Below the pieces are notes generated by a model. It ran no database searches and had not been told where the DNA came from. It saw only the letters and a program-made list of their open reading frames with translations. This document shows positions 1 to 64,000 of a DNA stretch of 64,000 bases, one piece after another. Numbering within the stretch: position 1 is the first letter of the stretch; every line of letters starts with the position of its first letter. The position numbers were made by a program, and so were the translations under genes. The DNA comes from Planctopirus ephydatiae (GTDB lineage Bacteria > Planctomycetota > Planctomycetia > Planctomycetales > Planctomycetaceae), in contig NZ_CP036299.1 of NCBI RefSeq assembly GCF_007752345.1, positions 4,374,001-4,438,000 on the forward strand. Reading direction: 5' to 3'.

Positions 1-846
1 GTCGATGGCAGTCTGCGTGTCACCGAACAGGGAGAAGTCCTCGCTGAGCGATATGACGAACCACAGATTGCCTTCCGCCATCTGGAACAGGTGACATGGG
101 CCACGCTGCTGGTGAGCAGCACACAAGAAGGGCATTGGCCGGAAGACTGGTTTACTCATCTCGACGAGTTGGCTCAGCAATCTTATCTGCATTACCGCAA
201 GCTGGTGGATGACCCTGGATTTTTGATGTATTTTGACCGGGCGACGCCGATCTCGGAAATCGAACGCTTGCCCATTGGTTCGCGACCAGCAAGACGACGC
301 GAACGGAAGAGTCTCTCGGATCTCCGGGCCATTCCCTGGACATTTGCCTGGACGCAGAGTCGGCACATGATTCCCGCCTGGTTCGGTTTAGGGAAAGCAC
401 TGCATGACGCCGTCGCTCGCAACAATGAAGACTGGTCACGTTATCAGGAAATGTATCGGACATGGCCGATCTTCCAGGCGATTATCGATAACGCGACGCT
501 GGCACTCATGAAGGCCGACTTGCAGATTGCCAATCGCTATGCCGACCTTGTCGAAGATCGGGAAGTCGCGAAGCGTTTGTGGTCCATGATTCATGAAGAG
601 TACGACCGCAGTCGGGCATCGGTGCTGATGATCACCGGCGAATCGTCGCTGCTCTCGAATACACCCTGGCTGCAGACATCAATTCAGGAGCGGAATCCCT
701 ATGTTGATCCGTTGAATCTGATTCAGGTCGAGCTTTTAAAGCGAGCCCGTGAAGGGAGCATTGAGGCCGATCGTGCAGCGAGATTACAACACTCGGTGCG
801 ACTGACAATTCAAGGAGTGGCAGCCGGTTTGAGAACAACGGGTTGA
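1..846 (+). CDS. ppc: Phosphoenolpyruvate carboxylase, C-terminal part (5' end outside window)
   Basis: The reading frame is open from base 1 and ends at TGA 844-846, so only the last 281 residues are present. The enzyme carboxylates PEP with bicarbonate to oxaloacetate, an anaplerotic reaction in the cytoplasm. The fragment shows family C-terminal hallmarks: a VTEQGE segment near the start, FAWTQSR followed by IPAWFGLG, RNPYVDPLN about 40 residues before the end, and a TIQGVAAGLR tail ending in Gly as is usual for PEPC. No internal break is visible. The next gene on this strand begins 284 bp later, beyond a repeat hairpin, so the two are probably separate transcripts. Confidence 0.95.
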   Translation, partial: VDGSLRVTEQGEVLAERYDEPQIAFRHLEQVTWATLLVSSTQEGHWPEDWFTHLDELAQQSYLHYRKLVDDPGFLMYFDRATPISEIERLPIGSRPARRRERKSLSDLRAIPWTFAWTQSRHMIPAWFGLGKALHDAVARNNEDWSRYQEMYRTWPIFQAIIDNATLALMKADLQIANRYADLVEDREVAKRLWSMIHEEYDRSRASVLMITGESSLLSNTPWLQTSIQERNPYVDPLNLIQVELLKRAREGSIEADRAARLQHSVRLTIQGVAAGLRTTG

Positions 847-949
847 TGGCAGCGAAGAAACGAGAAAGTCAAGAAGCGAAAATGCCAGAGAGGTCGGAAG
901 GATCGAAGGGAGAGATGCCAGAAACGGAGAGAATCCATAAGTGAGAGCT

Positions 950-1001
950 GACCCTCGCCCGGTACTCCGGGAGAGGGTGGCCGATAGGCCGGGTGAGGGT
1001 C
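950..1001. repeat. ACCCTC/GAGGGT hairpin, REP-like (family B, copy 1)
   Basis: A 13-base arm (GACCCTCGCCCGG) pairs with a right arm ending in GGGTGAGGGTC, complete apart from one G-T wobble. The loop itself contains a further short GC-rich arm. It lies in the spacer between the PEPC gene and glgX. A hairpin with the same terminal arms occurs at 51710-51753. It could act as a terminator for the PEPC gene, but no T-run follows. Confidence 0.7.
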
Positions 1002-1130
1002 TCAACGACACCTCACCTATCTCCGACAAGCTCCCCTGGACGCCAGGAGATGACTGATGATCTTCTGACATTCAATTCGCCAGCAACGACTCACAACCCA
1101 CAACGGAACATCCCGGGAAAGGAACTCCCC

Positions 1131-3668
1131 ATGCGTATCTGGCCAGGATCGCCAGCACCACTGGGCGCGACGTTTGACGGACGCGGAGTGAACTTTGCGC
1201 TCTTCTCGGAATCTGCCAGCAAAGTGGAACTTTGCCTGTTTGATTCTGCCGAATCCCAGGTGGAAGCTTGCCGGATCACACTCCCGGAGCAAACCGATTT
1301 TGTCTGGCACGGATATCTGCCGGATGTGAAACCCGGGCAGGTCTATGGGTACCGGGTGCATGGTGACTATGCACCACATGCAGGCCATCGCTTTAATCCT
1401 CACAAGATTGTACTGGACCCTTATGCCATGGCCATTGCCCGGGATGTGCAATGGTCGGAAGAAATGTTCCCGTATGTCATCGGGCAGGAAGAGCAGGATC
1501 TGCTCATCGATCGACGAGACAACAGTGCGTTTGCACCATTAGCCGCAGTGGTTGATCGAAGGTTTCGCTGGGGTCGAGATCGACATCCGAAAACACCCTG
1601 GCATGAAACACTTATCTATGAATTGCACGTCAAAGGATTCTCAAGACTCAGTCCGTGGGTTCCCCGTGAGTTGAGGGGCACGTATGCAGGTCTGGCCAGT
1701 GAAGGTTCCATCCGGCATTTGAAGGAACTTGGAGTTACTGCTGTCGAACTGATGCCAGTGCATCACTTTATTGATGACCATTTTCTGGTGACTCAAGGGA
1801 AGCGAAACTACTGGGGTTACAACACTCTGGCCTTCTTTGCTCCGGCAATCAGGTATGCGGCAGACCCTACGCCTCAGGGAGCAATTCTTGAGTTCAAGAA
1901 GATGGTCAAGACCATGCACGCGCATGGTCTGGAAGTCATTCTCGATGTCGTTTACAACCATACGGCTGAAGGAAATCATCTCGGACCCATGCTGTCGTTG
2001 CGCGGGATTGATAACCGCAGTTACTATCGGCAGGTGGCAGATAACCGCCGCTACTATCTCGATTACACCGGTTGCGGTAACACCTTGAACATGGTCTGCC
2101 CGCGCGTGCTGCAATTGATTATGGACAGCCTCCGTTACTGGGTGCAGGAGATGCATGTCGATGGATTCCGGTTTGATCTGGCTGCCACACTGGCCAGAGA
2201 ATTGCATGCGGTCGATAAGCTGGGAGCCTTCTTTGACATCATCCATCAGGACCCTGTCCTCTCCCAAGTCAAACTGATTGCTGAACCCTGGGATCTGGGC
2301 GAAGGTGGCTATCAGGTGGGCAACTTCCCGGTGCTGTGGACGGAATGGAACGGGAAGTATCGCGATTGTGTCAGACGTTTCTGGAAAGGTGATGGCCACA
2401 CCGTTTCTGAATTAGCCACGAGAATCTGTGGATCGAGTGATCTGTATGAGCACAATGGCCGCCGACCTTATGCGAGCATTAACTTTGTCACGGCCCATGA
2501 CGGCTTCACTCTGCAGGATCTGGTTTCGTACAACCACAAACACAACGAGGCCAATGGCCAGAACAACGAAGACGGAGACAGTCATAACAATAGCTGGAAT
2601 TGTGGAGCCGAAGGCCCCACGAGCGACCCGGCTATCCTGGCTTTGCGAGAGCGGCAGAAGCGTAATCTGATGGCGACGCTGCTCTTCTCTCAAGGCGTGG
2701 CCATGATTCGCTCGGGTGATGAACTCAGCCAGTCTCAAGGTGGGAACAACAATGTCTACAACCAGGATAACGCCACCAGTTGGCTGAACTGGAGGATTGA
2801 TCCCACGCAGCAGCGGTTTCTGGACTTTACCAAAAAGTGCATCAAGCTCTGGAAGAGCCAGCCTGTTCTCCAGCGGAGAAACTTCTTTCAGGGGCGGGAA
2901 CTGCGCGGCCAAGGTGTGCAGGATATTGTCTGGCTGACACCTGATGGCCTGGAAATGACCGATGCTGACTGGAATGCCGGCCACGCCCGCTGCCTGGGAG
3001 TGATTCTTGATGGCAGTCAGATTACCGAGATGAACGAACGGGGTGAGCGAATTGAAGGTGATACGCTGTTCTTACTCATCAATGCCCACCACGAAGAGAT
3101 TTCCTTTCGGTTACCTGAATATGGATCTGGCGACATGAGTGAAATCTCCTCTGAGCAGTGGAGATCAGCACCAGACAAGAAGCCGGCAGCAGTGAATTCG
3201 TCCAGCGTTATCGATGAGGAGAATCCAGCGACGGAAGTTGCGACGCCTGCCAGCAGTGGGATCGTCAAGACCGAGTCTCGACCTACCGCCGCCGAACAGA
3301 TCACAAGACCAGCCGCGATGCTCAATAAGGTTCCCGCCCCAGAAGCATCGATGCCGGTCGTTGAGAACCAGGTCGAGATCGCAAATCAGCAGCATGCGAC
3401 ACCAGTCGCTACCAAAGAGGAGAGCGAATCTGCTTCAATTCAGGTGACGCCCTCTGCCCGACGAATGTTCTGGAAGCCCCTGATCGATACGACTTTCGAC
3501 GACCAGATCCTTCCCAAAAAAGTGTGGCCCGGACAGTGCTATCCATTGCAGGGACGCAGCCTGGTGTTGTTCAAGAGGCAGGTGGTGAAGCCAGGCTTAG
3601 TGAGCCGCTTGTTCCCCGTGTTGGCACCCGTTGCCGGGGAAACAGTGAAGTCAACAGCCGATGTTTGA
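1131..3668 (+). CDS. glgX: Glycogen debranching enzyme, GlgX/isoamylase type
   Basis: Hydrolyses alpha-1,6 branches of glycogen or limit dextrin (GH13). The N-terminal CBM48-like domain begins at once (RIWPGSPAPLGATFDGRGVN). The TIM barrel carries the triad as D349 (GFRFDLA), E385 (IAEPWD) and D457 (TAHDGFT). ATG 1131 is chosen over upstream in-frame codons because GGAAAGGAA lies just before it and family similarity starts right after it. At 845 aa it is longer than typical GlgX (about 700). The excess is a Pro/Ala/Glu/Ser-rich stretch, roughly residues 668-778, inserted into the C-terminal beta domain, whose last strands resume at KVWPGQCYPL. No other glycogen gene is in the window. Confidence 0.93.
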   Translation: MRIWPGSPAPLGATFDGRGVNFALFSESASKVELCLFDSAESQVEACRITLPEQTDFVWHGYLPDVKPGQVYGYRVHGDYAPHAGHRFNPHKIVLDPYAMAIARDVQWSEEMFPYVIGQEEQDLLIDRRDNSAFAPLAAVVDRRFRWGRDRHPKTPWHETLIYELHVKGFSRLSPWVPRELRGTYAGLASEGSIRHLKELGVTAVELMPVHHFIDDHFLVTQGKRNYWGYNTLAFFAPAIRYAADPTPQGAILEFKKMVKTMHAHGLEVILDVVYNHTAEGNHLGPMLSLRGIDNRSYYRQVADNRRYYLDYTGCGNTLNMVCPRVLQLIMDSLRYWVQEMHVDGFRFDLAATLARELHAVDKLGAFFDIIHQDPVLSQVKLIAEPWDLGEGGYQVGNFPVLWTEWNGKYRDCVRRFWKGDGHTVSELATRICGSSDLYEHNGRRPYASINFVTAHDGFTLQDLVSYNHKHNEANGQNNEDGDSHNNSWNCGAEGPTSDPAILALRERQKRNLMATLLFSQGVAMIRSGDELSQSQGGNNNVYNQDNATSWLNWRIDPTQQRFLDFTKKCIKLWKSQPVLQRRNFFQGRELRGQGVQDIVWLTPDGLEMTDADWNAGHARCLGVILDGSQITEMNERGERIEGDTLFLLINAHHEEISFRLPEYGSGDMSEISSEQWRSAPDKKPAAVNSSSVIDEENPATEVATPASSGIVKTESRPTAAEQITRPAAMLNKVPAPEASMPVVENQVEIANQQHATPVATKEESESASIQVTPSARRMFWKPLIDTTFDDQILPKKVWPGQCYPLQGRSLVLFKRQVVKPGLVSRLFPVLAPVAGETVKSTADV

Positions 3669-3698
3669 GATTGAATCCACGCGATTGGGCCTTGGCAG

Positions 3699-5603
3699 CT
3701 ATTCCACCAGCAGGAGTGGCGTGACATCGCCGGTCGTAGTATCAAGGTTGCCGATCAGCGTCTCTTTGGCAGTGTGATGCCCCAGGACAGCACGCGGATA
3801 CTCGGTAGGTTTCAAGCTGCGATAAATGACGAGTTGAAAACTCCCCAGTTGCAGTCGATAGCCGACCCCTTCATCGTCGCAGACAATGCGCGAATCTTCG
3901 GTGACAGTGAGCTTACGCCAGATGGCTGGCCGCTTGAGAAGTTTGGCATCCCAGACAACCACGGAAACACCATAGACGGCTTTGCCACGGGTGGTGTATT
4001 GGAACACCAGATTCCCATCATGTGGCTCAACGGTATGCGGAGTGGAATAGATTTTCTGCTGTGGCAATGCCAGTGGAAAAACTCTTCCTACCAGCCTGCC
4101 CTGCTTTTTGAGCTGCCACTCGCGAGTGAGTCGATCACTTTCAACTGTCAGCTCCGGGCTGATGGGGAGTGACGTTTTGAGTGCATACTCACCCGTCAAT
4201 TTGCCACGCAGAATCTCACCGAACAGGGCGAAACCTTGCGAGCGCGACAGGTAATTCTGCCGCTCGAGAAAAAGTCGCTCCGGGCCGATCATCTGGAGTT
4301 CTGCATAATCGCCATCTTCGTCGGCATTCCAGCAGACACACGACCAGCCATCGGCGAGTTCAAGCTGGCCTGCTGGTGTCGAGGCTTCGATACCGCAGGA
4401 GCCTCGAATCAGCGTTGTGGTGCCCGTCGAAAGATCCACATCGGGCCACGGCTTATGATAGGCGATGGTGCAGGCCGCCTGGGTCGCTTCCCAGCCAGCC
4501 CTGAGTACCGCTGTATGTGCCCAATCGGACTGGCTGGAAGCGAACTCATTACTAGAGCTGCGGGTCTCAGCTGCTAAACGCCCTTTGCTGGCTGTCGTAT
4601 GTTGTTTCGCCAGTCCCTGTGCAGCACACCTGGGCGGAAACGCCAGAAACTGGCTGGCGACCTGATAAACATGTCGAATGGCAGAAAATTTGTGGATCGA
4701 GTGGGCCATCTGGCCATCTTGACGGATCAACCGGGCTGATTCTTCGAGAACCGCCGCCAACAATTCGAGATGAGCACCGGATGTGAGATTACGGACGCGA
4801 CCAGACCATTTTCCAGGACGACTGGCTTTCGCGTTGACATACGCAGCAGCCCGAACATGCACGGCCAACCACGAAGAAAGGACTGGCAACAACTCGGCAT
4901 GAGGCGTGCCATCCGTATCGGTATGACTCTTGAGATCGCTGGCAAGATCCTTGGCGGCTGATTCCATGTCAGCCGTCCCTTCCATGGTCTCGGCATAGAC
5001 CAGACAGCGCAGAAGGTGAGCTTCGAATTGAGCTGCGACCACATCCGGCCGTGGATCGATCACTGGAGGAGACGATTCGAAACTGCGAGCGAAGAGGATG
5101 GAAAAGTCCTCAGGAGCAATTTCATTTGAGAACTTGAAGAGTGTTTCCAGAGCCACCAGCGATTCCGGAAGAGTGAAGGCCCGAGTCGCAGCAATGCTCG
5201 CCAGGAGTGCGGCAGGTTGATTGACCTTCCCGATGCGAGTGATGGATCGCGGTGAAGATTTGGCTTTGGGTGAAGCAACCACCACGCGACTCAGTTCGTC
5301 ATGGGGAGTGGAACCTCCCAGTATTTCCCACGTCCAGCCAGTCAGTGGCTCGTTCAATACCGGCCTGCCGGAGCCAGAAGGACGAGCAGACATTTTCTGA
5401 CGCTGCTTCTCAAACCACGCTGGCAGATTTGACGAGCGAACTGCCTGTGAGATTTCGTCCCCGCACGCCGCCTGCCAGGGAAGAGCCGTCGCCAGATTTT
5501 CAAGAACCGTCGCGTGCGGCAATGGACCTGTTACCAGTGGTTTCTGGCGAGCCACCGAGGGGGCCGATTTGATAGCTCGTGAAGGTCGCGAAGGTAGATT
5601 CAT
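3699..5603 (-). CDS. Uncharacterised protein, helical N-terminal half and beta-rich C-terminal half
   Basis: Not recognised. ATG 5603 gives 634 aa; an in-frame GTG at 5720 would add 39 residues, and neither has a convincing Shine-Dalgarno, so the start is uncertain. Residues up to about 390 are helix-rich, with Ala/Leu-rich segments and a Trp-rich stretch. From about residue 410 the sequence reads as alternating beta strands, reminiscent of the beta-sandwich of heparinase II/III-type polysaccharide lyases, but no catalytic motif was identified. No signal peptide or membrane segment is apparent. It is convergent with glgX (30 bp between stops) and divergent from the flagellar cluster. Confidence 0.75.
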   Translation of the reverse strand: MNLPSRPSRAIKSAPSVARQKPLVTGPLPHATVLENLATALPWQAACGDEISQAVRSSNLPAWFEKQRQKMSARPSGSGRPVLNEPLTGWTWEILGGSTPHDELSRVVVASPKAKSSPRSITRIGKVNQPAALLASIAATRAFTLPESLVALETLFKFSNEIAPEDFSILFARSFESSPPVIDPRPDVVAAQFEAHLLRCLVYAETMEGTADMESAAKDLASDLKSHTDTDGTPHAELLPVLSSWLAVHVRAAAYVNAKASRPGKWSGRVRNLTSGAHLELLAAVLEESARLIRQDGQMAHSIHKFSAIRHVYQVASQFLAFPPRCAAQGLAKQHTTASKGRLAAETRSSSNEFASSQSDWAHTAVLRAGWEATQAACTIAYHKPWPDVDLSTGTTTLIRGSCGIEASTPAGQLELADGWSCVCWNADEDGDYAELQMIGPERLFLERQNYLSRSQGFALFGEILRGKLTGEYALKTSLPISPELTVESDRLTREWQLKKQGRLVGRVFPLALPQQKIYSTPHTVEPHDGNLVFQYTTRGKAVYGVSVVVWDAKLLKRPAIWRKLTVTEDSRIVCDDEGVGYRLQLGSFQLVIYRSLKPTEYPRAVLGHHTAKETLIGNLDTTTGDVTPLLLVE

Positions 5604-5758
5604 GAGACTCTGACATTCCACAGGTGGATACACACAAAACCAGGCAAGTTCAGCAGGCACACTGGCAAGCTGGCAAACTTTTGACGTCTGCAACGGCGGA
5701 ATCAACCGAAAAATTCTCACCAGTTACGCCAGTTGAGTTTGCGAGAGCTCTGTTTTCA

Positions 5759-5786
5759 AGTGGTCAAGGCTCTTTTCTTGACCACT
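5759..5786. promoter_or_regulatory. Perfect 10-bp inverted repeat upstream of flgF
   Basis: AGTGGTCAAG at 5759-5768 and its exact reverse complement CTTGACCACT at 5777-5786 are separated by 8 bases (GCTCTTTT). It sits between the divergent genes at 5603(-) and 5953(+), about 165 bp before flgF. The position suits an operator for the flagellar cluster or its divergent neighbour. A hairpin in a leader RNA is the alternative. Confidence 0.5.
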
Positions 5787-5952
5787 CCTGGTTTGAGTGC
5801 CGTTTTCAAAGCCAGCAGGCTCGCGAAAAGAGGCTGTTAATCTGTAGCGGTTATACTCAAGTTAACGCCTGGGAACCGTCGATGTTTGCAGATAAGTGTC
5901 TCTCCAAAGGTTGGAGAGCGGTCAAATTCCGGCGAAATCTGCAGGTCAGACC

Positions 5953-6723
5953 ATGCTGTACGGCCTCTATCTCTCTGCTCAGGGTGCAGAATCGCAGGCC
6001 ATGCGACAAGGTGTGCTGGCGAACAATCTGGCCAACGTCGGCACCAATGCCTTCAAGCCAGATATCGCCGTTTTTCGCTCTTACTTTCCTTACGACGTTG
6101 CACATCAGGAACCACAAAGAGCCCCTGATACGATTGATCTGGAAACTGGTGGCGTCGCACTCGAAGGAACAATTACCGACTTTTCGCAAGGATCACTCAA
6201 GCCTACAGGCAAGTCGACGGACGCCGCACTTCTCGGGAATGGCTTTTACCAGGTGAAGATGGGCAATGAAACACTTTTGACACGAGACGGCTCCCTTGAA
6301 CTCAATGCCGATGGACAACTGGTCCATGCAGGAACCGGTGCTCCAGTGCTTGATCCAGATGGCAGTGAGATTGTCATTCCACCGGAAATGATTGACCTGC
6401 AGATTGGCGATGGTGGTCAAATTTCGGGAGTGGGGCCAAACGGCATCGTTTTGCCAATCAGTCACCTGGCGGTGGTGGTTCCCACTCGATTGACCGAACT
6501 GCAGAAGCGAGGTGATGGGATGTACTCGACAAAGCTTCCTGTTGCCGAAGCACCACCGGAGACCAGAGTTCGGCAAGGATTCGTCGAAGCCTCCAATGCC
6601 GACCCGATGCAGGGAACACTCGAATTGATCGAGGTTTCGCGTGGGTTTGAATCGAACGTGAACATGATGCGTATGCAGGATGAGATGCTGGGTCGCTTAT
6701 TGCAGGCCATTCCCCGCAGATAG
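5953..6723 (+). CDS. flgF: Flagellar proximal-rod protein FlgF (FlgF/FlgG family)
   Basis: 256 aa from ATG 5953; an upstream in-frame ATG at 5896 would add 19 residues that do not look like the family. The N-terminus (LYGLYLSAQGAESQAMRQGVLANNLANVGT) is the flagellar basal-body rod signature, and the C-terminus (EASNADPMQGTLELIEVSRGFESNVNMM) is the matching FlgF/FlgG C-terminal helix. The middle has a GNGFYQV motif typical of these rod proteins. It is called FlgF because it is the shorter and more divergent of the pair and lies directly before flgG. It is exported by the flagellar type III system, so no signal peptide is expected. It is the first gene of the cluster. Confidence 0.88.
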   Translation: MLYGLYLSAQGAESQAMRQGVLANNLANVGTNAFKPDIAVFRSYFPYDVAHQEPQRAPDTIDLETGGVALEGTITDFSQGSLKPTGKSTDAALLGNGFYQVKMGNETLLTRDGSLELNADGQLVHAGTGAPVLDPDGSEIVIPPEMIDLQIGDGGQISGVGPNGIVLPISHLAVVVPTRLTELQKRGDGMYSTKLPVAEAPPETRVRQGFVEASNADPMQGTLELIEVSRGFESNVNMMRMQDEMLGRLLQAIPRR

Positions 6724-6805
6724 TGCGATCACAAAGTTCGCCAACACAAACGACAATTGCCCGTAGCCAGATCATCTGAGTGATTTTTACTGAAGGAGGT
6801 TCCTC

Positions 6806-7606
6806 ATGCTATACCGCGCGATGTATACGGCGGCTTCGGGCATGCAGGCCTACATGTTCAACCTCGATACGATTGCCAACAACCTGGCGAACGCGGGGAC
6901 GAACGGCTTCAAACGCTCCCGTACCGACTTTGAAGATCTGTACTACCAGTACTATAAGCTACCCGGTACACAGGATACTCTGGGCAATTACACACCCATT
7001 GGTACAGCCGCCGGTCTGGGCGTGCGTGTGGCGGGGACTCAGATCGACTTCTCTCAGGGAGCACTGCTGGAGACGGGGCGACAACTGGATATGGCCATCA
7101 CGGGTGATGGCTTCTTTATGGTGCGCGGCAACAACCAGCTTTTTTATACAAGGCGCGGCGAATTCACTGTGAACTCGAACGGTGATGTTGTCCTCGCCTC
7201 AGCCGACATTGGGCGATTGATTGACCCACCCATTAACATCCCGCCTGACACGGTTGATATTGGCATTTCGGCCGAAGGGATCGTCTCAGTCATTCAGGCT
7301 GGTTCGACAGTTCAGAATCAAGTTGGGCAAATTCAACTCGCAAGATTTATCAATCCAGAAGGTTTGTATCAGGCAGGCGAAAGTTTGTATGCGGTCACTG
7401 ATGCCTCCGGGCAACCTTTGATCAGCAACCCGGGCGATCAGGGACTGGGTTTGATTCGACAGGGATTTCTGGAAATCTCGAATGTGGAACCTGCCAACGA
7501 ACTGGTGGATCTGATTAAAACCCAACGTAACGTGGAGTTAAACAGCCAGGTGATTCAGGCTTCGGATCAGTTACTGCAACTCATTACGAACTTGAGACGA
7601 TACTAA
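6806..7606 (+). CDS. flgG: Flagellar distal-rod protein FlgG
   Basis: 266 aa, the usual FlgG length. It starts LYRAMYTAASGMQAY and contains DTIANNLANAGTNGFKRSR, the canonical rod signature. GDGFFMV and RRGEFTVNSNGDVV follow, and it ends with NVELNSQVIQASDQLLQLI, the conserved C-terminal helix. A strong Shine-Dalgarno (AAGGAGG) lies about 7 bases before ATG 6806. FlgG polymerises into the distal rod that passes through the P and L rings, which fits the ring genes flgA, flgH and flgI immediately downstream. It follows flgF by 82 bp. Confidence 0.96.
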   Translation: MLYRAMYTAASGMQAYMFNLDTIANNLANAGTNGFKRSRTDFEDLYYQYYKLPGTQDTLGNYTPIGTAAGLGVRVAGTQIDFSQGALLETGRQLDMAITGDGFFMVRGNNQLFYTRRGEFTVNSNGDVVLASADIGRLIDPPINIPPDTVDIGISAEGIVSVIQAGSTVQNQVGQIQLARFINPEGLYQAGESLYAVTDASGQPLISNPGDQGLGLIRQGFLEISNVEPANELVDLIKTQRNVELNSQVIQASDQLLQLITNLRRY

Positions 7607-7674
7607 CTTATGGAGTGAATTGGCAGGCAGGAGCCGGCCCTACTTTCATTCAGAATAACGCGTTAAGAAACATT

Positions 7675-7692
7675 GGTGCATTGGCATGCACC
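7675..7692. repeat. Short perfect hairpin between flgG and flgA
   Basis: GGTGCAT, loop TGGC, ATGCACC: a perfect 7-bp stem followed by CCTACG. It lies in the 116-bp flgG-flgA spacer. The sequence resembles small intergenic palindromes elsewhere in the window, but no second copy of exactly this one was found here. Confidence 0.5.
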
Positions 7693-7722
7693 CTACGTTA
7701 ATGATCAACTCGGAGACCACGG

Positions 7723-8994
7723 ATGGCTCTCTGCATACCGGCAAGAATTCGACTGCACATTCAACTCCCGGCGAAATTCATCGCCTGTGGGATGCTGTGT
7801 GCCTGTCTTGCTGGCAGCTGGCTGAATGCCTGCTTTGCCGAACCACCCGTCACAAAGGGTGAGACACCATCCACGCTTAACTCGCCGGGCCAGAGTATTG
7901 CTACGCAGGCTTCGGCAGTCATCAGTTTGAAAGAGCGGGTTTCGACAACACAAACACTTATCACCTTGAATGAAGTGGCAGAGATCCTTTCGAGCGATGA
8001 TGCATTTCGAGAGACCTTGGGAAACATCCCTTTAGGGCCAGGACCGGGAGTGGGTCGACCAGTGATGTTCGACCATCTGCAGGTTCATCAGCGGCTCCTG
8101 GCCATGGGGATCAATCTGTCGCGGATCGAATTTTCTGGCTCGGCACGAGCAGTGGTTTCTCGCAGTGCCGGCGAAGAACGTGCTCCGCAAGTCATTCAAC
8201 AGGTATCGCATGTCGAGCCGCAGCCAGTGATTCGCGTTGATCGTGGTAAGGTGGAAGCCCTATTAGTCACTGCATTTCGCGAGCAGTTTCGCTGGGGTGA
8301 CGAAGCGGCCATGCCCATTGTGACGATTTCTCCCCATGAAGCCACACCTCCAGCTGTGCTCCAGGCAGTAACAGATGGCGCAGCCATTCGATATCTGGCA
8401 GAAAAAATTGACAATCTCCCCGAACAGGCCATACATGCCCAGATTATGTCCTCTCAAGGTGGAGAGCCACAAAACGTGACTTTGAAGCTGAAATTGACTC
8501 CACAAGTTCGCATGGTCGCCTTTCGACGAGCAATGCAGAAGGGCGAAATTGTGCAGCAAGGTGATCTGATGTGGAAGCTCGACACTGCACAAGCCGAATG
8601 CTGCACTGAACCCGGGCAAGTGATTGGTATGGAGTGCCGGCGAGCGACTAGAGCCGGTGAGTTAGTGAATCTGAAAGACCTGGCTTCGGCTCCACTGATT
8701 CGAAATGGCGATATCGTAACAGCTTCTCTACGAGTCAAAGGGATTGTGATTCGCGGGCAGTACAAAAGCCTTTCAACCGCTGCACGAGGCGAGACAGTGA
8801 CACTTGTTTCCCTCGATGATGTGCGTGAACGGGTGACAGCTGTGGTGACAGGCTGGCACGAAGCAGCCATCACTTCGACAGGTGGCGAAGGTGCAAATAC
8901 TTCGCAAATGCGGGGTGTCCAATTGTTGAAGTCTTCTCCTCAGGAAGATCCGCCTGCGAGATCGACGCCGAGCCGACAAGGGGGAAGACCATGA
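7723..8994 (+). CDS. flgA: Flagellar P-ring assembly chaperone FlgA (SAF domain)
   Basis: 423 aa, well above the ~220 aa of enterobacterial FlgA. The extra length is an N-terminal region of about 200 residues, itself resembling a second FlgA-like beta domain. An N-terminal secretion signal ends near NACFA. The C-terminal third is the SAF/FlgA domain: FRRAMQKGEIVQQGDLMWK, then CRRATRAGELVNLKDL and a final VTLVSLDDVRERVTAVV. FlgA acts in the periplasm as chaperone for FlgI. The stop overlaps the start of flgH in ATGA (8991-8994), implying translational coupling. No clear Shine-Dalgarno is visible, so the start is less sure than the gene. Confidence 0.88.
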   Translation: MALCIPARIRLHIQLPAKFIACGMLCACLAGSWLNACFAEPPVTKGETPSTLNSPGQSIATQASAVISLKERVSTTQTLITLNEVAEILSSDDAFRETLGNIPLGPGPGVGRPVMFDHLQVHQRLLAMGINLSRIEFSGSARAVVSRSAGEERAPQVIQQVSHVEPQPVIRVDRGKVEALLVTAFREQFRWGDEAAMPIVTISPHEATPPAVLQAVTDGAAIRYLAEKIDNLPEQAIHAQIMSSQGGEPQNVTLKLKLTPQVRMVAFRRAMQKGEIVQQGDLMWKLDTAQAECCTEPGQVIGMECRRATRAGELVNLKDLASAPLIRNGDIVTASLRVKGIVIRGQYKSLSTAARGETVTLVSLDDVRERVTAVVTGWHEAAITSTGGEGANTSQMRGVQLLKSSPQEDPPARSTPSRQGGRP

Positions 8995-9689
8995 GTTGGC
9001 CACATCAGGCTCTGAAACATTTTCTCGCTTACCGGCTGATCACTGTCCGTGTCATTACAACATTAGGATTGACGGCGGGACTGCAGCAACTGGCTTTATG
9101 TCAGGGGCCCCCTATCATTACACCTCTTTCCGATACCCGCATCGAAGACTACTCGCTCATTTATGTGGAGCCACCTCCATTACCGCCGGAAATCAAGGTT
9201 CATGACATTATCACCATCCAGGTCGATGAGAAGGCGGAAGTGATTGTCAACAGCCGATTCAATCGCCAGCGGAACGGAGCTTATGCAGCCGAGCTAAGTG
9301 ACTTTGTGAGGTTCGGGGATAACTTTAATCTGCTCCCCGCAGCCCAAAACTCACCAGCCATTGAGGGCACCCTCAACAATCGACTGCAAACGATTGGGCA
9401 ACTGACTGATCAGGAAGGGATCAGCTATAACATTGCAGCGACAGTCGTGGATGTACTGCCGAATGGAACAGTGGTGCTGGAAGCCCGCAAATCGATCCGA
9501 ACAAACCAGGATTTCTTCGAATATCGACTGGCAGGGCGCATTGATCGACTGGCGATCTTGCCCAATCGCACAGCCAGGTCTGAGGATATTGCCGAACTGA
9601 AAATCGAACGCACTCAGAAGGGTAAGGTCTACAATAGTACCAAGACCAACTGGGGGACAAACATCCTTGATATTATCTCGCCGTTTTGA
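8991..9689 (+). CDS. flgH: Flagellar L-ring protein FlgH
   Basis: 232 aa, normal FlgH length. A hydrophobic N-terminal export segment is followed by IKVHDIITIQVDEKA, then LQTIGQLTDQEGISYNIAATVVDVLPNGTVVLEARKSI, the FlgH core, and DIAELKIERTQKG near the end. FlgH normally is an outer-membrane lipoprotein; here the candidate Cys sits in LALC, a poor lipobox, so lipidation is uncertain. It starts inside the stop of flgA. An L ring implies an outer membrane with a bushing. Confidence 0.92.
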   Translation: MSWPHQALKHFLAYRLITVRVITTLGLTAGLQQLALCQGPPIITPLSDTRIEDYSLIYVEPPPLPPEIKVHDIITIQVDEKAEVIVNSRFNRQRNGAYAAELSDFVRFGDNFNLLPAAQNSPAIEGTLNNRLQTIGQLTDQEGISYNIAATVVDVLPNGTVVLEARKSIRTNQDFFEYRLAGRIDRLAILPNRTARSEDIAELKIERTQKGKVYNSTKTNWGTNILDIISPF

Positions 9690-9793
9690 TGGTGGTAAGT
9701 TGATGGTAGTGAGTTGTTCGTTAGTAACAGCCGCCGTCAGCTTCTTCCCAATTCGCAACCATCAACCTATAACTCACTACGCCCGGCACTCCC

Positions 9794-10867
9794 ATGTCAC
9801 GCCTCGCTACCATTTTTGCAATACTTCTCCTCACCTGTGCCATCTGGCCCAGTCAGGCGGAAGCTCGTGTGCGGCTGGAGTATATCTGCTCTGTGCAGGG
9901 GCAGCAGGAAGTTCGTCTGACAGGTCTGGGAATGATTGTCGGACTTCCCGGGACTGGTGATGGCGCCAAGAATGCACCCACAGTCCGCGCCTTGCGAGCA
10001 GCGATGGCCAGGCTGAATCAACCCGTGCTGGATACGGAGATCCGTAATGCAGATAACGTGGCGATTGTCATGGTCGAAGCCACCATTCCTCGCACAGGTC
10101 TTAAACGCGGTCAAAAGATCGATTGCTTTGTGAATGCGGTGATGGGGGCAAAAAGCCTGCGTGGGGGGAGGCTTCTCAGCACACCTTTGACGACAGCCGA
10201 TGCTCGCAATCAACTCGTGATTGGTGTAGCTGGCGGAGCGATTGTGGTCGATGACCCCGCACGCCCAACCAGTGCCCGTATCACGCAAGGGGTTGATCTG
10301 GTGCAGGATGTGACAGCTCTGTTCTTGAGTAAACAGCAGGATCTGGTCACGTTACTCATCGATCCGGCCCATGCCAGCTTCTGGACAGCCAGCGAAGTCG
10401 CCCGCGTGATTAACAGTGAATTCACCTTTGAATCAGCCGCGAAAACGATTGCCAAGCCGACTGGCCCCGGATCGGTCGAGATCCAGATTCCGCAGCAGTA
10501 CCGACAGAACCCGGTGGAGTTCATAGCACAGGTGCTGGAATCAGGGATCGATACACCCAATACCCAGGCGCGGGTGATTCTCAATCCGCGTACAGGCACG
10601 GTCGTTGTCACAGGTGAAGTCGAGATCAGCCCGGTGATCATCTCGCATAAAAGTTTTGTCGTCGAGATAGGGGCTGATGATCCTTTACTGACTGGACCGG
10701 GGCCGTTTATTGGACTAATTGAAAATTCCGGTCGGCAATCTCCCCAGCAACTGAAAGACCTGGTCGACGCTCTCAACAAGTTGCGAGTCCCCACGGCTGA
10801 TGTGATCGACATTATTCGTGAACTGCACGCGACAGGCAAACTCCATGCAGAACTGATCGAGAAATAG
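9794..10867 (+). CDS. flgI: Flagellar P-ring protein FlgI
   Basis: 357 aa, the standard length. A signal peptide (SRLATIFAILLLTCAIWPSQA) precedes the mature protein, which opens with EVRLTGLGMIVGLPGTGDG, the family motif. The C-terminus (LVDALNKLRVPTADVIDIIRELHATGKLHAELI) is characteristic. FlgI forms the periplasmic ring around the rod and needs FlgA, encoded two genes upstream. It follows flgH by 104 bp. Confidence 0.95.
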   Translation: MSRLATIFAILLLTCAIWPSQAEARVRLEYICSVQGQQEVRLTGLGMIVGLPGTGDGAKNAPTVRALRAAMARLNQPVLDTEIRNADNVAIVMVEATIPRTGLKRGQKIDCFVNAVMGAKSLRGGRLLSTPLTTADARNQLVIGVAGGAIVVDDPARPTSARITQGVDLVQDVTALFLSKQQDLVTLLIDPAHASFWTASEVARVINSEFTFESAAKTIAKPTGPGSVEIQIPQQYRQNPVEFIAQVLESGIDTPNTQARVILNPRTGTVVVTGEVEISPVIISHKSFVVEIGADDPLLTGPGPFIGLIENSGRQSPQQLKDLVDALNKLRVPTADVIDIIRELHATGKLHAELIEK

Positions 10868-10914
10868 TGGCCCTGGGATGACACTTCGGCCCTGCTCATA
10901 AAGCTTGAGTAATC

Positions 10915-11475
10915 ATGGTTAATATCGAATCCAATGCCGCATTGAAGCCTCTGGAACTGTCGCCAACAGCGAACATGAAGCCTTTGCATGGCGCGAGTGG
11001 CAAGAAAGACGTTTCATCAGCTGAACTCAAGGAACAATTCGGGCAGACCGTTGGAACGATTTTCTACACTCAAATGATGAAGGCCCTCCGTTCGACAGCG
11101 GGAGAAACCAAATATCTGAACGGCGGCCAGGCTGAAAAAATGTTTCAGTCGCAGTTTGATCAGGTCGTTGTGGAGGCTATGGCGAAACGGGGTGACAACC
11201 ACTTTGCCGATGCGATGCAGACTGCCTTCGAAGCGGGTGTTCAAGGTGGAATTGCCAGATTGCCTTCGTTAGATCCGTTAAAGGCCGGAAAGCTTTCCAG
11301 AGAGGTCAGTTCTGAGAGCGTGGACGTTCTGCCCAACGCCACAAAGTCTACGGAATCTGAACGACAGAATCTCTCGGAACAACTGGCAGATCTGTCACGG
11401 CAGACACAAACCCTTCGCGAAGCGCGATCAGGAGCAACCGGAGCGACAGAGTTCTTCCCTATGATCCGAAAGTAA
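10915..11475 (+). CDS. flgJ: FlgJ-like rod-binding protein without muramidase domain
   Basis: 186 aa. Residues about 38-105 (ELKEQFGQTVGTIFYTQMMKALR, then FDQVVVEAMAKRG) form the rod-binding domain that in enteric bacteria is the N-terminal half of FlgJ and acts as rod scaffold or cap. The C-terminal glucosaminidase half of classic FlgJ is absent; instead there is a polar tail with a short coiled-coil-like stretch. A separate wall hydrolase would have to open the peptidoglycan. It lies 47 bp after flgI. Confidence 0.82.
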   Translation: MVNIESNAALKPLELSPTANMKPLHGASGKKDVSSAELKEQFGQTVGTIFYTQMMKALRSTAGETKYLNGGQAEKMFQSQFDQVVVEAMAKRGDNHFADAMQTAFEAGVQGGIARLPSLDPLKAGKLSREVSSESVDVLPNATKSTESERQNLSEQLADLSRQTQTLREARSGATGATEFFPMIRK

Positions 11476-11536
11476 CGATGGAACCTTCTGCGCCGCTGGA
11501 TCTGCGCAGCCATCGACTTTGGATTGGGAATTTGCC

Positions 11537-12028
11537 ATGCAGGCCACGGACGGTCTTCAGCGGCTCTGTCGCTTGATCGATGCGTTTGAATCGCTACAAC
11601 TCAAACTCTACGAGCTGATGAGCCATAGATGGAACGCACTGGTGCTTTCACGCCCGGGGGATGCTGCACTGCTGGTTCCCCGCGAGCAGGAGTTGCTGGC
11701 ACAACTGCAACGCAAAACGCTGGAGCGGGAAGAATTTCTCAGGTCGATTCCGCACCCATCAATCGATTCTCTGTCGCTGCTCGACGTGGCCCGCGCCTGG
11801 GGTCAAGAACCCCTCGTGGAACGCGCGGCTAAGCTCCGCCAACAGGCAGGCGAGATCCAGAAACTCTCGTGGACGATGTGGATTCTCACACAACGGGGGA
11901 TCAGGCATCTGGATCTGATTGTCGATGCGGTAGCTCGCGGTGGAGCCATGGCTCCTACATATGACGGCCCACCCGGTACCGGGAATGTCATGCGGACTCA
12001 AAGTGCGCTCCTGGACGTCAGCCTGTAG
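11537..12028 (+). CDS. FlgN-like flagellar chaperone (probable)
   Basis: 163 aa from ATG 11537 (GGGA about 8 bases upstream); a TTG at 11519 is an alternative start. The protein is almost wholly helical: a leading helix (LQRLCRLIDAFESLQLKLYELM), a charged segment with PREQELLAQLQRKTLEREEF, and a final helix. That size and pattern match FlgN, the type III export chaperone of FlgK and FlgL. Its position 9 bp before flgK, with flgL after, supports the role. The sequence is too divergent to assign on motifs alone. Confidence 0.65.
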   Translation: MQATDGLQRLCRLIDAFESLQLKLYELMSHRWNALVLSRPGDAALLVPREQELLAQLQRKTLEREEFLRSIPHPSIDSLSLLDVARAWGQEPLVERAAKLRQQAGEIQKLSWTMWILTQRGIRHLDLIVDAVARGGAMAPTYDGPPGTGNVMRTQSALLDVSL

Positions 12029-12037
12029 GAGAGTCGC

Positions 12038-13738
12038 ATGTCACTTAATGGTGCTTTGGCTGTTGCTTCACGTTCGCTGGAAATCTTTTCGGCCAGCGTA
12101 CAGGTTGCCAGCAACAATATTGCGAACGCCAATACCAAAGGTTTTGTTCGCGATGCCGTTTCTCTCACACCGGCGGGAAGCTATCAGACAGGTTCACTGC
12201 TGGTGGGGAGCGGTGTGCTGGCTGTCGGAGTTCGACAGCAACTCGACAATTATCTCGAAAGCCGTATCCATGCAGCGAATGGCGATGCTGCGTCATCGAC
12301 CATCAAAAGTGCCACATGGCAACGACTCGAAGCCACTCTGGGCGAACTGGGCGATGAAGATCTCTCGACAGCACTGAATGATTTTGTGGCCTCCTTACAG
12401 ACGTTGACAGGTGCTCCGGATTCGGCGGGACAACGGCAGATTACCCTGCAGGAAACCGAGGCACTGGTCAACCATATCACGTCATTGCGTGGCAAAGTGG
12501 ATGACCTGCGTACCACACTTAACGATCAACTGACATCTCAGGTGGATGAAGCCAATCGTTTGATTAATCAGATTGTCAATCTGAATCCCAAGATCAGTGC
12601 TCTCGAAGCGAACGGACTTAACCAGAGCGATGCGGGGGCCTTGCGTGTGGAAAGGTTGAATGCCATCAACCGGCTTTCGGAATTGATCCCTGTGAAAGCG
12701 ATCGAAAGGCCTTCGGGTCAGGTCGATCTCTACTCGGGGAGCGAGTACATCATTCTGGACGGATATACGCAGAATCTGGAAGTGACACCTGCGACAGATG
12801 GCACTTTTGGTGTGCTGAATGTGCAGACGACAATCACGAAAGCTTCAGTGACCAATGGTGGCGGCGAGATTCAGGGAACTATTGAATCTCGCGACACTAT
12901 TCTGGGAGGCTTCACAAAACAGCTCGACCAACTCGCCAGTGGCCTGATCTATGAAGCCAATCGTATTCACAGCCAGGGCGAAGGGTTAACAGGTTACTCG
13001 ACAGTGACCGGAACCTATCAAGTGGCGGATGCCAATGCGGCATTAAACACCAGTGCTGCAGGACTGAGTTTCCCTGTGCAGCATGGCAGCTTTATGATCA
13101 AGGTGCGCAATCTCACCAGTGGTGAAACCACAGAAAGTACGATTGCCATCGATCTCGATGGATTAGGTACGGATACTACACTCAATGATGTGGTGGCCAG
13201 CCTGAATGCCGTCGGTCAGGTGAGTGCCCAGGTGACTGCCGACGGCCAGTTGCAGATCAATGCGGCAGCCGGCTATGAGTTACGATTTGGAGCCGATAGC
13301 AGCGGTTTTTTAGCCACACTCGGAATTAATACACTCTTTACGGGGACGGATTCCGGAAATATTGCGGTCAATCAGGTCGTAGCCAATAACCAGAATCTGC
13401 TGGCCACGGGACGAGGCGGAGGTGCAGGTGATTCGAGCAATGTGGCTTTACTGGCCAAAGTCCTGACAGTGGCATCGAGTCAGCTGAACGGACTTTCTAT
13501 CTCGCAGTTTCAGGACAATCTCATCGCGGGTGTCGGCCAGTCTTCAGCTGCTGAGCAGGCTGTTGAAAAAGGATTTACTGGCTTTCGAGATTCCCTGTTG
13601 ACGCAGAGAGAACAGGTCTCGGGAGTCAGCCTTGATGAAGAGACGCTGAACATTCTCAATCTGCAGCGAACATATCAGGCTTCGGCACGCATCATTTCAG
13701 TGGTGGATGAGCTCTTTAATACATTGCTGAATATCTAA
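12038..13738 (+). CDS. flgK: Flagellar hook-associated protein 1 FlgK
   Basis: 566 aa. The N-terminus (SLNGALAVASRSLEIFSASVQVASNNIANANTKGFVRD) is the hook-associated rod-like signature, and the C-terminus (LDEETLNILNLQRTYQASARIISVVDELFNTLLNI) is diagnostic for FlgK. GGAGAG precedes the ATG. FlgK forms the first hook-filament junction ring. Around residues 350-430 there is one copy of a flagellin hook IN-like motif (a beta strand, then DTTLNDVVASLNAVGQVSAQVTADGQL), the same motif that recurs three times in FlgL. Confidence 0.95.
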   Translation: MSLNGALAVASRSLEIFSASVQVASNNIANANTKGFVRDAVSLTPAGSYQTGSLLVGSGVLAVGVRQQLDNYLESRIHAANGDAASSTIKSATWQRLEATLGELGDEDLSTALNDFVASLQTLTGAPDSAGQRQITLQETEALVNHITSLRGKVDDLRTTLNDQLTSQVDEANRLINQIVNLNPKISALEANGLNQSDAGALRVERLNAINRLSELIPVKAIERPSGQVDLYSGSEYIILDGYTQNLEVTPATDGTFGVLNVQTTITKASVTNGGGEIQGTIESRDTILGGFTKQLDQLASGLIYEANRIHSQGEGLTGYSTVTGTYQVADANAALNTSAAGLSFPVQHGSFMIKVRNLTSGETTESTIAIDLDGLGTDTTLNDVVASLNAVGQVSAQVTADGQLQINAAAGYELRFGADSSGFLATLGINTLFTGTDSGNIAVNQVVANNQNLLATGRGGGAGDSSNVALLAKVLTVASSQLNGLSISQFQDNLIAGVGQSSAAEQAVEKGFTGFRDSLLTQREQVSGVSLDEETLNILNLQRTYQASARIISVVDELFNTLLNI

Positions 13739-13756
13739 GGAGCAACTGGAGAAGAT

Positions 13757-13786
13757 ATACTCGCTCAGAGCCCCGAGGCATGGCAC
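13757..13786. repeat. Degenerate copy of the CATGCTTGC hairpin family (family A)
   Basis: GCTCAGAGCC followed by CGAGGCATGGCAC matches one half of the better copy at 20892-20917, while the left arm (ATACTCG) is eroded. It lies in the 194-bp flgK-flgL spacer. Similarity is clear on the right arm and loop only. Confidence 0.5.
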
Positions 13787-13932
13787 ATCGGCCGCTGGAA
13801 AAGGAACTGAAGATACGGCTCCAGAGATGACAAGGTTCGCTGGCAACCAATGACTTGATCGCAAAAACGACATGACGAGAGATTACAGATCGAATCTGAA
13901 ACCAAGTTGGCAGGATGATCGGGAGTAATGGC

Positions 13933-15849
13933 ATGGCTCTAGGAAACATCGGTATCGGTCGAATGCCGAACAGCCTGCTCTACAGCAATGCCAATCGCGA
14001 TCTGCAAACAGGCACCAGTTTGATCTCGCGTTTGCAGCAGCAGATCAATACTCAGCAGAAGTACAATCTCCTTTCGGAGAATCCTACAGCCACGCGCCAG
14101 ACTTCGTCTTTGCAATCGCTGTTAGAGCGAGTTCAAGGGGTTCGCAGCCAGCATACTTTCAATCAGGGATTTCTGAGTGCAGCCGACAATGCCCTGGGTG
14201 CTGTGAATGATGTGGTCGTGCAAGCAAAAGGAATTTTGCAGACAGGGATTGGCTCGACATCGACGCCGGAAGAAAAGATCGGCCTCGCAAATGAAGTCGC
14301 CACATTGATTCAAAGTGCTCTGAACTCAGCCAATACGCAGTATCAGGATCGATATCTTTTCAGCGGTACAGCCACTGGAATTTCTCCCTTTGAACGTGCG
14401 GGCGACACGGTGATTTATCGTGGGAATTCGGGAGAAGTCCAAGCCTTTGTGGATGTTAATCAACTGGTTTCGACATCCCTTTCCGGAATTGATGCCTTTG
14501 GTGGCATCTCGCAACCGAATGCCACTGCACTTTCACCAGCGCTCGAACTGACGACCCCGCTCTCGGCACTGAAAAATGGGGCCGGCGTGAATCTGTCTTC
14601 GCTGACAGTGACTGTCGACAACGGTACTCCCATTGAGAAGACGATCGATTTAAGAACCGCTGCCACCATTGGCGATCTCAAGACCCGCATCGAAGCCGCC
14701 TTTGCGGGAGAAGCCGAGACCGTGACGGTGGACATTGATCCTCTCAGTCCTGGCGGGCTCCGAATTACACCCTCCAATGGTACGGTAGCAATCGCAAATA
14801 GCGGCAGTGGCACGACAGCCACACAATTACGATTGGCGACAGGCCCTGTCGCTGTGGCTCAAGGAGGAAGTCTCGAACCAGCCGTCACTCTTTCGACCAG
14901 CGTGGCGGCCCTCAATGGCGGTGTCGGGATTGGTGCGACCGCTGGAACTGGCCTGCAGATTGTGAATGGAGAGACCACCACGATTGTCGATCTCGATGGT
15001 GCCACGACCGTACAACAGGTGTTGCAGCGAATTCGAGCGGCTGACCCGAATGTCTCTGCAGAAATCGATCCAGCCGGTCGCGGCCTGATTGTCGGAACTC
15101 GACTGAGTGGGGCAAATTTTTCCATCGGAGAGAACGGCGGCACCAATGCGACAGGCCTGGGGCTGAGAACATTCACTGGCGAGACATCGCTTTCGCAACT
15201 CAATCTGGGCAAAGGAGTCGTCTTTACACCTGGCTCACCAATCAGCATCACCCGCCGGGATGGAACCACGACAAACATTGATCTCTCGTCCGCCAGCACC
15301 ATTCAGGATGTGCTCAATCTCTTCAATGCGGCTGACCCGGGTGTACTTACTGCGAGCCTGAATGCAGTTGGTAATGGCATTTCTTTGACGGATTCCTCGG
15401 GAGCGGGGCCACTGACTGTCGCTGCCACCGAGAGTGCCATCGCTTTAGGGATTGATGGAACCGAAAACACGGGAGCAACCGGTGTGCTGGCTGGAGATGA
15501 CGTGAATCCTCAGCGAACAGGTGGTGTGTTCGATTTGCTGATCTCTCTCGAAAACGCACTGCGCTCAAATGATAATGTTGAGCTGGCGAGACTCTCGCCT
15601 TTACTTGAGAAAGCCTCGGGCCAGATCACGATCGCTCGGACAGAAATTGGTACACGACAACAATTGATCGATGAAGTGGGTAATCGACTCGATGACCAGA
15701 ACCTGCTGACCAAAGAGACGTTATCAAACATCTTTGACACTGACCTGACCGAAGCTGCGACGCAACTTCTGCAACTCCGGCAAGTCTACGAAGCTTCCAT
15801 GCAACTCACCGCTCAAACTCTGCAGTTAAGCATTCTCAACTATCTTTAA
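13933..15849 (+). CDS. flgL: Flagellar hook-associated protein 3 FlgL, enlarged
   Basis: 638 aa from ATG 13933, which has GGGAG 7 bases upstream; an earlier in-frame ATG at 13915 is less well placed. N-terminal flagellin-type D0/D1 helices include LISRLQQQINTQQKYNLLSENP and SALNSANTQYQDRYLFSGT. The C-terminus (LTEAATQLLQLRQVYEASMQLTAQTLQLSILNYL) is the matching D0/D1. Typical FlgL has 300-400 aa; the excess is a central region with three hook IN-like repeats starting near residues 222, 341 and 437, each a beta strand with DG/NG, a TI or TV helix and a GxGL turn. It is the last gene of the cluster and converges on the oxidase gene. Confidence 0.93.
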   Translation: MALGNIGIGRMPNSLLYSNANRDLQTGTSLISRLQQQINTQQKYNLLSENPTATRQTSSLQSLLERVQGVRSQHTFNQGFLSAADNALGAVNDVVVQAKGILQTGIGSTSTPEEKIGLANEVATLIQSALNSANTQYQDRYLFSGTATGISPFERAGDTVIYRGNSGEVQAFVDVNQLVSTSLSGIDAFGGISQPNATALSPALELTTPLSALKNGAGVNLSSLTVTVDNGTPIEKTIDLRTAATIGDLKTRIEAAFAGEAETVTVDIDPLSPGGLRITPSNGTVAIANSGSGTTATQLRLATGPVAVAQGGSLEPAVTLSTSVAALNGGVGIGATAGTGLQIVNGETTTIVDLDGATTVQQVLQRIRAADPNVSAEIDPAGRGLIVGTRLSGANFSIGENGGTNATGLGLRTFTGETSLSQLNLGKGVVFTPGSPISITRRDGTTTNIDLSSASTIQDVLNLFNAADPGVLTASLNAVGNGISLTDSSGAGPLTVAATESAIALGIDGTENTGATGVLAGDDVNPQRTGGVFDLLISLENALRSNDNVELARLSPLLEKASGQITIARTEIGTRQQLIDEVGNRLDDQNLLTKETLSNIFDTDLTEAATQLLQLRQVYEASMQLTAQTLQLSILNYL

Positions 15850-15953
15850 GAGATGAGTCGAGGCCGTGTGGCTGCTGAACATCACGCAAGAATACCCTCA
15901 CATTGCCCTTTCCCAAGAAGATTTGCGCGAAGATTCAAGAGGGGCACAAGTCG

Positions 15954-17201
15954 CTAAAAACGCGTGACAGCGTAGGGTTTAGGATCGATGTGCGGCTTCT
16001 CACCAGTAATCATCTCGGCAATCAACTTGCCTGTGCTGGAAGCGAGGGAAATTCCGAGCATGCTGTGTCCTGTCGCAAGCCAGCCACCGCGCACCTTGGG
16101 GGTGGGCCCGATGATGGGAACACTGTCGTAAGTCATAGGTCGCCAGCCCCACCAGGGCTCTTCTTCCTGCTGGCCTACAGGATCTTTGAGATACAGCTTG
16201 GCTCCCTCTGTCAGGAGCTTGAGACGGCGGGGATTGATGGTGGTGTCGTAACCGGCGAATTCCATGGTCGAGCCGATCCGATACCCCGTTTGAAACGGCG
16301 TGATTGCGACACGGTGATCATGGAAGATCAACGGGACGCGCGGGCAGACGGCGGGCCTTTGCATGGTAATCGACAAGCCCTTCCCCGGCTGAACGGGGAT
16401 CGAGCACTTGAGTGCCTTCTGGAACATGGGCGAGAGGGCACCAGCGGCCAGGACGACATGTTTTGCCTCGATTTCCCCCTGGCTTGTTTTGACCGAACGA
16501 ACCTGCCCATTTTCCGTCACAATTTCTTCGACCTTGGTGCCTTCAAGTACGGAAACGCCTTGAGCCATCAGATTCAAACGCATCTGGCTCATGAGCCGCT
16601 CGGGATGCAGATGAGCATCGCATTCATAGAGGAAGGCCCCGGTGTTCCCCGGTTTGAGAGCGGGTTCAAATTCCATCAAAGCTTCATCGCCAATAATGCG
16701 GCGAGAAGGCCGATCAAATTTTTCGGCCAGCATATCATCCGTCTTGCAGAACGCCTCAAACTCAGAGGCTTTTCGATAGACGAAGAGAATCCCATCGTGC
16801 TGCCATTCGCACTCGATACCATCTTCCGCAAGGACCGTTTTGTATTCGTCGAACGAGGATCGCAGGATGGTGTTGAGTGCCACACCGGCGGCCATCATGT
16901 CTTTCTCATTGCAGCGGCGGGCAAAGTTGGTCAGCCAGCCGAGCAGAGCCAGGTCAAACCTGGGACGGATGTGGAATGGAGAATCGGGGGTCGTCATCGA
17001 CTTAAGTGTCTTCAGCAGAACACCGGGCTCTGCCAGGGGAAGAACATGGCTGGGACTGACATATCCGCAGTTCCCTTTGGAACAGAAGCCCCCAATGGTC
17101 CCTTGCTCGACAACTGTTACTGAAAGATTCTTTTTGGCGAGATAACGTGCGCACATGGCCCCGACAACGCCACCACCAACGACCACAACATCAACTGCCA
17201 C
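15954..17201 (-). CDS. FAD-dependent D-amino-acid oxidoreductase, probably cis-4-hydroxy-D-proline oxidase
   Basis: 415 aa, DadA/DAO family. The N-terminal Rossmann motif is VVVGGGVVGAMCARYL with a following acidic residue (VVEQG). The C-terminal signature reads WWGWRPMTYDSVPIIGPTPKVRGGWLATGHSMLGISLA. No membrane segment. In bacterial hydroxyproline catabolism such an enzyme oxidises cis-4-hydroxy-D-proline to pyrroline-4-hydroxy-2-carboxylate. That substrate is inferred from the neighbours: the epimerase that would make it and the DapA-family enzyme that would use its product lie directly upstream on the same strand. A general D-amino-acid dehydrogenase is the alternative. A 270-bp spacer separates it from the epimerase gene, so it may have its own promoter. 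Confidence 0.85.
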   Translation of the reverse strand: MAVDVVVVGGGVVGAMCARYLAKKNLSVTVVEQGTIGGFCSKGNCGYVSPSHVLPLAEPGVLLKTLKSMTTPDSPFHIRPRFDLALLGWLTNFARRCNEKDMMAAGVALNTILRSSFDEYKTVLAEDGIECEWQHDGILFVYRKASEFEAFCKTDDMLAEKFDRPSRRIIGDEALMEFEPALKPGNTGAFLYECDAHLHPERLMSQMRLNLMAQGVSVLEGTKVEEIVTENGQVRSVKTSQGEIEAKHVVLAAGALSPMFQKALKCSIPVQPGKGLSITMQRPAVCPRVPLIFHDHRVAITPFQTGYRIGSTMEFAGYDTTINPRRLKLLTEGAKLYLKDPVGQQEEEPWWGWRPMTYDSVPIIGPTPKVRGGWLATGHSMLGISLASSTGKLIAEMITGEKPHIDPKPYAVTRF

Positions 17202-17471
17202 GAAGTATCCCCTGATCTCGAAGTTGTTCTTGCGCTAACGAACTGCTGGTGTTCTCGAAAACATCCATGTCGCCAGATCCATCCAGGCCGGGGCGCGAGG
17301 CCAGAGTGAGGGCGATCAGCGATCTCTTTTGAACAAACACATCCCCTGGATGATAGCAAGGAAGCCCACATCTGGAGCATGACAAGAAATTCGGCTGAAA
17401 TAATCGAACTGACTTGCTGTACGTCAGTTACCAATTCTTGATACGTACCTCTCCAACCAGATTTGTGACAG

Positions 17472-18551
17472 TTATTGGGGCGGCAATATTCCCCAGCGGA
17501 ATGGATCCGCCTCATCGATCTGGAGCGTAGACACCCCTGTCACATAAGCCTCACCAGTCAACTGTGGCAGCACTTCCAAGCCCCTTTCGCCTTCTCGAAT
17601 CGCAAGGGCTTTGGCCTGAAAACAGCTTCCCACAATGCTTTTTTGTCGCCAGAGACCCCCTTCGGCCACTTTTCCATCGGCCACCAGACAAGCCAGTTTA
17701 GCACTGGTCCCTGTGCCGCAAGGTGAACGATCGTAGGCACCACCAGGGCAGAGCACAAAGTTCTGGCTGTCAGCAATACTCGAATCGCAACTGGCGAATA
17801 ATTCGACGTGGTCGATTTCGGCACCGTGTGCGCCTGTAATCCCCTGCTGCTCCAGTGAATTGCGAATCTGCGATGTATAGGCCAGCAAGTCTCGCAGATT
17901 CCCCAGATCGAGTGACTTCTGATGAACCTCTTCGCTAATCAGAAAGAACCAGTTGCCCCCCCAGGCAATATCGCCGGTGACGACTCCCAAGCCTGGTACA
18001 TCCAATGAGACAGCGTGTCGATATCGATAGCTCCAGACGTTTGTCAAAGTGACCGAGGCGCCACCACTCCATGTCGCTGCAATCGGTCCAACGGGCGTAT
18101 CGATTGTCAACGGGCCGGGAGCAATCAGGCCCATCTGTCCCAGTGAGACGACGACACCGATCATCCCGTGGCCACACATACCGAGATAGCCTGTGTTATT
18201 GCAGAAAACCACGCCCGCTTGAGACGAGGAATGCTCGAGAGGTGTCAAAATGGCACCGACGAGCACATCCGAGCCACGCGGTTCGAGCAGGCTGGCAGTT
18301 CTCAGCCAGTCGGCCTCCGTCTCCAGAAACTGCCGTCTTTCGGACATTGTTTTCGGCAGGATTAACGATGAACCATCGATCGCCTTTCGCAAACCGCTCA
18401 ATACCGATGGTGATGGCGACTCTTGAAAAGTTGACGCGTCTTCCTGGCTGCTTGCGAAGGGCCACGGCTGACCTGCATAGATCAGTCGTGTGGGTTCACC
18501 ACCCGTATGGCTATCGACAACCTGGATCCATTGCCTGGAAATGTACGTCAC
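17472..18551 (-). CDS. 4-hydroxyproline 2-epimerase (proline racemase superfamily)
   Basis: 359 aa. The two catalytic bases of the superfamily are both Cys: C126 in GMCGHGMIG and C278 in DRSPCGTGTSAKLA, the pair expected for proline racemases and 4-hydroxyproline epimerases, not the Ser/Thr variants that dehydrate. The N-terminus VVDSHTGGEPTRLI is typical. It converts trans-4-hydroxy-L-proline to cis-4-hydroxy-D-proline in the cytoplasm. It lies 13 bp downstream of the DapA-family gene, almost certainly in one transcript. Proline racemase is less likely given that context. Confidence 0.9.
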   Translation of the reverse strand: MTYISRQWIQVVDSHTGGEPTRLIYAGQPWPFASSQEDASTFQESPSPSVLSGLRKAIDGSSLILPKTMSERRQFLETEADWLRTASLLEPRGSDVLVGAILTPLEHSSSQAGVVFCNNTGYLGMCGHGMIGVVVSLGQMGLIAPGPLTIDTPVGPIAATWSGGASVTLTNVWSYRYRHAVSLDVPGLGVVTGDIAWGGNWFFLISEEVHQKSLDLGNLRDLLAYTSQIRNSLEQQGITGAHGAEIDHVELFASCDSSIADSQNFVLCPGGAYDRSPCGTGTSAKLACLVADGKVAEGGLWRQKSIVGSCFQAKALAIREGERGLEVLPQLTGEAYVTGVSTLQIDEADPFRWGILPPQ

Positions 18552-18564
18552 TTTGGATGCTCAC

Positions 18565-19479
18565 TCAATTCGCGGTGGAAGAAAGGAGAGCGTCCAACTG
18601 AGGGCGGTTGGCAATCGCATCGCGAATCAACTTCGTGATCCGTGTACGTTCTTCTCCCACCAGTGGCAAGCGAGGTGGTCGAGTCAGTTCGCTGCCATAT
18701 CCCACTTCAGCCATACAGAGCTTGATGTATTGAACAAGCTTGGTGTGAGTATCGAGGTGCAGCAGCGGCGTGTACCAGCGGTAGATATCGAGAGCTTCCT
18801 GCCAGCGACCAGCCGTCGCGAGTTCCCACAATGCACGGTTTTCAGCAGGGAAGGCGTTGACCAGGCCAGAAACCCAGCCTTCGGCCCCCAGCAGAATACT
18901 TTCGAGAGCCAGGTCGTCCACACCCGAAAGGAGCGTGTAGCGATTTCCCAGAAGATTGCGGATATCGGTGATCCTGCGGACGTTATCTGAAGATTCCTTG
19001 ACGGCGACGAACTTGGGTTCATCGGCCAGTTCCTGCAACATGGCAGGAGTCACATCGACCGTGTAGGCCACTGGATTATTGTAAATCATGATCGGGAGAG
19101 ACGAGGCCTTAGCCACTTCACGGAAGTGAGTCATGGCTTCGCGGGCATCGGCTTTATAGACCATACAAGGGAGCACCATCAGCCCGTTAGCACCCAGCTT
19201 TTCAGCATCGGCAGCGTAGCGGCAAGCCATGGCTGTGGTGTACTCGGCCACACCACTCAGAACCGGCACGCGTCCAGCCACATGCTCGACGACGCTCTTG
19301 AGCACTTCCCGCTTTTCATGCGGCTCAAGGGCAGTGTTTTCGCCAACACTTCCCAGCATGATCAAGCCATGCACACCTTCATCAATCAGCACATCAACAT
19401 GCTTGAGGGTGGCTTCGATATCGATGGAGAAGTCTGCATGAAACTGAGTCGTCACCGCAGGATACACGCCGTGCCACAT
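18565..19479 (-). CDS. DapA-family lyase/deaminase, probably pyrroline-4-hydroxy-2-carboxylate deaminase
   Basis: 304 aa from ATG 19479, chosen because family similarity starts at MWHGVYPAVTTQF; upstream in-frame codons add a non-homologous tail. Class I aldolase TIM barrel: the Schiff-base lysine is K161 (VAVKESS) and the catalytic Tyr is Y133 (MIYNNP). LGSVGENTAL replaces the usual GTTGE loop, pointing away from true dihydrodipicolinate synthase. Next to the hydroxyproline epimerase, the best guess is the enzyme that deaminates and dehydrates pyrroline-4-hydroxy-2-carboxylate to alpha-ketoglutarate semialdehyde. A sugar-acid aldolase or dehydratase remains possible. Confidence 0.85.
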   Translation of the reverse strand: MWHGVYPAVTTQFHADFSIDIEATLKHVDVLIDEGVHGLIMLGSVGENTALEPHEKREVLKSVVEHVAGRVPVLSGVAEYTTAMACRYAADAEKLGANGLMVLPCMVYKADAREAMTHFREVAKASSLPIMIYNNPVAYTVDVTPAMLQELADEPKFVAVKESSDNVRRITDIRNLLGNRYTLLSGVDDLALESILLGAEGWVSGLVNAFPAENRALWELATAGRWQEALDIYRWYTPLLHLDTHTKLVQYIKLCMAEVGYGSELTRPPRLPLVGEERTRITKLIRDAIANRPQLDALLSSTAN

Positions 19480-19608
19480 AACGAAACCTTGCCTTGGAGA
19501 TATTTTGATGTTGGGTGCAAAAATCAACTTCAGTAGCGTAAGCATCCTGAAAAGGGTTGTCAAACTGGAATTTTCAAAATCCGTGGTGTGAGCTTTTGGA
19601 AGCTGCGT

Positions 19609-20787
19609 TTAGAGAATCTGCCCCTCTTCAACACAGACCCGGCGAATGGCTGTTTCATCAACCGTGATCCCCAAGCCAGGACCATGGAGTCTGGGTGCCC
19701 AGCCGCCGCGTCCGAAGGTGAGGTCTTCTTTGGTCAGAGGTTCTTTGACGAGAAATCGATCAAAGCTCCCTTCATGATGCCGAATTCCTCCGACGGCCGT
19801 GGCGAACTGCCGGCCTGCAGCGGAAAGAATTCCTGTCTCACCCACCTGGCAACCCAACTGATAGCCGAGTCCATGTTTGCTCGCAAAAGCCGCCAATTCG
19901 AGTGAGGGCAAAAAGCCACCGCATTTGGAAAGCCGCAGGTTGAACAGATCACAGGTTCCATCATTGAAGGCACGCCGGGCATCTTCGAGGCTGCATACCG
20001 ATTCATCGAGCATTATGGGGACTGGAATGCGTCTTCTCAGATGGCTTAATGCCTGCACATGCTCATGAGCCACAGGTTGCTCGCACGACGTGATCCCTAA
20101 ATTGGACAATCGCTCCAGACGTTCTTCCAGCTGTTCAGGAAGCCATGCTTCATTGGCATCGATCCGTAAATCAAATGACGTACCTAACAGTCGACGAACC
20201 CATCTGGCCTGCTGAACATCATCACGGCCTGCAATGCCAACCTTCAGTTTGCCGGCAGCAAACTGGTAATACCGCAGTTTGGCACAACGAATCATCAATT
20301 TGGGAAGATTCATCGACGTGAAAACAGCACTGTACCGGATTCGCTCTGGGTGGATCTCAGGCTTAGGCAAGCCGTCGATTTTCGCCAGCTCGGCGATTCT
20401 CCAGAGAGGCTCGCCCGCATGTCGGAAGGCTGCATCGAGTAAGGCTATCTCGACCGCACAGCGAATCGAATTACCGAAACAGTGGCGGTCATCATCCGGG
20501 CGGCCAATCATCAGCGAGCGGCACAGCGCCATAGCTTCGGCCAGATCTTTCCAGCCACCACGCAATTGCCTCTCTACCTGGGCTTCGCGCAAAAGTGGCC
20601 CTAGATCGTCCACCGTCTCGCCGGTCACATACTTTCGAGGCAGGCCTTCCCCCCAACCGGTTTCGCCACTCTTCAACTGGCAACGAACAATGACAGACAA
20701 CGTTTCCGTCCGTGAATGCGAAGCGTGTGTGACCTTCCGCTTGAGGGGAATTCTCACAATCCAGGCATGCAGGCTGGCAATGGTCAT
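19609..20787 (-). CDS. Enolase-superfamily enzyme (muconate-lactonizing/dipeptide-epimerase subgroup)
   Basis: 392 aa from ATG 20787. A capping domain is followed by a TIM barrel with the superfamily ligands in order: KxK (GKLKVG), metal Asp in RIDANEAW, Glu in CEQPV, DES, and the second general base Lys in RLSKCGG. This two-lysine arrangement is that of the MLE subgroup (muconate cycloisomerase, dipeptide epimerases, N-acylamino-acid racemases, proline-betaine epimerases). Substrate cannot be read from the sequence. It is the first gene of the hydroxyproline-type cluster, 129 bp before the DapA-family gene, so a proline-derivative epimerase is an attractive but unproven idea. Confidence 0.82.
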   Translation of the reverse strand: MTIASLHAWIVRIPLKRKVTHASHSRTETLSVIVRCQLKSGETGWGEGLPRKYVTGETVDDLGPLLREAQVERQLRGGWKDLAEAMALCRSLMIGRPDDDRHCFGNSIRCAVEIALLDAAFRHAGEPLWRIAELAKIDGLPKPEIHPERIRYSAVFTSMNLPKLMIRCAKLRYYQFAAGKLKVGIAGRDDVQQARWVRRLLGTSFDLRIDANEAWLPEQLEERLERLSNLGITSCEQPVAHEHVQALSHLRRRIPVPIMLDESVCSLEDARRAFNDGTCDLFNLRLSKCGGFLPSLELAAFASKHGLGYQLGCQVGETGILSAAGRQFATAVGGIRHHEGSFDRFLVKEPLTKEDLTFGRGGWAPRLHGPGLGITVDETAIRRVCVEEGQIL

Positions 20788-20891
20788 GCGTGACAATTCA
20801 TAAAGTTCATTGATCCGAGTAAAGACAGCAAGAATTCAATCAAACTGTCGATTCAGTTGGCATGCTGAGTGTCGCTTAAAGCATCAGCGGG

Positions 20892-20917
20892 CATGCTTGC
20901 TCAGAGCCGCAAGCATG
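20892..20917. repeat. CATGCTTGC hairpin, REP-like (family A, good copy)
   Basis: CATGCTTGC at 20892-20900 and its exact complement GCAAGCATG at 20909-20917 enclose an 8-base loop (TCAGAGCC). In reverse orientation this matches the copy at 44800-44825 over about 31 bases with one mismatch. It lies in the spacer between the carbonic anhydrase stop and the enolase-superfamily gene. Confidence 0.8.
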
Positions 20918-20964
20918 GCACGAAGCTGAACCTCAGGAAGCGACCATGTGCGATGGCTGAACCA

Positions 20965-21900
20965 CTACAGCTTCATCGTCAAGCGGCAGCTATCACGCTC
21001 TTCATCCGGCAAACTGAACAGCGCCTCGACCACTTCACTCGAATACTGAGACAGCTCTTCGGGAGATGTCGGGGCATCGCGCAACTGAGGCGCTGCCCCC
21101 GATTCAAGTGGCAAAGCCTGGACACGCAGCGAATCGAAATCGTAAATGCCAAACTTGACCTGTGGCGGATTCTTGACTCGCAGTTTGAGTTCTCTCTGGA
21201 GTTCAAGAGCTGTGATGGAACTGTTGATGTAGGACGTCACTGCGACCAGAAAGGATCGATGCAGTTCCGGGTTGTGCTGGAAGATCGGCGAATACTGATC
21301 GAGGGCGCGAGCCGCACCACGGACAGCAATCTGAATCTGATCGACCAGTGTTCGTAATGGGAACGTGTAGGCAATATCGGCATACCCTTCTGGTGAAAGA
21401 TACGTATCGACCGCAGCCGTGACGGCTCCACATTTGGAATGCCCCATGACGACAACCACCTTCAGGCTTTCGCCGAGGGCTTTCACCGCATAATGCAAAG
21501 ACCCCAGACATTCAGACCCCAGGACGTTCCCGGCAATACGGAGAACAAATAGATCATTGAAAGACTGATCAAAAATCTGTTCTGTCGGCACGCGGGCATC
21601 TGAACAACCGAGTACCACAGCGAATGGAGCCTGAGTCAACACGGCCCCTTCGAACAAGGGCAAACCCATCGCCACAGGGCTGATGGGCATGACGATAGGA
21701 TCTTTAAGGGACGGATCCAGTGTGTGCTTCTGCATCTGCCGCACAAATTGTATGAACCGTGAATTCCCTTCGAGCAGATGATTGACCGCAGCTTCGGTGG
21801 TAGGAATCTGCCGTGGAGTGACAGGTGCATATGGGTCATACCGGTAAATCAAATCCATTTTCAAAACTTTCTTGGGAGACGATGAATGACATCCCTGCAT
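20965..21900 (-). CDS. Beta-class carbonic anhydrase
   Basis: 311 aa. Zinc ligands and catalytic pair are visible: C99-S-D101-A-R103 and H154-S-K-C157-G. It interconverts CO2 and bicarbonate. About 80 residues precede the core and a tail of about 60 follows it, so it is longer than the minimal 200-aa enzyme. No signal peptide is seen, so it should be cytoplasmic. The start at 21900 is favoured because its ATG shares a base with the TAA of the bestrophin gene (TAATG), a coupling junction; ATG 21858 is an alternative. The pairing with a bestrophin channel suggests bicarbonate handling. Confidence 0.93.
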   Translation of the reverse strand: MQGCHSSSPKKVLKMDLIYRYDPYAPVTPRQIPTTEAAVNHLLEGNSRFIQFVRQMQKHTLDPSLKDPIVMPISPVAMGLPLFEGAVLTQAPFAVVLGCSDARVPTEQIFDQSFNDLFVLRIAGNVLGSECLGSLHYAVKALGESLKVVVVMGHSKCGAVTAAVDTYLSPEGYADIAYTFPLRTLVDQIQIAVRGAARALDQYSPIFQHNPELHRSFLVAVTSYINSSITALELQRELKLRVKNPPQVKFGIYDFDSLRVQALPLESGAAPQLRDAPTSPEELSQYSSEVVEALFSLPDEERDSCRLTMKL

Positions 21901-22811
21901 TAATCGCGCTGATCGTCACATATAAAGGCGGGTTTGAACAGTGCCAACTGACCGGCATCACGAGCAATGGTTAATGTCAACGCTTCGAGATCGAGGCAAT
22001 TGCCATCGGAACCAAAGGGGTCTTCAATTTCAACGCTGGCTTCCTCCATACCCAGAAGTGCCAGCGAAACAACAAACATTAACACAGGAGACCACCAGCC
22101 ACAGCGTTCGCATAAGACAAGAGGCAACGTGATCAAGTAGGCGAGAATCAGTTGCTTGATCATCGCCACATAGATGAATGGCAAAGGTGTTTTCTGGATT
22201 TTCTCACACCCACCCTGAGCATCGACCATTTTGCAAAGCTGGTCTTCCATCTGACGAACCTGCATCGAATCGAGCTTCCCTTTCCGATACTGCTCGCCAA
22301 TCCAGTGACTGATGGCCGATGTGACCCCAGTGGGAATGTTTCCAAATCGAGAGACCTGCTCGCAAAGTTCCGCGGGCAGATAGACATCGACTTCCTCGGT
22401 ATCGCGCTGACCATGCAGTGACCGCCTCAGTGAGATCACATACCCGGCGACTAACCTCGAAAGGGTTGAACCGCGGTCACCATACTCACAACCAAAACGC
22501 ACGAGATTTCGCGAACTGTTGATCAACTGACCCCAATGAGACCGCCCTTCCCAATAACGGTTATTGGAAGAGTTCATGCGGAAGACAATCAGGAATCCCA
22601 GGAGCGAACCGACCACGGCATGCCCCACAGGATCGATCCCTAAGAACCGCTGCTCATCAAATAATTCCAGCCCACTCCCCAGTTCAAAAGTGGCCTGCAC
22701 CAGCAAGGCATAAATCACACAGGTGAGGACACGCCAGCCAGCTCGGGGCAAGGCCGTTCCGCGAAATGAAAATGCCGTCTTCCACCAGCTATAACGGTTG
22801 TATTCAATCAT
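21900..22811 (-). CDS. Bestrophin-family (UPF0187/RFP-TM) anion channel
   Basis: 303 aa. The sequence has the bacterial bestrophin layout: WWKTAFSFRG near the N-terminus, a first membrane helix (VLTCVIYALLVQATFEL), then GSLLGFLIVFRMNSSNNRYWEGRSHWG, the family signature, and two more hydrophobic segments around residues 205-245. The C-terminus has EDPFGSDGNCLDLEAL, the typical ending. Family members are pentameric channels passing chloride or bicarbonate. It overlaps the carbonic anhydrase start by one base, so the two are made together. Its spacer to the divergent SDR gene (281 bp) holds nothing I recognise beyond room for promoters. Confidence 0.9.
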   Translation of the reverse strand: MIEYNRYSWWKTAFSFRGTALPRAGWRVLTCVIYALLVQATFELGSGLELFDEQRFLGIDPVGHAVVGSLLGFLIVFRMNSSNNRYWEGRSHWGQLINSSRNLVRFGCEYGDRGSTLSRLVAGYVISLRRSLHGQRDTEEVDVYLPAELCEQVSRFGNIPTGVTSAISHWIGEQYRKGKLDSMQVRQMEDQLCKMVDAQGGCEKIQKTPLPFIYVAMIKQLILAYLITLPLVLCERCGWWSPVLMFVVSLALLGMEEASVEIEDPFGSDGNCLDLEALTLTIARDAGQLALFKPAFICDDQRD

Positions 22812-23092
22812 GAAGGAGTTTTGCTCCAGGACTTCAGGTCACTCAGATGCCGCTGAGCGGTTTACTTCGAATTTATTCAGAGCATATCGGCGATGAGGCT
22901 CGTTCTCGCCAGCAAGCCTTGAGCCAGCAATCAAGATGGAAGTAACCACATGCAGACATCCACTCGAAACGAGCCATCCATTTCAGAAAAGGTGTAGCCA
23001 AATTGTGGCGAACGGGATAGTCCTTCTCTGTTGTCATTTCGAGACTTGATACGGCAAGCGACAACCCATTGATTGAGATCAGGAAGATTCCC

Positions 23093-23860
23093 ATGCGATT
23101 TCAGAATCGTGTTGTTTTGATCACTGGCAGTGCGGCTGGGATTGGTGCCGGCTGTGCCCAGGTGTTTCTGGACGAAGGAGCGAGAGTCATCTCGTTGGAT
23201 CGCGATCAGACTGCACTGGAGAAATGGCTCGAAAGCCTGGTTCCTGCACAACGCGAGCAAGTGTGGCCAATTGTCTGTGATGTGGCCAATACAGCCCAAC
23301 TGCAGAATGCAATCCAGTCGGGTATCCAAAGTTTTGGTCGCCTGGATTGCCTGATCAACAATGCAGGGATCCATCCTCCCGCTTTAACGATTGCCGAAAC
23401 CTCTCTGGAACTGGTCGAGCAGGTGATGCGAGTCAACTTCATCGCCACATTTGCAGCCAGTCAGGCAGTCGTTGAGGAACTCAAAAAGACTCGGGGAACA
23501 ATCATCAACATCTCATCGATGACAGCAGTCCTTGGACAGGAAAACTCAACCGCTTATGCGGCATCGAAGGGTGCCCAGGTGAGCTTCACCAAATCTCTGG
23601 CCCTGGAACTGGCACGCTATGGAGTGCGGGTGAATGCGATCCTTCCCAGTAATGTCGATACACCACTGATGAGAACATGGGCCGCCTCTCTTCCCGATCC
23701 GGAAGCGGCTCTTGATCGAGTGGCCCGCCTACAACCTTTGGGACGAATGGCCACTCCGGATGAAATCGGAAAAATCGCTCTCTTTCTTGCGACTGAGGAC
23801 TCCAGCTTTCTCACTGGACAAGCCATTGAAGCCGATGGCGGAGCTGCGCTGGATTATTAG
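23093..23860 (+). CDS. Short-chain dehydrogenase/reductase
   Basis: 255 aa, classical SDR. Start ATG 23093 has AGGAAG upstream and directly precedes the first strand (RFQNRVVLITGSAAGIGAG). Cofactor motif GSAAGIG, then NNAG, catalytic Ser in NISSMTAV, and YAASK carrying Tyr and Lys. The acidic residue after strand 2 (SLDRD) favours NAD(H). The C-terminus (FLTGQAIEADGGAAL) is typical. Substrate is unknown. Neighbours on both sides run the other way, so it is probably monocistronic. Confidence 0.9.
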   Translation: MRFQNRVVLITGSAAGIGAGCAQVFLDEGARVISLDRDQTALEKWLESLVPAQREQVWPIVCDVANTAQLQNAIQSGIQSFGRLDCLINNAGIHPPALTIAETSLELVEQVMRVNFIATFAASQAVVEELKKTRGTIINISSMTAVLGQENSTAYAASKGAQVSFTKSLALELARYGVRVNAILPSNVDTPLMRTWAASLPDPEAALDRVARLQPLGRMATPDEIGKIALFLATEDSSFLTGQAIEADGGAALDY

Positions 23861-23882
23861 CTAACTGTGCAGTCTCGATCAT

Positions 23883-25049
23883 TTACGTCGAAAGCTGAGG
23901 CTTGGCAGGGGTTTTGGCTGTCGCAACGTTACGGCCGGGCCATTGAGGATCGGGGAGGCGTACTGCGGGTGCATGCTTGCGGAGCATGTCATCGATCTCA
24001 GCCAGAACGATTGGTGTGCCGTCATTTTTACCACGATAACGTTCTGCGGCTTGCTCAAACTCCGGCAACTGCTCCCAGAACTGCAGCAGTTTTTCTTGTG
24101 AGAAAGATTCTAGTTCGCAGGTATCGCCAGCACCCATTTCTCGCAGAAACCAGGCGTTGATCCGCTGTTCGAAATGCTGACTCTCCGGTAAGGTCAGCAT
24201 GGGTTTACCGAGATAGAGAGATTCGCCGCACAATTGGTTTCCTGCGGCACTGATGACTGCCCGGCACGATGCCAGATCGTCCAGAAATCGCGTCTCGTGA
24301 ATCGGCGAAAAGACGAGATTATCCTGAGAAGGCTGCTCACCCAGACCATAAACTTTGACCTGACAAGGCAGACTTTTGAGAATATCGAGAGTGGCAGCCG
24401 GTGTTTGTGGCCTGAGATACGACAGCACAAAACCTTCTCGCGAAGTGCGACGCTCAGTGACTTCCCTTCGTAAAAGGGGCCCGACCTGCTTTACGAAGGA
24501 AAATTCAGGCTTGAGCGGCGGCGTATAAAACGACGAAGCCAAAGTGCGTTCGGCTGGAGCGTAGAACGCCCAGACGGCCCAACTCATCGAAGCTGCGTGC
24601 CATTGCAAATCCTTGGGCAACATCGAGAAATCGCAGGCCCTCAACACGTGCTGATGATCCAGGATCATCGTTGGCAGACCCGATTTGAATGCGGCACGCG
24701 ATAGTGCTGGTTCAAAATCGATGATGGCCAGATCGGGCTGCTCGCGATCAATGAATGAACGGATTTTTCTCACAATAGAAGGCATAGTGACGGCCGCGTA
24801 CTTCAGGCCTTCCCAGATAGAGCGACTGACATCCATCCGCGAATTCGTGTAATGAAATCGCAACCCGGGAATACGCTCGATCTGCACCCTGTCTCTGGCT
24901 CTAGGATAGAGTGGCGACAAGAATTCAAACGCCTGATCCGGGGCAAAGACGGTGATTCGATGTTCGTGCTTGAGTCGCTCGAGAAGAGTGCGAACTCGTA
25001 CAGCGTGGCCTCGTCCTTCACCCGCCAGACTGAATACCAGATGGGACAT
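23883..25049 (-). CDS. GT-B glycosyltransferase, MurG-like
   Basis: 388 aa from ATG 25049 (GGAAAGGGA upstream; family similarity begins at SHLVFSLAGEGRGHAVR). The Gly-rich N-terminal loop GEGRGHAVRVRTLL and the C-terminal AAGNQLCGESLYLGKPMLTLPESQHFEQRINA are hallmarks of nucleotide-sugar GT-B enzymes of the MurG/GT28 type. No signal peptide; a hydrophobic stretch near the middle suggests membrane association at most. Acceptor unknown. Ends convergently with the SDR gene 22 bp away. Just before its stop, at 23972-23988, the DNA resembles the family A repeat, which may have extended the tail. Confidence 0.82.
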   Translation of the reverse strand: MSHLVFSLAGEGRGHAVRVRTLLERLKHEHRITVFAPDQAFEFLSPLYPRARDRVQIERIPGLRFHYTNSRMDVSRSIWEGLKYAAVTMPSIVRKIRSFIDREQPDLAIIDFEPALSRAAFKSGLPTMILDHQHVLRACDFSMLPKDLQWHAASMSWAVWAFYAPAERTLASSFYTPPLKPEFSFVKQVGPLLRREVTERRTSREGFVLSYLRPQTPAATLDILKSLPCQVKVYGLGEQPSQDNLVFSPIHETRFLDDLASCRAVISAAGNQLCGESLYLGKPMLTLPESQHFEQRINAWFLREMGAGDTCELESFSQEKLLQFWEQLPEFEQAAERYRGKNDGTPIVLAEIDDMLRKHAPAVRLPDPQWPGRNVATAKTPAKPQLST

Positions 25050-25274
25050 CGCCAATCCCTTTCCATCAACCAGGAGTCTTTGACTTTCTGATGGTCTGTT
25101 CCATGACTCTCTGGAATAATATCTTTCGTCGATGAAGATTAAGGGAAAATCGTGTGCTTCTCTGATGAGTTTCGAGGCCATGCGAAACTGGAATACCCTT
25201 CACTCTCAAGGCACAATGAGAGTTCCCTAAAACATTATGCCGTGGTTATTAACCCTCGATTCGAGAGCCTGAGT

Positions 25275-26642
25275 ATGCACCCAGCGATTGACTCTTCAGT
25301 CCTACAGACAACAAGAACTCAGCGACTATTGCGAATATCGGGCCGCCGGCGAGCCCCCTGCCAGTCGTTAGCACGCCGCCTGTTGACGATCAGTTCCCGA
25401 CTGTGTGCCATCCTGCTGGCCAGCTGGGTGATTGCACAGTCGGCCATGGCCCAGGTTGATGTCGAAGAGAATGACGTGATCGTGTTCTACGGAGACAGCA
25501 TCACTCAAGGTGGCCAGTATGTCGATCTGGTCGAAACATGGCTGTTGGCTTCAAGGCCCGATTGGAAAGGCCGCATTTACAATCGCGGAATCAGCAGCGA
25601 AACACTTTCGGGGCTGACGGAAGCTGATCACAAACCACCCAGGCCTTGCGCTCTAGATCGATTCACGCGCGATCTTCCTCCGCTGAAGCCTGCGATTATT
25701 GTGAGTTGCTTTGGCATGAACGATGGCATTTACCATCCGTTCGACTGGAACCGATTCTTTGCTTATCGCGATGGTGTGCTCTCGATGCTGGATCGCAGCT
25801 TTGGAGAAGCTCTCGCGGAAGATGTCATTATTCTCACGCCGCCACCTTTTGATCCTTATCAGCGAAAGGCCAGCGACCTGAAGGCCACACATTTTGGCTA
25901 TCGGTTCCCTTACCTGAATTATAACGACACTTTGGGAACCTACTCACAATGGCTGCTGACTCTCAGCGAGCGTGACCATGTCCATGTGGGAGATCTCCAC
26001 AGTTCGATGAATGATTGGCTGGCCAGACGCCGGGAAGAGGACGTTTCGTTTCATTTAGCACCTGATGCCGTCCACCCGAATACGACTGGCCACTGGTTAA
26101 TGGCGATGACTGCCGCGAAGATGCTCAGCCTGCAGCAGACCGATGTCGAACGAGTTTTTGTCCCTGGTAACTCCGAGACGATTTACAGAGCGTCCACCAC
26201 AGAAAACGTGCCGTGGTTTATTCCTGATGTCGATGAGAAACTTCTCGCCTGGCACTGTGAAGAAGGTCACCTCCCCCAGCCTGCCTGGCAGGCCGATCTT
26301 TCAGAACTCGACGACGAACCCGATGATCGACAGATTCGACTGACAGCCAATAATGATGAAGTCTGGCTGGGAACGCTGGGCCAGTTGCGCGATGGGATCA
26401 ATCTGCCAAATCTGGAAATTCCACCACTGAAGGCTCGTGCTGAAAAGCTGCATCAGGCAGTCGCGAGCCGGCGAAAGATTGAGTATCAGGCGTGGCGGCG
26501 ATCCTTCGCACCTCAGAAAGAGACGCCACCGAAACCCGAAGAGACGCCTGAAGCCATTGCTGATCAACTCGCTCAACTCGCGACAATCATCGAAGTCCAG
26601 AGACTGCCGGTAATCATCAACTGGGTCATTGAGCTTCGATAA
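25275..26642 (+). CDS. Secreted SGNH/GDSL hydrolase
   Basis: 455 aa. An Arg-rich N-terminus is followed by a hydrophobic signal (LCAILLASWVIAQSAMA|Q). SGNH blocks are clear: block I FYGDSITQGG with S75, block III GMNDG, and block V DAVHPN giving the catalytic Asp/His. These enzymes act as esterases, often removing acetyl groups from polysaccharides. The last 200 residues hold a charged linker region rich in Pro/Glu and a helical end, without a recognised domain. Upstream in-frame GTG/ATG codons exist, so the start is tentative. Confidence 0.85.
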   Translation: MHPAIDSSVLQTTRTQRLLRISGRRRAPCQSLARRLLTISSRLCAILLASWVIAQSAMAQVDVEENDVIVFYGDSITQGGQYVDLVETWLLASRPDWKGRIYNRGISSETLSGLTEADHKPPRPCALDRFTRDLPPLKPAIIVSCFGMNDGIYHPFDWNRFFAYRDGVLSMLDRSFGEALAEDVIILTPPPFDPYQRKASDLKATHFGYRFPYLNYNDTLGTYSQWLLTLSERDHVHVGDLHSSMNDWLARRREEDVSFHLAPDAVHPNTTGHWLMAMTAAKMLSLQQTDVERVFVPGNSETIYRASTTENVPWFIPDVDEKLLAWHCEEGHLPQPAWQADLSELDDEPDDRQIRLTANNDEVWLGTLGQLRDGINLPNLEIPPLKARAEKLHQAVASRRKIEYQAWRRSFAPQKETPPKPEETPEAIADQLAQLATIIEVQRLPVIINWVIELR

Positions 26643-26748
26643 TTCATGTCCCAAATTGCCGGGCACCTTGGGTGAATTGCCGGATCAGTGAAACGTCAGG
26701 CGATCTTTCTCGCGCAATCGAATTCTTCCGGCGAAAGCAGTAACTGGC

Positions 26749-27489
26749 ATGAAGCGATGGCACATTCTCTTCGAGGACAATCATTGCCTGGTCGTCGAGA
26801 AACCGGCTGGCATCTTGACGATGGGAGACGAAACTGGTGACGAAAACATGGTGCAATTGGCCATGGACGACTTGAAAATTCGTCATCAGAAACCCGGGAA
26901 CGTCTATGTGGGACTCGTTCATCGACTTGATCGGCCAGTTTCCGGCGTGCTGCTGTTGGCAAAAACCTCGAAAGCCGCCTCAAGGCTTTCGGCACAGTTC
27001 CGCGAGCGTGAACTCGAGAAAACCTATCTGGCAATCGTTGAAGGTCAACTGAACCCAGCAGCGGGAGAACTCGTCGACTGGTTAATCAAAGACCAGGAGC
27101 GAAATCATACCCGGGTGACATCCCCTCAAACGCCTGGCGCCAAGCAGGCCAGGCTCAGGTATCGTCAACTCGAAACGCTGGTAACGCCCGAGGGAACACG
27201 AACTTTGGTGGAAGTCCAGCCGATGACCGGGCGCAGCCACCAGATTCGTGTCCAACTGGCCCATGCAGGTGCCCCGATCCTAGGCGATCTCCGCTATGGT
27301 TCAAAAATTCCGCTCGGCAAGATGATTGCCCTGCATGCCCGGTCGCTCACCTTTGAGCACCCGGTTCAGAAGCAACCGCTCACGATTTACGCTCCGCTGC
27401 CTAGCGACTGGAAGCCTTTCGTGAACCCGCTGCTCTGGGAAAAATTTCAGACGGCAGGAGAGAGTACGGCAGAGTCTAGCAACAGATAG
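26749..27489 (+). CDS. RluA-family RNA pseudouridine synthase
   Basis: 246 aa. The catalytic motif HRLDRPVSG carries Asp61, followed by LLLAKTSKAASRLSAQF and, later, VQPMTGRSHQIRVQLAHAGAPILGD, the RluA-family signature. There is no S4 domain, so it is the short form (RluA/TruC-like). It converts uridine to pseudouridine in rRNA or tRNA; the target cannot be read. It lies 106 bp after the SGNH gene. Confidence 0.92.
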   Translation: MKRWHILFEDNHCLVVEKPAGILTMGDETGDENMVQLAMDDLKIRHQKPGNVYVGLVHRLDRPVSGVLLLAKTSKAASRLSAQFRERELEKTYLAIVEGQLNPAAGELVDWLIKDQERNHTRVTSPQTPGAKQARLRYRQLETLVTPEGTRTLVEVQPMTGRSHQIRVQLAHAGAPILGDLRYGSKIPLGKMIALHARSLTFEHPVQKQPLTIYAPLPSDWKPFVNPLLWEKFQTAGESTAESSNR

Positions 27490-27579
27490 TGGGCATGTTT
27501 TTGAAATAGCCCAGTCAGCGAAGTCAGATTTGCGGGTAAGTTTTCCCGTCATTCAATGTGCAGCGAGAGATAGCCAAGA

Positions 27580-27605
27580 CATGCCTGCTTCGAGCTGCAG
27601 GCATG
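27580..27605. repeat. CATGCCTGC hairpin, REP-like (family A, good copy with compensatory change)
   Basis: CATGCCTGC at 27580-27588 and GCAGGCATG at 27597-27605 form a perfect 9-bp stem with an 8-base loop. Relative to the 20892 and 44800 copies the stem differs by T to C on one arm and A to G on the other, so pairing is kept. Located between two convergent genes, where it may also terminate transcription. Confidence 0.8.
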
Positions 27606-27642
27606 GCACACAAAGTAGAGTCAAATCGAGAAGAGATCGGAA

Positions 27643-29514
27643 TCACTGGGCACCAGAGGGTGGTTTGCCGCCTGCTTCCGCGACTGCAGGGGCTGCCGGT
27701 ATGGTGGAGGGCACTCCGAGAAGTTTGGCAGCCTCGCGAAGATTGTTCTCAAAGTCCCGTTCTTCGTGGGACACCTTCGTCCTTGAGTTGCTGATCATCT
27801 TCTGCAAGCGATCGCGAACACACCACAAGTGAAGTTGCTTGTAGGGGTATTTGCGACTGGCTGAGCTCTGAAGCTTATCGACGAAATCCTTCGGATATTC
27901 TTTGGCTGTGGCCTGTGCCAGTGCTTCCCACTCACCGGCCGGCGCTTTTGTTTCTCGCAATTTCTTCACAGTTGCCAGCACCTCTTCCAACCTGGTCTGC
28001 AACTGGCGATCACTGCCCGTGCTGGCAGGTAAAAATCCCAGAGAGAAATAAATCCCCACGAGAGCCAAAAGCCCGACTGCCACAAGAGCTTTGGGAGACT
28101 TCAGGCCTGCAATGGCATCATCCAGCCATTCAGGACGCTCTGCCGCGACCTTTTTCTTTGGTGCAGGTCGGGCTGGCATGGGCCGGGAGGGAGCTGCCCC
28201 TCCAAATCCTGACGAATAATTGCTGGCTCCAGAGTTGTAAGACGCCCCCGAGCTGTAAGTCGAAGCCGCTGCTGACGAAGAATAACTCGAGGCACTTGAA
28301 TTCGAGTTTGAACTCTCGCTCGTGGCCTTCCTGGTGACTTCGGGTTCGGGCTCAGAAGCTTTTGCAGCCGGTGTTTCTTTGACAACAGCGGCTTTCGCTT
28401 CGACGCTCGCTGCTGGAATCACTGCATTAGCTGCTGAATCAGTAGACTTCGCTGCTGTTTTCGCTGTGGTGGTGGAAGCTGTGGCCGATGAAGCTGTGGC
28501 CGCAACTGCTGGCTGGGGAGTCGCAATGGCAGGAGCGACAGGTGCCGAGACGACCGGCGGAACCAGAGGTGGCATCAGACCATTGATCGTCGAGGCGAGC
28601 ACATATTGGCCGGCCTGCCCTTGACGCACATAGTCGGTGGCTGCCAACTGCCCGGCAGTTGCCCATTGTGTCAGCTGCAAGTAATCGACAGGGCCATATT
28701 CCTGACCACCGATCCAGGCGTACCAGAGATGATCGACGGGGGCAGGTGCAGCAGCTTGTGGCCACTGGGGGACAAATCCTGCCCCTGCGACAGGCATTCC
28801 ATAGGCAGGTGTCGGTGCAGCGGGGAACCCGGCATAGCCATTGACGGCTGGCCCACCAGGATAAAACGCGGGCATACCGAATGGTGGCGTGTTGCCAGTG
28901 TATCCCTGAGAGTCACTCCCCCGGCGGGTTTTCTTTTTCCGGCGGGATCGACGTGCATCGAATGATCGATCATCGTCATCCTCGTCGTCATCAAACTCAT
29001 CTCGAATACGGGATTTGGGAGCAGGTCTCGCCGATTCATGACTCGATGAAGGTTCATTCCCGGGAAATGCCTGCATTTCCTTAGAAAGTCGGCCTTCGGG
29101 GATCTTGTGCTCACCTTTTTCAAATGGGAGCACAGCCATCAATCGGCCAATTGAGCGCACTGCCCTCCACTTACCGGCCGCGCCAAGCTTGACCTCGGCA
29201 TCTGGGCCGAGTTGCCCGTCCTCGACAAAAGACTGAATTTCATCAAAGCCCATCGGGCCCATCTCTCGCCCCAACACTTTGCAATACCAGCCACTCTGTG
29301 CATCGCCAAGTCCGTCGAGGGTCGCTCGCCCTGCAGACTCCAGAGTCTGGTCCTGAGGTGAGTCAAGCACCTCTTTGAGAGTTAACCAGTGCGAGCCGGT
29401 CTCGGCTCGGACCTCATCAGTGTGCGATAACGTGCCGTTTTCCAGCAGCGTCACAAGCATTTCGTGAGGGACTGGGCCGAATTCTTCGCCAAAAAGACGG
29501 TAATACCAAGTCAT
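27643..29514 (-). CDS. GYF_2-domain membrane protein with three domain copies
   Basis: 623 aa from ATG 29514. Three GYF_2-type domains can be seen: residues 3-50 (WYYRLFGEEFGPVPHEML), about 74-123 (WYCKVLGREMGPMGFDEI) and about 262-315 (WYAWIGGQEYGPVDYLQL). Each has the W-Y, GP and a small-residue G-L/T pattern. Between the second and third lies an acidic/basic linker (DDDEDDDD, then RRSRRKKKTRR) and a Gly/Pro/Ala stretch. A Ser/Ala/Tyr low-complexity region precedes one membrane helix (ALVAVGLLALVGIYFSLGFL) near residue 490 and a C-terminal helical tail. GYF domains bind proline-rich peptides; partners are unknown. Confidence 0.82.
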   Translation of the reverse strand: MTWYYRLFGEEFGPVPHEMLVTLLENGTLSHTDEVRAETGSHWLTLKEVLDSPQDQTLESAGRATLDGLGDAQSGWYCKVLGREMGPMGFDEIQSFVEDGQLGPDAEVKLGAAGKWRAVRSIGRLMAVLPFEKGEHKIPEGRLSKEMQAFPGNEPSSSHESARPAPKSRIRDEFDDDEDDDDRSFDARRSRRKKKTRRGSDSQGYTGNTPPFGMPAFYPGGPAVNGYAGFPAAPTPAYGMPVAGAGFVPQWPQAAAPAPVDHLWYAWIGGQEYGPVDYLQLTQWATAGQLAATDYVRQGQAGQYVLASTINGLMPPLVPPVVSAPVAPAIATPQPAVAATASSATASTTTAKTAAKSTDSAANAVIPAASVEAKAAVVKETPAAKASEPEPEVTRKATSESSNSNSSASSYSSSAAASTYSSGASYNSGASNYSSGFGGAAPSRPMPARPAPKKKVAAERPEWLDDAIAGLKSPKALVAVGLLALVGIYFSLGFLPASTGSDRQLQTRLEEVLATVKKLRETKAPAGEWEALAQATAKEYPKDFVDKLQSSASRKYPYKQLHLWCVRDRLQKMISNSRTKVSHEERDFENNLREAAKLLGVPSTIPAAPAVAEAGGKPPSGAQ

Positions 29515-29755
29515 GGCAGTGAGTGTAGGCATGTACGGGGGCCATTAGTGGGCGGAGGGTCTGCTCATCACAGGCAGGTCCAGTCCACGTTTCGTAGCAT
29601 CTTATCACAAGATGCTGCACTCAACGTTTCAAGACCCAATCAATCGCCGGGCAAAAAATCCTTGAACGAATTTCGTCCCAGGAAACATTTTTTCCCATCA
29701 CTGATTGATTTCATTGTTATCTGCAAAGATTGAACCGCAACGCCAAAAACTCGCC

Positions 29756-29797
29756 TTGACGGAATACAAATGGAAAATTCACATTGAATTCCGTCAA
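29756..29797. promoter_or_regulatory. 10-bp inverted repeat with 22-base spacer
   Basis: TTGACGGAAT at 29756-29765 and its exact complement ATTCCGTCAA at 29788-29797. It lies about 240-280 bp upstream of the GYF gene start. An operator pair or a long-loop hairpin are both possible. Confidence 0.4.
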
Positions 29798-29894
29798 TTG
29801 AGTTGATCAAATACAACAAACCCCCTGAATTCAGCCGCAACCAACACTGCTCAATTGAACATCAGTAAATTTATTGACACCACATCAATGCAAA

Positions 29895-29933
29895 AGGCGA
29901 CGCGCGATTGAACACGCTGTCGCCTAGATTTTT
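29895..29933 (+). terminator. Intrinsic terminator-like hairpin without an upstream gene
   Basis: AGGCGAC at 29895-29901 pairs with GTCGCCT at 29919-29925, extended inside by GCG/CGC with one bulge, and is followed by ATTTTT at 29928-29933. This orientation would end a plus-strand transcript, but no plus-strand ORF precedes it, hinting at a small RNA. Confidence 0.45.
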
Positions 29934-30041
29934 GGCAAACTGTCGCACGGTCGATCAGGTCTATTGAGCTGACCCCAGTTCAAAACTTGTGACTGCCGGG
30001 GACATAGGACCGGTCGTGGCCACAGTCTTTCGTGTGTTTCT

Positions 30042-30416
30042 TCAGTCCCTGACGTATTTCACGGTGACATTCGAGCGGATTCCACCCCGAGGCGTGAACT
30101 GTGCAACGACTTCCAGACTCCTCGGAGAAGTCGTTGCCACCAGATCATCCAGAATCATATTCGTAACCTGCTCGTAAAACGCCCCATGATTGCGGAACGC
30201 CTGCAGATAGAGCTTGAGAGACTTCAATTCGAAACATTTTTCGTCTGGCACATAGGTAATTACCAGAGTGCCATAATCTGGCTGTCCGGTCTTTGGGCAG
30301 AGCGACGTGAACTCTGGACAAATCGTTTCAATCGAGTAGTCACGCTGCGGAAAGGGATTCGGAAACGTCTCAAGAATCCCCAGAAACTCGGAAGGCATAA
30401 ACTTACTTTCAGACAA
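30042..30416 (-). CDS. queF: NADPH-dependent 7-cyano-7-deazaguanine reductase QueF
   Basis: 124 aa, the short (type I) form. It reduces preQ0 to preQ1 in queuosine biosynthesis. The covalent Cys is C40 in [18 protein letters not shown], followed by the conserved Asp47; [20 protein letters not shown] is the QueF NADPH/substrate motif. No other queuosine gene is nearby and no preQ1 riboswitch was recognised in the short leader. It is downstream of two tatA genes on the same strand, 71 bp from the nearer. Confidence 0.95.
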
Positions 30417-30487
30417 AATAGCTTGATATCCAACGATTGATCACTGAAATCTGGCGCCCAACTTTCCCAAATAAAGTCGCTTTTCCG

Positions 30488-30760
30488 TCAAGCGGGTGGT
30501 TCGGAGGGAGGAGTAAATTTGGGAGCGCTGGAGACGACTGGCTCGTCATCGTCCTTGGCTAATGGCCGGGACGTTTTCGAACTCTCCGGCTGAGTATAGA
30601 CAGTACTCTGAATATCGTCCGTCATACCGGCCATGCCTTTTTTGAATTCTGTCAGCCCTTTCCCCAGACTGCGAGCGACTTCGGGCAAGCGCTTGCCGAA
30701 CAATAGGAGAGCGATGATCCCCACGACCATCATTTCCTGCCAACCAGGTGCACCAAACAT
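30488..30760 (-). CDS. tatA: Twin-arginine translocase subunit TatA-like (copy 1)
   Basis: 90 aa. A short N-terminal membrane helix (MMVVGIIALLLFGKRLPEVARSLGKGLTEFKKG, read in two parts around the FG hinge) leads into an amphipathic helix and a charged, Pro/Ser-rich tail. The FGKRLPE hinge is the TatA/TatE pattern. It forms the pore-like part of the Tat export system. tatC is not in the window. A second tatA lies 183 bp upstream on the same strand. Confidence 0.9.
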   Translation of the reverse strand: MFGAPGWQEMMVVGIIALLLFGKRLPEVARSLGKGLTEFKKGMAGMTDDIQSTVYTQPESSKTSRPLAKDDDEPVVSSAPKFTPPSEPPA

Positions 30761-30943
30761 TATTCAAATCCTCGCTGATGATATTCGTGCGTTGTCTAAC
30801 ACCCAGATCTACGACAATCGCTGGTGATCAAAGCTGTTCAAAGTCAGCGGCCCACAACGCGGTTCAACCAGGGTTCCGCCAAGTTTGTGGGCTTAGGCGA
30901 GCCTGGCAGTCAACATTCAAAAAATCGCTGGTTGACTTCTTAA

Positions 30944-31126
30944 TCAGACTTTCGCTTCCCGATCGTCGATCTTCTCGGGCTCCTGTTCTGCCTCCTTGGC
31001 CCCCTTCTTGAACTCCGTGATGCTTTGCCCCAATGATCGCATCACGCTGGGAAGCCTGTTCCCGAAGAGGAGCAGGACAATCCCTAAAACAACCAGCAAT
31101 TCCCATCCACCGGGCAGACCGAACAT
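30944..31126 (-). CDS. tatA: Twin-arginine translocase subunit TatA-like (copy 2)
   Basis: 60 aa, a minimal TatA: MFGLPGGWELLVVLGIVLLL, then FGNRLPSVMRSLGQSITEFKKG and a short acidic tail. The start is preceded by CGGAG-rich sequence (ATCCGGAG). Same orientation as copy 1 and clearly homologous in the first 45 residues. In planctomycetes several TatA paralogues are common; one may act as TatB, which cannot be decided here. Confidence 0.9.
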   Translation of the reverse strand: MFGLPGGWELLVVLGIVLLLFGNRLPSVMRSLGQSITEFKKGAKEAEQEPEKIDDREAKV

Positions 31127-31629
31127 GATTTTCTCCGGATCAACCTCTCAGCAATTCGGAACAAACGTCCATAAAGCTCTGAGGTGTCTAACTTTGTAAC
31201 GAAAGGCGACATTGCGGAAAGTGTTGCTGGGCAGCGATCTCGATCTCGGCTTCATCACCTGAGAAGCCAATTCAGCCCGCCTGTAGAACAATATTCACGC
31301 ATTAAACTGATGATACGTCGGAGGAGCCGGATGCGGGAGTCACTTCTCTGCATTAGCAAATCAGTACTGACAACTCAGTACTCATGACTCGATGCCCACG
31401 ACAAAACAATCCCAGCGACGCTGATCCGAGCTACTTTGAGCTCTGGTTTCCACGAAGACGTGCGGCACACTTCGCCACATCGCACGCGGCTTATTTCCTA
31501 AATTATCACTTTGAGCATAGGGAAAGTCAATCTTGAGCCTCGGGACGTCGGTCACTTCAGGGATTTCACTGGACGTACCACATCACTGGCACTGCGGACT
31601 CTCGCCTCATTTCAACGACTTTTTGAGGT
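31127..31629. other. Intergenic region upstream of the second tatA
   Basis: About 500 bp without a credible gene on either strand. A short direct repeat (CAGTACT, twice around 31366-31382) is the only structure noticed. The tatA promoter should lie in its left part, but no convincing -35/-10 pair was identified. Confidence 0.4.
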
Positions 31630-31667
31630 GTATAAAAGAAAATGGGCACCGGTATGAAACCGGTGCC
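31630..31667 (-). terminator. Intrinsic terminator of the YTV gene
   Basis: GGCACCGGT and ACCGGTGCC form a perfect 9-bp stem with a 5-base loop (31645-31667). Read on the minus strand it is followed by ATTTTCTTTTAT, a good T-tract. It lies about 60 bp after the stop of the minus-strand gene at 31728. Confidence 0.85.
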
Positions 31668-31727
31668 GCGGGGGTTTGGGGGGGACATTTCAACACGAAC
31701 AGAGGGGACAGGCATGGGGTGCCTGGG

Positions 31728-32987
31728 TTAGCGATCCGCATCAACCATGGAGATGGTCGAAGAAACGGCCGCAGGAGGGGTTTCAGAATTCGATGATCGA
31801 GCGACCCAGCGTTGGGCTCGAACAATCGAAGGTGTTTCAGCAGGCTTCGCCGCAGCGTGGCGAGCAACAATTCGTGGCTCTTCCTGATCCAGCACATTCG
31901 TCAGAGACGCTGTCATGACAGCTCCCTTCGATTTGGGTGAAACAGGTTCTGTTTTCGGAGGCTGTGGAACCTCGGCTGTGGGACCGTTCAGCAATGTGGG
32001 CTGAGGCTGCACAGGCAGACTGATTTTACTGGCCGGTAGACCACCACTGGATGTGCGATTGTCTGGACGATCAGGATTGGCTCGTTCCAGATTGTCTTTG
32101 GTGGCACTGCGAGTACGAATATCAGTAGCGGAACGCGAGAAGTTAGGGTCAGCCGTCGGTGCCAGAACTGTCTGTGAACCCCAGACCGGGCCCCAGGCAG
32201 TGGCGGTGCCGCCCATCGGGGCAAACGCCATCTGGCTGCCAATAGGCACGGTTCGCATCACAGTGACAGGCCGCATGGCGGTCACTTCTTCATCGACATA
32301 CCGCACTTCGTTCACAGCCACTTTTCGAGTCGATTGCTTGGCCACCATGGTGGTGACGTTGTAAGCGACCTGACGAGTTCCCTGGACAGCGACCTGGCGG
32401 GTCACTGGCACAGTCTGGACACAAGTCCGGGCCACATACTCCCGCTGTGCCGTGTAGCGGGGTGTAAAGGCTGAACCGATCTGATGAGTGGTTCGATTCC
32501 ACCAGCCAGTCATACCTGGGCGACTATCGACTTCGCAGGGCGATGGTCGGCAGTTGGGCTGATAGCGTGTCACCCAGTAACCCATGTTCTTGGTCTGGGT
32601 TCGCATTTCCGTCACGTTCTGATAGGAAACCGTCGGGACTTCACATGTCTTCTGTTCTGTCACAGGGACATATTCAGTCACCGGCTGTTCGACATAACGG
32701 GTTTCAACAATTGGTCGTCTGACAGTCTGCTTGACCTGCTGGAATTCGGTCACAGGAACTGTCTGATAGCAGGTTTGCATAATCGGCTGCTGCACCACTT
32801 CACAAGTGGAAACAGGAGCACAGGGACTGCAACTCGCCGATTGGAACATCGGCGGTGGTGCCCAGCTCGAAGCACCTGTGTTACAGGTACTGCAGCCAGA
32901 GTTACCTCCAAACCATTGTGCGTGGGCACTGGCGTGTGGAGCAAGAACAGCAAGCGTGGCCCAAAGGGCAATAGAAAAACGAGGCAT
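31728..32987 (-). CDS. YTV-type cysteine-rich cell-surface protein
   Basis: 419 aa. A signal peptide ends at HAHA|QW. The mature protein begins with Cys pairs (GCSTCNTG, CSPCAP, STCEV) and continues with many short strands of the type P-V-T-x-x-x-V and Y-V-E-x-P-V-T, as in YTVPVT-like repeats (QTVPVTEF, VETRYVEQPVTEYVPVTEQ, CVQTVPVTRQVAVQGTR). This is the pattern of the planctomycete YTV family, secreted proteins thought to be part of the cell wall and cross-linked through cysteines. The last 160 residues are Pro/Ser/Thr-rich and disordered. AGGAAGG precedes the ATG, and a clear terminator follows the gene. Confidence 0.82.
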   Translation of the reverse strand: MPRFSIALWATLAVLAPHASAHAQWFGGNSGCSTCNTGASSWAPPPMFQSASCSPCAPVSTCEVVQQPIMQTCYQTVPVTEFQQVKQTVRRPIVETRYVEQPVTEYVPVTEQKTCEVPTVSYQNVTEMRTQTKNMGYWVTRYQPNCRPSPCEVDSRPGMTGWWNRTTHQIGSAFTPRYTAQREYVARTCVQTVPVTRQVAVQGTRQVAYNVTTMVAKQSTRKVAVNEVRYVDEEVTAMRPVTVMRTVPIGSQMAFAPMGGTATAWGPVWGSQTVLAPTADPNFSRSATDIRTRSATKDNLERANPDRPDNRTSSGGLPASKISLPVQPQPTLLNGPTAEVPQPPKTEPVSPKSKGAVMTASLTNVLDQEEPRIVARHAAAKPAETPSIVRAQRWVARSSNSETPPAAVSSTISMVDADR

Positions 32988-33603
32988 GGGTACCTTCCTG
33001 TGAAGGAAAGAACAGAACGGTGCCGGAAAAGCGAGACAGGTGTCGCGAGGGGGAGGCGAGAAAAACCTCAGATGCCTGAGGCAGAAGAGTGCACGCTGCC
33101 AGGATTCATTCCGGCCGGCAAACCCACCACAGGTATTGAGTCACACATCGTGGTCGAACTCCCGTTGTCATCCATGACTAGTGGCGTTCGCGTTGTGTGT
33201 GGGAGGTTTGTAGGTGAAGCCTTCAAGCAGGTCAAGATGTTCCGGCAAGAACTTCCGAACTTCTAAAAATCGGCTGTTTTCAAGCGAAAACATGAACTTT
33301 TTGCCTGCATAAGCTTCAGCACTTTCCGCCAGAGCTCAAATTTTTCTGCCATTTTCTGCCGATGGTTTGCCCAATCAGCAGCACATCATTCAGAATTCAT
33401 TGAAGTTCAATTCGCTGAGCATGATTTCTCGAATTGAACAGACTGGTTTGGTTGGAAGTTGGGATTTGACAAAGAGATGAGCATGCGAGCCACTGAGCTG
33501 AGTGTCTGACGCGATGCTGTGGAAGACTGGTACATTCCGTAAGCACTTCATGGACCCGACTTGGAAATACTTGAGCGTTGGCCCCAGGAACTGGTGAATT
33601 GAC
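32988..33603. other. Intergenic region between the YTV gene and fmt
   Basis: About 616 bp between divergent genes. No ORF here looks coding. It carries the leader of the YTV gene and one copy of the TTCCGTAAG repeat (33529-33556). A small GTTTTC/GAAAAC hairpin lies near 33276-33291. No further structure was recognised. Confidence 0.4.
33529..33556. repeat. TTCCGTAAG repeat (family C, copy 1)
   Basis: GGTACATTCCGTAAG followed by CACTTCATGGACC. It matches copies at 60435-60463 and 51651-51680. The ends GGT and ACC are inverted, as in the other two copies. Intergenic, upstream of fmt. Confidence 0.6.
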
Positions 33604-34608
33604 ATGAAATCATTGCGAATTGCTTTTCTGGGGACAGGGCCATTAGCTCGACCGGTCTTTGAAGCCCTGCGCGAATCACCACACCACCAGGTCGTCGCAA
33701 TGATCACGCAACCTTCCAGAACAGGACGTGGTCATCATCAGCACGAGAACCCGCTCATTGGTTTAGCTGAAGAGCGGAACATTCCGGTCTTCCAACCTTC
33801 ACGCATTCGTGATGCCGAGCATGCCACCTGGCTCAAAGAACTGGATCTCGACCTGTCTGTGGTGGCGGCTTACGGCCAGATTCTGTCACGGGAGATTCTC
33901 GATCTGCCTCGTCTGGGGACCATCAATGTCCACGCCTCGCTGCTTCCCAAGTACCGCGGTGCGACACCGATTCATGCAGCTGTCCTGTCCGGTGATGAAG
34001 TGGCGGGAGTGACCATAATTCGCCTTGTCCCGAAGCTCGATGCGGGCCCCATGCTGGGTGTTGATCAACTCCAGGTTGATGCCCAGGAGACCACAGGTTC
34101 ACTCGAAGCACGTCTGGCGCAACTGGCCGTTCCATTAACACTGCGTGTCGTCGATCAACTGGCTATGGGGGAGGCTCAGGAAACCTTACAGGATGAGACT
34201 CTCGCCACGCATGTCGGCAAGCTCACCAAACAACATGGCCTGATCGACTGGTCTAAACCCGCTATAGACATCGAACGACATATTCGAGGGATGCAGCCCT
34301 GGCCCGGCCCACAGACGATGCTCTTTTCTGAAGGGAAAGCTCCGCTGCGCTTGTCCATCCTGCAGGGCGCTGTGATCTCTTCATCCGCGATGAATTTATC
34401 GTCTGCAGAGTCGTCGACAGAACAAACAGCACCGGGTCAACTCGGTTCGGAATCGAGTCGACTTTTTGTGCAAACGGGCGACCATCGGCTGGAAATTCTC
34501 TCTTTGCAACCGGAAGGCAAGCGAGCCATGTCGGCTGCCGAATATCTTCGAGGACGTCCCGTCAAACCTGGCGATTGCCTGGGTTCGCCCGTAATCACTT
34601 CTGAATGA
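33604..34608 (+). CDS. fmt: Methionyl-tRNA formyltransferase
   Basis: 334 aa. Transfers a formyl group from 10-formyl-THF to initiator Met-tRNA. The N-terminus (LRIAFLGTGPLARPVFEAL) is the usual first strand; the catalytic block NVHASLLPKYRGATPIHAAVLSGD contains the Asn-His-Asp set together with the downstream D in LDAGPML. The C-terminal OB-like domain contains RGMQPWPGP and ends with RPVKPGD. A Ser/Thr-rich insertion of about 25 residues occurs late in the C-terminal domain. No def gene is adjacent in the window. Confidence 0.95.
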   Translation: MKSLRIAFLGTGPLARPVFEALRESPHHQVVAMITQPSRTGRGHHQHENPLIGLAEERNIPVFQPSRIRDAEHATWLKELDLDLSVVAAYGQILSREILDLPRLGTINVHASLLPKYRGATPIHAAVLSGDEVAGVTIIRLVPKLDAGPMLGVDQLQVDAQETTGSLEARLAQLAVPLTLRVVDQLAMGEAQETLQDETLATHVGKLTKQHGLIDWSKPAIDIERHIRGMQPWPGPQTMLFSEGKAPLRLSILQGAVISSSAMNLSSAESSTEQTAPGQLGSESSRLFVQTGDHRLEILSLQPEGKRAMSAAEYLRGRPVKPGDCLGSPVITSE

Positions 34609-34728
34609 GTGTTTCCGAGTCGATGACTTATTGGGTGGCGCAAACCCAACACCTATCGCTACTCTTCCGGGTATGGTATCGAATGGGGAAGATGCGATTC
34701 TTTGTCAAGCCACACCGGAAGATCACTT

Positions 34729-35679
34729 ATGAACCTGTTGACGACTCTGGCTGGATCAATGCTGGAAGGCTTTTTTCCTGCCGGTTGGGATCTCGCTCGA
34801 ATCGATGCCTGTGTCGATGCTGACCCGGCGACCATTACCCGGCGGCAGCCGTGGTGGCATAAATCATTCCAGCCGATCGAGTGCGTTTCCCAAGGCGATT
34901 TCGACACTTTTATGGGCCACGAGATTGCCCAGACGATTCGCCGTGCGAAAGAAGCCGGCCGGAAGTTATCGATCATTCTGCCTGTAGGCCCCATGGGGAT
35001 GTATCGCTGGGCAGTTTACTTCCTCAAGGAGTGGAACGTCTCGTGCGAACACGTCTATGGCTTCAACATGGACGAATGGAGCGATGCTTCAGGAAATACG
35101 TTACCCGCCACTGATCCGGGCGCTTTTCAGTTTGCCATGGAGCAGGCTTTCTATGGTCCTTTAGGAAAGTTGACCGTTCCGAAAAAGCAAAGGAACTTCG
35201 CGACTCGTAAGAACCTGCTCAGTTATGCCGAAAAACTGGGCGAATTGAAATCTCAAGGGGCCATGCATGTCGTGGTCTTTGGCGTGGGCCGAGTCTGCCA
35301 TATTGCTTTCTGGGAGCCTCACTTTGCTGGCGAATATGACAGTGACACCGAGTGGAAAGCGCAAACCCATCGCCTGGGTGCCAGACTGCATCCTCTCACC
35401 ATCGAACAGAATGCTCTGACCAGCTTCAAGAGCCGCACGACGCTGGTACCGGCCTTTGCCAATACCATTGGCCCAGCACTGTTCCTCGGGGCTGACCATA
35501 TCATTGGCGGAGCAGATGGCATCTTTTCGCGCGGCATGCAATGGCAGGGTCTTTCTCTCTGGATGACCTTTCGCCATGCTCCCACCCCCTGGATTCCATC
35601 GACTTACATGACGACTCAACCCGGAAAATTTTTCTTCCTCAATGAACTTGCGGGCCCTCTCACTGCCGAATGCCACTAG
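34729..35679 (+). CDS. NagB-family sugar-phosphate isomerase/deaminase-like protein
   Basis: 316 aa from ATG 34729 (GGAAG upstream). The fold blocks of glucosamine-6-phosphate deaminase can be followed: [20 protein letters not shown] for the phosphate loop, [11 protein letters not shown] for the conserved Asp-Glu, and [17 protein letters not shown] in place of the usual GxGxDGHIAFNEP. The missing canonical DGH (here GRVCH) means the classical catalytic Asp is changed, so strict GlcN6P deaminase activity is doubtful. It starts 120 bp after fmt on the same strand. Confidence 0.75.
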
Positions 35680-35732
35680 GACACGAACAAACTTCACCCA
35701 GCTCAAATACCTGACACTCAAGAGTTACTCTC

Positions 35733-37655
35733 ATGATGATGCGCTACTTACTCCTGACGATTTTTACTCTGCACCTGTCGACAGTTCTGCATTCCACAGC
35801 GCTGGCTCAACCGTTGCCACGAGCCACTCCTGAATCGCAGGGAGTCGCCTCGGCACAGATTCAGAAGTTCATAGAAGCTGCCGATCAATCGATCAATACA
35901 CTCCACAGCTTCATGCTGATCAGGCATGGCAAAGTGGTTGCCGAGTGCTGGTGGCAACCACAGACACCGACCACGCCGCATGTGATGCATTCGCTGAGCA
36001 AGAGCTTCACCTCGACAGCAGTAGGCTTTGCAGTGAGCGAAGGGAAGCTCAGTGTCGATGACCAGGTCATCAAGTTTTTCCCCGATCATCTCCCCGCTGA
36101 AATTTCGCCCAACCTTAAGGCCATGCGGGTCAAGGATCTCCTCACGATGTCCACCGGCCATGAGACCGAGCCCAAACTCATCGGTGGGCCAGGGGATTCG
36201 GGCATCCGGATGTTTCTGGCTCACCCTGTCCCCCATAAGCCGGGAACGCACTTCAAGTACAACACACCCGCCACTTATATGCTCTCGGCAATCGTGCAGA
36301 AGGTCTCGGGTGAAAAGTTGATCGACTACCTGACTCCACGCTTGTTCAAGCCCCTGGGCATTGAAAACCCGGCCTGGTCGACCAGTGCTGAAGGAATCAA
36401 CTACGGTGGCTTTGGTCTCATGATTACGACGGAAGACATCGCCCGTTTTGGCCTCTTCACACTGAATGAAGGGCAATGGAATGGCCAGCAGCTCCTGCCG
36501 GCAGCCTGGATTCGCGAAGCCACTTCGAAGCATGTCTCGAATGGCAGCAACCCACAAAGTGACTGGGAACAAGGCTACGGCTATCAGTTCTGGCGCTGCC
36601 GACACGGTGCCTTCCGAGGTGATGGCAAAGATGGACAGTTTTGCATTGTCCTGCCGGAACAGGATGCTGTCATTGCGATCACCGCCCATACGAGCAATAT
36701 GCAGGCTGAGTTGAACGTCGTCTGGGATCATCTACTGGCAGCGTTTCATGAAGCCCCACTGGCCGAAGATCCAGCGTCTCAAACCCGTCTCAAGGAAGTC
36801 TCGTCAAAGCTTGTCGCTGGTCAACCTAAAGGAACCAGCAAACTGCTGCTCAGCCAGAAAATCCCAAGCGAGATTCTCAAGAAGGAGATGAAGTACTCGA
36901 TTTATCTTCCCGCTGGTTATGAAGGCTCGACGACTTCGTATCCTGTGCTCTATCTGCTTCACGGCTTTGGTGACGACGAAACCAGTTGGCAGTTGAAGGG
37001 AAACATGCAACCCCTCGCGGATGCTGCCATAGCGACTCGCAGGGCTCTTCCCATGATCATCGTCATGCCCGATGCTGAGAAGCGTTATTACATGAACAGC
37101 GTGATGGGCGAGTACATGTACGAAGATTATTTCATCAAGGAACTGATGCCGCATATTGAGAAAACCTATCGCACCAGGACAGATCGGGCGGATCGAGCAC
37201 TTTCGGGGCTGTCGATGGGTGGCTATGGGAGCCTGCTCTACGCTTTGCACCATCCCGAGTTGTTTGCCTCCTGCTACGCCATGAGTGCCGGTGTGCGCTC
37301 TGACGAGGAAATGCGGGCCATTCCGTTCGCTGAGTTCAAAAAGCGGTACGTTCCTTCCGTAGGCGATCTTGAGGAAGGGGACGAACGGATCACTGAGTTT
37401 TACAATCGAAACAGCGTGCTGTACCTGCTGCCGAAAACGCCCGTGGAGCAGCTCAAACAGACACGTTGGTTCATCGATTGTGGAGACGACGACTTCCTTT
37501 ACAAAGGGAACTCATTGCTGCACATCACCTTCAGCGACATGAAAGTTCCGCATGAGTACCGCGTCCGTGATGGCGGGCACAACTGGAAGTACTGGCAACG
37601 CTCACTCCCGGATGCACTCGAGTTTGTCTCTGAATCGTTTTCAAAGGAGAAATAA
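35733..37655 (+). CDS. Secreted fusion of a serine beta-lactamase-like hydrolase and a PF00756-type esterase
   Basis: 640 aa with a signal peptide ending LHSTALAQ. Residues about 27-345 are a class C beta-lactamase/DD-peptidase-like domain: S87-L-S-K90 as SxxK, YNT in FKYNTPATYML as the Tyr motif. Residues about 380-640 form an alpha/beta-hydrolase esterase of the esterase-D/feruloyl type: YPVLYLLHGFGDDETSW, nucleophile in GLSMGGYGS, Asp in DCGDDDFL and His in GGHNWKYW. A linker rich in Lys/Ser joins them without any frameshift, so the two activities are on one chain. Substrates are likely cell-wall or plant-type esters, by inference only. Confidence 0.85.
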   Translation: MMMRYLLLTIFTLHLSTVLHSTALAQPLPRATPESQGVASAQIQKFIEAADQSINTLHSFMLIRHGKVVAECWWQPQTPTTPHVMHSLSKSFTSTAVGFAVSEGKLSVDDQVIKFFPDHLPAEISPNLKAMRVKDLLTMSTGHETEPKLIGGPGDSGIRMFLAHPVPHKPGTHFKYNTPATYMLSAIVQKVSGEKLIDYLTPRLFKPLGIENPAWSTSAEGINYGGFGLMITTEDIARFGLFTLNEGQWNGQQLLPAAWIREATSKHVSNGSNPQSDWEQGYGYQFWRCRHGAFRGDGKDGQFCIVLPEQDAVIAITAHTSNMQAELNVVWDHLLAAFHEAPLAEDPASQTRLKEVSSKLVAGQPKGTSKLLLSQKIPSEILKKEMKYSIYLPAGYEGSTTSYPVLYLLHGFGDDETSWQLKGNMQPLADAAIATRRALPMIIVMPDAEKRYYMNSVMGEYMYEDYFIKELMPHIEKTYRTRTDRADRALSGLSMGGYGSLLYALHHPELFASCYAMSAGVRSDEEMRAIPFAEFKKRYVPSVGDLEEGDERITEFYNRNSVLYLLPKTPVEQLKQTRWFIDCGDDDFLYKGNSLLHITFSDMKVPHEYRVRDGGHNWKYWQRSLPDALEFVSESFSKEK

Positions 37656-37763
37656 TCCCACATCGACAACCGCAGAGGTGAAAACGTTCCCTTTTCGTCA
37701 CTGCTCGATCTGCATAGAATCTCGGAGTACCGAGTTAACCACCTGTTTCCCGGAAGAGTGACC

Positions 37764-38120
37764 TTGAGCGAATTCGTTGAGCCGCTGGGAAAGCGAATTC
37801 TGATCCGTAAAGACGAGAGCAAGCAAAAGACCCGCGGCGGGATTGTGTTGCCGGATCAGGCTGAAATTCCGACGATTACCGGCCGCGTGGTGGAAATCAG
37901 TGTGCTGATCGAGCGCGATCTCGACTTCCCGGTGAAGAAATACGACAAGGTGTTGTTTCACCCGAAGAATGCCATTCCGGTCGATTTTGAGCCCGACAAT
38001 CTGCTCTATGTGGTTCCGATTGAAGATGTGGTTGCCGTTTTTCGTCGGTCGGAGCCTGTACGTCCCCCTCGTAAATCAAAAGGCAAAAAAGATATCGAAC
38101 CTGACGAGTTGGGCGAATAG
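37764..38120 (+). CDS. groES: Chaperonin 10 (GroES) family protein, orphan
   Basis: 118 aa if TTG 37764 is the start (GGAAG ends 7-8 bases before it); GTG 37758 adds two residues but lies almost on top of that site. FVEPLGKRILIRKDE opens the Cpn10 fold, and the mobile-loop region is KQKTRGGIVLPDQAEIPTITGRVVEI. The roof loop is KYDKVLFHPKNAIPVDF. A basic/acidic tail of about 25 residues (RKSKGKKDIEPDEL) is extra compared with GroES. No groEL is adjacent, so this may be a paralogue with its own partner. Confidence 0.85.
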   Translation: MSEFVEPLGKRILIRKDESKQKTRGGIVLPDQAEIPTITGRVVEISVLIERDLDFPVKKYDKVLFHPKNAIPVDFEPDNLLYVVPIEDVVAVFRRSEPVRPPRKSKGKKDIEPDELGE

Positions 38121-38307
38121 TTTTGCTGCCGTCATGTTGTTGAAGCTGGTCTTTACTCCAGCGACAGGGCGGGATGTCCATGTGATTCACCATCAGTCGT
38201 CAAAAAGATGATGACCTTCCATCACGAAACCCCAGTTGTAAATGATGGGTAGATTCCCTTGTCGGCCGCGCGATGGTTCGGCATACAGTGGTCAGAGGAT
38301 ACATTCG

Positions 38308-39900
38308 ATGTCGGGTTCAGCCACTCCAGAAGAACGATCTGCCGTTCCCACATTTCGCCGATGGATCTGGCCAGGAGTGACGATGCTACTGGCGGGAGTC
38401 GCTCAAACAGCACTCTATCTGACGTACAGTGAAGATCGCACCATGCTGATTATGACGACGCTCTTCGTCTGGCCAGCGACGATCTTTTCACTGTTGCTCT
38501 GGTGGGTTTTCGGCTCTGGATTCACCTGGAGATCACGCCTGATCGGCTTAGGGAGTCTGCTCTTCGTTAGTGGTCTGGTGGCTTCTGTAGCAACCATTGA
38601 AGGCTTCAATGGCGATATGGTGCCCCGCGTGGTGTGGCGTTGGGCCCCCAAAGCGGAAGCTGCTGCCCGAAATGTTCCTGTCACTCCTCAGGAAGGGGCT
38701 GTTGCCACACCTGTTCTCACCGCCGGGCCGGGAGACTGGGTGCAATTTCGCGGGCCGGATCGCGCGGGTGTGGCCACTGGAGTGACTGTCCCTCTGTCTT
38801 GGAGTGAAACCACTCCTCCGCAGAAACTGTGGGGTAAGCCGATTGGTGTCGGCTGGTCGAGCTTCGCAGTCATCGGAGACCGGATCTTCACGCAAACGCA
38901 GGTCGAACAGGAAGAGCAGGTGCTCTGCCTCGAACTGGCCACGGGCAACGTTCTCTGGAAACACGCCGATCAGACCCGCTTCTCGGAAGCGATGGGTGGT
39001 GACGGCCCCAGAGCCACTCCCACGTTTCTCGAAGGCAAACTGTATACTCTCGGTGCGACTGGCATACTGAACAGTTTCGATGCGGCTACAGGAAAAGTTC
39101 TGTGGTCGACGAACATTCTCAAAGATGCCGACGCCACCAATATCCCCTGGGCCATGGCCGGTTCACCTCTGATTGAAGATGGTCTCATCATTGTCAATCC
39201 TGGTGGAAAAGACGGCCATTCGATTGCTGCGTATCGTGCGACGGATGGCCTGCTCATGTGGTCTGTCGGCGATTACGAAGCCAGCTACACAGCGCCACGG
39301 GTGGAGACGATTCACGGCGTTCGCCAGGTTCTCGTCTTCCATGCTGCTGGTCTTTCCGGGCTCGATCCAAAAACTGGTAAAGAACTCTGGATGTTCCCCT
39401 GGGTCAACCAACCCAAGGTCAACGCCTGCCAGCCGATTCTCCTCCCTGATCAATCGCTCTTTCTCTCCTGCGGATATTCAGTCGGGAGTGCCCGAATCGA
39501 ACTCACACCTGCCGAACCTACGTGGCAGGTCAAATCGATCTGGAAGACCAACAAATTCCGGTTGAAATTCAACGACGGAATTCTCAAAGACGGCTACATC
39601 TATGGCCTCGATGAGAATCGCCTCGCCTGCCTCGATATCGCTTCGGGAAAGATCAAATGGAAAGGTACACCCTACGGCTATGGCCAGATCCTGTTGACAG
39701 AGAACTGCTTACTAGTGAGTTGCGAAAATGGCGAGCTGGCACTCGTGGAACCAACTCCCGAAAAGTTTGTCGAAATCACCAAGTTCCGCGTCCTCCCCGA
39801 TGCGACCACTTGGGCTCATCCGGTCATCGCCCACGGCAAACTCCTCGTACGTAACAATCAGGAACTCGCCTGCTATCAGGTGGAAACCCCGCCTCAATAG
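38308..39900 (+). CDS. Membrane-anchored PQQ-type beta-propeller protein
   Basis: 530 aa from ATG 38308. Three hydrophobic segments come first (WIWPGVTMLLAGVAQTALYL, TLFVWPATIFSLLLWWVF, LIGLGSLLFVSGLVASVA). The remainder is a beta-propeller with blades recognisable by A-x-D/T-G-x-x-W repeats: LATGNVLWKH, AATGKVLWST, RATDGLLMWS, PKTGKELWMF, IASGKIKWKG. Such blades bind PQQ in dehydrogenases but are mostly structural in planctomycete proteins; no PQQ-ligand set was identified. It precedes the giant cytochrome protein on the same strand by 157 bp. Confidence 0.85.
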   Translation: MSGSATPEERSAVPTFRRWIWPGVTMLLAGVAQTALYLTYSEDRTMLIMTTLFVWPATIFSLLLWWVFGSGFTWRSRLIGLGSLLFVSGLVASVATIEGFNGDMVPRVVWRWAPKAEAAARNVPVTPQEGAVATPVLTAGPGDWVQFRGPDRAGVATGVTVPLSWSETTPPQKLWGKPIGVGWSSFAVIGDRIFTQTQVEQEEQVLCLELATGNVLWKHADQTRFSEAMGGDGPRATPTFLEGKLYTLGATGILNSFDAATGKVLWSTNILKDADATNIPWAMAGSPLIEDGLIIVNPGGKDGHSIAAYRATDGLLMWSVGDYEASYTAPRVETIHGVRQVLVFHAAGLSGLDPKTGKELWMFPWVNQPKVNACQPILLPDQSLFLSCGYSVGSARIELTPAEPTWQVKSIWKTNKFRLKFNDGILKDGYIYGLDENRLACLDIASGKIKWKGTPYGYGQILLTENCLLVSCENGELALVEPTPEKFVEITKFRVLPDATTWAHPVIAHGKLLVRNNQELACYQVETPPQ

Positions 39901-40057
39901 ATTGGCCGAATGGATCAATCTTCCCATAGCGGCTGATACTCGCCCCTGTGGCCTTCCTCTATGTTCGACATTTGCAGCTGCGACTGGCCACGGCATCTGA
40001 TATCATCAATTGTCGATGCTTCGATATTGACCGTATCAGCCCGAGGATCGACCAGCT

Positions 40058-43000
40058 GTGAGATCTTTTAAACAACTTGCACTGGCTCTCGTCAGCTTTC
40101 TGTTGACCAGCGTTAATTTCGTTGGTTCGCCGCTTATCGCTCAGACGAACTCGTCTCGCGAAGAATCCCCGGCTGCTCAATCAACAGCCTCCTCCCAAGC
40201 CGAGACTTCCAGCAAATTCCCGGCCCCGTTCAATTCCGAAAAATCACCCACCGATTCCTTAATGTCAGCCGGCGAAGCAGCAGCGAAAACACAGCTCCCC
40301 TCGGGGCTCAAAGTGAATGTCTTCGCCGCCGAGCCCGACGTTCAAAACCCGATTGCCATGTGCTGGGATGCTGCAGGCCGACTATGGATCCTGGAAAACT
40401 ACACTTACGCCGAACGCACACAACGATTCGAACCCACACTGCGCGACCGCGTGCTGATTCTTGAAGACAAAGACCGCGATGGAGTGATGGATCAGCGGAA
40501 AGTCTTCACTGATGACATCCGGCAATGCACCAGCATTGCGATTGGTCATGGCGGAGTCTGGCTGCTCGCTTTGCCGCAACTGATTTTCATCCCCGATGCC
40601 AACCATGACGACATTCCCGATGGCCCGGCTCAGGTCATGCTCGACGGCTTCGAAGTGGCCCGCGAAAACCATCACAATTTTGCCAATGGTCTCAAATGGG
40701 GGCCGGATGGCTGGCTGTATGGCCGCTGTGGGGGCTCCTGCCCGGCTCGAATTGGTCTGCCCGATGCTCCTCCCGAAGAGCGTGTGGCTCTCGAAGGGGG
40801 CTTATGGCGCTATCATCCTGTCTCGCGCAAAGTTGAAGTTCTGACCACTGGGACGACCAATCCCTGGGGACACGACTGGAACGAGTTCTACGAGATTTTC
40901 TTCGTCAACACCGTCAATGGCCACCTCTGGCATGCGATCCCTGGCGCACATTACACGAGGCCCTTCACGCTCGACCCGAATACCCGCACCTATGGGCTGA
41001 TTGATCAACATGCCGACCATTATCACTTTGATACGGGAAAGAGTTGGACCGCCTCACGCGATGGCGCGGCCAGTTCACTGGGCGGCGGCCATGCTCATTC
41101 GGGAACGATGATCTACCTGGGCGGCCAATGGCCAGAAGAATACAGGGGCCAACTCTTCACGCTGAATTTTCATGGTCGGCGCATCAATGTCGAACAACTC
41201 GATCGCGAAGGGAGCGGGTATGTCGCTCGCCACCGGCCCGATATGTTCCTCTCACCCGATCCGTGGTTTCGAGGGATCGATCTCGATTATGGGCCGGATG
41301 GCAATGTCTATATGCTCGACTGGAGCGATACCGGAGAATGCCACGAACATACCGGCGTGCATCGCACCAGTGGCCGCATCTATCGCATCAGTTCCACCAG
41401 CAACTCACCACGACCAGCAAAACCACTGACGCGAACAGTTCCATTCCATGCCGTGAATGATTTACTGCTGGTGCCTTTACTGCAATCCACCAACGAGTGG
41501 GATGTTCGTCAGGCTCGCCTGGAATTGGCCCATCGAGCCCGTACAAAAACTTTAGCCCCTGAGACTTTCGCGACGCTGCAACAGCTCTTCGCCGAAATGA
41601 ACCAGTCCAGCGCTGGCAAAGCTCCCGAAGAGTTTGCACAGGCTCAGCTGCGCCTGCTGGTGACGATAGGAGCCATTGCCGGGATGCAGCAGCAAAGCCT
41701 GCCGCCGCAAACTTTGGCGCTGGCACTGCAATCGCCCCATGAATCGGTACGTGCGTGGGCCATTCGTCTCGCCACGGATCGGCTTCCCATCGACGATGCC
41801 ATGAGCCGGCAGCGCTCGCGATCAGCCGCAGAGCAGGCAGCGATACTGCTCCATGCCCGTCAGCAATTACCCATGTTGCTGGAACGAGCCCAGCACGATC
41901 CATCGCCCTTCGTGCGGCTGGTTCTCGCTTCGACCTTGCAGCGATTGCCAGTCGAACTCAGGCCACAACTGGCTGGCCTGCTGATGAAAGATGCTCGCGA
42001 TGATAACGATCACAATCTGCCACTCATGGTCTGGTATGGGCTGATTCCTGTCGCTGAAGCGGTACCTCAAGAACTGGTTAAAGTCTTTCAGGAGAGCCAA
42101 TGGCCTTCTGTGCGGCAGAAGATAGTTCGTCGGCTGGCAGAAGATCTGGAATCGAAGCCCGAGCACATCGATGCCCTCGTCGGAAAAGTCGTCCAGCAGA
42201 AAGATCCCTCTCTGTTGTTCGATCTCGCGGCTGGACTGACCGATGGTCTCAAAGGCTGGCGAAAAGCCAAAGCCCCCAATGCGTGGTCTCAAGTGATGGC
42301 TTTGGTCGAGATCACTCCGTCATTAAGGGATGATGCCAAACTCAAGACGCTGCTCACCGACCTGAATCTGCTCTTTGGCGATGGCCGGGCCATGGCTGAT
42401 GTCCGCCGGGTCGCGACGGATAGCCAGGCCGATCCTGCCAATCGCCTTTCGGCTCTCGCCACACTTTCAGAAAATCATCCCGACGATCTTGACCAGATCC
42501 TTGTGCCGCTGCTGAAGGAAGCCCGCTTCAATGTGGCGGCTGCCAAAGGCCTTGCCAACTGGAATCATTCCCGGGCCAATCGCCCACAGATTGGCCAGCA
42601 GATTGTGGCGAGTTATCGCTCTTTCCGAGCCCCCGTCCGCCCCGAAATCATTTCGTTACTGACCACTCGCCGGGAATATGCTCAAGCTCTCATCAAGGGA
42701 CTCGAAGAGGGAAAAATTCCGACGGCTGATATCACCGCATTCGATGTGCGACAGATGCGGGCGTTGAAGGATCCGGCACTCGACGAAGCTTTGACCAAAC
42801 TCTGGGGGGAAGCTCGCGAAACTTCAGCCGAAAAGCGGCTGGCCATCGAGCAGCTCAAGGAAAAACTGACTGGCGATACCCTCGCCAAAGCCTCGCTGGG
42901 TGATGGCCGCGTGCTCTTTACCACGCATTGTGCCAAATGTCACAAGCTCTATGGCGAAGGGGGCGCGATTGGCCCTGACCTGACAGGTGCGCAGCGATCG

Positions 43001-43312
43001 AATCTCGATTACCTGCTGGAAAACATTCTCGACCCGAGCAGTGTGGTTTCCAAAGATTACCGCATGTCGGTGGCTGAACTCGAAGATGGCCGCGTCCTTT
43101 CGGGGATAATTGTCGAGCAGACACCACGAACCCTCACACTGCAGACTCAGACAGACAAAGTGACTATTGAGCGTGGTGAGATTGTGGAACTGACGCCGAC
43201 AAATTTATCACCTATGCCGGATGGTATTCTCCAGCCGCTCAGTGAATCCCAGATTCGCGACCTGATCGCTTACCTCAAGCATCCCCAGCAGGTCGCCATT
43301 CCGGCCCCATGA
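40058..43312 (+). CDS. Giant PVC-type protein: sugar-dehydrogenase-like propeller, HEAT-like repeats, cytochrome c
   Basis: 1084 aa starting at GTG 40058, directly followed by a signal peptide (RSFKQLALALVSFLLTSVNF). Residues about 80-460 form a propeller of the PVC membrane-bound dehydrogenase type (GLKVNVFAAEPDVQNPIAMCWDAAGRLW, then NGLKWGPDGWLYGRCG). Residues about 470-930 are helical and HEAT-like. The heme site CAKCH is near residue 958, with GPDLTGAQRSNLDYLLENILDPSSVV and an EDGRVLSGIIV segment after it. These planctomycete proteins are presumed periplasmic oxidoreductases of carbohydrates; substrate and electron acceptor are unknown. Confidence 0.85.
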   Translation: MRSFKQLALALVSFLLTSVNFVGSPLIAQTNSSREESPAAQSTASSQAETSSKFPAPFNSEKSPTDSLMSAGEAAAKTQLPSGLKVNVFAAEPDVQNPIAMCWDAAGRLWILENYTYAERTQRFEPTLRDRVLILEDKDRDGVMDQRKVFTDDIRQCTSIAIGHGGVWLLALPQLIFIPDANHDDIPDGPAQVMLDGFEVARENHHNFANGLKWGPDGWLYGRCGGSCPARIGLPDAPPEERVALEGGLWRYHPVSRKVEVLTTGTTNPWGHDWNEFYEIFFVNTVNGHLWHAIPGAHYTRPFTLDPNTRTYGLIDQHADHYHFDTGKSWTASRDGAASSLGGGHAHSGTMIYLGGQWPEEYRGQLFTLNFHGRRINVEQLDREGSGYVARHRPDMFLSPDPWFRGIDLDYGPDGNVYMLDWSDTGECHEHTGVHRTSGRIYRISSTSNSPRPAKPLTRTVPFHAVNDLLLVPLLQSTNEWDVRQARLELAHRARTKTLAPETFATLQQLFAEMNQSSAGKAPEEFAQAQLRLLVTIGAIAGMQQQSLPPQTLALALQSPHESVRAWAIRLATDRLPIDDAMSRQRSRSAAEQAAILLHARQQLPMLLERAQHDPSPFVRLVLASTLQRLPVELRPQLAGLLMKDARDDNDHNLPLMVWYGLIPVAEAVPQELVKVFQESQWPSVRQKIVRRLAEDLESKPEHIDALVGKVVQQKDPSLLFDLAAGLTDGLKGWRKAKAPNAWSQVMALVEITPSLRDDAKLKTLLTDLNLLFGDGRAMADVRRVATDSQADPANRLSALATLSENHPDDLDQILVPLLKEARFNVAAAKGLANWNHSRANRPQIGQQIVASYRSFRAPVRPEIISLLTTRREYAQALIKGLEEGKIPTADITAFDVRQMRALKDPALDEALTKLWGEARETSAEKRLAIEQLKEKLTGDTLAKASLGDGRVLFTTHCAKCHKLYGEGGAIGPDLTGAQRSNLDYLLENILDPSSVVSKDYRMSVAELEDGRVLSGIIVEQTPRTLTLQTQTDKVTIERGEIVELTPTNLSPMPDGILQPLSESQIRDLIAYLKHPQQVAIPAP

Positions 43313-43354
43313 ACCAGAATCTTCTCGTTCGTGAAGACATGCTCACCATGATGC

Positions 43355-43376
43355 TTTTTGCGAAATGCCGCAAAAA
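43355..43376. terminator. Perfect 8-bp hairpin after the cytochrome gene
   Basis: TTTTTGCG, loop AAATGC, CGCAAAAA. It starts 42 bp after the stop. The stem is A/T-rich on its outside and no T-run follows on the plus strand, so a terminator role is only moderately likely. Confidence 0.4.
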
Positions 43377-43412
43377 TGCGGGTGGGGCCTATCGGCAAAA
43401 CGTAAACCGTTC

Positions 43413-43442
43413 TTGACTGAAAATTCGATTTTCTTCTAAAAC
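43413..43442 (+). promoter_or_regulatory. Candidate promoter with palindromic spacer before the PpiC-type gene
   Basis: TTGACT (43413-43418) and TAAAAC (43437-43442) are 18 bases apart. The spacer begins with a perfect palindrome, GAAAAT-TCG-ATTTTC (43419-43433). Located about 90 bp before the ATG at 43532. The -10 is weak, so the call is tentative. Confidence 0.35.
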
Positions 43443-43531
43443 GACACAAGTCGCTCGACGGCAGGATTTCCATTGAGGAATTCCCCTGGCCTTTTAGAGC
43501 CGAATGTTCACTTAACTTCAGGGGAAGAATC

Positions 43532-44665
43532 ATGGGTGAAGGGATGCACCTCGAGACCAATACACCGGCTCCGGCCGCCGCCAAAAAGCCAAAATCCAAG
43601 TGGATTAAGCCAGTGGCCTTTATCGCCGGCACTGCAGCCATTCTCACTGCCGGTGGTTTTGTGATGCAGTCGATGAGCCCGAAAGTGGGTCAGGCTGCGA
43701 CAGAAACCGCTGGAAAGGCTTCACCAACCACAGATCGCCCGGTGAAGGTGATGGCTCGCGTCAATAAGGAAATCATTCCTTTTGACATGGTCGCTGAAGA
43801 ATGCGTCGCCCGATACGGCAAAGAAGTTCTCGACGACATTATCAACCGCACCATGATCCAGCAGGCCTGTGAAGCCGCTGGCGTGACCGTGACCGAAGAA
43901 GAAGTCACCGCCGAAATCAATCGCATTGCCAAGCGTTTCAACCTGGATGTCAACAACTGGTATCAGATGCTTCAGGCCGAACGCGGCATCAATCCTCAGC
44001 AGTATCGACGCAGCGTGATCTGGCCGATGCTGGCACTGAAGAAGCTCGCCAGCGAAAAAATCGACATCAAGGAAGAAGAGCTGAATCGCGCTTTTGTTCG
44101 CAACTATGGCCCTCGCGTCAAGGCCCGCATGATTCTGATGGATAACCTCCGCCGCGCGACAACCGTGTGGGAAAAGGCGAATGCTGACGCTGATAACTTT
44201 GAAAAGTATGCTCAGGAATTCTCGATTGATCCCCAGAGCCGGGCACTTGGTGGCTCTGTACCACCGATTCCCAAGTACTCTGGCAACGACAGCCTCGAAA
44301 AGGCCGCCTTTGCTCTGAAGGAAGGCGAAATCTCCGGCGTGATCGAAGTGGGCCCCAGCCGCTTTGCGATTATCAAGTGTGAAGGCCGCACGGTTCCTAC
44401 CGTCAACGAACTGACTCAGGAAATCCGTGATTCACTTTACGACGAACTTGCCGAACAGAAGACACAGGTCTCTGTCGCCAAGACCTTCGAGGAAATCCAG
44501 AAGTCAACACGCATCGACAATTACCTGACGGCGACAGTGACTGGCCCGGATCGTGTTCCCGCCGCCAATGCTCCCGGTGCGAACGCCCCCGGTATTCCTC
44601 AGCAGCCAGCCGCTCCGACAGGTGCCGTTCGCCTCGGGAATCGCCCCGCGAATAATGGCAACTGA
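43532..44665 (+). CDS. PpiC/SurA-type peptidyl-prolyl isomerase, membrane-anchored
   Basis: 377 aa; GGGGAAG lies 6 bases before the ATG. An N-terminal cytoplasmic stretch is followed by one membrane helix (PVAFIAGTAAILTAGGFVM), so the rest lies outside the inner membrane. Residues about 70-190 form a SurA-like chaperone region (NRTMIQQACEAAGVTVTEEEV). Residues about 190-290 form a parvulin-like domain (VKARMILMDNL, ENFs-type FEKYAQEFSIDPQSRALGG, then AAFALKEGEISGVIEVGPSRFAIIKCEGR). The tail is Ala/Pro/Asn-rich. Probably assists folding of exported proteins. Confidence 0.87.
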   Translation: MGEGMHLETNTPAPAAAKKPKSKWIKPVAFIAGTAAILTAGGFVMQSMSPKVGQAATETAGKASPTTDRPVKVMARVNKEIIPFDMVAEECVARYGKEVLDDIINRTMIQQACEAAGVTVTEEEVTAEINRIAKRFNLDVNNWYQMLQAERGINPQQYRRSVIWPMLALKKLASEKIDIKEEELNRAFVRNYGPRVKARMILMDNLRRATTVWEKANADADNFEKYAQEFSIDPQSRALGGSVPPIPKYSGNDSLEKAAFALKEGEISGVIEVGPSRFAIIKCEGRTVPTVNELTQEIRDSLYDELAEQKTQVSVAKTFEEIQKSTRIDNYLTATVTGPDRVPAANAPGANAPGIPQQPAAPTGAVRLGNRPANNGN

Positions 44666-44713
44666 TTGATCACGAAAACCGCCTGATCAAGACAGACTGA
44701 CTCAACCCCTGCA

Positions 44714-44740
44714 GCCCGGCTTCTCCTCAAGAAGCCGGGC
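44714..44740 (+). terminator. Strong GC hairpin after the PpiC-type gene
   Basis: GCCCGGCTTC and GAAGCCGGGC form a perfect 10-bp stem with loop TCCTCAA, beginning 49 bp after the stop. Only CTGTGTCATT follows, so the T-tract is poor, but stem and position fit a terminator. Confidence 0.65.
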
Positions 44741-44799
44741 CTGTGTCATTACCGCACATGCTAAATACGGATTCCTGGATTCAACACCGTCTTGAGTGC

Positions 44800-44825
44800 C
44801 ATGCTTGCGGCTCCGAGCAAGCATG
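44800..44825. repeat. CATGCTTGC hairpin, REP-like (family A, good copy)
   Basis: CATGCTTGC at 44800-44808, loop GGCTCCGA, GCAAGCATG at 44817-44825. It matches the reverse complement of the 20892 copy with one mismatch in about 31 bases, including the flanking GTGC. It lies in the spacer of about 395 bp between the PpiC-type gene and the PLP-enzyme gene, which holds no gene. Confidence 0.8.
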
Positions 44826-45060
44826 CTTCACAGGCTCTCAATGCGCAAATGATCTTTGGAAAACATAAAAGTGTGAAAAGAATCCATTTCTTGCGGAATT
44901 CAAAAGTGAGCTGCCAGCGAGCACTCTTTTCCACCTTCTGCACTCGGAACGGTCGAACAAGTTCGAGATCGTGCATTTTGCTGCGCTCTTTGGCACTCTG
45001 TTTCCTTGAGGCTTACGACAAATCCCCTGTATTCCTCTGCATAGAGCGATAGAGAACAAG

Positions 45061-45957
45061 ATGCTTTCTCCACTCAATACGCCGTTGGTCCCTATCTCTC
45101 TGGATGGTGGTTCGCCAATCTACGCGAAGCTGGAATACCTTCAGCCCTCTGGTTCAACAAAAGATCGCTTGTCGTTCTTCATTCTTGGTAAAGCGATTCG
45201 AAACGGCACATTAAAGCGTGGCCAATCGGTGATCGAAGCGTCGAGTGGTTCGACAAGCATTTCTTTAGCGATGGTTTGCGCTCACCTGGGGCTTAAGTTT
45301 ATCGCCGTCATGCCGGAAGGCGTCAGCCAGGAGCGCATCAAGAGCATTACGGCCTATGGTGCGCAGGTGGTCTTAACCCCCGCAAGTGAAGGCATTCTGG
45401 GTTCACTCTCCATGTGCCGGAAGCTGGCTGTCGAGCATGAGGGATTTCTGCCCCGGCAGTTTGAGAACCTCGACAATGCGCGGGCTCATCAGACGCAGAC
45501 TGCTCAAGAAATTGCCCATGAGCTGGGGACGCAGTGCATTGATGCGTTCGTTTCGGGGGTTGGCACTGGAGGCACGCTGGTCGGCAACTATTGGGGTCTG
45601 CGGGATTTTGGCTGTCCTGTATCGGCAGTGCTGGCCAAGCCTGTGAGCCGCCAATTGATCTCCGATGTCGAGTGCTGCAGCTTTTCAGGGAAGATTCCCG
45701 GCGTAGTCGATGGGTTATCCACGATCTATCGCGAAGCGAAAATCGACCATCTGATCGAAATCGAAGTCGATGACGCCCTGGCGATCGATACCACCAAGAA
45801 GCTCATGAAAAAAGGCTTTCCCGTCGGCCCGAGTTCCGGTCTCAACTTTGCGGCTGGCGAGATCTTGCGCGAGAAACATCCACATTTGAAAACCATCGTC
45901 ACGATCTTCCCGGATCGCATGGACCGCTACTTCAGCACCCCGCTCTTTGCCCAGTGA
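45061..45957 (+). CDS. PLP-dependent cysteine synthase/beta-synthase family enzyme
   Basis: 298 aa, fold type II PLP enzyme. The cofactor lysine is K34 in LQPSGSTKDRLS; the substrate loop is SSGSTSISLAM; the phosphate cradle is GVGTGGTLVG; and the late PVGPSSGLNFAAG binds the pyridine ring. It resembles cysteine synthase (CysK/CysM) and cystathionine beta-synthase cores, where O-acetylserine or a similar donor reacts with sulfide. Residue-level substrate prediction is not possible here. Monocistronic by layout. Confidence 0.87.
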   Translation: MLSPLNTPLVPISLDGGSPIYAKLEYLQPSGSTKDRLSFFILGKAIRNGTLKRGQSVIEASSGSTSISLAMVCAHLGLKFIAVMPEGVSQERIKSITAYGAQVVLTPASEGILGSLSMCRKLAVEHEGFLPRQFENLDNARAHQTQTAQEIAHELGTQCIDAFVSGVGTGGTLVGNYWGLRDFGCPVSAVLAKPVSRQLISDVECCSFSGKIPGVVDGLSTIYREAKIDHLIEIEVDDALAIDTTKKLMKKGFPVGPSSGLNFAAGEILREKHPHLKTIVTIFPDRMDRYFSTPLFAQ

Positions 45958-46121
45958 TACAGGCATGCGAGATCAATCAGCCCTGCTTTGATAACAGGTC
46001 GTAAAACTGATTCACTTCGCCGGATCTTCAAGGCAGCCAGATAGCACTGGACGAGTGCACCTCTGGAACGGATCAGATTCGCGCTGGAGCAAGGGAATCG
46101 TGCGTTTGGTAATCGAGTGGT

Positions 46122-46823
46122 TCAGTGAGCCGGCGATGAAGACTTTCGATTTGTTTCCTTCTCTCTTGCGGGCGCCGTTGGAAGTGATTGTTCTTCGCTC
46201 TTCGCCGAAATGCGGCGAAACTTGACTGGCTTACTGTGAAACACAGTTTGGTGATGTTGTTTGAGAAACTCCTGAACCCGTGATGTGGACTCGGTGATAA
46301 CTATGTTCGGAACCAAGTCACTCGGCTTGTGCTTGAGATGCGCCATCATGGTTTGAGCCAAGAGCTTCTCTAGCGCCAAGTCGTCGATTGTGAAGACATG
46401 TAGTACATCGTCATGCAGTTCGAATTTGGCAAACGTATAAGTGACAACGCCTTCCAGGAAAGACGGGCCTCCGGTGATCGACTCTGATCGTCGCACCTGC
46501 AGAAATCGTTGCTCGCCGAGTTTCCCAATAGCCGCTTCGAATTCAGTCGGTAATGATTCTTCTCCATTTTGTACACTCCTCGCTCGACTCCGTTCATCTT
46601 CTTTGAGATTCAGAAGAGTCATGTTGTATCGCCCATTTCTATCGTAGCCTGCAAGAGTGAATTCATACTGCAGATTCTGTTCATCTGTGATATCGATTTG
46701 GCGCCATGTTCCATTGAGATCAGTATCATGAACCAGGTCAGTATCCGTTAAAATTGGATGTACCGATGAAGAACAACCAACGATTGCTAGACACAAAATA
46801 CCAAGTAAGTGTAGGTGTCTCAT
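46122..46823 (-). CDS. Putative lipoprotein of unknown function
   Basis: 233 aa. A short lipoprotein signal (LLGILCLAIVGC|SSS) places the lipidated Cys at position 17. The mature part starts with a beta-rich region including LNGTWRQIDITDEQ and TLAGYDRNGRYNMTLLN, resembling small lipocalin-like barrels, though no family can be named. The last 40 residues are basic and Ser-rich. Base composition is a little more A/T-rich than that of the neighbours. Confidence 0.7.
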   Translation of the reverse strand: MRHLHLLGILCLAIVGCSSSVHPILTDTDLVHDTDLNGTWRQIDITDEQNLQYEFTLAGYDRNGRYNMTLLNLKEDERSRARSVQNGEESLPTEFEAAIGKLGEQRFLQVRRSESITGGPSFLEGVVTYTFAKFELHDDVLHVFTIDDLALEKLLAQTMMAHLKHKPSDLVPNIVITESTSRVQEFLKQHHQTVFHSKPVKFRRISAKSEEQSLPTAPAREKETNRKSSSPAH

Positions 46824-47103
46824 ATTGGCCCCAATCGTGTTTAGACTTTAGGCTTTGACGATTCACTTTGAACTGAACAGGCTAAATATGCTCATAACCA
46901 GGCTGCCGCTGTTGATGCTTTAAGTGATGGTCATATATTGCTTCCAGCGATGCTCAGGGTGAGCGTGCCGGATTGCTGCTTGATCAAGATCCTTGAATGA
47001 CCAGAAGCACACTTGCAGCAGGTGATTAACGTCCCTGAATGGTTCGAGTTCTTCAGGCGTATCGCGAATTGGCAATGAGTGACTGAGAGGTCATACCGGC
47101 ACT

Positions 47104-48504
47104 CTATTGAAGTTGCGGGGGGCCTGGAATCACTTTTGATTGGTGAGCCTTCACAGCTTCCTGAATACGAGTGAGAACCTCGGGATGTGTGGCGGCAACA
47201 TTGCGTTTCTCAGAGGGATCGCGACCGAGATGAAAGAGCAGTTCTGGTTCATGCTGTTCGGGTTTTGAGCCTCCATAACCTGTTTGAGTCTGGAAATGAG
47301 CCTTCCATTCACCCAGGCGGCAGGCAAAAAGTTGATTGCCTCGATAATAAAAGAACGGTCGCTCCGGCAGAGGTTTGGATTCGAAAAGCAATGGCGCGAG
47401 ATCGACTCCATCGAACACAACATCCTTCGGGAGTGATGCACCGGCCAGGGCCAGAGCCGTGGGAAACACATCCATTGCACTGGCGAGCTGACTGGTCACG
47501 CCGGGCTTGATCCGGCTTGGCATCCAGGCAATCCCGGGCACACGCATGCCGCCTTCCCAGGTGCTCCCTTTGCCATCCTTGAGCAGACCGGCACTGCCGC
47601 CTTGATCGCCCATGATGAGCCAGGGGCCGTTATCGCTAGAGATGAAAACAAGCGTATTCTCAGCGATACCTTCCCGCCGCAAGGCTTCAAGGACCTGCCC
47701 CACACTCCAATCCAACTCTTCGACAGCGTCACCATAGATACCCGCACGGCTCTTACCCTTGAAATCCTGCGAGGCAAACATGGGCACATGCGGAAAGGTG
47801 TGCGGCATATAGAGGAAGAAAGGAACGTTCTTCTTCTCGGTGATGAACTTGACGGCTTCTTCGGTATAACGTCGCGTCAATGTGGTCTGGTTTGCAGGCT
47901 GTTCAATAACCTCGCCATTACGCAACAGCGCCACATTCCAGCCGTCGAGCGGAGGATTGGGCGAACCAGTCGCTCCTTTGGGCAAATCAGCCCGAGCATC
48001 CATGTCATTGGAGTATGGCAGGCCAAAGCTTTGCTCGAACCCCTGATCCAGCGGACGTGATCCCGGGTGAATGCCGAGATGCCACTTGCCAATGTGCGCG
48101 GTGGCATAGCCCTTTTCCTTGAGTGCTTCCGCAATAGTGATCTCCGCCGGGGGCAACCCTCCCTTGGAGTTCGGAAACAGCACGCGGCGAGCCCCGCACA
48201 TGCCACTGCGAATCGGCAGTCTTCCAGTGAGCAAAGCCGCCCGGCTGGGAGTACACACCTCGGCGGCAGAATAGAAATCTGTAAACCGTAATCCCTCCGC
48301 AGCCATCTGGTCGAGGTGCGGCGTGCGAATTGTCGGCGACCCATAACAGCCGAGATCACCGTAGCCGAGATCATCGGCAAAGATCACCACGATGTTGGGC
48401 TTCGTGGAATCTGCGGCGAGGGAAGAACCGCAGAGAACGCAAAAACTCAGCAGGAACAACGTGAGACGGGATGTGGCCGATGTAAGGTGATGAGCGGGTG
48501 ACAT
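47104..48504 (-). CDS. Secreted sulfatase, formylglycine type
   Basis: 466 aa with signal peptide (LTLFLLSFCVLCGSSLAA). The metal site opens with NIVVIFADDLGYGDLGCYG (D44, D45). The formylglycine site is C84-T-P-S-R-A-A-L-L-T-G, so it is a type I sulfatase needing the formylglycine-generating enzyme. Later blocks include GKWHLG and SSDNGPW, as in arylsulfatases and polysaccharide sulfatases. Planctomycetes carry many such enzymes for sulfated algal polymers. No partner maturase or glycosidase lies in the same transcript. Confidence 0.93.
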   Translation of the reverse strand: MSPAHHLTSATSRLTLFLLSFCVLCGSSLAADSTKPNIVVIFADDLGYGDLGCYGSPTIRTPHLDQMAAEGLRFTDFYSAAEVCTPSRAALLTGRLPIRSGMCGARRVLFPNSKGGLPPAEITIAEALKEKGYATAHIGKWHLGIHPGSRPLDQGFEQSFGLPYSNDMDARADLPKGATGSPNPPLDGWNVALLRNGEVIEQPANQTTLTRRYTEEAVKFITEKKNVPFFLYMPHTFPHVPMFASQDFKGKSRAGIYGDAVEELDWSVGQVLEALRREGIAENTLVFISSDNGPWLIMGDQGGSAGLLKDGKGSTWEGGMRVPGIAWMPSRIKPGVTSQLASAMDVFPTALALAGASLPKDVVFDGVDLAPLLFESKPLPERPFFYYRGNQLFACRLGEWKAHFQTQTGYGGSKPEQHEPELLFHLGRDPSEKRNVAATHPEVLTRIQEAVKAHQSKVIPGPPQLQ

Positions 48505-48869
48505 GTAATGCCTTTCGCGGAGTTACGCTGGCAATTTCCTGGTTTCGGCCCATTCACAGTCACAGTGAGCGGACTCGATACCGAAATCGATGCAATGACT
48601 GGAAGCCCAGATTCTACTGGCTCCACTCGGAAGATTTCATCGCCAGTTCCCGGTGGCGTTCGAAAACAGGGCAAGGCTACCTGACTTTTCGCGCAGCGAG
48701 CAGGATCCGGACGAGAGCGACACTTCTTGTCTGTGGTCTGATCTGTTTATCCTACCCGGGTAGATGGCAAAACATACCCGAAGCCCTGCGACGTCATAGG
48801 CACCACACTCAGCAGCGACGTGCCCGCTCTATCGAATGTACATCCTGGCTCGGCGTTGGGGGCCACAAA
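48505..48869. other. Intergenic region upstream of the sulfatase gene
   Basis: About 365 bp. ORFs here are short and unlike proteins. It would contain the sulfatase promoter. No repeat or hairpin of note was found. Confidence 0.4.
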
Positions 48870-49131
48870 TCAATGAAGCTGGACTTCACGCCAGATGAGG
48901 AGTGCAACGACTGCCCATCCCACCGCCACACCGCAGGCCACACCTTGCGTCAAGCCCTGACCGATACCCACGGCCCTGGGTCGAAACAGGGCTCGTTGCT
49001 ACCGCGAAATACACTCCGATAGTGTCCTGGTAAACAGGTCCCAATCGCCCAGCCGATACCCGCCCGACTCCTGCGAACAACACGGTACCGGCCGAGACTG
49101 TGACGCCAGAAACAATAGCAGTTCGAATCAC
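48870..49131 (-). pseudogene. Frameshifted small membrane protein
   Basis: From GTG 49131 one frame reads IRTAIVSGVTVSAG, then FAGVGRVSAGRLGPVYQDTIGVYFAVATSP, all plausible protein, and then turns into Cys/Arg-rich nonsense. Another frame downstream gives VGIGQGLTQGVACGV and AVGWAVVALLIWREVQLH before TGA at 48870-48872, again plausible. The join falls near the G/C-rich stretch at 48967-48976. One single-base insertion or deletion would restore a protein of about 87 aa with two membrane segments. Either a decayed gene or a sequence error. Confidence 0.5.
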
Positions 49132-49246
49132 CGGAAACCCTCCGCCTAACGACCACGATTATCAGCCTAACAATAGTTTTTCATGGTCAAAAGGCCCGGA
49201 TTCCACGACATGGGTGCATCGCTTGGGTGATACGGTTGCTCCAAGT

Positions 49247-50335
49247 TTATTGGAAGAGTTGGCAGACAAGGCTGCGTGTTCCATCGGGACGGACGAGCCA
49301 GAATCCTTTGTAGTCTGCGTTCACTTTTGGAGGCGTGGTGGTTGGTTCATTGCAGTAAAGCTGCCAGTACACTGCATACGGGCAACCAAACCGCCGAGCC
49401 TCAGCGAGCAAGGCAGAGGTTCGATCATAAGCTTGCTGTGGTGTGCACTCTGATTCGGGCATGCCGAACTCGCCCACATAGACACCATGTTCGCCGAATG
49501 GTTCTGTCGAACGTTTGTGCTTCGCGATGAATGCCAATGCCTCGGCGAAGTGCGCCGGAGAATTTTTCGTGTCCCACGCTGAATACGACACCAAATCCAC
49601 AGGCACATGCGGCAAGACGTCGGTCGTGACGCTTGGTGCACCCTCTAATTGCGCCTGCCTGACGAGGTTTACCTCGCATGCATGGTAGACCCGTGCGTCT
49701 CCGGACGCGAACTCGGCCCGAGCGAGCGCGATGCCCCGCTGCCGCGCCGCTAGCCAGCGAATCATCGCAGCAGTCGCCGCAGGCGATGGTTTGATTGAAG
49801 GGTCAAAGCTGCCGCGTAGCGCCCAATCGCCCTCCCAGTTTTGAATGATGAATGTCTTTCCTGTTTTTGCATGAGTACGAAGCAAATGGCGGGTCAAGGT
49901 GGCGAAGCATTTCTCCTCCGCCAGCTCATCCTCGGACGAGAAGCTTTCTCGCCAGTAACCTGCGGCGCGGCCCGGGCGAAACGCTGTTAAGATAAAAGTA
50001 TCGAAATCTCTAGCGAACAGGTCGCGGTAGTAAGGAGTGTCGGCTAGCGATTCCAGCGTCGCCACGCTTGGCCACTGCGAGTGAAAAGGATAAAGCTTTG
50101 GCGATGGGTTATCGGTATCTAGACTCAGACTCACCTTGATGCACCGTGCGCCGATGGCGTGTGCTGTCGCTGCTCCTTCGTTGAGATAGTCGGTCTCGGA
50201 AAAAGAATACAACCCACCAATATGCGCCACGCCCAGTTGAGTCCGCGAGGCGGGTCGTGATGCTTGAGCGAAGGCGAACATCGGCACGCTGAAGAGTAAT
50301 CCGATACAAAGTCTTCTTCGTATTGTGATGGTCAT
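49247..50335 (-). CDS. Secreted glycosidase-like TIM-barrel protein (unassigned)
   Basis: 362 aa from ATG 50335; signal peptide RLCIGLLFSVPMFAFAQA. The body alternates strands and helices as in a TIM barrel. Two Glu positions look catalytic: IIQNWEGDW in the middle, where clan GH-A enzymes carry the acid/base as NE-type strands, and YVGEFGMPE late, similar to the nucleophile strand of GH5-like enzymes. Family not identified, so hydrolase activity is inferred from these two motifs only. The gene stands alone, with spacers on both sides. Confidence 0.7.
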   Translation of the reverse strand: MTITIRRRLCIGLLFSVPMFAFAQASRPASRTQLGVAHIGGLYSFSETDYLNEGAATAHAIGARCIKVSLSLDTDNPSPKLYPFHSQWPSVATLESLADTPYYRDLFARDFDTFILTAFRPGRAAGYWRESFSSEDELAEEKCFATLTRHLLRTHAKTGKTFIIQNWEGDWALRGSFDPSIKPSPAATAAMIRWLAARQRGIALARAEFASGDARVYHACEVNLVRQAQLEGAPSVTTDVLPHVPVDLVSYSAWDTKNSPAHFAEALAFIAKHKRSTEPFGEHGVYVGEFGMPESECTPQQAYDRTSALLAEARRFGCPYAVYWQLYCNEPTTTPPKVNADYKGFWLVRPDGTRSLVCQLFQ

Positions 50336-50462
50336 CTCCGTATTCCGAAATAGTGCTGTCAATACAGTACGAGCCTAAAGCTATGAATCACCTGCCCCGA
50401 ATCAGCACTCGTTCCAACTCATAATACACAGCGGGTCCGACCTAGGTACAACGCGTGGTTCG

Positions 50463-50789
50463 TCAGGATTCTTCCGGAGTCAGTTCCGTTGTCGCTTCAT
50501 TAAGACTTGGCCAATCCGGGTGATCTCCATGCCTTTCCAATAAACATTGAATGTTCCATAAGCATTGTTGTTCCGCCGAGTTCTGTATCGTCAATGTATT
50601 CGATTCTGAGAATCGACGCAAAATTGCATCGAGCAAGACTGCCTCGGCCGGTGTCATGTCAATCGTCACGACATCAGGCTCTTGCTCAATCGATGAGTTC
50701 GTGGATGATCGCAAGAGGAATGCCCAACCTCGAACCATTTCACATGCGGCTTCAGTGTCACCGTGTATTGAAAGCATGTTCGTCTCCAA
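50463..50789 (-). CDS. Small protein of unknown function
   Basis: 108 aa (or 104 from a second Met). Mixed composition with helices (AEAVLLDAILRRFSE, CLWNIQCLLERHGD) and no signal peptide or membrane segment. The reading frame looks coding by amino-acid composition, and no longer overlapping frame competes with it. No family recognised. It lies in the accessory-looking stretch. Confidence 0.55.
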   Translation of the reverse strand: METNMLSIHGDTEAACEMVRGWAFLLRSSTNSSIEQEPDVVTIDMTPAEAVLLDAILRRFSESNTLTIQNSAEQQCLWNIQCLLERHGDHPDWPSLNEATTELTPEES

Positions 50790-51056
50790 GCGAGCGACAC
50801 ATCGCCGTATCTCCTCTAAAAAACAATCCCCGTAATGCCGAACGACGAAATGTTCCCATTCAATTGCATCAGTTTTTTTCTCGGCGTATCGATCAAGTCA
50901 GTCGGCGAATGCCTATCGGGTGATGATCGCGAAAGAGACATAGTCTGTCACAAGGATTTGCCTTCCTGACGAACGACCGAGATTAGCGACCGCAGCGCCA
51001 AAGAGCTTTCAGGTTTGAAAATGTAAAATCTCACGCCGGGCAGATGCAGTCCGTGA

Positions 51057-51437
51057 TTAAGGGGCATGATCAACACACCCAGCGGTCCATGCAACGTTAA
51101 AAGCCTCCCATGATGGATATCCAATCGTATACGGAAACTCTGGTCCCTCCTCAACTCTCCAGGTTAGATGCACGAAAGCCACAGGCATATCGGGACGATC
51201 CGTCGCAAAAATGAATGCATCTGGATGCTCAAGACTTCGCGCCACAGCCTGGCAATTGACTCGATAGAGCGGGTGTGACGGACAAACCTCATGCTGCAAC
51301 TCAGCTTCGAAAGTGAACTTCTTGGGATCTGGCTCGTAGGGTTGCGAACCGAGAACCTCTTGGGAAGATTCCGACGAGTTGATTAAGCGCCATGGTTTGG
51401 GCCAATTAAATTTTTCTGGGGGAGCAGGAGAGGACAT
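51057..51437 (-). CDS. Small protein of unknown function
   Basis: 126 aa. Soluble, Pro- and Trp-rich at the start (KFNWPKPWRL), with a central CPSHPLYRVNCQAVARSLEHPDAFIF in which the two Cys are 10 residues apart, and a C-terminal PYTIGYPSWEAFNVAW. Composition is convincing for a real protein, and the pattern suggests a compact alpha/beta fold of the kind seen in small uncharacterised proteins in planctomycete genomes. No function can be given. It is followed by about 270 bp without a recognisable gene. Confidence 0.6.
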   Translation of the reverse strand: MSSPAPPEKFNWPKPWRLINSSESSQEVLGSQPYEPDPKKFTFEAELQHEVCPSHPLYRVNCQAVARSLEHPDAFIFATDRPDMPVAFVHLTWRVEEGPEFPYTIGYPSWEAFNVAWTAGCVDHAP

Positions 51438-51650
51438 GGGTGTTTCGTGCTATGCTTAGGGTTCAGAGTAGGTATGTCGGGTTGGTATCTGAATACATCC
51501 CAAGAAACCTGAGAGCATGTTTGGTCGGAACCTATAGCGTAATACGAAAATCGGTATAACAGTCAGTGAATTGTAACCAGAAAAGGAAGAGGTGCGAATA
51601 GCACGCAAAACCTGTAGTTCTGCTATCGGAGGGCAAGAAGCGCTAAGAAT

Positions 51651-51680
51651 TGGTGCATTCCGTCGGAACTTCAGGTCACC
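51651..51680. repeat. TTCCGT repeat (family C, copy 2)
   Basis: TGGTGCATTCCGTCGG followed by AACTTCAGGTCACC. It aligns with the copies at 33529 and 60435. TGGTG at the left and CACCA at the right are inverted, and TTCCG/CGGAA is an inner palindrome. It lies in the 314-bp spacer 3' of the carotenoid operon. Confidence 0.6.
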
Positions 51681-51709
51681 ATACACAAAGCTGATCAAGA
51701 TAAGGTAGA

Positions 51710-51753
51710 AGACCCTCACCTGCGCTTTCCCACGCAGACGTGGGTGAGGGTCT
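51710..51753. repeat. ACCCTC/GAGGGT hairpin at the end of the carotenoid operon (family B, copy 2)
   Basis: AGACCCTCAC pairs with GTGAGGGTCT, and inside it TGCG (51721-51724) pairs with CGCA (51733-51736). It overlaps the stop codon of the acyltransferase gene (51752-51754), the last gene of the operon, so it may double as its terminator. Its outer arms match the hairpin at 950-1001. Confidence 0.65.
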
Positions 51754-52537
51754 AATTGCTGACTGGGGGCATGCGTTTCCAGCTCAGTTTGAGTGATCGC
51801 CACCAGCCGTAAATGCTCGACATCCCCTCACCGCCATCAATGAGTGTCTCAAAGAGATCAGGATTTCGCTGCATGGCGGCTACCTGAAGTTCATCCTGAG
51901 CTGTCGTCAACAGCTGCGACAATTCTAGCTGGCAGGTAGAACGGTCTCTCGAGAGGCTTGCAATTTCGCGAGTGGTTCCCAGGTGCACCAGCACTTCAGG
52001 AAGTCGCTCATCCCAGAAGACATACTCAATGGCAATTGGCTGCACGACGCCGCTGGTCAATCGTGAGAGCACTTGTGGCAAGCCCGCCATCAGCTCGGCA
52101 GGCCGCTCGCGGGCATCGGCAAAGCGGCCTTGCGGAGTCATCCATAAAGCGTTGGCCGGGCTGCTGGTAATCGCCTGTGCCATTTTGAGGAACTGGACAG
52201 CTCCCCGCGGCGTACCACGATCCACGCCAAAGAACCCGATTTTCTCGAAGAACTTGTAGCTTTCGAGAGCTTCCCGATCCATGGCTCCGTAATGATTTCG
52301 ATTGGGCCAGAACTCTTTGGCAATCAACAGACCCACCAGAGGATCCCACCACGAAGCATGATTCATATAGGAGACGAGAGGGACATCCGGTCCTGCCCGC
52401 TGGGCATCTGATTTCAGCAGCCGCATCGCGCGAAAGTGCCGGGCGAGGTATTTTCGCGAATACCAGGCAAACCAGTCGAACCACTGCCTGTTGATTCGTG
52501 GAAGTTGTTCGGGGGATGTCTGATTCGGGCCCGTCAC
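51752..52537 (-). CDS. PlsC-type acyltransferase of the carotenoid operon
   Basis: 261 aa. HX4D motif H60-ASWW-D65 (YMNHASWWDPLVGLL), then GFFGVDRGTPRGAVQFL and MTPQGRFADARERP, matching blocks I-III of the lysophospholipid acyltransferase family. One weak membrane-associating region near the N-terminus. In C30 xanthophyll clusters such enzymes are thought to esterify the carotenoid acid or its sugar with a fatty acid; that role is inferred from being the last of four same-strand genes. It starts 80 bp after the desaturase-like gene. Confidence 0.82.
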   Translation of the reverse strand: MTGPNQTSPEQLPRINRQWFDWFAWYSRKYLARHFRAMRLLKSDAQRAGPDVPLVSYMNHASWWDPLVGLLIAKEFWPNRNHYGAMDREALESYKFFEKIGFFGVDRGTPRGAVQFLKMAQAITSSPANALWMTPQGRFADARERPAELMAGLPQVLSRLTSGVVQPIAIEYVFWDERLPEVLVHLGTTREIASLSRDRSTCQLELSQLLTTAQDELQVAAMQRNPDLFETLIDGGEGMSSIYGWWRSLKLSWKRMPPVSN

Positions 52538-52617
52538 CTGTCAGTTCTCACGTTAAGGCTGAAAGATGCACATTCAATGGCAGTGAAGCGAACTTGTCTT
52601 TCTGATCATGAAGTCGG

Positions 52618-54174
52618 CTATCGCCCTGCCGAAACCAAGTCCCGGCGGACAGGTTCTACGACATGATCCTGATCGAGCGAATCAGCCGCAATCCAACCCG
52701 ACATCATGACCATGGGCATGCCGGGGCCGGGATGGACACTGCCACCCGCCATGTACAGGCCCTTGACGGCGGCATATCGATTAGCCGGCTTAAACGCTCC
52801 CATGTATTTCCCATGACTGGCCAGTCCGTAGATCGCCCCTTTCAAAACACGATACCGGTCTTGAATGCTCTGTGGAGTCAGGGCGGATTCATAGACAATG
52901 CGGTCTTCAATATCAGTGAGTCCGGCTGAGCGTTTGAGCTTATCGAGAATCACCTGTCGATACTCAGGGAGCATTTTGTTCCAATCCTGCCCGGATCTCA
53001 GATAAGGAGTGTGGACCAGTATGTAAAGAGCCTCTCCACCGGCTGGAGCGACGGCGGGCTCAGTGACAGCAGGTGCGCAGATGTAACATGTCGGATCTGG
53101 CGCAGGAACTCCCAGGTTATAGATCGCATCGAACTCTTCGTGAGGATCTCGCGAGAAAACAAAATTGTGATGCAATAGCTGAGGATATCGCTCTTTCAGA
53201 CCCAGATAGAGCACCACACCTGAGCAGGCCGGTTCGTACTTGCGTTCACTCAAAAATCTGGTGCGATCGGTGGGCTCCAGCAGTTCCTCATGCATGCGCA
53301 CGCAATCGGCATTTGAAACGACGGCGTCACAGGCAAATGTACGACCAGCGCGAGTTGTAACCCCCGTGACTTTGCCGGCTGATTTCTGGATCTTTTCAAT
53401 CGGTTCCCCTTCGTAGAACACCACACCCAGATCGGTGGCCAGCTTCCTGAGAGCAACCGGGACAGCCCGAGTTCCGCCCATCGGATACCAGATCCCTTCC
53501 TGCGTCTGCATGTGGGCGATGCCGCACAAGACTGCTGGTGAAGCATCGGGGGATGAACCCACATACTGCGTGAAATGATCCACCAGTTGCGAAACGCGGG
53601 CATCAGGAATGAACGATCTCACGGTTCCTGCGACCGAACTCCCCATGCGGAGTGTGAGCATGTCCTTCAGCCCCCGGAAGTCCATCAACTCACCAGCGCG
53701 GAACATATCTTTGATCGAGCCAACCGACCGCCAGAAAAAGACACGATTGCTGAGATCGTGCAGTTGAGCCGAGTATTGCAGAAACTTGCGATAGCCATGT
53801 CCTGCAGCTGGATTCTCCGAAAAGTCGTTGATCCGGCGGTACATCTCATCCACGTTGGCCACCAGATCGAGAATATCGCCATCATCAAAAATGCAGCGCC
53901 ATTGGGGATCGAGCGGCACCATTTCGAGATAGTCTTCGAGTGGTCGCCCAGCCTCAGCGAAAATTCTCTTGAGGACAGAAGGAAGCGTTAAAATTGTCGG
54001 GCCCATGTCAAACCGGAAGCCCGCTTCATTCAGCACAGCGGCCTTACCACCAGACCACTCATTCTGTTCGAAGACCGCGACCTGGTAACCTCGCGCAGCC
54101 AATGTACAGGCTGCTGCCAATCCACCAAGACCAGCCCCGACGACTGCAACCTGCTGCGTTGTTTGATTAATCAT
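52618..54174 (-). CDS. CrtN/CrtP-like carotenoid desaturase or oxygenase
   Basis: 518 aa. The FAD motif VVGAGLGGLAAACTLAARG leads to VFEQNEWSGGKA and GFRFDMGPTILTLPSV, the CrtI/CrtN family opening. The C-terminus (GLYMAGGSVHPGPGMPMVMMSGWIAADSL) is the family's second nucleotide-binding block. In the C30 pathway one paralogue desaturates dehydrosqualene (CrtN) and another oxidises the terminal methyl group (CrtP). This copy, which lies between the aldehyde dehydrogenase and the acyltransferase, is tentatively the oxygenase type. Peripheral membrane protein. Confidence 0.85.
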   Translation of the reverse strand: MINQTTQQVAVVGAGLGGLAAACTLAARGYQVAVFEQNEWSGGKAAVLNEAGFRFDMGPTILTLPSVLKRIFAEAGRPLEDYLEMVPLDPQWRCIFDDGDILDLVANVDEMYRRINDFSENPAAGHGYRKFLQYSAQLHDLSNRVFFWRSVGSIKDMFRAGELMDFRGLKDMLTLRMGSSVAGTVRSFIPDARVSQLVDHFTQYVGSSPDASPAVLCGIAHMQTQEGIWYPMGGTRAVPVALRKLATDLGVVFYEGEPIEKIQKSAGKVTGVTTRAGRTFACDAVVSNADCVRMHEELLEPTDRTRFLSERKYEPACSGVVLYLGLKERYPQLLHHNFVFSRDPHEEFDAIYNLGVPAPDPTCYICAPAVTEPAVAPAGGEALYILVHTPYLRSGQDWNKMLPEYRQVILDKLKRSAGLTDIEDRIVYESALTPQSIQDRYRVLKGAIYGLASHGKYMGAFKPANRYAAVKGLYMAGGSVHPGPGMPMVMMSGWIAADSLDQDHVVEPVRRDLVSAGR

Positions 54175-54344
54175 CTATGGCTCAACTTTTGAAGAGTTCT
54201 TTTCGTTTGCCAGATTATAGCCAGCATCAACACTTTAGAACTGTGATGTTATGAACAACTCTGCGAAAGAATCTGACAAAACCACTGCTTCTTCCCAAAT
54301 ATCCAACGGAGACAACCCACGCAATCTTCCATGGATTGCGGAGT

Positions 54345-55760
54345 TTATCTGCTCCATAGATTTTTGAGCAATTGCCACAACCCCTCTCGTGCTGTCGCTC
54401 CTGCACCATGGCACCAGCTGGCCAATCCTGAAAGCAGATTTTCAGAAACCTTAACACCCAGATGCGGCTTCCATCGTCCTTGGGGGGACACAATTACCTG
54501 TAAGGTCGTCAACTCCATGAGACCGGCAATTCCCCGCGTTCGACCATAGCCACTCGATCGATTTCCGCCAAAGGCCACTCGAGGATCTGCTGTCGGTGCA
54601 ATGAGATCATTGATGACCACACATCCAGTCGAGAGTTGTCGAGCCAGATGCATGGCTTTTTCCGCTCCGCCAAAGATCGAAGCTGACAACGCATGGTCTG
54701 ATTTCCGATCCTCTGCAAGCAGTTCCTCAATCGACTGATACTCGAACACAGTCGCCACCGGGACGAACAAATCACTGTGCAATACAGCGGCATCAGCAGC
54801 AAGATTCCCCAGAAGTACCGGTTGCCAGTCTTTCTCCTGACTCCAGGAACCTGCCAGAACTTGCCCACCCTGGGCCACTGTTTGTTCAAGGGTCTGCATC
54901 GCTGGTTCTGCATGAACACGATCCACTGCGCACGAACCTCCTCGAAGGCCGACTTCCTGCTGGAACAGATTCACCAGTTCATTGAGCCGGCCTTGAGGGC
55001 AATAAATTCTGCGTGGAGCCATGCACGTCGCTCCGCCATTGATCATCAGACCAAACGCGAGACATTGAGCTGCCAATTGAAAATTGGCATCCGGGAGCAA
55101 GTACAACGCATCACGACCGGAGAGCTCGAATGTGCCGGGTATGAGTTGCTCACTGGCTAACTTCAAAACGGCCTGGCCACCGGCGACGGAACCTGTCATG
55201 ACGACAAAATCTGGTCGTTGTGCAAGAACCTCGGCCACCTCGGCATGGCTCTCACCTGTCACATACATCAGGTCATCCGGCAGACCCGCTTCCACCAGCA
55301 GTCGTTTCAACAAATCAGAAACCGGCTGCGCCAGTCGTCCGGGTTTTAAGATGATCCCGTTACCCGCCATAAGCCCTTGAAGAACCTGTACTCCGGGCAG
55401 AAAGAGCGGATAGTTGGATGGCCCCACAACCAGAACAATGCCGTGAGGCTGGCGAAGTTCCCAAACTTTCGCACCTGGCATCCAGAGCGGTTGACCGCGT
55501 CTTGAGAGTTTTTTGGGCGAAAGTGCCCGCCCCGCCATCAGTTCCAGAAACTGGCACGCTTCGGCTAATGGAAGAATTTCCGCAGTCAGCGTCTCAAGAG
55601 ATTGCCTTTGAGGAATCGTGATCGTATCAATGATTTCTTGCTGCGAACTCACAAGAAGATGGCGAAATCGCCGGAAGATACGGGCTTTTTCTGCAATTGA
55701 GCGACGACTCCATTCCTGCTGTGCATGTCGTAGTTGAGGCATCACATCAGTTAGAGCCAC
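54345..55760 (-). CDS. Aldehyde dehydrogenase, probably carotenoid aldehyde (CrtNc/AldH-type)
   Basis: 471 aa. Catalytic E212 (FELSGRDA) and C246 (GGATCMAPRR) are 34 residues apart, the standard spacing. The Asn after PS in VVGPSNYPLF and the FGGNRSSGYGR C-terminal block are typical. In C30 carotenoid clusters such an enzyme oxidises the terminal aldehyde made by CrtP to the carboxylic acid. Its place between two carotenoid desaturase genes, 53 bp after the first and 170 bp before the second, supports that role. Confidence 0.87.
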   Translation of the reverse strand: MALTDVMPQLRHAQQEWSRRSIAEKARIFRRFRHLLVSSQQEIIDTITIPQRQSLETLTAEILPLAEACQFLELMAGRALSPKKLSRRGQPLWMPGAKVWELRQPHGIVLVVGPSNYPLFLPGVQVLQGLMAGNGIILKPGRLAQPVSDLLKRLLVEAGLPDDLMYVTGESHAEVAEVLAQRPDFVVMTGSVAGGQAVLKLASEQLIPGTFELSGRDALYLLPDANFQLAAQCLAFGLMINGGATCMAPRRIYCPQGRLNELVNLFQQEVGLRGGSCAVDRVHAEPAMQTLEQTVAQGGQVLAGSWSQEKDWQPVLLGNLAADAAVLHSDLFVPVATVFEYQSIEELLAEDRKSDHALSASIFGGAEKAMHLARQLSTGCVVINDLIAPTADPRVAFGGNRSSGYGRTRGIAGLMELTTLQVIVSPQGRWKPHLGVKVSENLLSGLASWCHGAGATAREGLWQLLKNLWSR

Positions 55761-55813
55761 AGATCTATCCCGAAAAACCCATCGACCTCATCATTCGACT
55801 CGATATCCAGCCT

Positions 55814-57475
55814 TTAACCTATCGAAGTCTTGCTGTCGGGGGCAGAGGTCAGTTGATGAATTTCATGATGGCTGCGACATGTGGCCAGACTTTCAACCAT
55901 TTGTACCTGCTCAACCGTAACCGTGTGATCAGCGAATATCGGTTGGGCAGCCTGCTGAGCTGGCGAATCGATAGCCGGGAAGGAAACATTTTGTTCGCCA
56001 AGATCTTCCAACAGGAGCTTTGAGGTGATTCTCGCTGATTCGTAGATAACGGGCAATCCGCTGCCAGGGTGAGTTCCTCCACCCACCAGATAGACACCGG
56101 GAATATCAGCAAATCGATTTCGGGGCCTCAGATGCAGCATCTGCTGGAGGTTATGTGCCAGGTTGAAGGTGGCACCACGATAGATTTCGAAGTCTTCATC
56201 CCAGTTTCGGGGTGTGACGATCTTCTCGTAGCGAATTCTCGATTCGATGTCTTTCAGGCCAAATTTCGATTTGAGCTGCTCAATCACGACTGCTCGAAAC
56301 TTTGCCTGCTGCTCGGGCCACTGAATGTTTTGGTGCTGGTGCGAAACGGGGACCAGCACGTAAAGGGTGCTGTGTCCCGCGGGAGCCAGTGAGTCGTCTG
56401 TCACGCTGGCATTCTGCACATAAATTGAAGGGTCTTTGGAGAGGATATGCCGCTGTTCGATGTCTTTGAGATTTCCCTCGTAATCTCCTGAAATCAAAAT
56501 ATTATGATGTGACAGATGATCGTAGCGCCCCTCGATCCCCAGATACATCATGAATGTCGAGCAACTGTATTGCTTGCGTGCCAGAATTCGGTTCGACCAT
56601 TTCGGGCGATGTTTCTCGGGCACCAGCCGTTCCATGCTGCGGGCAAAATCGCCATTCACCACAATGGCTTTAGCCCGATACTCGCCCTTGGTTGTCTTGG
56701 CACCGACAGCCCGCGAACCCTCGAACAAGAGTTGCTGAACTGGCTCTCCGTAATGAAACTGCACTCCCATCGAATGGGCGATTTCTGCCATTTTGTCAGA
56801 GACAGCGCTGCATCCGCCGTAGGGATGAAATACCCCGTGCTCGTACTCCAGGAATGAGAGAATTGTAAAGAGGCTTGGGCAGCGGAACGGTGACATCCCG
56901 AGATATTTGCTCTGAAAAGAAAACGCGAGCCGAAGCCTTGAATCTGAGAAGTATCGCTTGAGATCGCCATCAACGGACGCCCAGGGCCTGACAATGGGAA
57001 GTAACTTGAGAAGTGGAAGAGCCAGGACATCTTTGAGCGAGTTAAAAGGGGATTCAAGAATCGGGCGGAACATTTCCAGCTTGTGTCGATTCTCATCGAG
57101 AAATCGTCGAAAGTTCCGAGCGTCCTGTGGATTGAATTCGGCCAATGCCTGCTCCATACGAGTGACGTCTGGCGTCGCATCGAGCTGGCCACCATTTCCG
57201 AAGAGGAGTCGATACTGAGGATCGAGCCGCTTCATGGGGACATCAGTCATCAAATCTCGACCAACAGCAGCAAAGATCTCGTGGAGAACTCGCGGGTAGA
57301 GGAAGAATGTGGGCCCGTAGTCAAAGCGATAGCCATCAGCATTCAGGGCTGATGTGCGACCACCAGCAACTTCGCGACGTTCGAGGACGCGTACTCGCTT
57401 TCCCCGGCTCGCCAGTAGCATGGCTGCCGCCAGACCACCGGGGCCACCACCGACAATGATGACATCACTCTCCAC
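55814..57475 (-). CDS. CrtN-type carotenoid desaturase (C30)
   Basis: 553 aa. The FAD motif VIIVGGGPGGLAAAMLLASRGKRVRVLERREVAGG is at the very N-terminus, followed by GYRFDYGPTFFLYPRVL. The C-terminal block is GVYLVGGGTHPGSGLPVIYESARIT, typical of phytoene/dehydrosqualene desaturases. A tail of about 50 residues beyond that is extra. It is the first gene of the operon and likely introduces the conjugated double bonds. No crtM or squalene-synthase-like gene is in the window, so the substrate must come from elsewhere. Confidence 0.88.
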   Translation of the reverse strand: MESDVIIVGGGPGGLAAAMLLASRGKRVRVLERREVAGGRTSALNADGYRFDYGPTFFLYPRVLHEIFAAVGRDLMTDVPMKRLDPQYRLLFGNGGQLDATPDVTRMEQALAEFNPQDARNFRRFLDENRHKLEMFRPILESPFNSLKDVLALPLLKLLPIVRPWASVDGDLKRYFSDSRLRLAFSFQSKYLGMSPFRCPSLFTILSFLEYEHGVFHPYGGCSAVSDKMAEIAHSMGVQFHYGEPVQQLLFEGSRAVGAKTTKGEYRAKAIVVNGDFARSMERLVPEKHRPKWSNRILARKQYSCSTFMMYLGIEGRYDHLSHHNILISGDYEGNLKDIEQRHILSKDPSIYVQNASVTDDSLAPAGHSTLYVLVPVSHQHQNIQWPEQQAKFRAVVIEQLKSKFGLKDIESRIRYEKIVTPRNWDEDFEIYRGATFNLAHNLQQMLHLRPRNRFADIPGVYLVGGGTHPGSGLPVIYESARITSKLLLEDLGEQNVSFPAIDSPAQQAAQPIFADHTVTVEQVQMVESLATCRSHHEIHQLTSAPDSKTSIG

Positions 57476-57606
57476 TCACAAACTCCTCATGGGGAAGACA
57501 GTTCAGGAAGGCTTCCCGGGTGATGTCCAGACTTTTGAATCTCTTTTCGAATTTTCGCTTGGAAACGCCGTCATAAGCGAAGAATTTCTCGATTCCCCGC
57601 CACTTA

Positions 57607-57654
57607 GTGAGAATTATGCACACTTGACGAAAATCGCCCAGTAGAAATTCTCAC
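57607..57654. promoter_or_regulatory. 9-bp inverted repeat upstream of the carotenoid operon
   Basis: GTGAGAATT (57607-57615) and AATTCTCAC (57646-57654) are exact complements 30 bases apart, about 130-180 bp before the first carotenoid gene on the minus strand and about 140 bp before the plus-strand DUF1294 gene. The remainder of this 319-bp divergent spacer shows nothing else. Operator candidate. Confidence 0.4.
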
Positions 57655-57794
57655 GGCACTCACCAGTAATCACGGCAAACCGTTCGAACAAAACCTCCGA
57701 ATTGAGCATTCTGAGTGCGATCAGCATACTTCTCTGAGTGGAAATAAACACCCTGCTGAATGAGCTCGCTCGTCAACTTCTTTGAAGATCCCTC

Positions 57795-58307
57795 ATGGCG
57801 CAACGTACTTTTGTCCAGAATTTCAACTCGCGTCTGCAATCCAGCCTGGTGATCTTCTCTTTCCTCTGGCTAAGCGTGGCGTTTTTCTGGCTCTACCGGG
57901 CAGTGACTCTTGCAGGACAGAAGATTGACTTTTTTGTCGCGATCTACCTCTTTTTAACGATCCTTTGCAGTTTAGTGGGTTTTGTTCTGGCGTTCATTGA
58001 TAAGCGTCGGTCAGTACGAGATCGGCCTCGTATTTCAGAACAAACACTCCATGCCTTTTCCCTCGCCGGGGGCTGGCCGGGAACTTGTATCGGCAACTGG
58101 ATTTTTCGCCACAAAACACAAAAGACCTCCTATCAGGCGATGTTCTGGCTGATTGTGTTGGGACACCTTTCAATCGTCTCTTATTGCCTTTATCTCACCT
58201 GGTGGCCAGCCAATTCTGAGGCAGCCAACATTTCCAAGCTTCCATCGACCAGCCTCCCTCGGATCAATCCTCAACCTCTTCCTCCACCGTCTGGTACAGC
58301 CGAGTGA
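57795..58307 (+). CDS. DUF1294-family small membrane protein
   Basis: 170 aa. Two hydrophobic helices near the N-terminus (SSLVIFSFLWLSVAFFWLY and FFVAIYLFLTILCSLVGFVLAFIDKR) are followed by RISEQTLHAFSLAGGWPGTCIGNWIFRHKTQK, the DUF1294 signature, and a third helix (MFWLIVLGHLSIVSYCLYL). Many homologues are fused to a cold-shock domain; this one lacks it. The tail is Pro/Ser-rich. Function of the family is unknown. Confidence 0.85.
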   Translation: MAQRTFVQNFNSRLQSSLVIFSFLWLSVAFFWLYRAVTLAGQKIDFFVAIYLFLTILCSLVGFVLAFIDKRRSVRDRPRISEQTLHAFSLAGGWPGTCIGNWIFRHKTQKTSYQAMFWLIVLGHLSIVSYCLYLTWWPANSEAANISKLPSTSLPRINPQPLPPPSGTAE

Positions 58308-58438
58308 ATGTCCGCTTTTCCCATTCTTTCTGCAGCCCGCTGACTGATATCAGTTACGAATCGAGCTTCTTCGAGCTAGTATGGGGCTTGATCAAATTCC
58401 CTTGGCCGTGGCCACTTTGCCATTGAAGAAGACGCCTC

Positions 58439-59611
58439 ATGATTTCGCAGGAACTCACCACTCAACTTGCCAAAGCCCCCACACCCGGCGATGTCTTCGA
58501 GCGGCTCATCGAACAACTGGAGGCTCAGAAATCCTGGCATCTTCTTTTCGATGCACTGCTCGCCCAATCAAAGCTCAAACTGGGTCTTGCCACTCTCAAA
58601 CCCACATCGTTTGAAGATGTCCCTGCTGCTCTCAGGCCACAATTCGAGAAAGATTATGCGACAGCCGCCCGAGTGGTTGGTACAGCACTCCTCGGCCAGA
58701 AAGACATCACCGGAGCGTACCCCTACTTTCAGGCGATTCGCGATCTCGAACCTTTGACTGCTGCTTTGAAGGCGGTCCCCTTGCCTGTCACCTGGTCAGA
58801 AGAGGCGCAATCGCTCATTCAGTTAGCACTTTATCAAAAGGTGGCACCCGAACGCGGTGTCGAAATGATGCTCAAACTGCAGGGCACCTGCAGCACGATC
58901 ACGGCACTCGACCAGATCTTTGCTGAACTTCCATCCGAAGCCCGCTCGCGCTGCGCTGTTCTCATGGTTCGCAATCTGCACCATGACCTGCTATCGAATC
59001 TCTCACGCGAAGTCCTGCAGAAGTCTCCGCTCGCCATGCCTCCCAAGACCATTCGTGAAGCGATTACTGGCCGCGACTGGCTCTTTGCAGAGTCAAACTA
59101 CCATATCGACGTTTCTCACCTGCACAGTGTGGTGCGCTTTGCCCGTTCGATCATGAACAGCCCCGCCGATCTCGCATTGGCACGCGATCTTGCCGAATAT
59201 GGATCGATGCTCGACCCTCAGTTGCAATACTCGGCTGAACCTCCTTTTGACGACTACTACGCAGCCCATCAGCAATTCTTTTCTGTGCTGCTCGAATCGA
59301 CACCGGACGAACATCTCGCGTGGTTTCAGAAAAAACTTGATGCCGAGCCTGATGCTCCTGATCGCGCTTTGATTGCTTACGTGATGGTCGATCTCCTGGC
59401 TCGCCGGAAACTTCTCAAAGAAGCGATTCCCTTAGCGAGAACTCACTTGATTGGTGCCGACCCCCAGTTTCTGGCAGCTTTTTCTGAGTTGTGCCGGGAT
59501 GCCGGCGAGTGGGGCGTGCTTGCCGAGGTTGCCGCTGAAGAGAATGAACCCGTTCTCTATGCTGCGGCTGTGGCTGCTCAATGCCATCAGCCAGCTAATC
59601 GTTCTGAGTAA
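58439..59611 (+). CDS. Helical repeat protein of unknown function
   Basis: 390 aa, soluble and nearly all helical. The pattern of paired helices of about 35 residues ([28 protein letters not shown], later [32 protein letters not shown]) resembles TPR/HEAT-like scaffolds. No catalytic motif. It precedes rph by 65 bp on the same strand and may share its transcript, but that is only a positional hint. Confidence 0.65.
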
Positions 59612-59676
59612 AACATTTATCGATAGAACTTCGATTTCATTTCCACATTGAACGACAACTTGGGAGCACAGGCAAG

Positions 59677-60396
59677 ATGAGACATGATGGTCGCCAGCCA
59701 GATGAACTGCGTCCGATTCGAATTCAGCGTCAGTTCACCAAAGTCGCCCCAGGCAGCGTGCTGATCTCGGCTGGTGACACAACTTTGCTCGTGACCGCCA
59801 GCATTGATGAAACCCTGCCTCCGTGGAAGGCCGCCGATCCTGCAGCTCAAAAAGGCTGGCTCACTGCCGAATACTGTATGCTCCCTGGCAGTACCTCTCC
59901 CCGTAAGCGCCGCGAACGCGAAAAGGTCGATGGCCGCTCGACTGAAATCCAAAGGCTCATTGGCCGCAGCTTGCGGGCCTGCGTTGATTTTGAAGCATTG
60001 GGGCCGCGCACGATTATGATCGACGTGGAAGTTCTGCAGGCCGATGGTGGCACCCGCACATTGGGTATTACCGGCGGCTACATTGCCCTGTGCGATGCGA
60101 TTGCGACCTTAGGTGATAAGGTTTCGAAAGATCGCCCTGTACTGACCGCTTCGATTGCTGCAGTGAGCGTCGGGATTTCGAACGGCACACCGATCCTGGA
60201 TCTGGACTATATCGAAGACAGCCAGGCAGAAGTCGATCTCAATGTGGTCATGACGGGTGCGGGCGAGTTTATCGAGATTCAAGGAACAGCCGAAGGCCGC
60301 TCGTTTACCCGCGAGCAGCTGGATCAACAGCTTTCACTGGCTGAGAAAGGCATTCGCCAACTCATGGAACTCCAGCGAGCGGCCTTGAAGGGCTGA
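59677..60396 (+). CDS. rph: Ribonuclease PH
   Basis: 239 aa, the usual length. 3'-5' phosphorolytic trimming of tRNA precursors. Family motifs: [19 protein letters not shown] at the N-terminus, [38 protein letters not shown], and [23 protein letters not shown] with the conserved Asp. Nothing is unusual about it apart from the longer spacer to its right, which holds a repeat. Confidence 0.96.
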
Positions 60397-60434
60397 TTGC
60401 ATTTGCCTCGGTTGCGAGTGCTGAGTTGGGAGTC

Positions 60435-60463
60435 TGTGCGTTCCGTAAGAACTTCATCGCACC
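60435..60463. repeat. TTCCGTAAG repeat (family C, copy 3)
   Basis: TGTGCGTTCCGTAAG followed by AACTTCATCGCACC. GTGCG and CGCAC at the ends are inverted, and GTTC/GAAC form an inner palindrome. Between rph and the HEAT/DMP19 gene. Confidence 0.6.
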
Positions 60464-60517
60464 TTACCTCAGAGGGAATAAAAAGTACCCACACCCGTCC
60501 TCTTTAAGCGACACTTA

Positions 60518-61969
60518 TCAATCTGGGACTACAAAGTGTTCTTTATGTTTGATCGCATACAATGCCAGTAGGGCTTCCACATTTTCACTACATTCGAAGT
60601 AGCGATTATCCAACCCATCAACAACTTGATCTTTTTTACTGGTAAATGCGGCGAGCTGACGGTGCCGGGTGTCGTTATCAACCGATGGACCTGCAGTTCC
60701 AAACAACTTGGTTGCCTCCTGTAAGATTGATGCACGCTTCTCAGCACCGATCGCCTTTAATCCAGCAAGCGCTGACTTCCAGTGATCGCCCGATGAATTC
60801 ACGAAATATTGTGAATGCCCTCCGTTGCAGACTTCGCTGTCGTACATAAATACAGCATAGTAGTGCTTTTGAGGAGACGAAAGTTGATCGAACCCTTGTT
60901 TATCCAAAGCATCAAAGATGACCTCACGCGCATTCGTCACACCAGACAATATCGCCAGTGCCTCTGCTGCAGCTCTTTGAATCTTCTCGTTACCTGACGT
61001 CAATTCCGATCGAAACAACTCTTCTGCTGAGGCATCAGGGTGATTTGCATAAGCGATAAGTGCCTCGGAATAATTGTAGCCATGAGGGTAATCGGCAACG
61101 AGAGGCTTCAGCGTCTTAAGAAGCGGCAGAAGTGTGTCATGAGGAATTTTATGGCCTGCTGTATTCAATGCCCGAATGATGTACTGAAGCTGTTTGTTCT
61201 CGATGGAAAAATAATCGGACGAGAGCAGAATAGACATCGCACGATTGGTATCGATTGCAAGCAATAGACCAGGAGCACGACCACTGACCGAGTTATCGGG
61301 ACGATCCAGCAGTTTCGTTAATGCTGGAACCATGGCATCGAGGAATTCCGGGGTGCATCGTTTGGCTCGAATTCCTCCTTCGACACCCATCATCGCGAAA
61401 GAGCGAACATAGTCGTCATCATCACCCAGAGCTCTCAGCATGGGCTCAATACATTCAGACGTGCCGATGTTACCTAGAGCATGAGCAGCATACTTGCGAA
61501 AATAGCTGTCATTATGCTGCATATAATTAGCCAGAGGCTGTGCTGCCTGGGGCGACCCAGACGACTCTAGTAAATCGGCAATTCGCTCGAAAGGCGATGC
61601 CGGGCCAGGGACATAACCTCCGTCACCGAATTTCATCGAAGCAGTTTTGGGATTGTTAAGTGCATTAATAAGCATTGGTACGGCCTTCATGCCGACCAGT
61701 TGAAGACGATCAAAGTTGAAGTGTTTGTCCTTCTCATCAAAGAGTTGATCGACCATTTTCTGGATTTCTTCATCCGAAATATCGTCAGGGATCGTTAACG
61801 CTTTTCGAGAGGCGAAATAGTCAGCAGCGGCTTGCTTGTAGTCGGGATTTTTCAACCAGTCGCTAAAACCACCATTTTCGCCATGGCGAGGTCTGAGCAT
61901 TCGATATGTAATGAAGGTTCCTATGGAGATTATTACGACGATCCCTAAAATGAATGCGGCGTATTTCAT
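60518..61969 (-). CDS. Membrane-anchored HEAT-repeat protein with C-terminal DMP19-like domain
   Basis: 483 aa. One N-terminal membrane helix (AFILGIVVIISIGTFITYRML). Residues about 90-335 contain HEAT-like repeats (YFRKYAAHALGNIGTSECIEPMLRALGDDDDYVRSFAMMGVEGGI). From about 360 a DMP19/DUF4375-like domain appears (VFMYDSEVCNGGHSQYFVNSSGDHWKSALAGLKAIGAEKR). DMP19 was described as a DNA-mimic protein in Neisseria; whether that applies here is unknown. Composition is more A/T-rich than that of neighbours such as rph, which may mean later acquisition. Confidence 0.75.
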   Translation of the reverse strand: MKYAAFILGIVVIISIGTFITYRMLRPRHGENGGFSDWLKNPDYKQAAADYFASRKALTIPDDISDEEIQKMVDQLFDEKDKHFNFDRLQLVGMKAVPMLINALNNPKTASMKFGDGGYVPGPASPFERIADLLESSGSPQAAQPLANYMQHNDSYFRKYAAHALGNIGTSECIEPMLRALGDDDDYVRSFAMMGVEGGIRAKRCTPEFLDAMVPALTKLLDRPDNSVSGRAPGLLLAIDTNRAMSILLSSDYFSIENKQLQYIIRALNTAGHKIPHDTLLPLLKTLKPLVADYPHGYNYSEALIAYANHPDASAEELFRSELTSGNEKIQRAAAEALAILSGVTNAREVIFDALDKQGFDQLSSPQKHYYAVFMYDSEVCNGGHSQYFVNSSGDHWKSALAGLKAIGAEKRASILQEATKLFGTAGPSVDNDTRHRQLAAFTSKKDQVVDGLDNRYFECSENVEALLALYAIKHKEHFVVPD

Positions 61970-62108
61970 ACCATACCCTTAAAGATCTATGGTGGACTAC
62001 TGTTGGTCATTTTCAGACTTATTGCCAAGACTTATATAAACTCGCCATGGAGCTTGTGGTTGCCATCTGCTTTCTGCAAAACAACTGCTTGTTGAACGTT
62101 TGCTAGAA

Positions 62109-62137
62109 CATACTTGCCTGAAGCAGCAGCGAGCATG
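62109..62137. repeat. Degenerate copy of the CATGCTTGC hairpin family (family A)
   Basis: CATACTTGC and GCGAGCATG enclose 11 bases; two stem positions have become G-T type pairs relative to the good copies. Intergenic, 34 bp after the hemL stop. Confidence 0.45.
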
Positions 62138-62170
62138 GGACAAGGCAATATTCCTCCAGGCAAATCCCCT

Positions 62171-63502
62171 CTAGGCGATATCTCCCAGGGCTTCATCGGC
62201 TGCATCGAGAGTCTGCTTCAAGTGATCTTCCGTTAAAGCGGCAGACACAAAGTGGGCCTCGAACTGGCTGCAGGCGAGATAGATTCCTCGCTCGAGCATC
62301 CCATGAAAGAACCGGGCAAAGCGTTTTGTATCGCTCCGTTTCGCCACCTCATAACCGGTCACAACATCGGGATTAAAGAACAGTGTGATCATACTTCCCA
62401 CATGCGGGCACGTATGAGGCAGCCCATGCTTTGTGGCGAGTTCACTCAGGCCTTGAGCCAGGCGCGAGGTGTAGTTTGCCAGAGTTGCATAAGGCCGTTC
62501 ATCACGCAGCACACTGAGTGTGGCAATCCCGCTGGCCATCGCCACGGGGTTGCCGGAAAGCGTTCCCGCCTGATAGACCGGCCCGACTGGCGAAACCTTC
62601 CTCATGATATCGGCTCGCCCGCCATAGGCCCCGACAGGCATTCCGCCACCAATAATCTTTCCGAGAGTCGTCATATCGGGCGTGATCCCGAACAACTCCT
62701 GGGCACCACCATACGCCAGACGAAAACCGGTCATGACTTCATCGAAAATCAACACTGTTCCATGCTGAGAACACAACTCACGCAGCAGCTTCAGAAACTC
62801 GGGCGAAGGGACAACCAGACCCATATTCCCGACCACAGGTTCGAGAATCACCGCAGCAAACTGATTCGGCTGCTGACGAAATGCATTTGCCAATCCCTCG
62901 CAATCGTTGTACTCCAGAACGGTCGTATGTTCTGTCACGTTTGCAGGAATTCCCGGGCTCGATGGGACACCATGGGTCAAGGCTCCACTTCCTGCCGAAA
63001 CCAGCAGGCTGTCGACATGGCCATGATAACAACCTGCAAACTTGATCAATCGATCCCGACCGGTGAATCCCCGCGCGACACGGATGGCCGACATCGTGGC
63101 TTCAGTCCCCGAGTTCGTCATCCGCACCATCTCGATCGACGGGACGGCCTCAATGACCATTTGTGCCAGTTCATTCTCGGCTTCACAAGGGGCACCAAAG
63201 CTCGTACCTCTATCGACAGCCGCATGAATGGCGGCAGTTACCATGGGATGGCGATGCCCTAAAATGTGCGGGCCCCACGAACCGATGTAATCGAGGTATC
63301 GATTCCCATCAATGTCATACAGGTAAGGTCCTTCCCCACGATCCATAACGACGGGTGTGCCACCGACACCACCAAAAGCACGAGCGGGGCTGTTGACACC
63401 GCCGGGAATCAGCTTTTGAGCCGCTGCAAAGACGTCCTCACTGCGAGAGTGATTCAAACGAACTCTATTCTCAATCGATCGAGGTGAATGAGCGACAGAC
63501 AT
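62171..63502 (-). CDS. hemL: Glutamate-1-semialdehyde 2,1-aminomutase
   Basis: 443 aa from ATG 63502; a longer in-frame start at 63562 adds a Cys-rich stretch unlike the family. It makes 5-aminolevulinate from glutamate-1-semialdehyde in tetrapyrrole synthesis, with PLP. Family blocks: IPGGVNSPARAFGGVGGTP, SGTEATMSAIRVARGFTGRDR, FDEVMTGFRLAYGGAQ with the cofactor Asp, and TLGKIIGGGMPVGAYGG with the PLP-binding lysine. No other heme gene is adjacent. Confidence 0.95.
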   Translation of the reverse strand: MSVAHSPRSIENRVRLNHSRSEDVFAAAQKLIPGGVNSPARAFGGVGGTPVVMDRGEGPYLYDIDGNRYLDYIGSWGPHILGHRHPMVTAAIHAAVDRGTSFGAPCEAENELAQMVIEAVPSIEMVRMTNSGTEATMSAIRVARGFTGRDRLIKFAGCYHGHVDSLLVSAGSGALTHGVPSSPGIPANVTEHTTVLEYNDCEGLANAFRQQPNQFAAVILEPVVGNMGLVVPSPEFLKLLRELCSQHGTVLIFDEVMTGFRLAYGGAQELFGITPDMTTLGKIIGGGMPVGAYGGRADIMRKVSPVGPVYQAGTLSGNPVAMASGIATLSVLRDERPYATLANYTSRLAQGLSELATKHGLPHTCPHVGSMITLFFNPDVVTGYEVAKRSDTKRFARFFHGMLERGIYLACSQFEAHFVSAALTEDHLKQTLDAADEALGDIA

Positions 63503-63620
63503 GCAGCATCCCAGCAGAAAATCAGCCATCAACAAATGCCTGCAACCGCAAAATGGCTGCACTCAGCATGAGAAGTTTAGGCAACCACGTGTACTTCGCA
63601 AATGAGACCGATATTCGGGC

Positions 63621-64000
63621 TTACTTCGATTCAGCCTCGGCATCCTCATCGAGTTCCGCCGCCAGCAGTCCTTTCTCGATCCCGATGGCCATGAGCCGGA
63701 TCCATGCCTGCTCGGCCTGATAACTCAAGACCAGACCATTTTCGAGTGGCCTCAGCGACGCTTTGAGCGCGCCGACGGATGGATCAACCGGCGGCAGATC
63801 CGCAGGCAACACCGGCTTAAGCATCGTCTCGGCCAGATCCTTCAAGTTCGTACTGGTGATGTAGAAAGGGATCTTCCGTCGGCTGGCCAATGGGTCGGCA
63901 GGGGCCTGAATTTTCTCGATGATCTCGGCCAAACGCGATTTTGTCAGTTCGAGTGATAGCGTGGAATAGCAGATCAAATCATCGCTGATCCACAAATACA
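63621..64000 (-). CDS. C-terminal part of a protein of unknown function (5' end outside window)
   Basis: The frame stays open to the window edge, so the gene starts beyond base 64000. The visible 126 residues are soluble: a beta-type stretch (LWISDDLICYSTLSLEL), a helix (KSRLAEIIEKIQAP), a PFYITSTNLKDLAETMLKP segment and an acidic tail (AELDEDAEAESK). This resembles the end of planctomycete proteins of several hundred residues without assigned function. It is 118 bp upstream of hemL on the same strand. Confidence 0.6.
   Translation of the reverse strand, partial: YLWISDDLICYSTLSLELTKSRLAEIIEKIQAPADPLASRRKIPFYITSTNLKDLAETMLKPVLPADLPPVDPSVGALKASLRPLENGLVLSYQAEQAWIRLMAIGIEKGLLAAELDEDAEAESK

Follow-up and report, generated by a model that had tools for sequence, protein, structure and literature searches.

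A bestrophin-type channel gene paired with a beta-carbonic anhydrase gene in Planctopirus ephydatiae and related planctomycetes

In the window analysed here, a stretch of 64,000 nucleotides from Planctopirus ephydatiae, the minus strand carries a bestrophin gene and, directly after it, a beta-carbonic anhydrase (CA) gene. We tentatively propose that the pair is a two-gene operon encoding a bestrophin channel of the inner membrane and a beta-CA of the cytosol, the two acting as one CO2/bicarbonate-handling unit. The physiological roles of bestrophins have been described as unknown, and the bacterial proteins as Na+ channels (PMC4893618, partial text). A recurrent beta-CA partnership is a rare clue to bacterial bestrophin function, and the role it suggests is directly testable.

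The two genes and their products

The adjacency claimed in the earlier note holds, with both families recognised by profile, the genes on one strand and the bestrophin first. The bestrophin gene (21900..22811, minus strand) encodes 303 aa, and Pfam PF25539 (Bestrophin_2) covers the protein over profile positions 1-285 of 288 with an E value of 7.3e-66. The profile PF01062 (Bestrophin) gave no match in the window's own genome, and PF25539 is the right model. An AlphaFold2 model of the subunit, built on 52 aligned sequences, reached a mean pLDDT of 90.5 and a pTM of 0.85. Its top PDB matches were chains of KpBest, and TM scores of ~0.81 (query) and 0.91 (target) to 4wd7_A indicate a KpBest-type fold, at 22-23% identity in the structural alignment. 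The window's genome holds a second bestrophin (G000:C1:3544481-3545323; L004/L285), the 5 kb flank of which contains no beta-CA.

The CA reading frame opens at 21900 and stops at 20965 on the minus strand. Its match to PF00484 (Pro_CA), with an E value of 7.1e-24, is above the cut-off and spans profile positions 1-74 of 156 only; likeness to solved beta-CAs is likewise limited to the active-site half, and a model from the single sequence had a mean pLDDT of 35.8. The active-site residues C85, D87, R89, H140 and C143 (codons within 21430..21606, minus strand) show no variation among the 22 aligned orthologues. We take C85, H140 and C143 to be the zinc ligands (Cys-His-Cys) and D87-R89 to be the Asp-Arg pair of beta-CAs. 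A hydrophobic N-terminal leader is absent from either of the two possible starts, and the enzyme is therefore predicted to be cytosolic.

Start of the carbonic anhydrase gene

The bestrophin stop codon (21902-21900, minus strand) and an ATG share a base in the letters TAATG, and on this ground the earlier note called the two genes translationally coupled. These letters are indeed present, but this ATG does not appear to be the anhydrase start, as all 22 aligned orthologues begin at the motif MD[VLI]IYRYDP (with TTG in L057), which corresponds to residue 15 of the window frame. The upstream ATG and an open 14-codon leader are common to the window and two close relatives, G033 and G095. In G074, the fourth genus member, whose two proteins are 84-88% identical to those of the window, the upstream start is missing and a TGA lies in the leader stretch. 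Because the orthologues agree and G074 lacks the upstream ATG, the gene most likely starts at 21858, ~41 nt past the bestrophin stop, and encodes a long beta-CA of 297 aa (20965..21858, minus strand). The 42-nt stretch at 21859..21900 (minus strand) is then probably a non-coding spacer and the TAATG overlap probably accidental; on the orthologue starts and the G074 TGA we rejected the start/stop overlap as a coupling device for the window's pair.

In the eight adjacent long-CA loci other than those of G000, G033 and G095, 9 to 77 nt separate the bestrophin from the CA core start. Such spacing fits an operon, and translational coupling does not follow from it. By eye, no clear Shine-Dalgarno sequence precedes either CA ATG, and no sigma-70 promoter-like site was found in window positions 20700-23200. 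The f101 loci L334, L337 and L340 show a 4-nt overlap between the CA stop and a possible bestrophin start; the starts there are guessed GTG codons, and translational coupling is possible. Of CA residues 1-12 of the window protein (21823-21858, minus strand), the 22 orthologues share nine or ten without exception (M1, D2, I4-P9, P12), and this stretch falls outside the catalytic domain.

Recurrence of the pair

A pair was scored where a same-strand beta-CA lies within 400 nt of a bestrophin. The pair was found in 4/4 searched members of the window's genus and also in four other genera of its family, making 11 genomes from five genera in total (G000, G033, G074, G095, G024, G025, G046, G058, G079, G099 and G110), so the arrangement is not limited to this strain. 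Among 132 distinct bestrophins sampled in the window's class, 21 have a same-strand beta-CA within this distance. Relatives of the window protein are over-represented in this sample and some contigs stop close to the gene, so the fraction is not a class rate. It exceeds the ~0.2% expected by chance on rough figures of 5 CA genes among 4200. The long CA lies downstream in 11 of the 21 pairs and other beta-CAs lie upstream in the remaining 10, one of these upstream partners being a SulP-CA fusion (L246).

We placed CA pairing on a FastTree tree of 146 rows, made up of 130 class bestrophins and 16 of 80 loci from named genomes; the two other bestrophins of the 132, with matched cores shorter than 200 residues, were left off. 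The trait changes at least 12 times, with 10 of the changes forced by well-supported branches, and it turns up in five or more separate regions of the tree, with various beta-CA types and with either gene first; the changes may be gains or losses, and long branches leave some placements unsure. On this evidence bestrophin/beta-CA pairs arose repeatedly in the window's class. That adjacency recurs across genera and across bestrophin branches supports the functional link between the two genes that the earlier note had proposed.

A scan of named genomes, queried with an alignment of 18 bestrophins, kept 80 loci. Most are titled Proteobacteria, Myxococcota or Bacteroidota, and two carry the titles Pirellulaceae and Alienimonas; the loci lean towards relatives of the L012 bestrophin, which is the first row of the alignment. 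With flanks of up to 5 kb, nearly full at 62 loci and cut at 18, a beta-CA was present at 0/80 of them by the same profile and by the pattern C.D.R...H..C. On this biased set, adjacency is not supported as a rule for bacteria in general. Plasmid bestrophins reached ~30% identity at best.

Several loci have arrangements of their own. In G070 (L246, 2680-7028) a beta-CA, the SulP-CA fusion and a bestrophin stand in a row on one strand, an inorganic-carbon cluster, and in G036 (L253, 894-3636, minus strand) a beta-CA is followed by two tandem bestrophins. The f101 loci with a CA on the other strand, 1.6-3.1 kb off and with a kinase-like ORF between, were not scored as pairs. At L136, L137, L142, L144, L145, L155 and similar f101 loci, an ORF that looks by eye like a Ser/Thr kinase or zinc-finger protein lies upstream of the bestrophin, and beyond it are a divergent beta-CA and an arginine-decarboxylase-like gene.

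Co-occurrence with the long carbonic anhydrase

The bestrophin clade of the window protein (at least 50% identical to it) is present in 34/170 genomes of the family, and the long CA in 35/150 (at least 49% identical, one of them split, E up to 1e-50). The long CA was found in 93/397 genomes of a draw from the class at E 1e-40 and in 8/392 genomes of a phylum-wide draw at E 1e-30; the co-occurrence count rests on the class draw and not on the phylum-wide one. Within the family, the long CA is carried by 25 of the 31 genomes with the bestrophin clade compared with 10 of the 119 without it, or by 10/11 clade genera compared with 6/47 others when counted by genus. The corresponding figures for the class are 30/37 and 63/360, and the Fisher p-values on these comparisons ignore kinship and should not be used at face value. 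Outside the window's family, nine of the ten clade genomes carry the long CA. The clade bestrophins found without it in the class draw belong to six g53 genomes and to G718; among the g53 genomes, another beta-CA adjoins the clade bestrophin in G112 and lies 0.9 kb from it on the opposite strand in G081.

Seen from the enzyme, a same-strand bestrophin lies within 400 nt of the long CA in 16 of 54 distinct sequences and at 11 of 60 further loci. One of these 11, L353, was scored via an over-long ORF, its bestrophin core lying ~0.3 kb past the CA stop. At two more of the further 60 loci the bestrophin stands slightly beyond the limit, 411 and 543 nt away. In families other than that of the window, the long CA has another bestrophin beside it, with 24-30% identity to the window's protein. 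The bestrophin precedes the long CA in f2 and follows it in f101, and none of the f5 long-CA loci examined has a bestrophin pair.

Neck residues and predicted ion selectivity

The earlier note had taken it as a rule that bestrophins conduct chloride and bicarbonate, and this does not hold for the bacterial KpBest, a Na+ channel with neck residues I62, I66 and F70 (PMC8496536, partial text). KpBest (Klebsiella pneumoniae, PDB 4wd7 and mutants) shares fold and length with the window bestrophin, but the two differ at the neck, which is I-I-F in the Na+-selective KpBest and S-F-F in the window protein. An ungapped alignment with KpBest places the predicted neck of the window protein at S69, F73 and F77 (codons within 22581..22607, minus strand), two of the three positions being hydrophobic and the first a Ser. 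Ser-Phe occupies the first two positions in 44/44 members of the window's bestrophin clade, and the full SFF neck is found in 39 of them. The middle Phe, present in 44/44 clade members, occurs in only 2 of the 102 other alignment rows.

Mutation I66F is reported to turn KpBest to favouring Cl-, and most bestrophins studied are described as Cl- channels (PMC8496536, partial text). Because the middle neck Phe of the window's clade equals the I66F change, anion permeability is plausible for this clade, and anion selectivity would be a fair prediction under a neck rule that is based on KpBest and human Best1 mutants. The rule fails for most other CA-linked bestrophins. Where another beta-CA stands upstream, the middle residue is Ile or Leu in 9/10 cases, and the long-CA partners in f101 mostly have Val, Ile, Thr or Leu. 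We therefore make no claim of common HCO3- permeability for all pairs. An aromatic middle neck residue was also considered as a marker of long-CA partners, since it was present at 16/17 of the first loci (11 Phe, 5 Trp); it failed on the wider set, where most f101 partners are non-aromatic, and holds for the window's clade only.

Direction of flow and alternative readings

In the reading that we tentatively prefer, the channel would be a pentamer permeable to HCO3- and Cl-, as the middle neck Phe suggests, and the CA would work at its cytosolic mouth. The net direction would be hydration of CO2 to HCO3- and H+, with HCO3- leaving down the membrane potential. The outcome would be disposal of CO2 with protons kept inside, which would serve pH homeostasis, above all in alkaline water. 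At -120 mV a passive monovalent anion has a computed equilibrium ratio inside:outside of 0.009, or ~1:100, so that an energised cell would lose bicarbonate through such a channel, except where the channel is gated or external HCO3- is very high. With the CA predicted in the cytosol, and since passive anion flow drains HCO3- from an inside-negative cell, CO2 hydration with HCO3- exit seems likelier than uptake for carboxylases. If HCO3- does leave via the channel, the pair would be a CO2-disposal/pH device and not a carbon-concentrating one.

A more specific proposal, which we consider doubtful, is that the bestrophin and the long beta-CA make up a physical channel-enzyme unit, in which the CA N-terminus (MD.IYRYDP..P) docks and the membrane potential pulls HCO3- out as it is made. 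If true, this unit would be a vectorial CO2-hydration/CO2-disposal device and would give a physiological role to a large group of bacterial bestrophins.

Bicarbonate import, the direction favoured in the earlier note, would have the channel admit HCO3- and the cytosolic CA balance it with CO2 for carboxylases. Algal and diatom bestrophins have been proposed as HCO3- suppliers to a CA (PMC6708349, PMC11142338, partial texts), and the related sulP/can2 pairs have been interpreted as serving uptake or efflux (PMC6458275, partial text). We nevertheless judge import unlikely, given that an inside-negative cell with a passive path for anions tends to lose them and that the CA, which has no hydrophobic N-terminus, is on the wrong side for an analogy with algal BST and CAH3. 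Nor is any carboxylase linked to the pair among the window neighbours. The PEP carboxylase gene that the earlier note suggested might be fed in this way (91..846, plus strand, C-terminal part only in the window) lies ~20 kb from the pair, with genes judged by eye to be of flagellar type between, and shows no link to it.

A chloride or general anion leak, controlling osmotic state or membrane potential and tied to the CA through pH regulation only, would accord with the Cl- channels that make up most of the studied bestrophins (PMC8496536, partial text). We regard it as improbable, since the partner is repeatedly a CA specifically. The bestrophin could also be a cation channel that passes Na+, as KpBest does (PMC8496536, partial text), with the CA giving H+ and HCO3- for pH/Na+ balance by another route. 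The non-aromatic middle neck of most other CA-linked bestrophins is in keeping with this, but the window's clade has the middle Phe, like eukaryotic anion channels, and a Na+ channel is quite improbable here. Neutral adjacency, with the genes neighbours through chance and descent, might account for a bestrophin-then-CA order found with the window clade in one sampled family and for genes that lie apart in many genomes, but is very improbable in view of repeated pairing on separate bestrophin branches, with different CA types and both orders, and of co-occurrence that extends beyond adjacent genes.

Comparison with known systems

In 2004 Felce and Saier reportedly described SulP anion transporters paired with or fused to beta-CAs. 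The window pair would resemble such SulP-CA pairs in that a membrane anion path (anion transport by the bestrophin being predicted) is clustered with a cytosolic beta-CA, and a fusion of that kind is also present in the window's class (L246). The difference lies in the membrane partner, which is a carrier there and here a bestrophin (PF25539), a passive path; with this partner the pair would work like a SulP-CA pair without being a member of that group. The single SulP match of the window genome lies elsewhere, at C1:500384. Gene clusters that join a CA with a SulP transporter, as neighbours or as a fusion, are well established (can2-sulP), with fusions and conserved microsynteny reported (PMC6458275, partial text).

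The pair may also have a eukaryotic counterpart, and could be viewed as a bacterial equivalent of the bestrophin-CA system of algae. For Chlamydomonas it is proposed that BST1-3 let HCO3- enter the lumen for dehydration by CAH3, and an interaction of the LCIB/LCIC complex with bestrophin-like proteins has been reported (PMC6708349, partial text); according to a 2023 review, HCO3- transport by BST1-3 awaits confirmation (PMC10096703, partial text). Both systems partner a bestrophin-type protein with a carbonic anhydrase, but the algal one is thylakoid and photosynthetic, with CAH3 of alpha type on the lumen side (PMC6708349, partial text), whereas the window pair has a cytosolic beta-CA in a bacterial operon. 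As the bacterial cytosol corresponds to the stroma and the outside to the lumen, the fitting analogue is the stromal beta-CA-like LCIB/LCIC and not the lumenal CAH3. By this stromal analogy the CA would make HCO3- and the bestrophin would pass it to the positive side. In the literature searched, a coverage that excludes most subscription journals, we came across no account of bacteria whose bestrophin and CA genes are paired.

Genes downstream of the pair

Beyond the CA, the minus strand continues with genes of MR/MLE enolase, DHDPS, proline racemase and DAO-type oxidase types (15954-20796), which look like a hydroxyproline or imino-acid catabolic cluster. The first of them begins 168 nt past the CA stop. 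The gene that follows the CA is of MR/MLE type in the window, in G033 and in G095, and DHDPS-like in G074.
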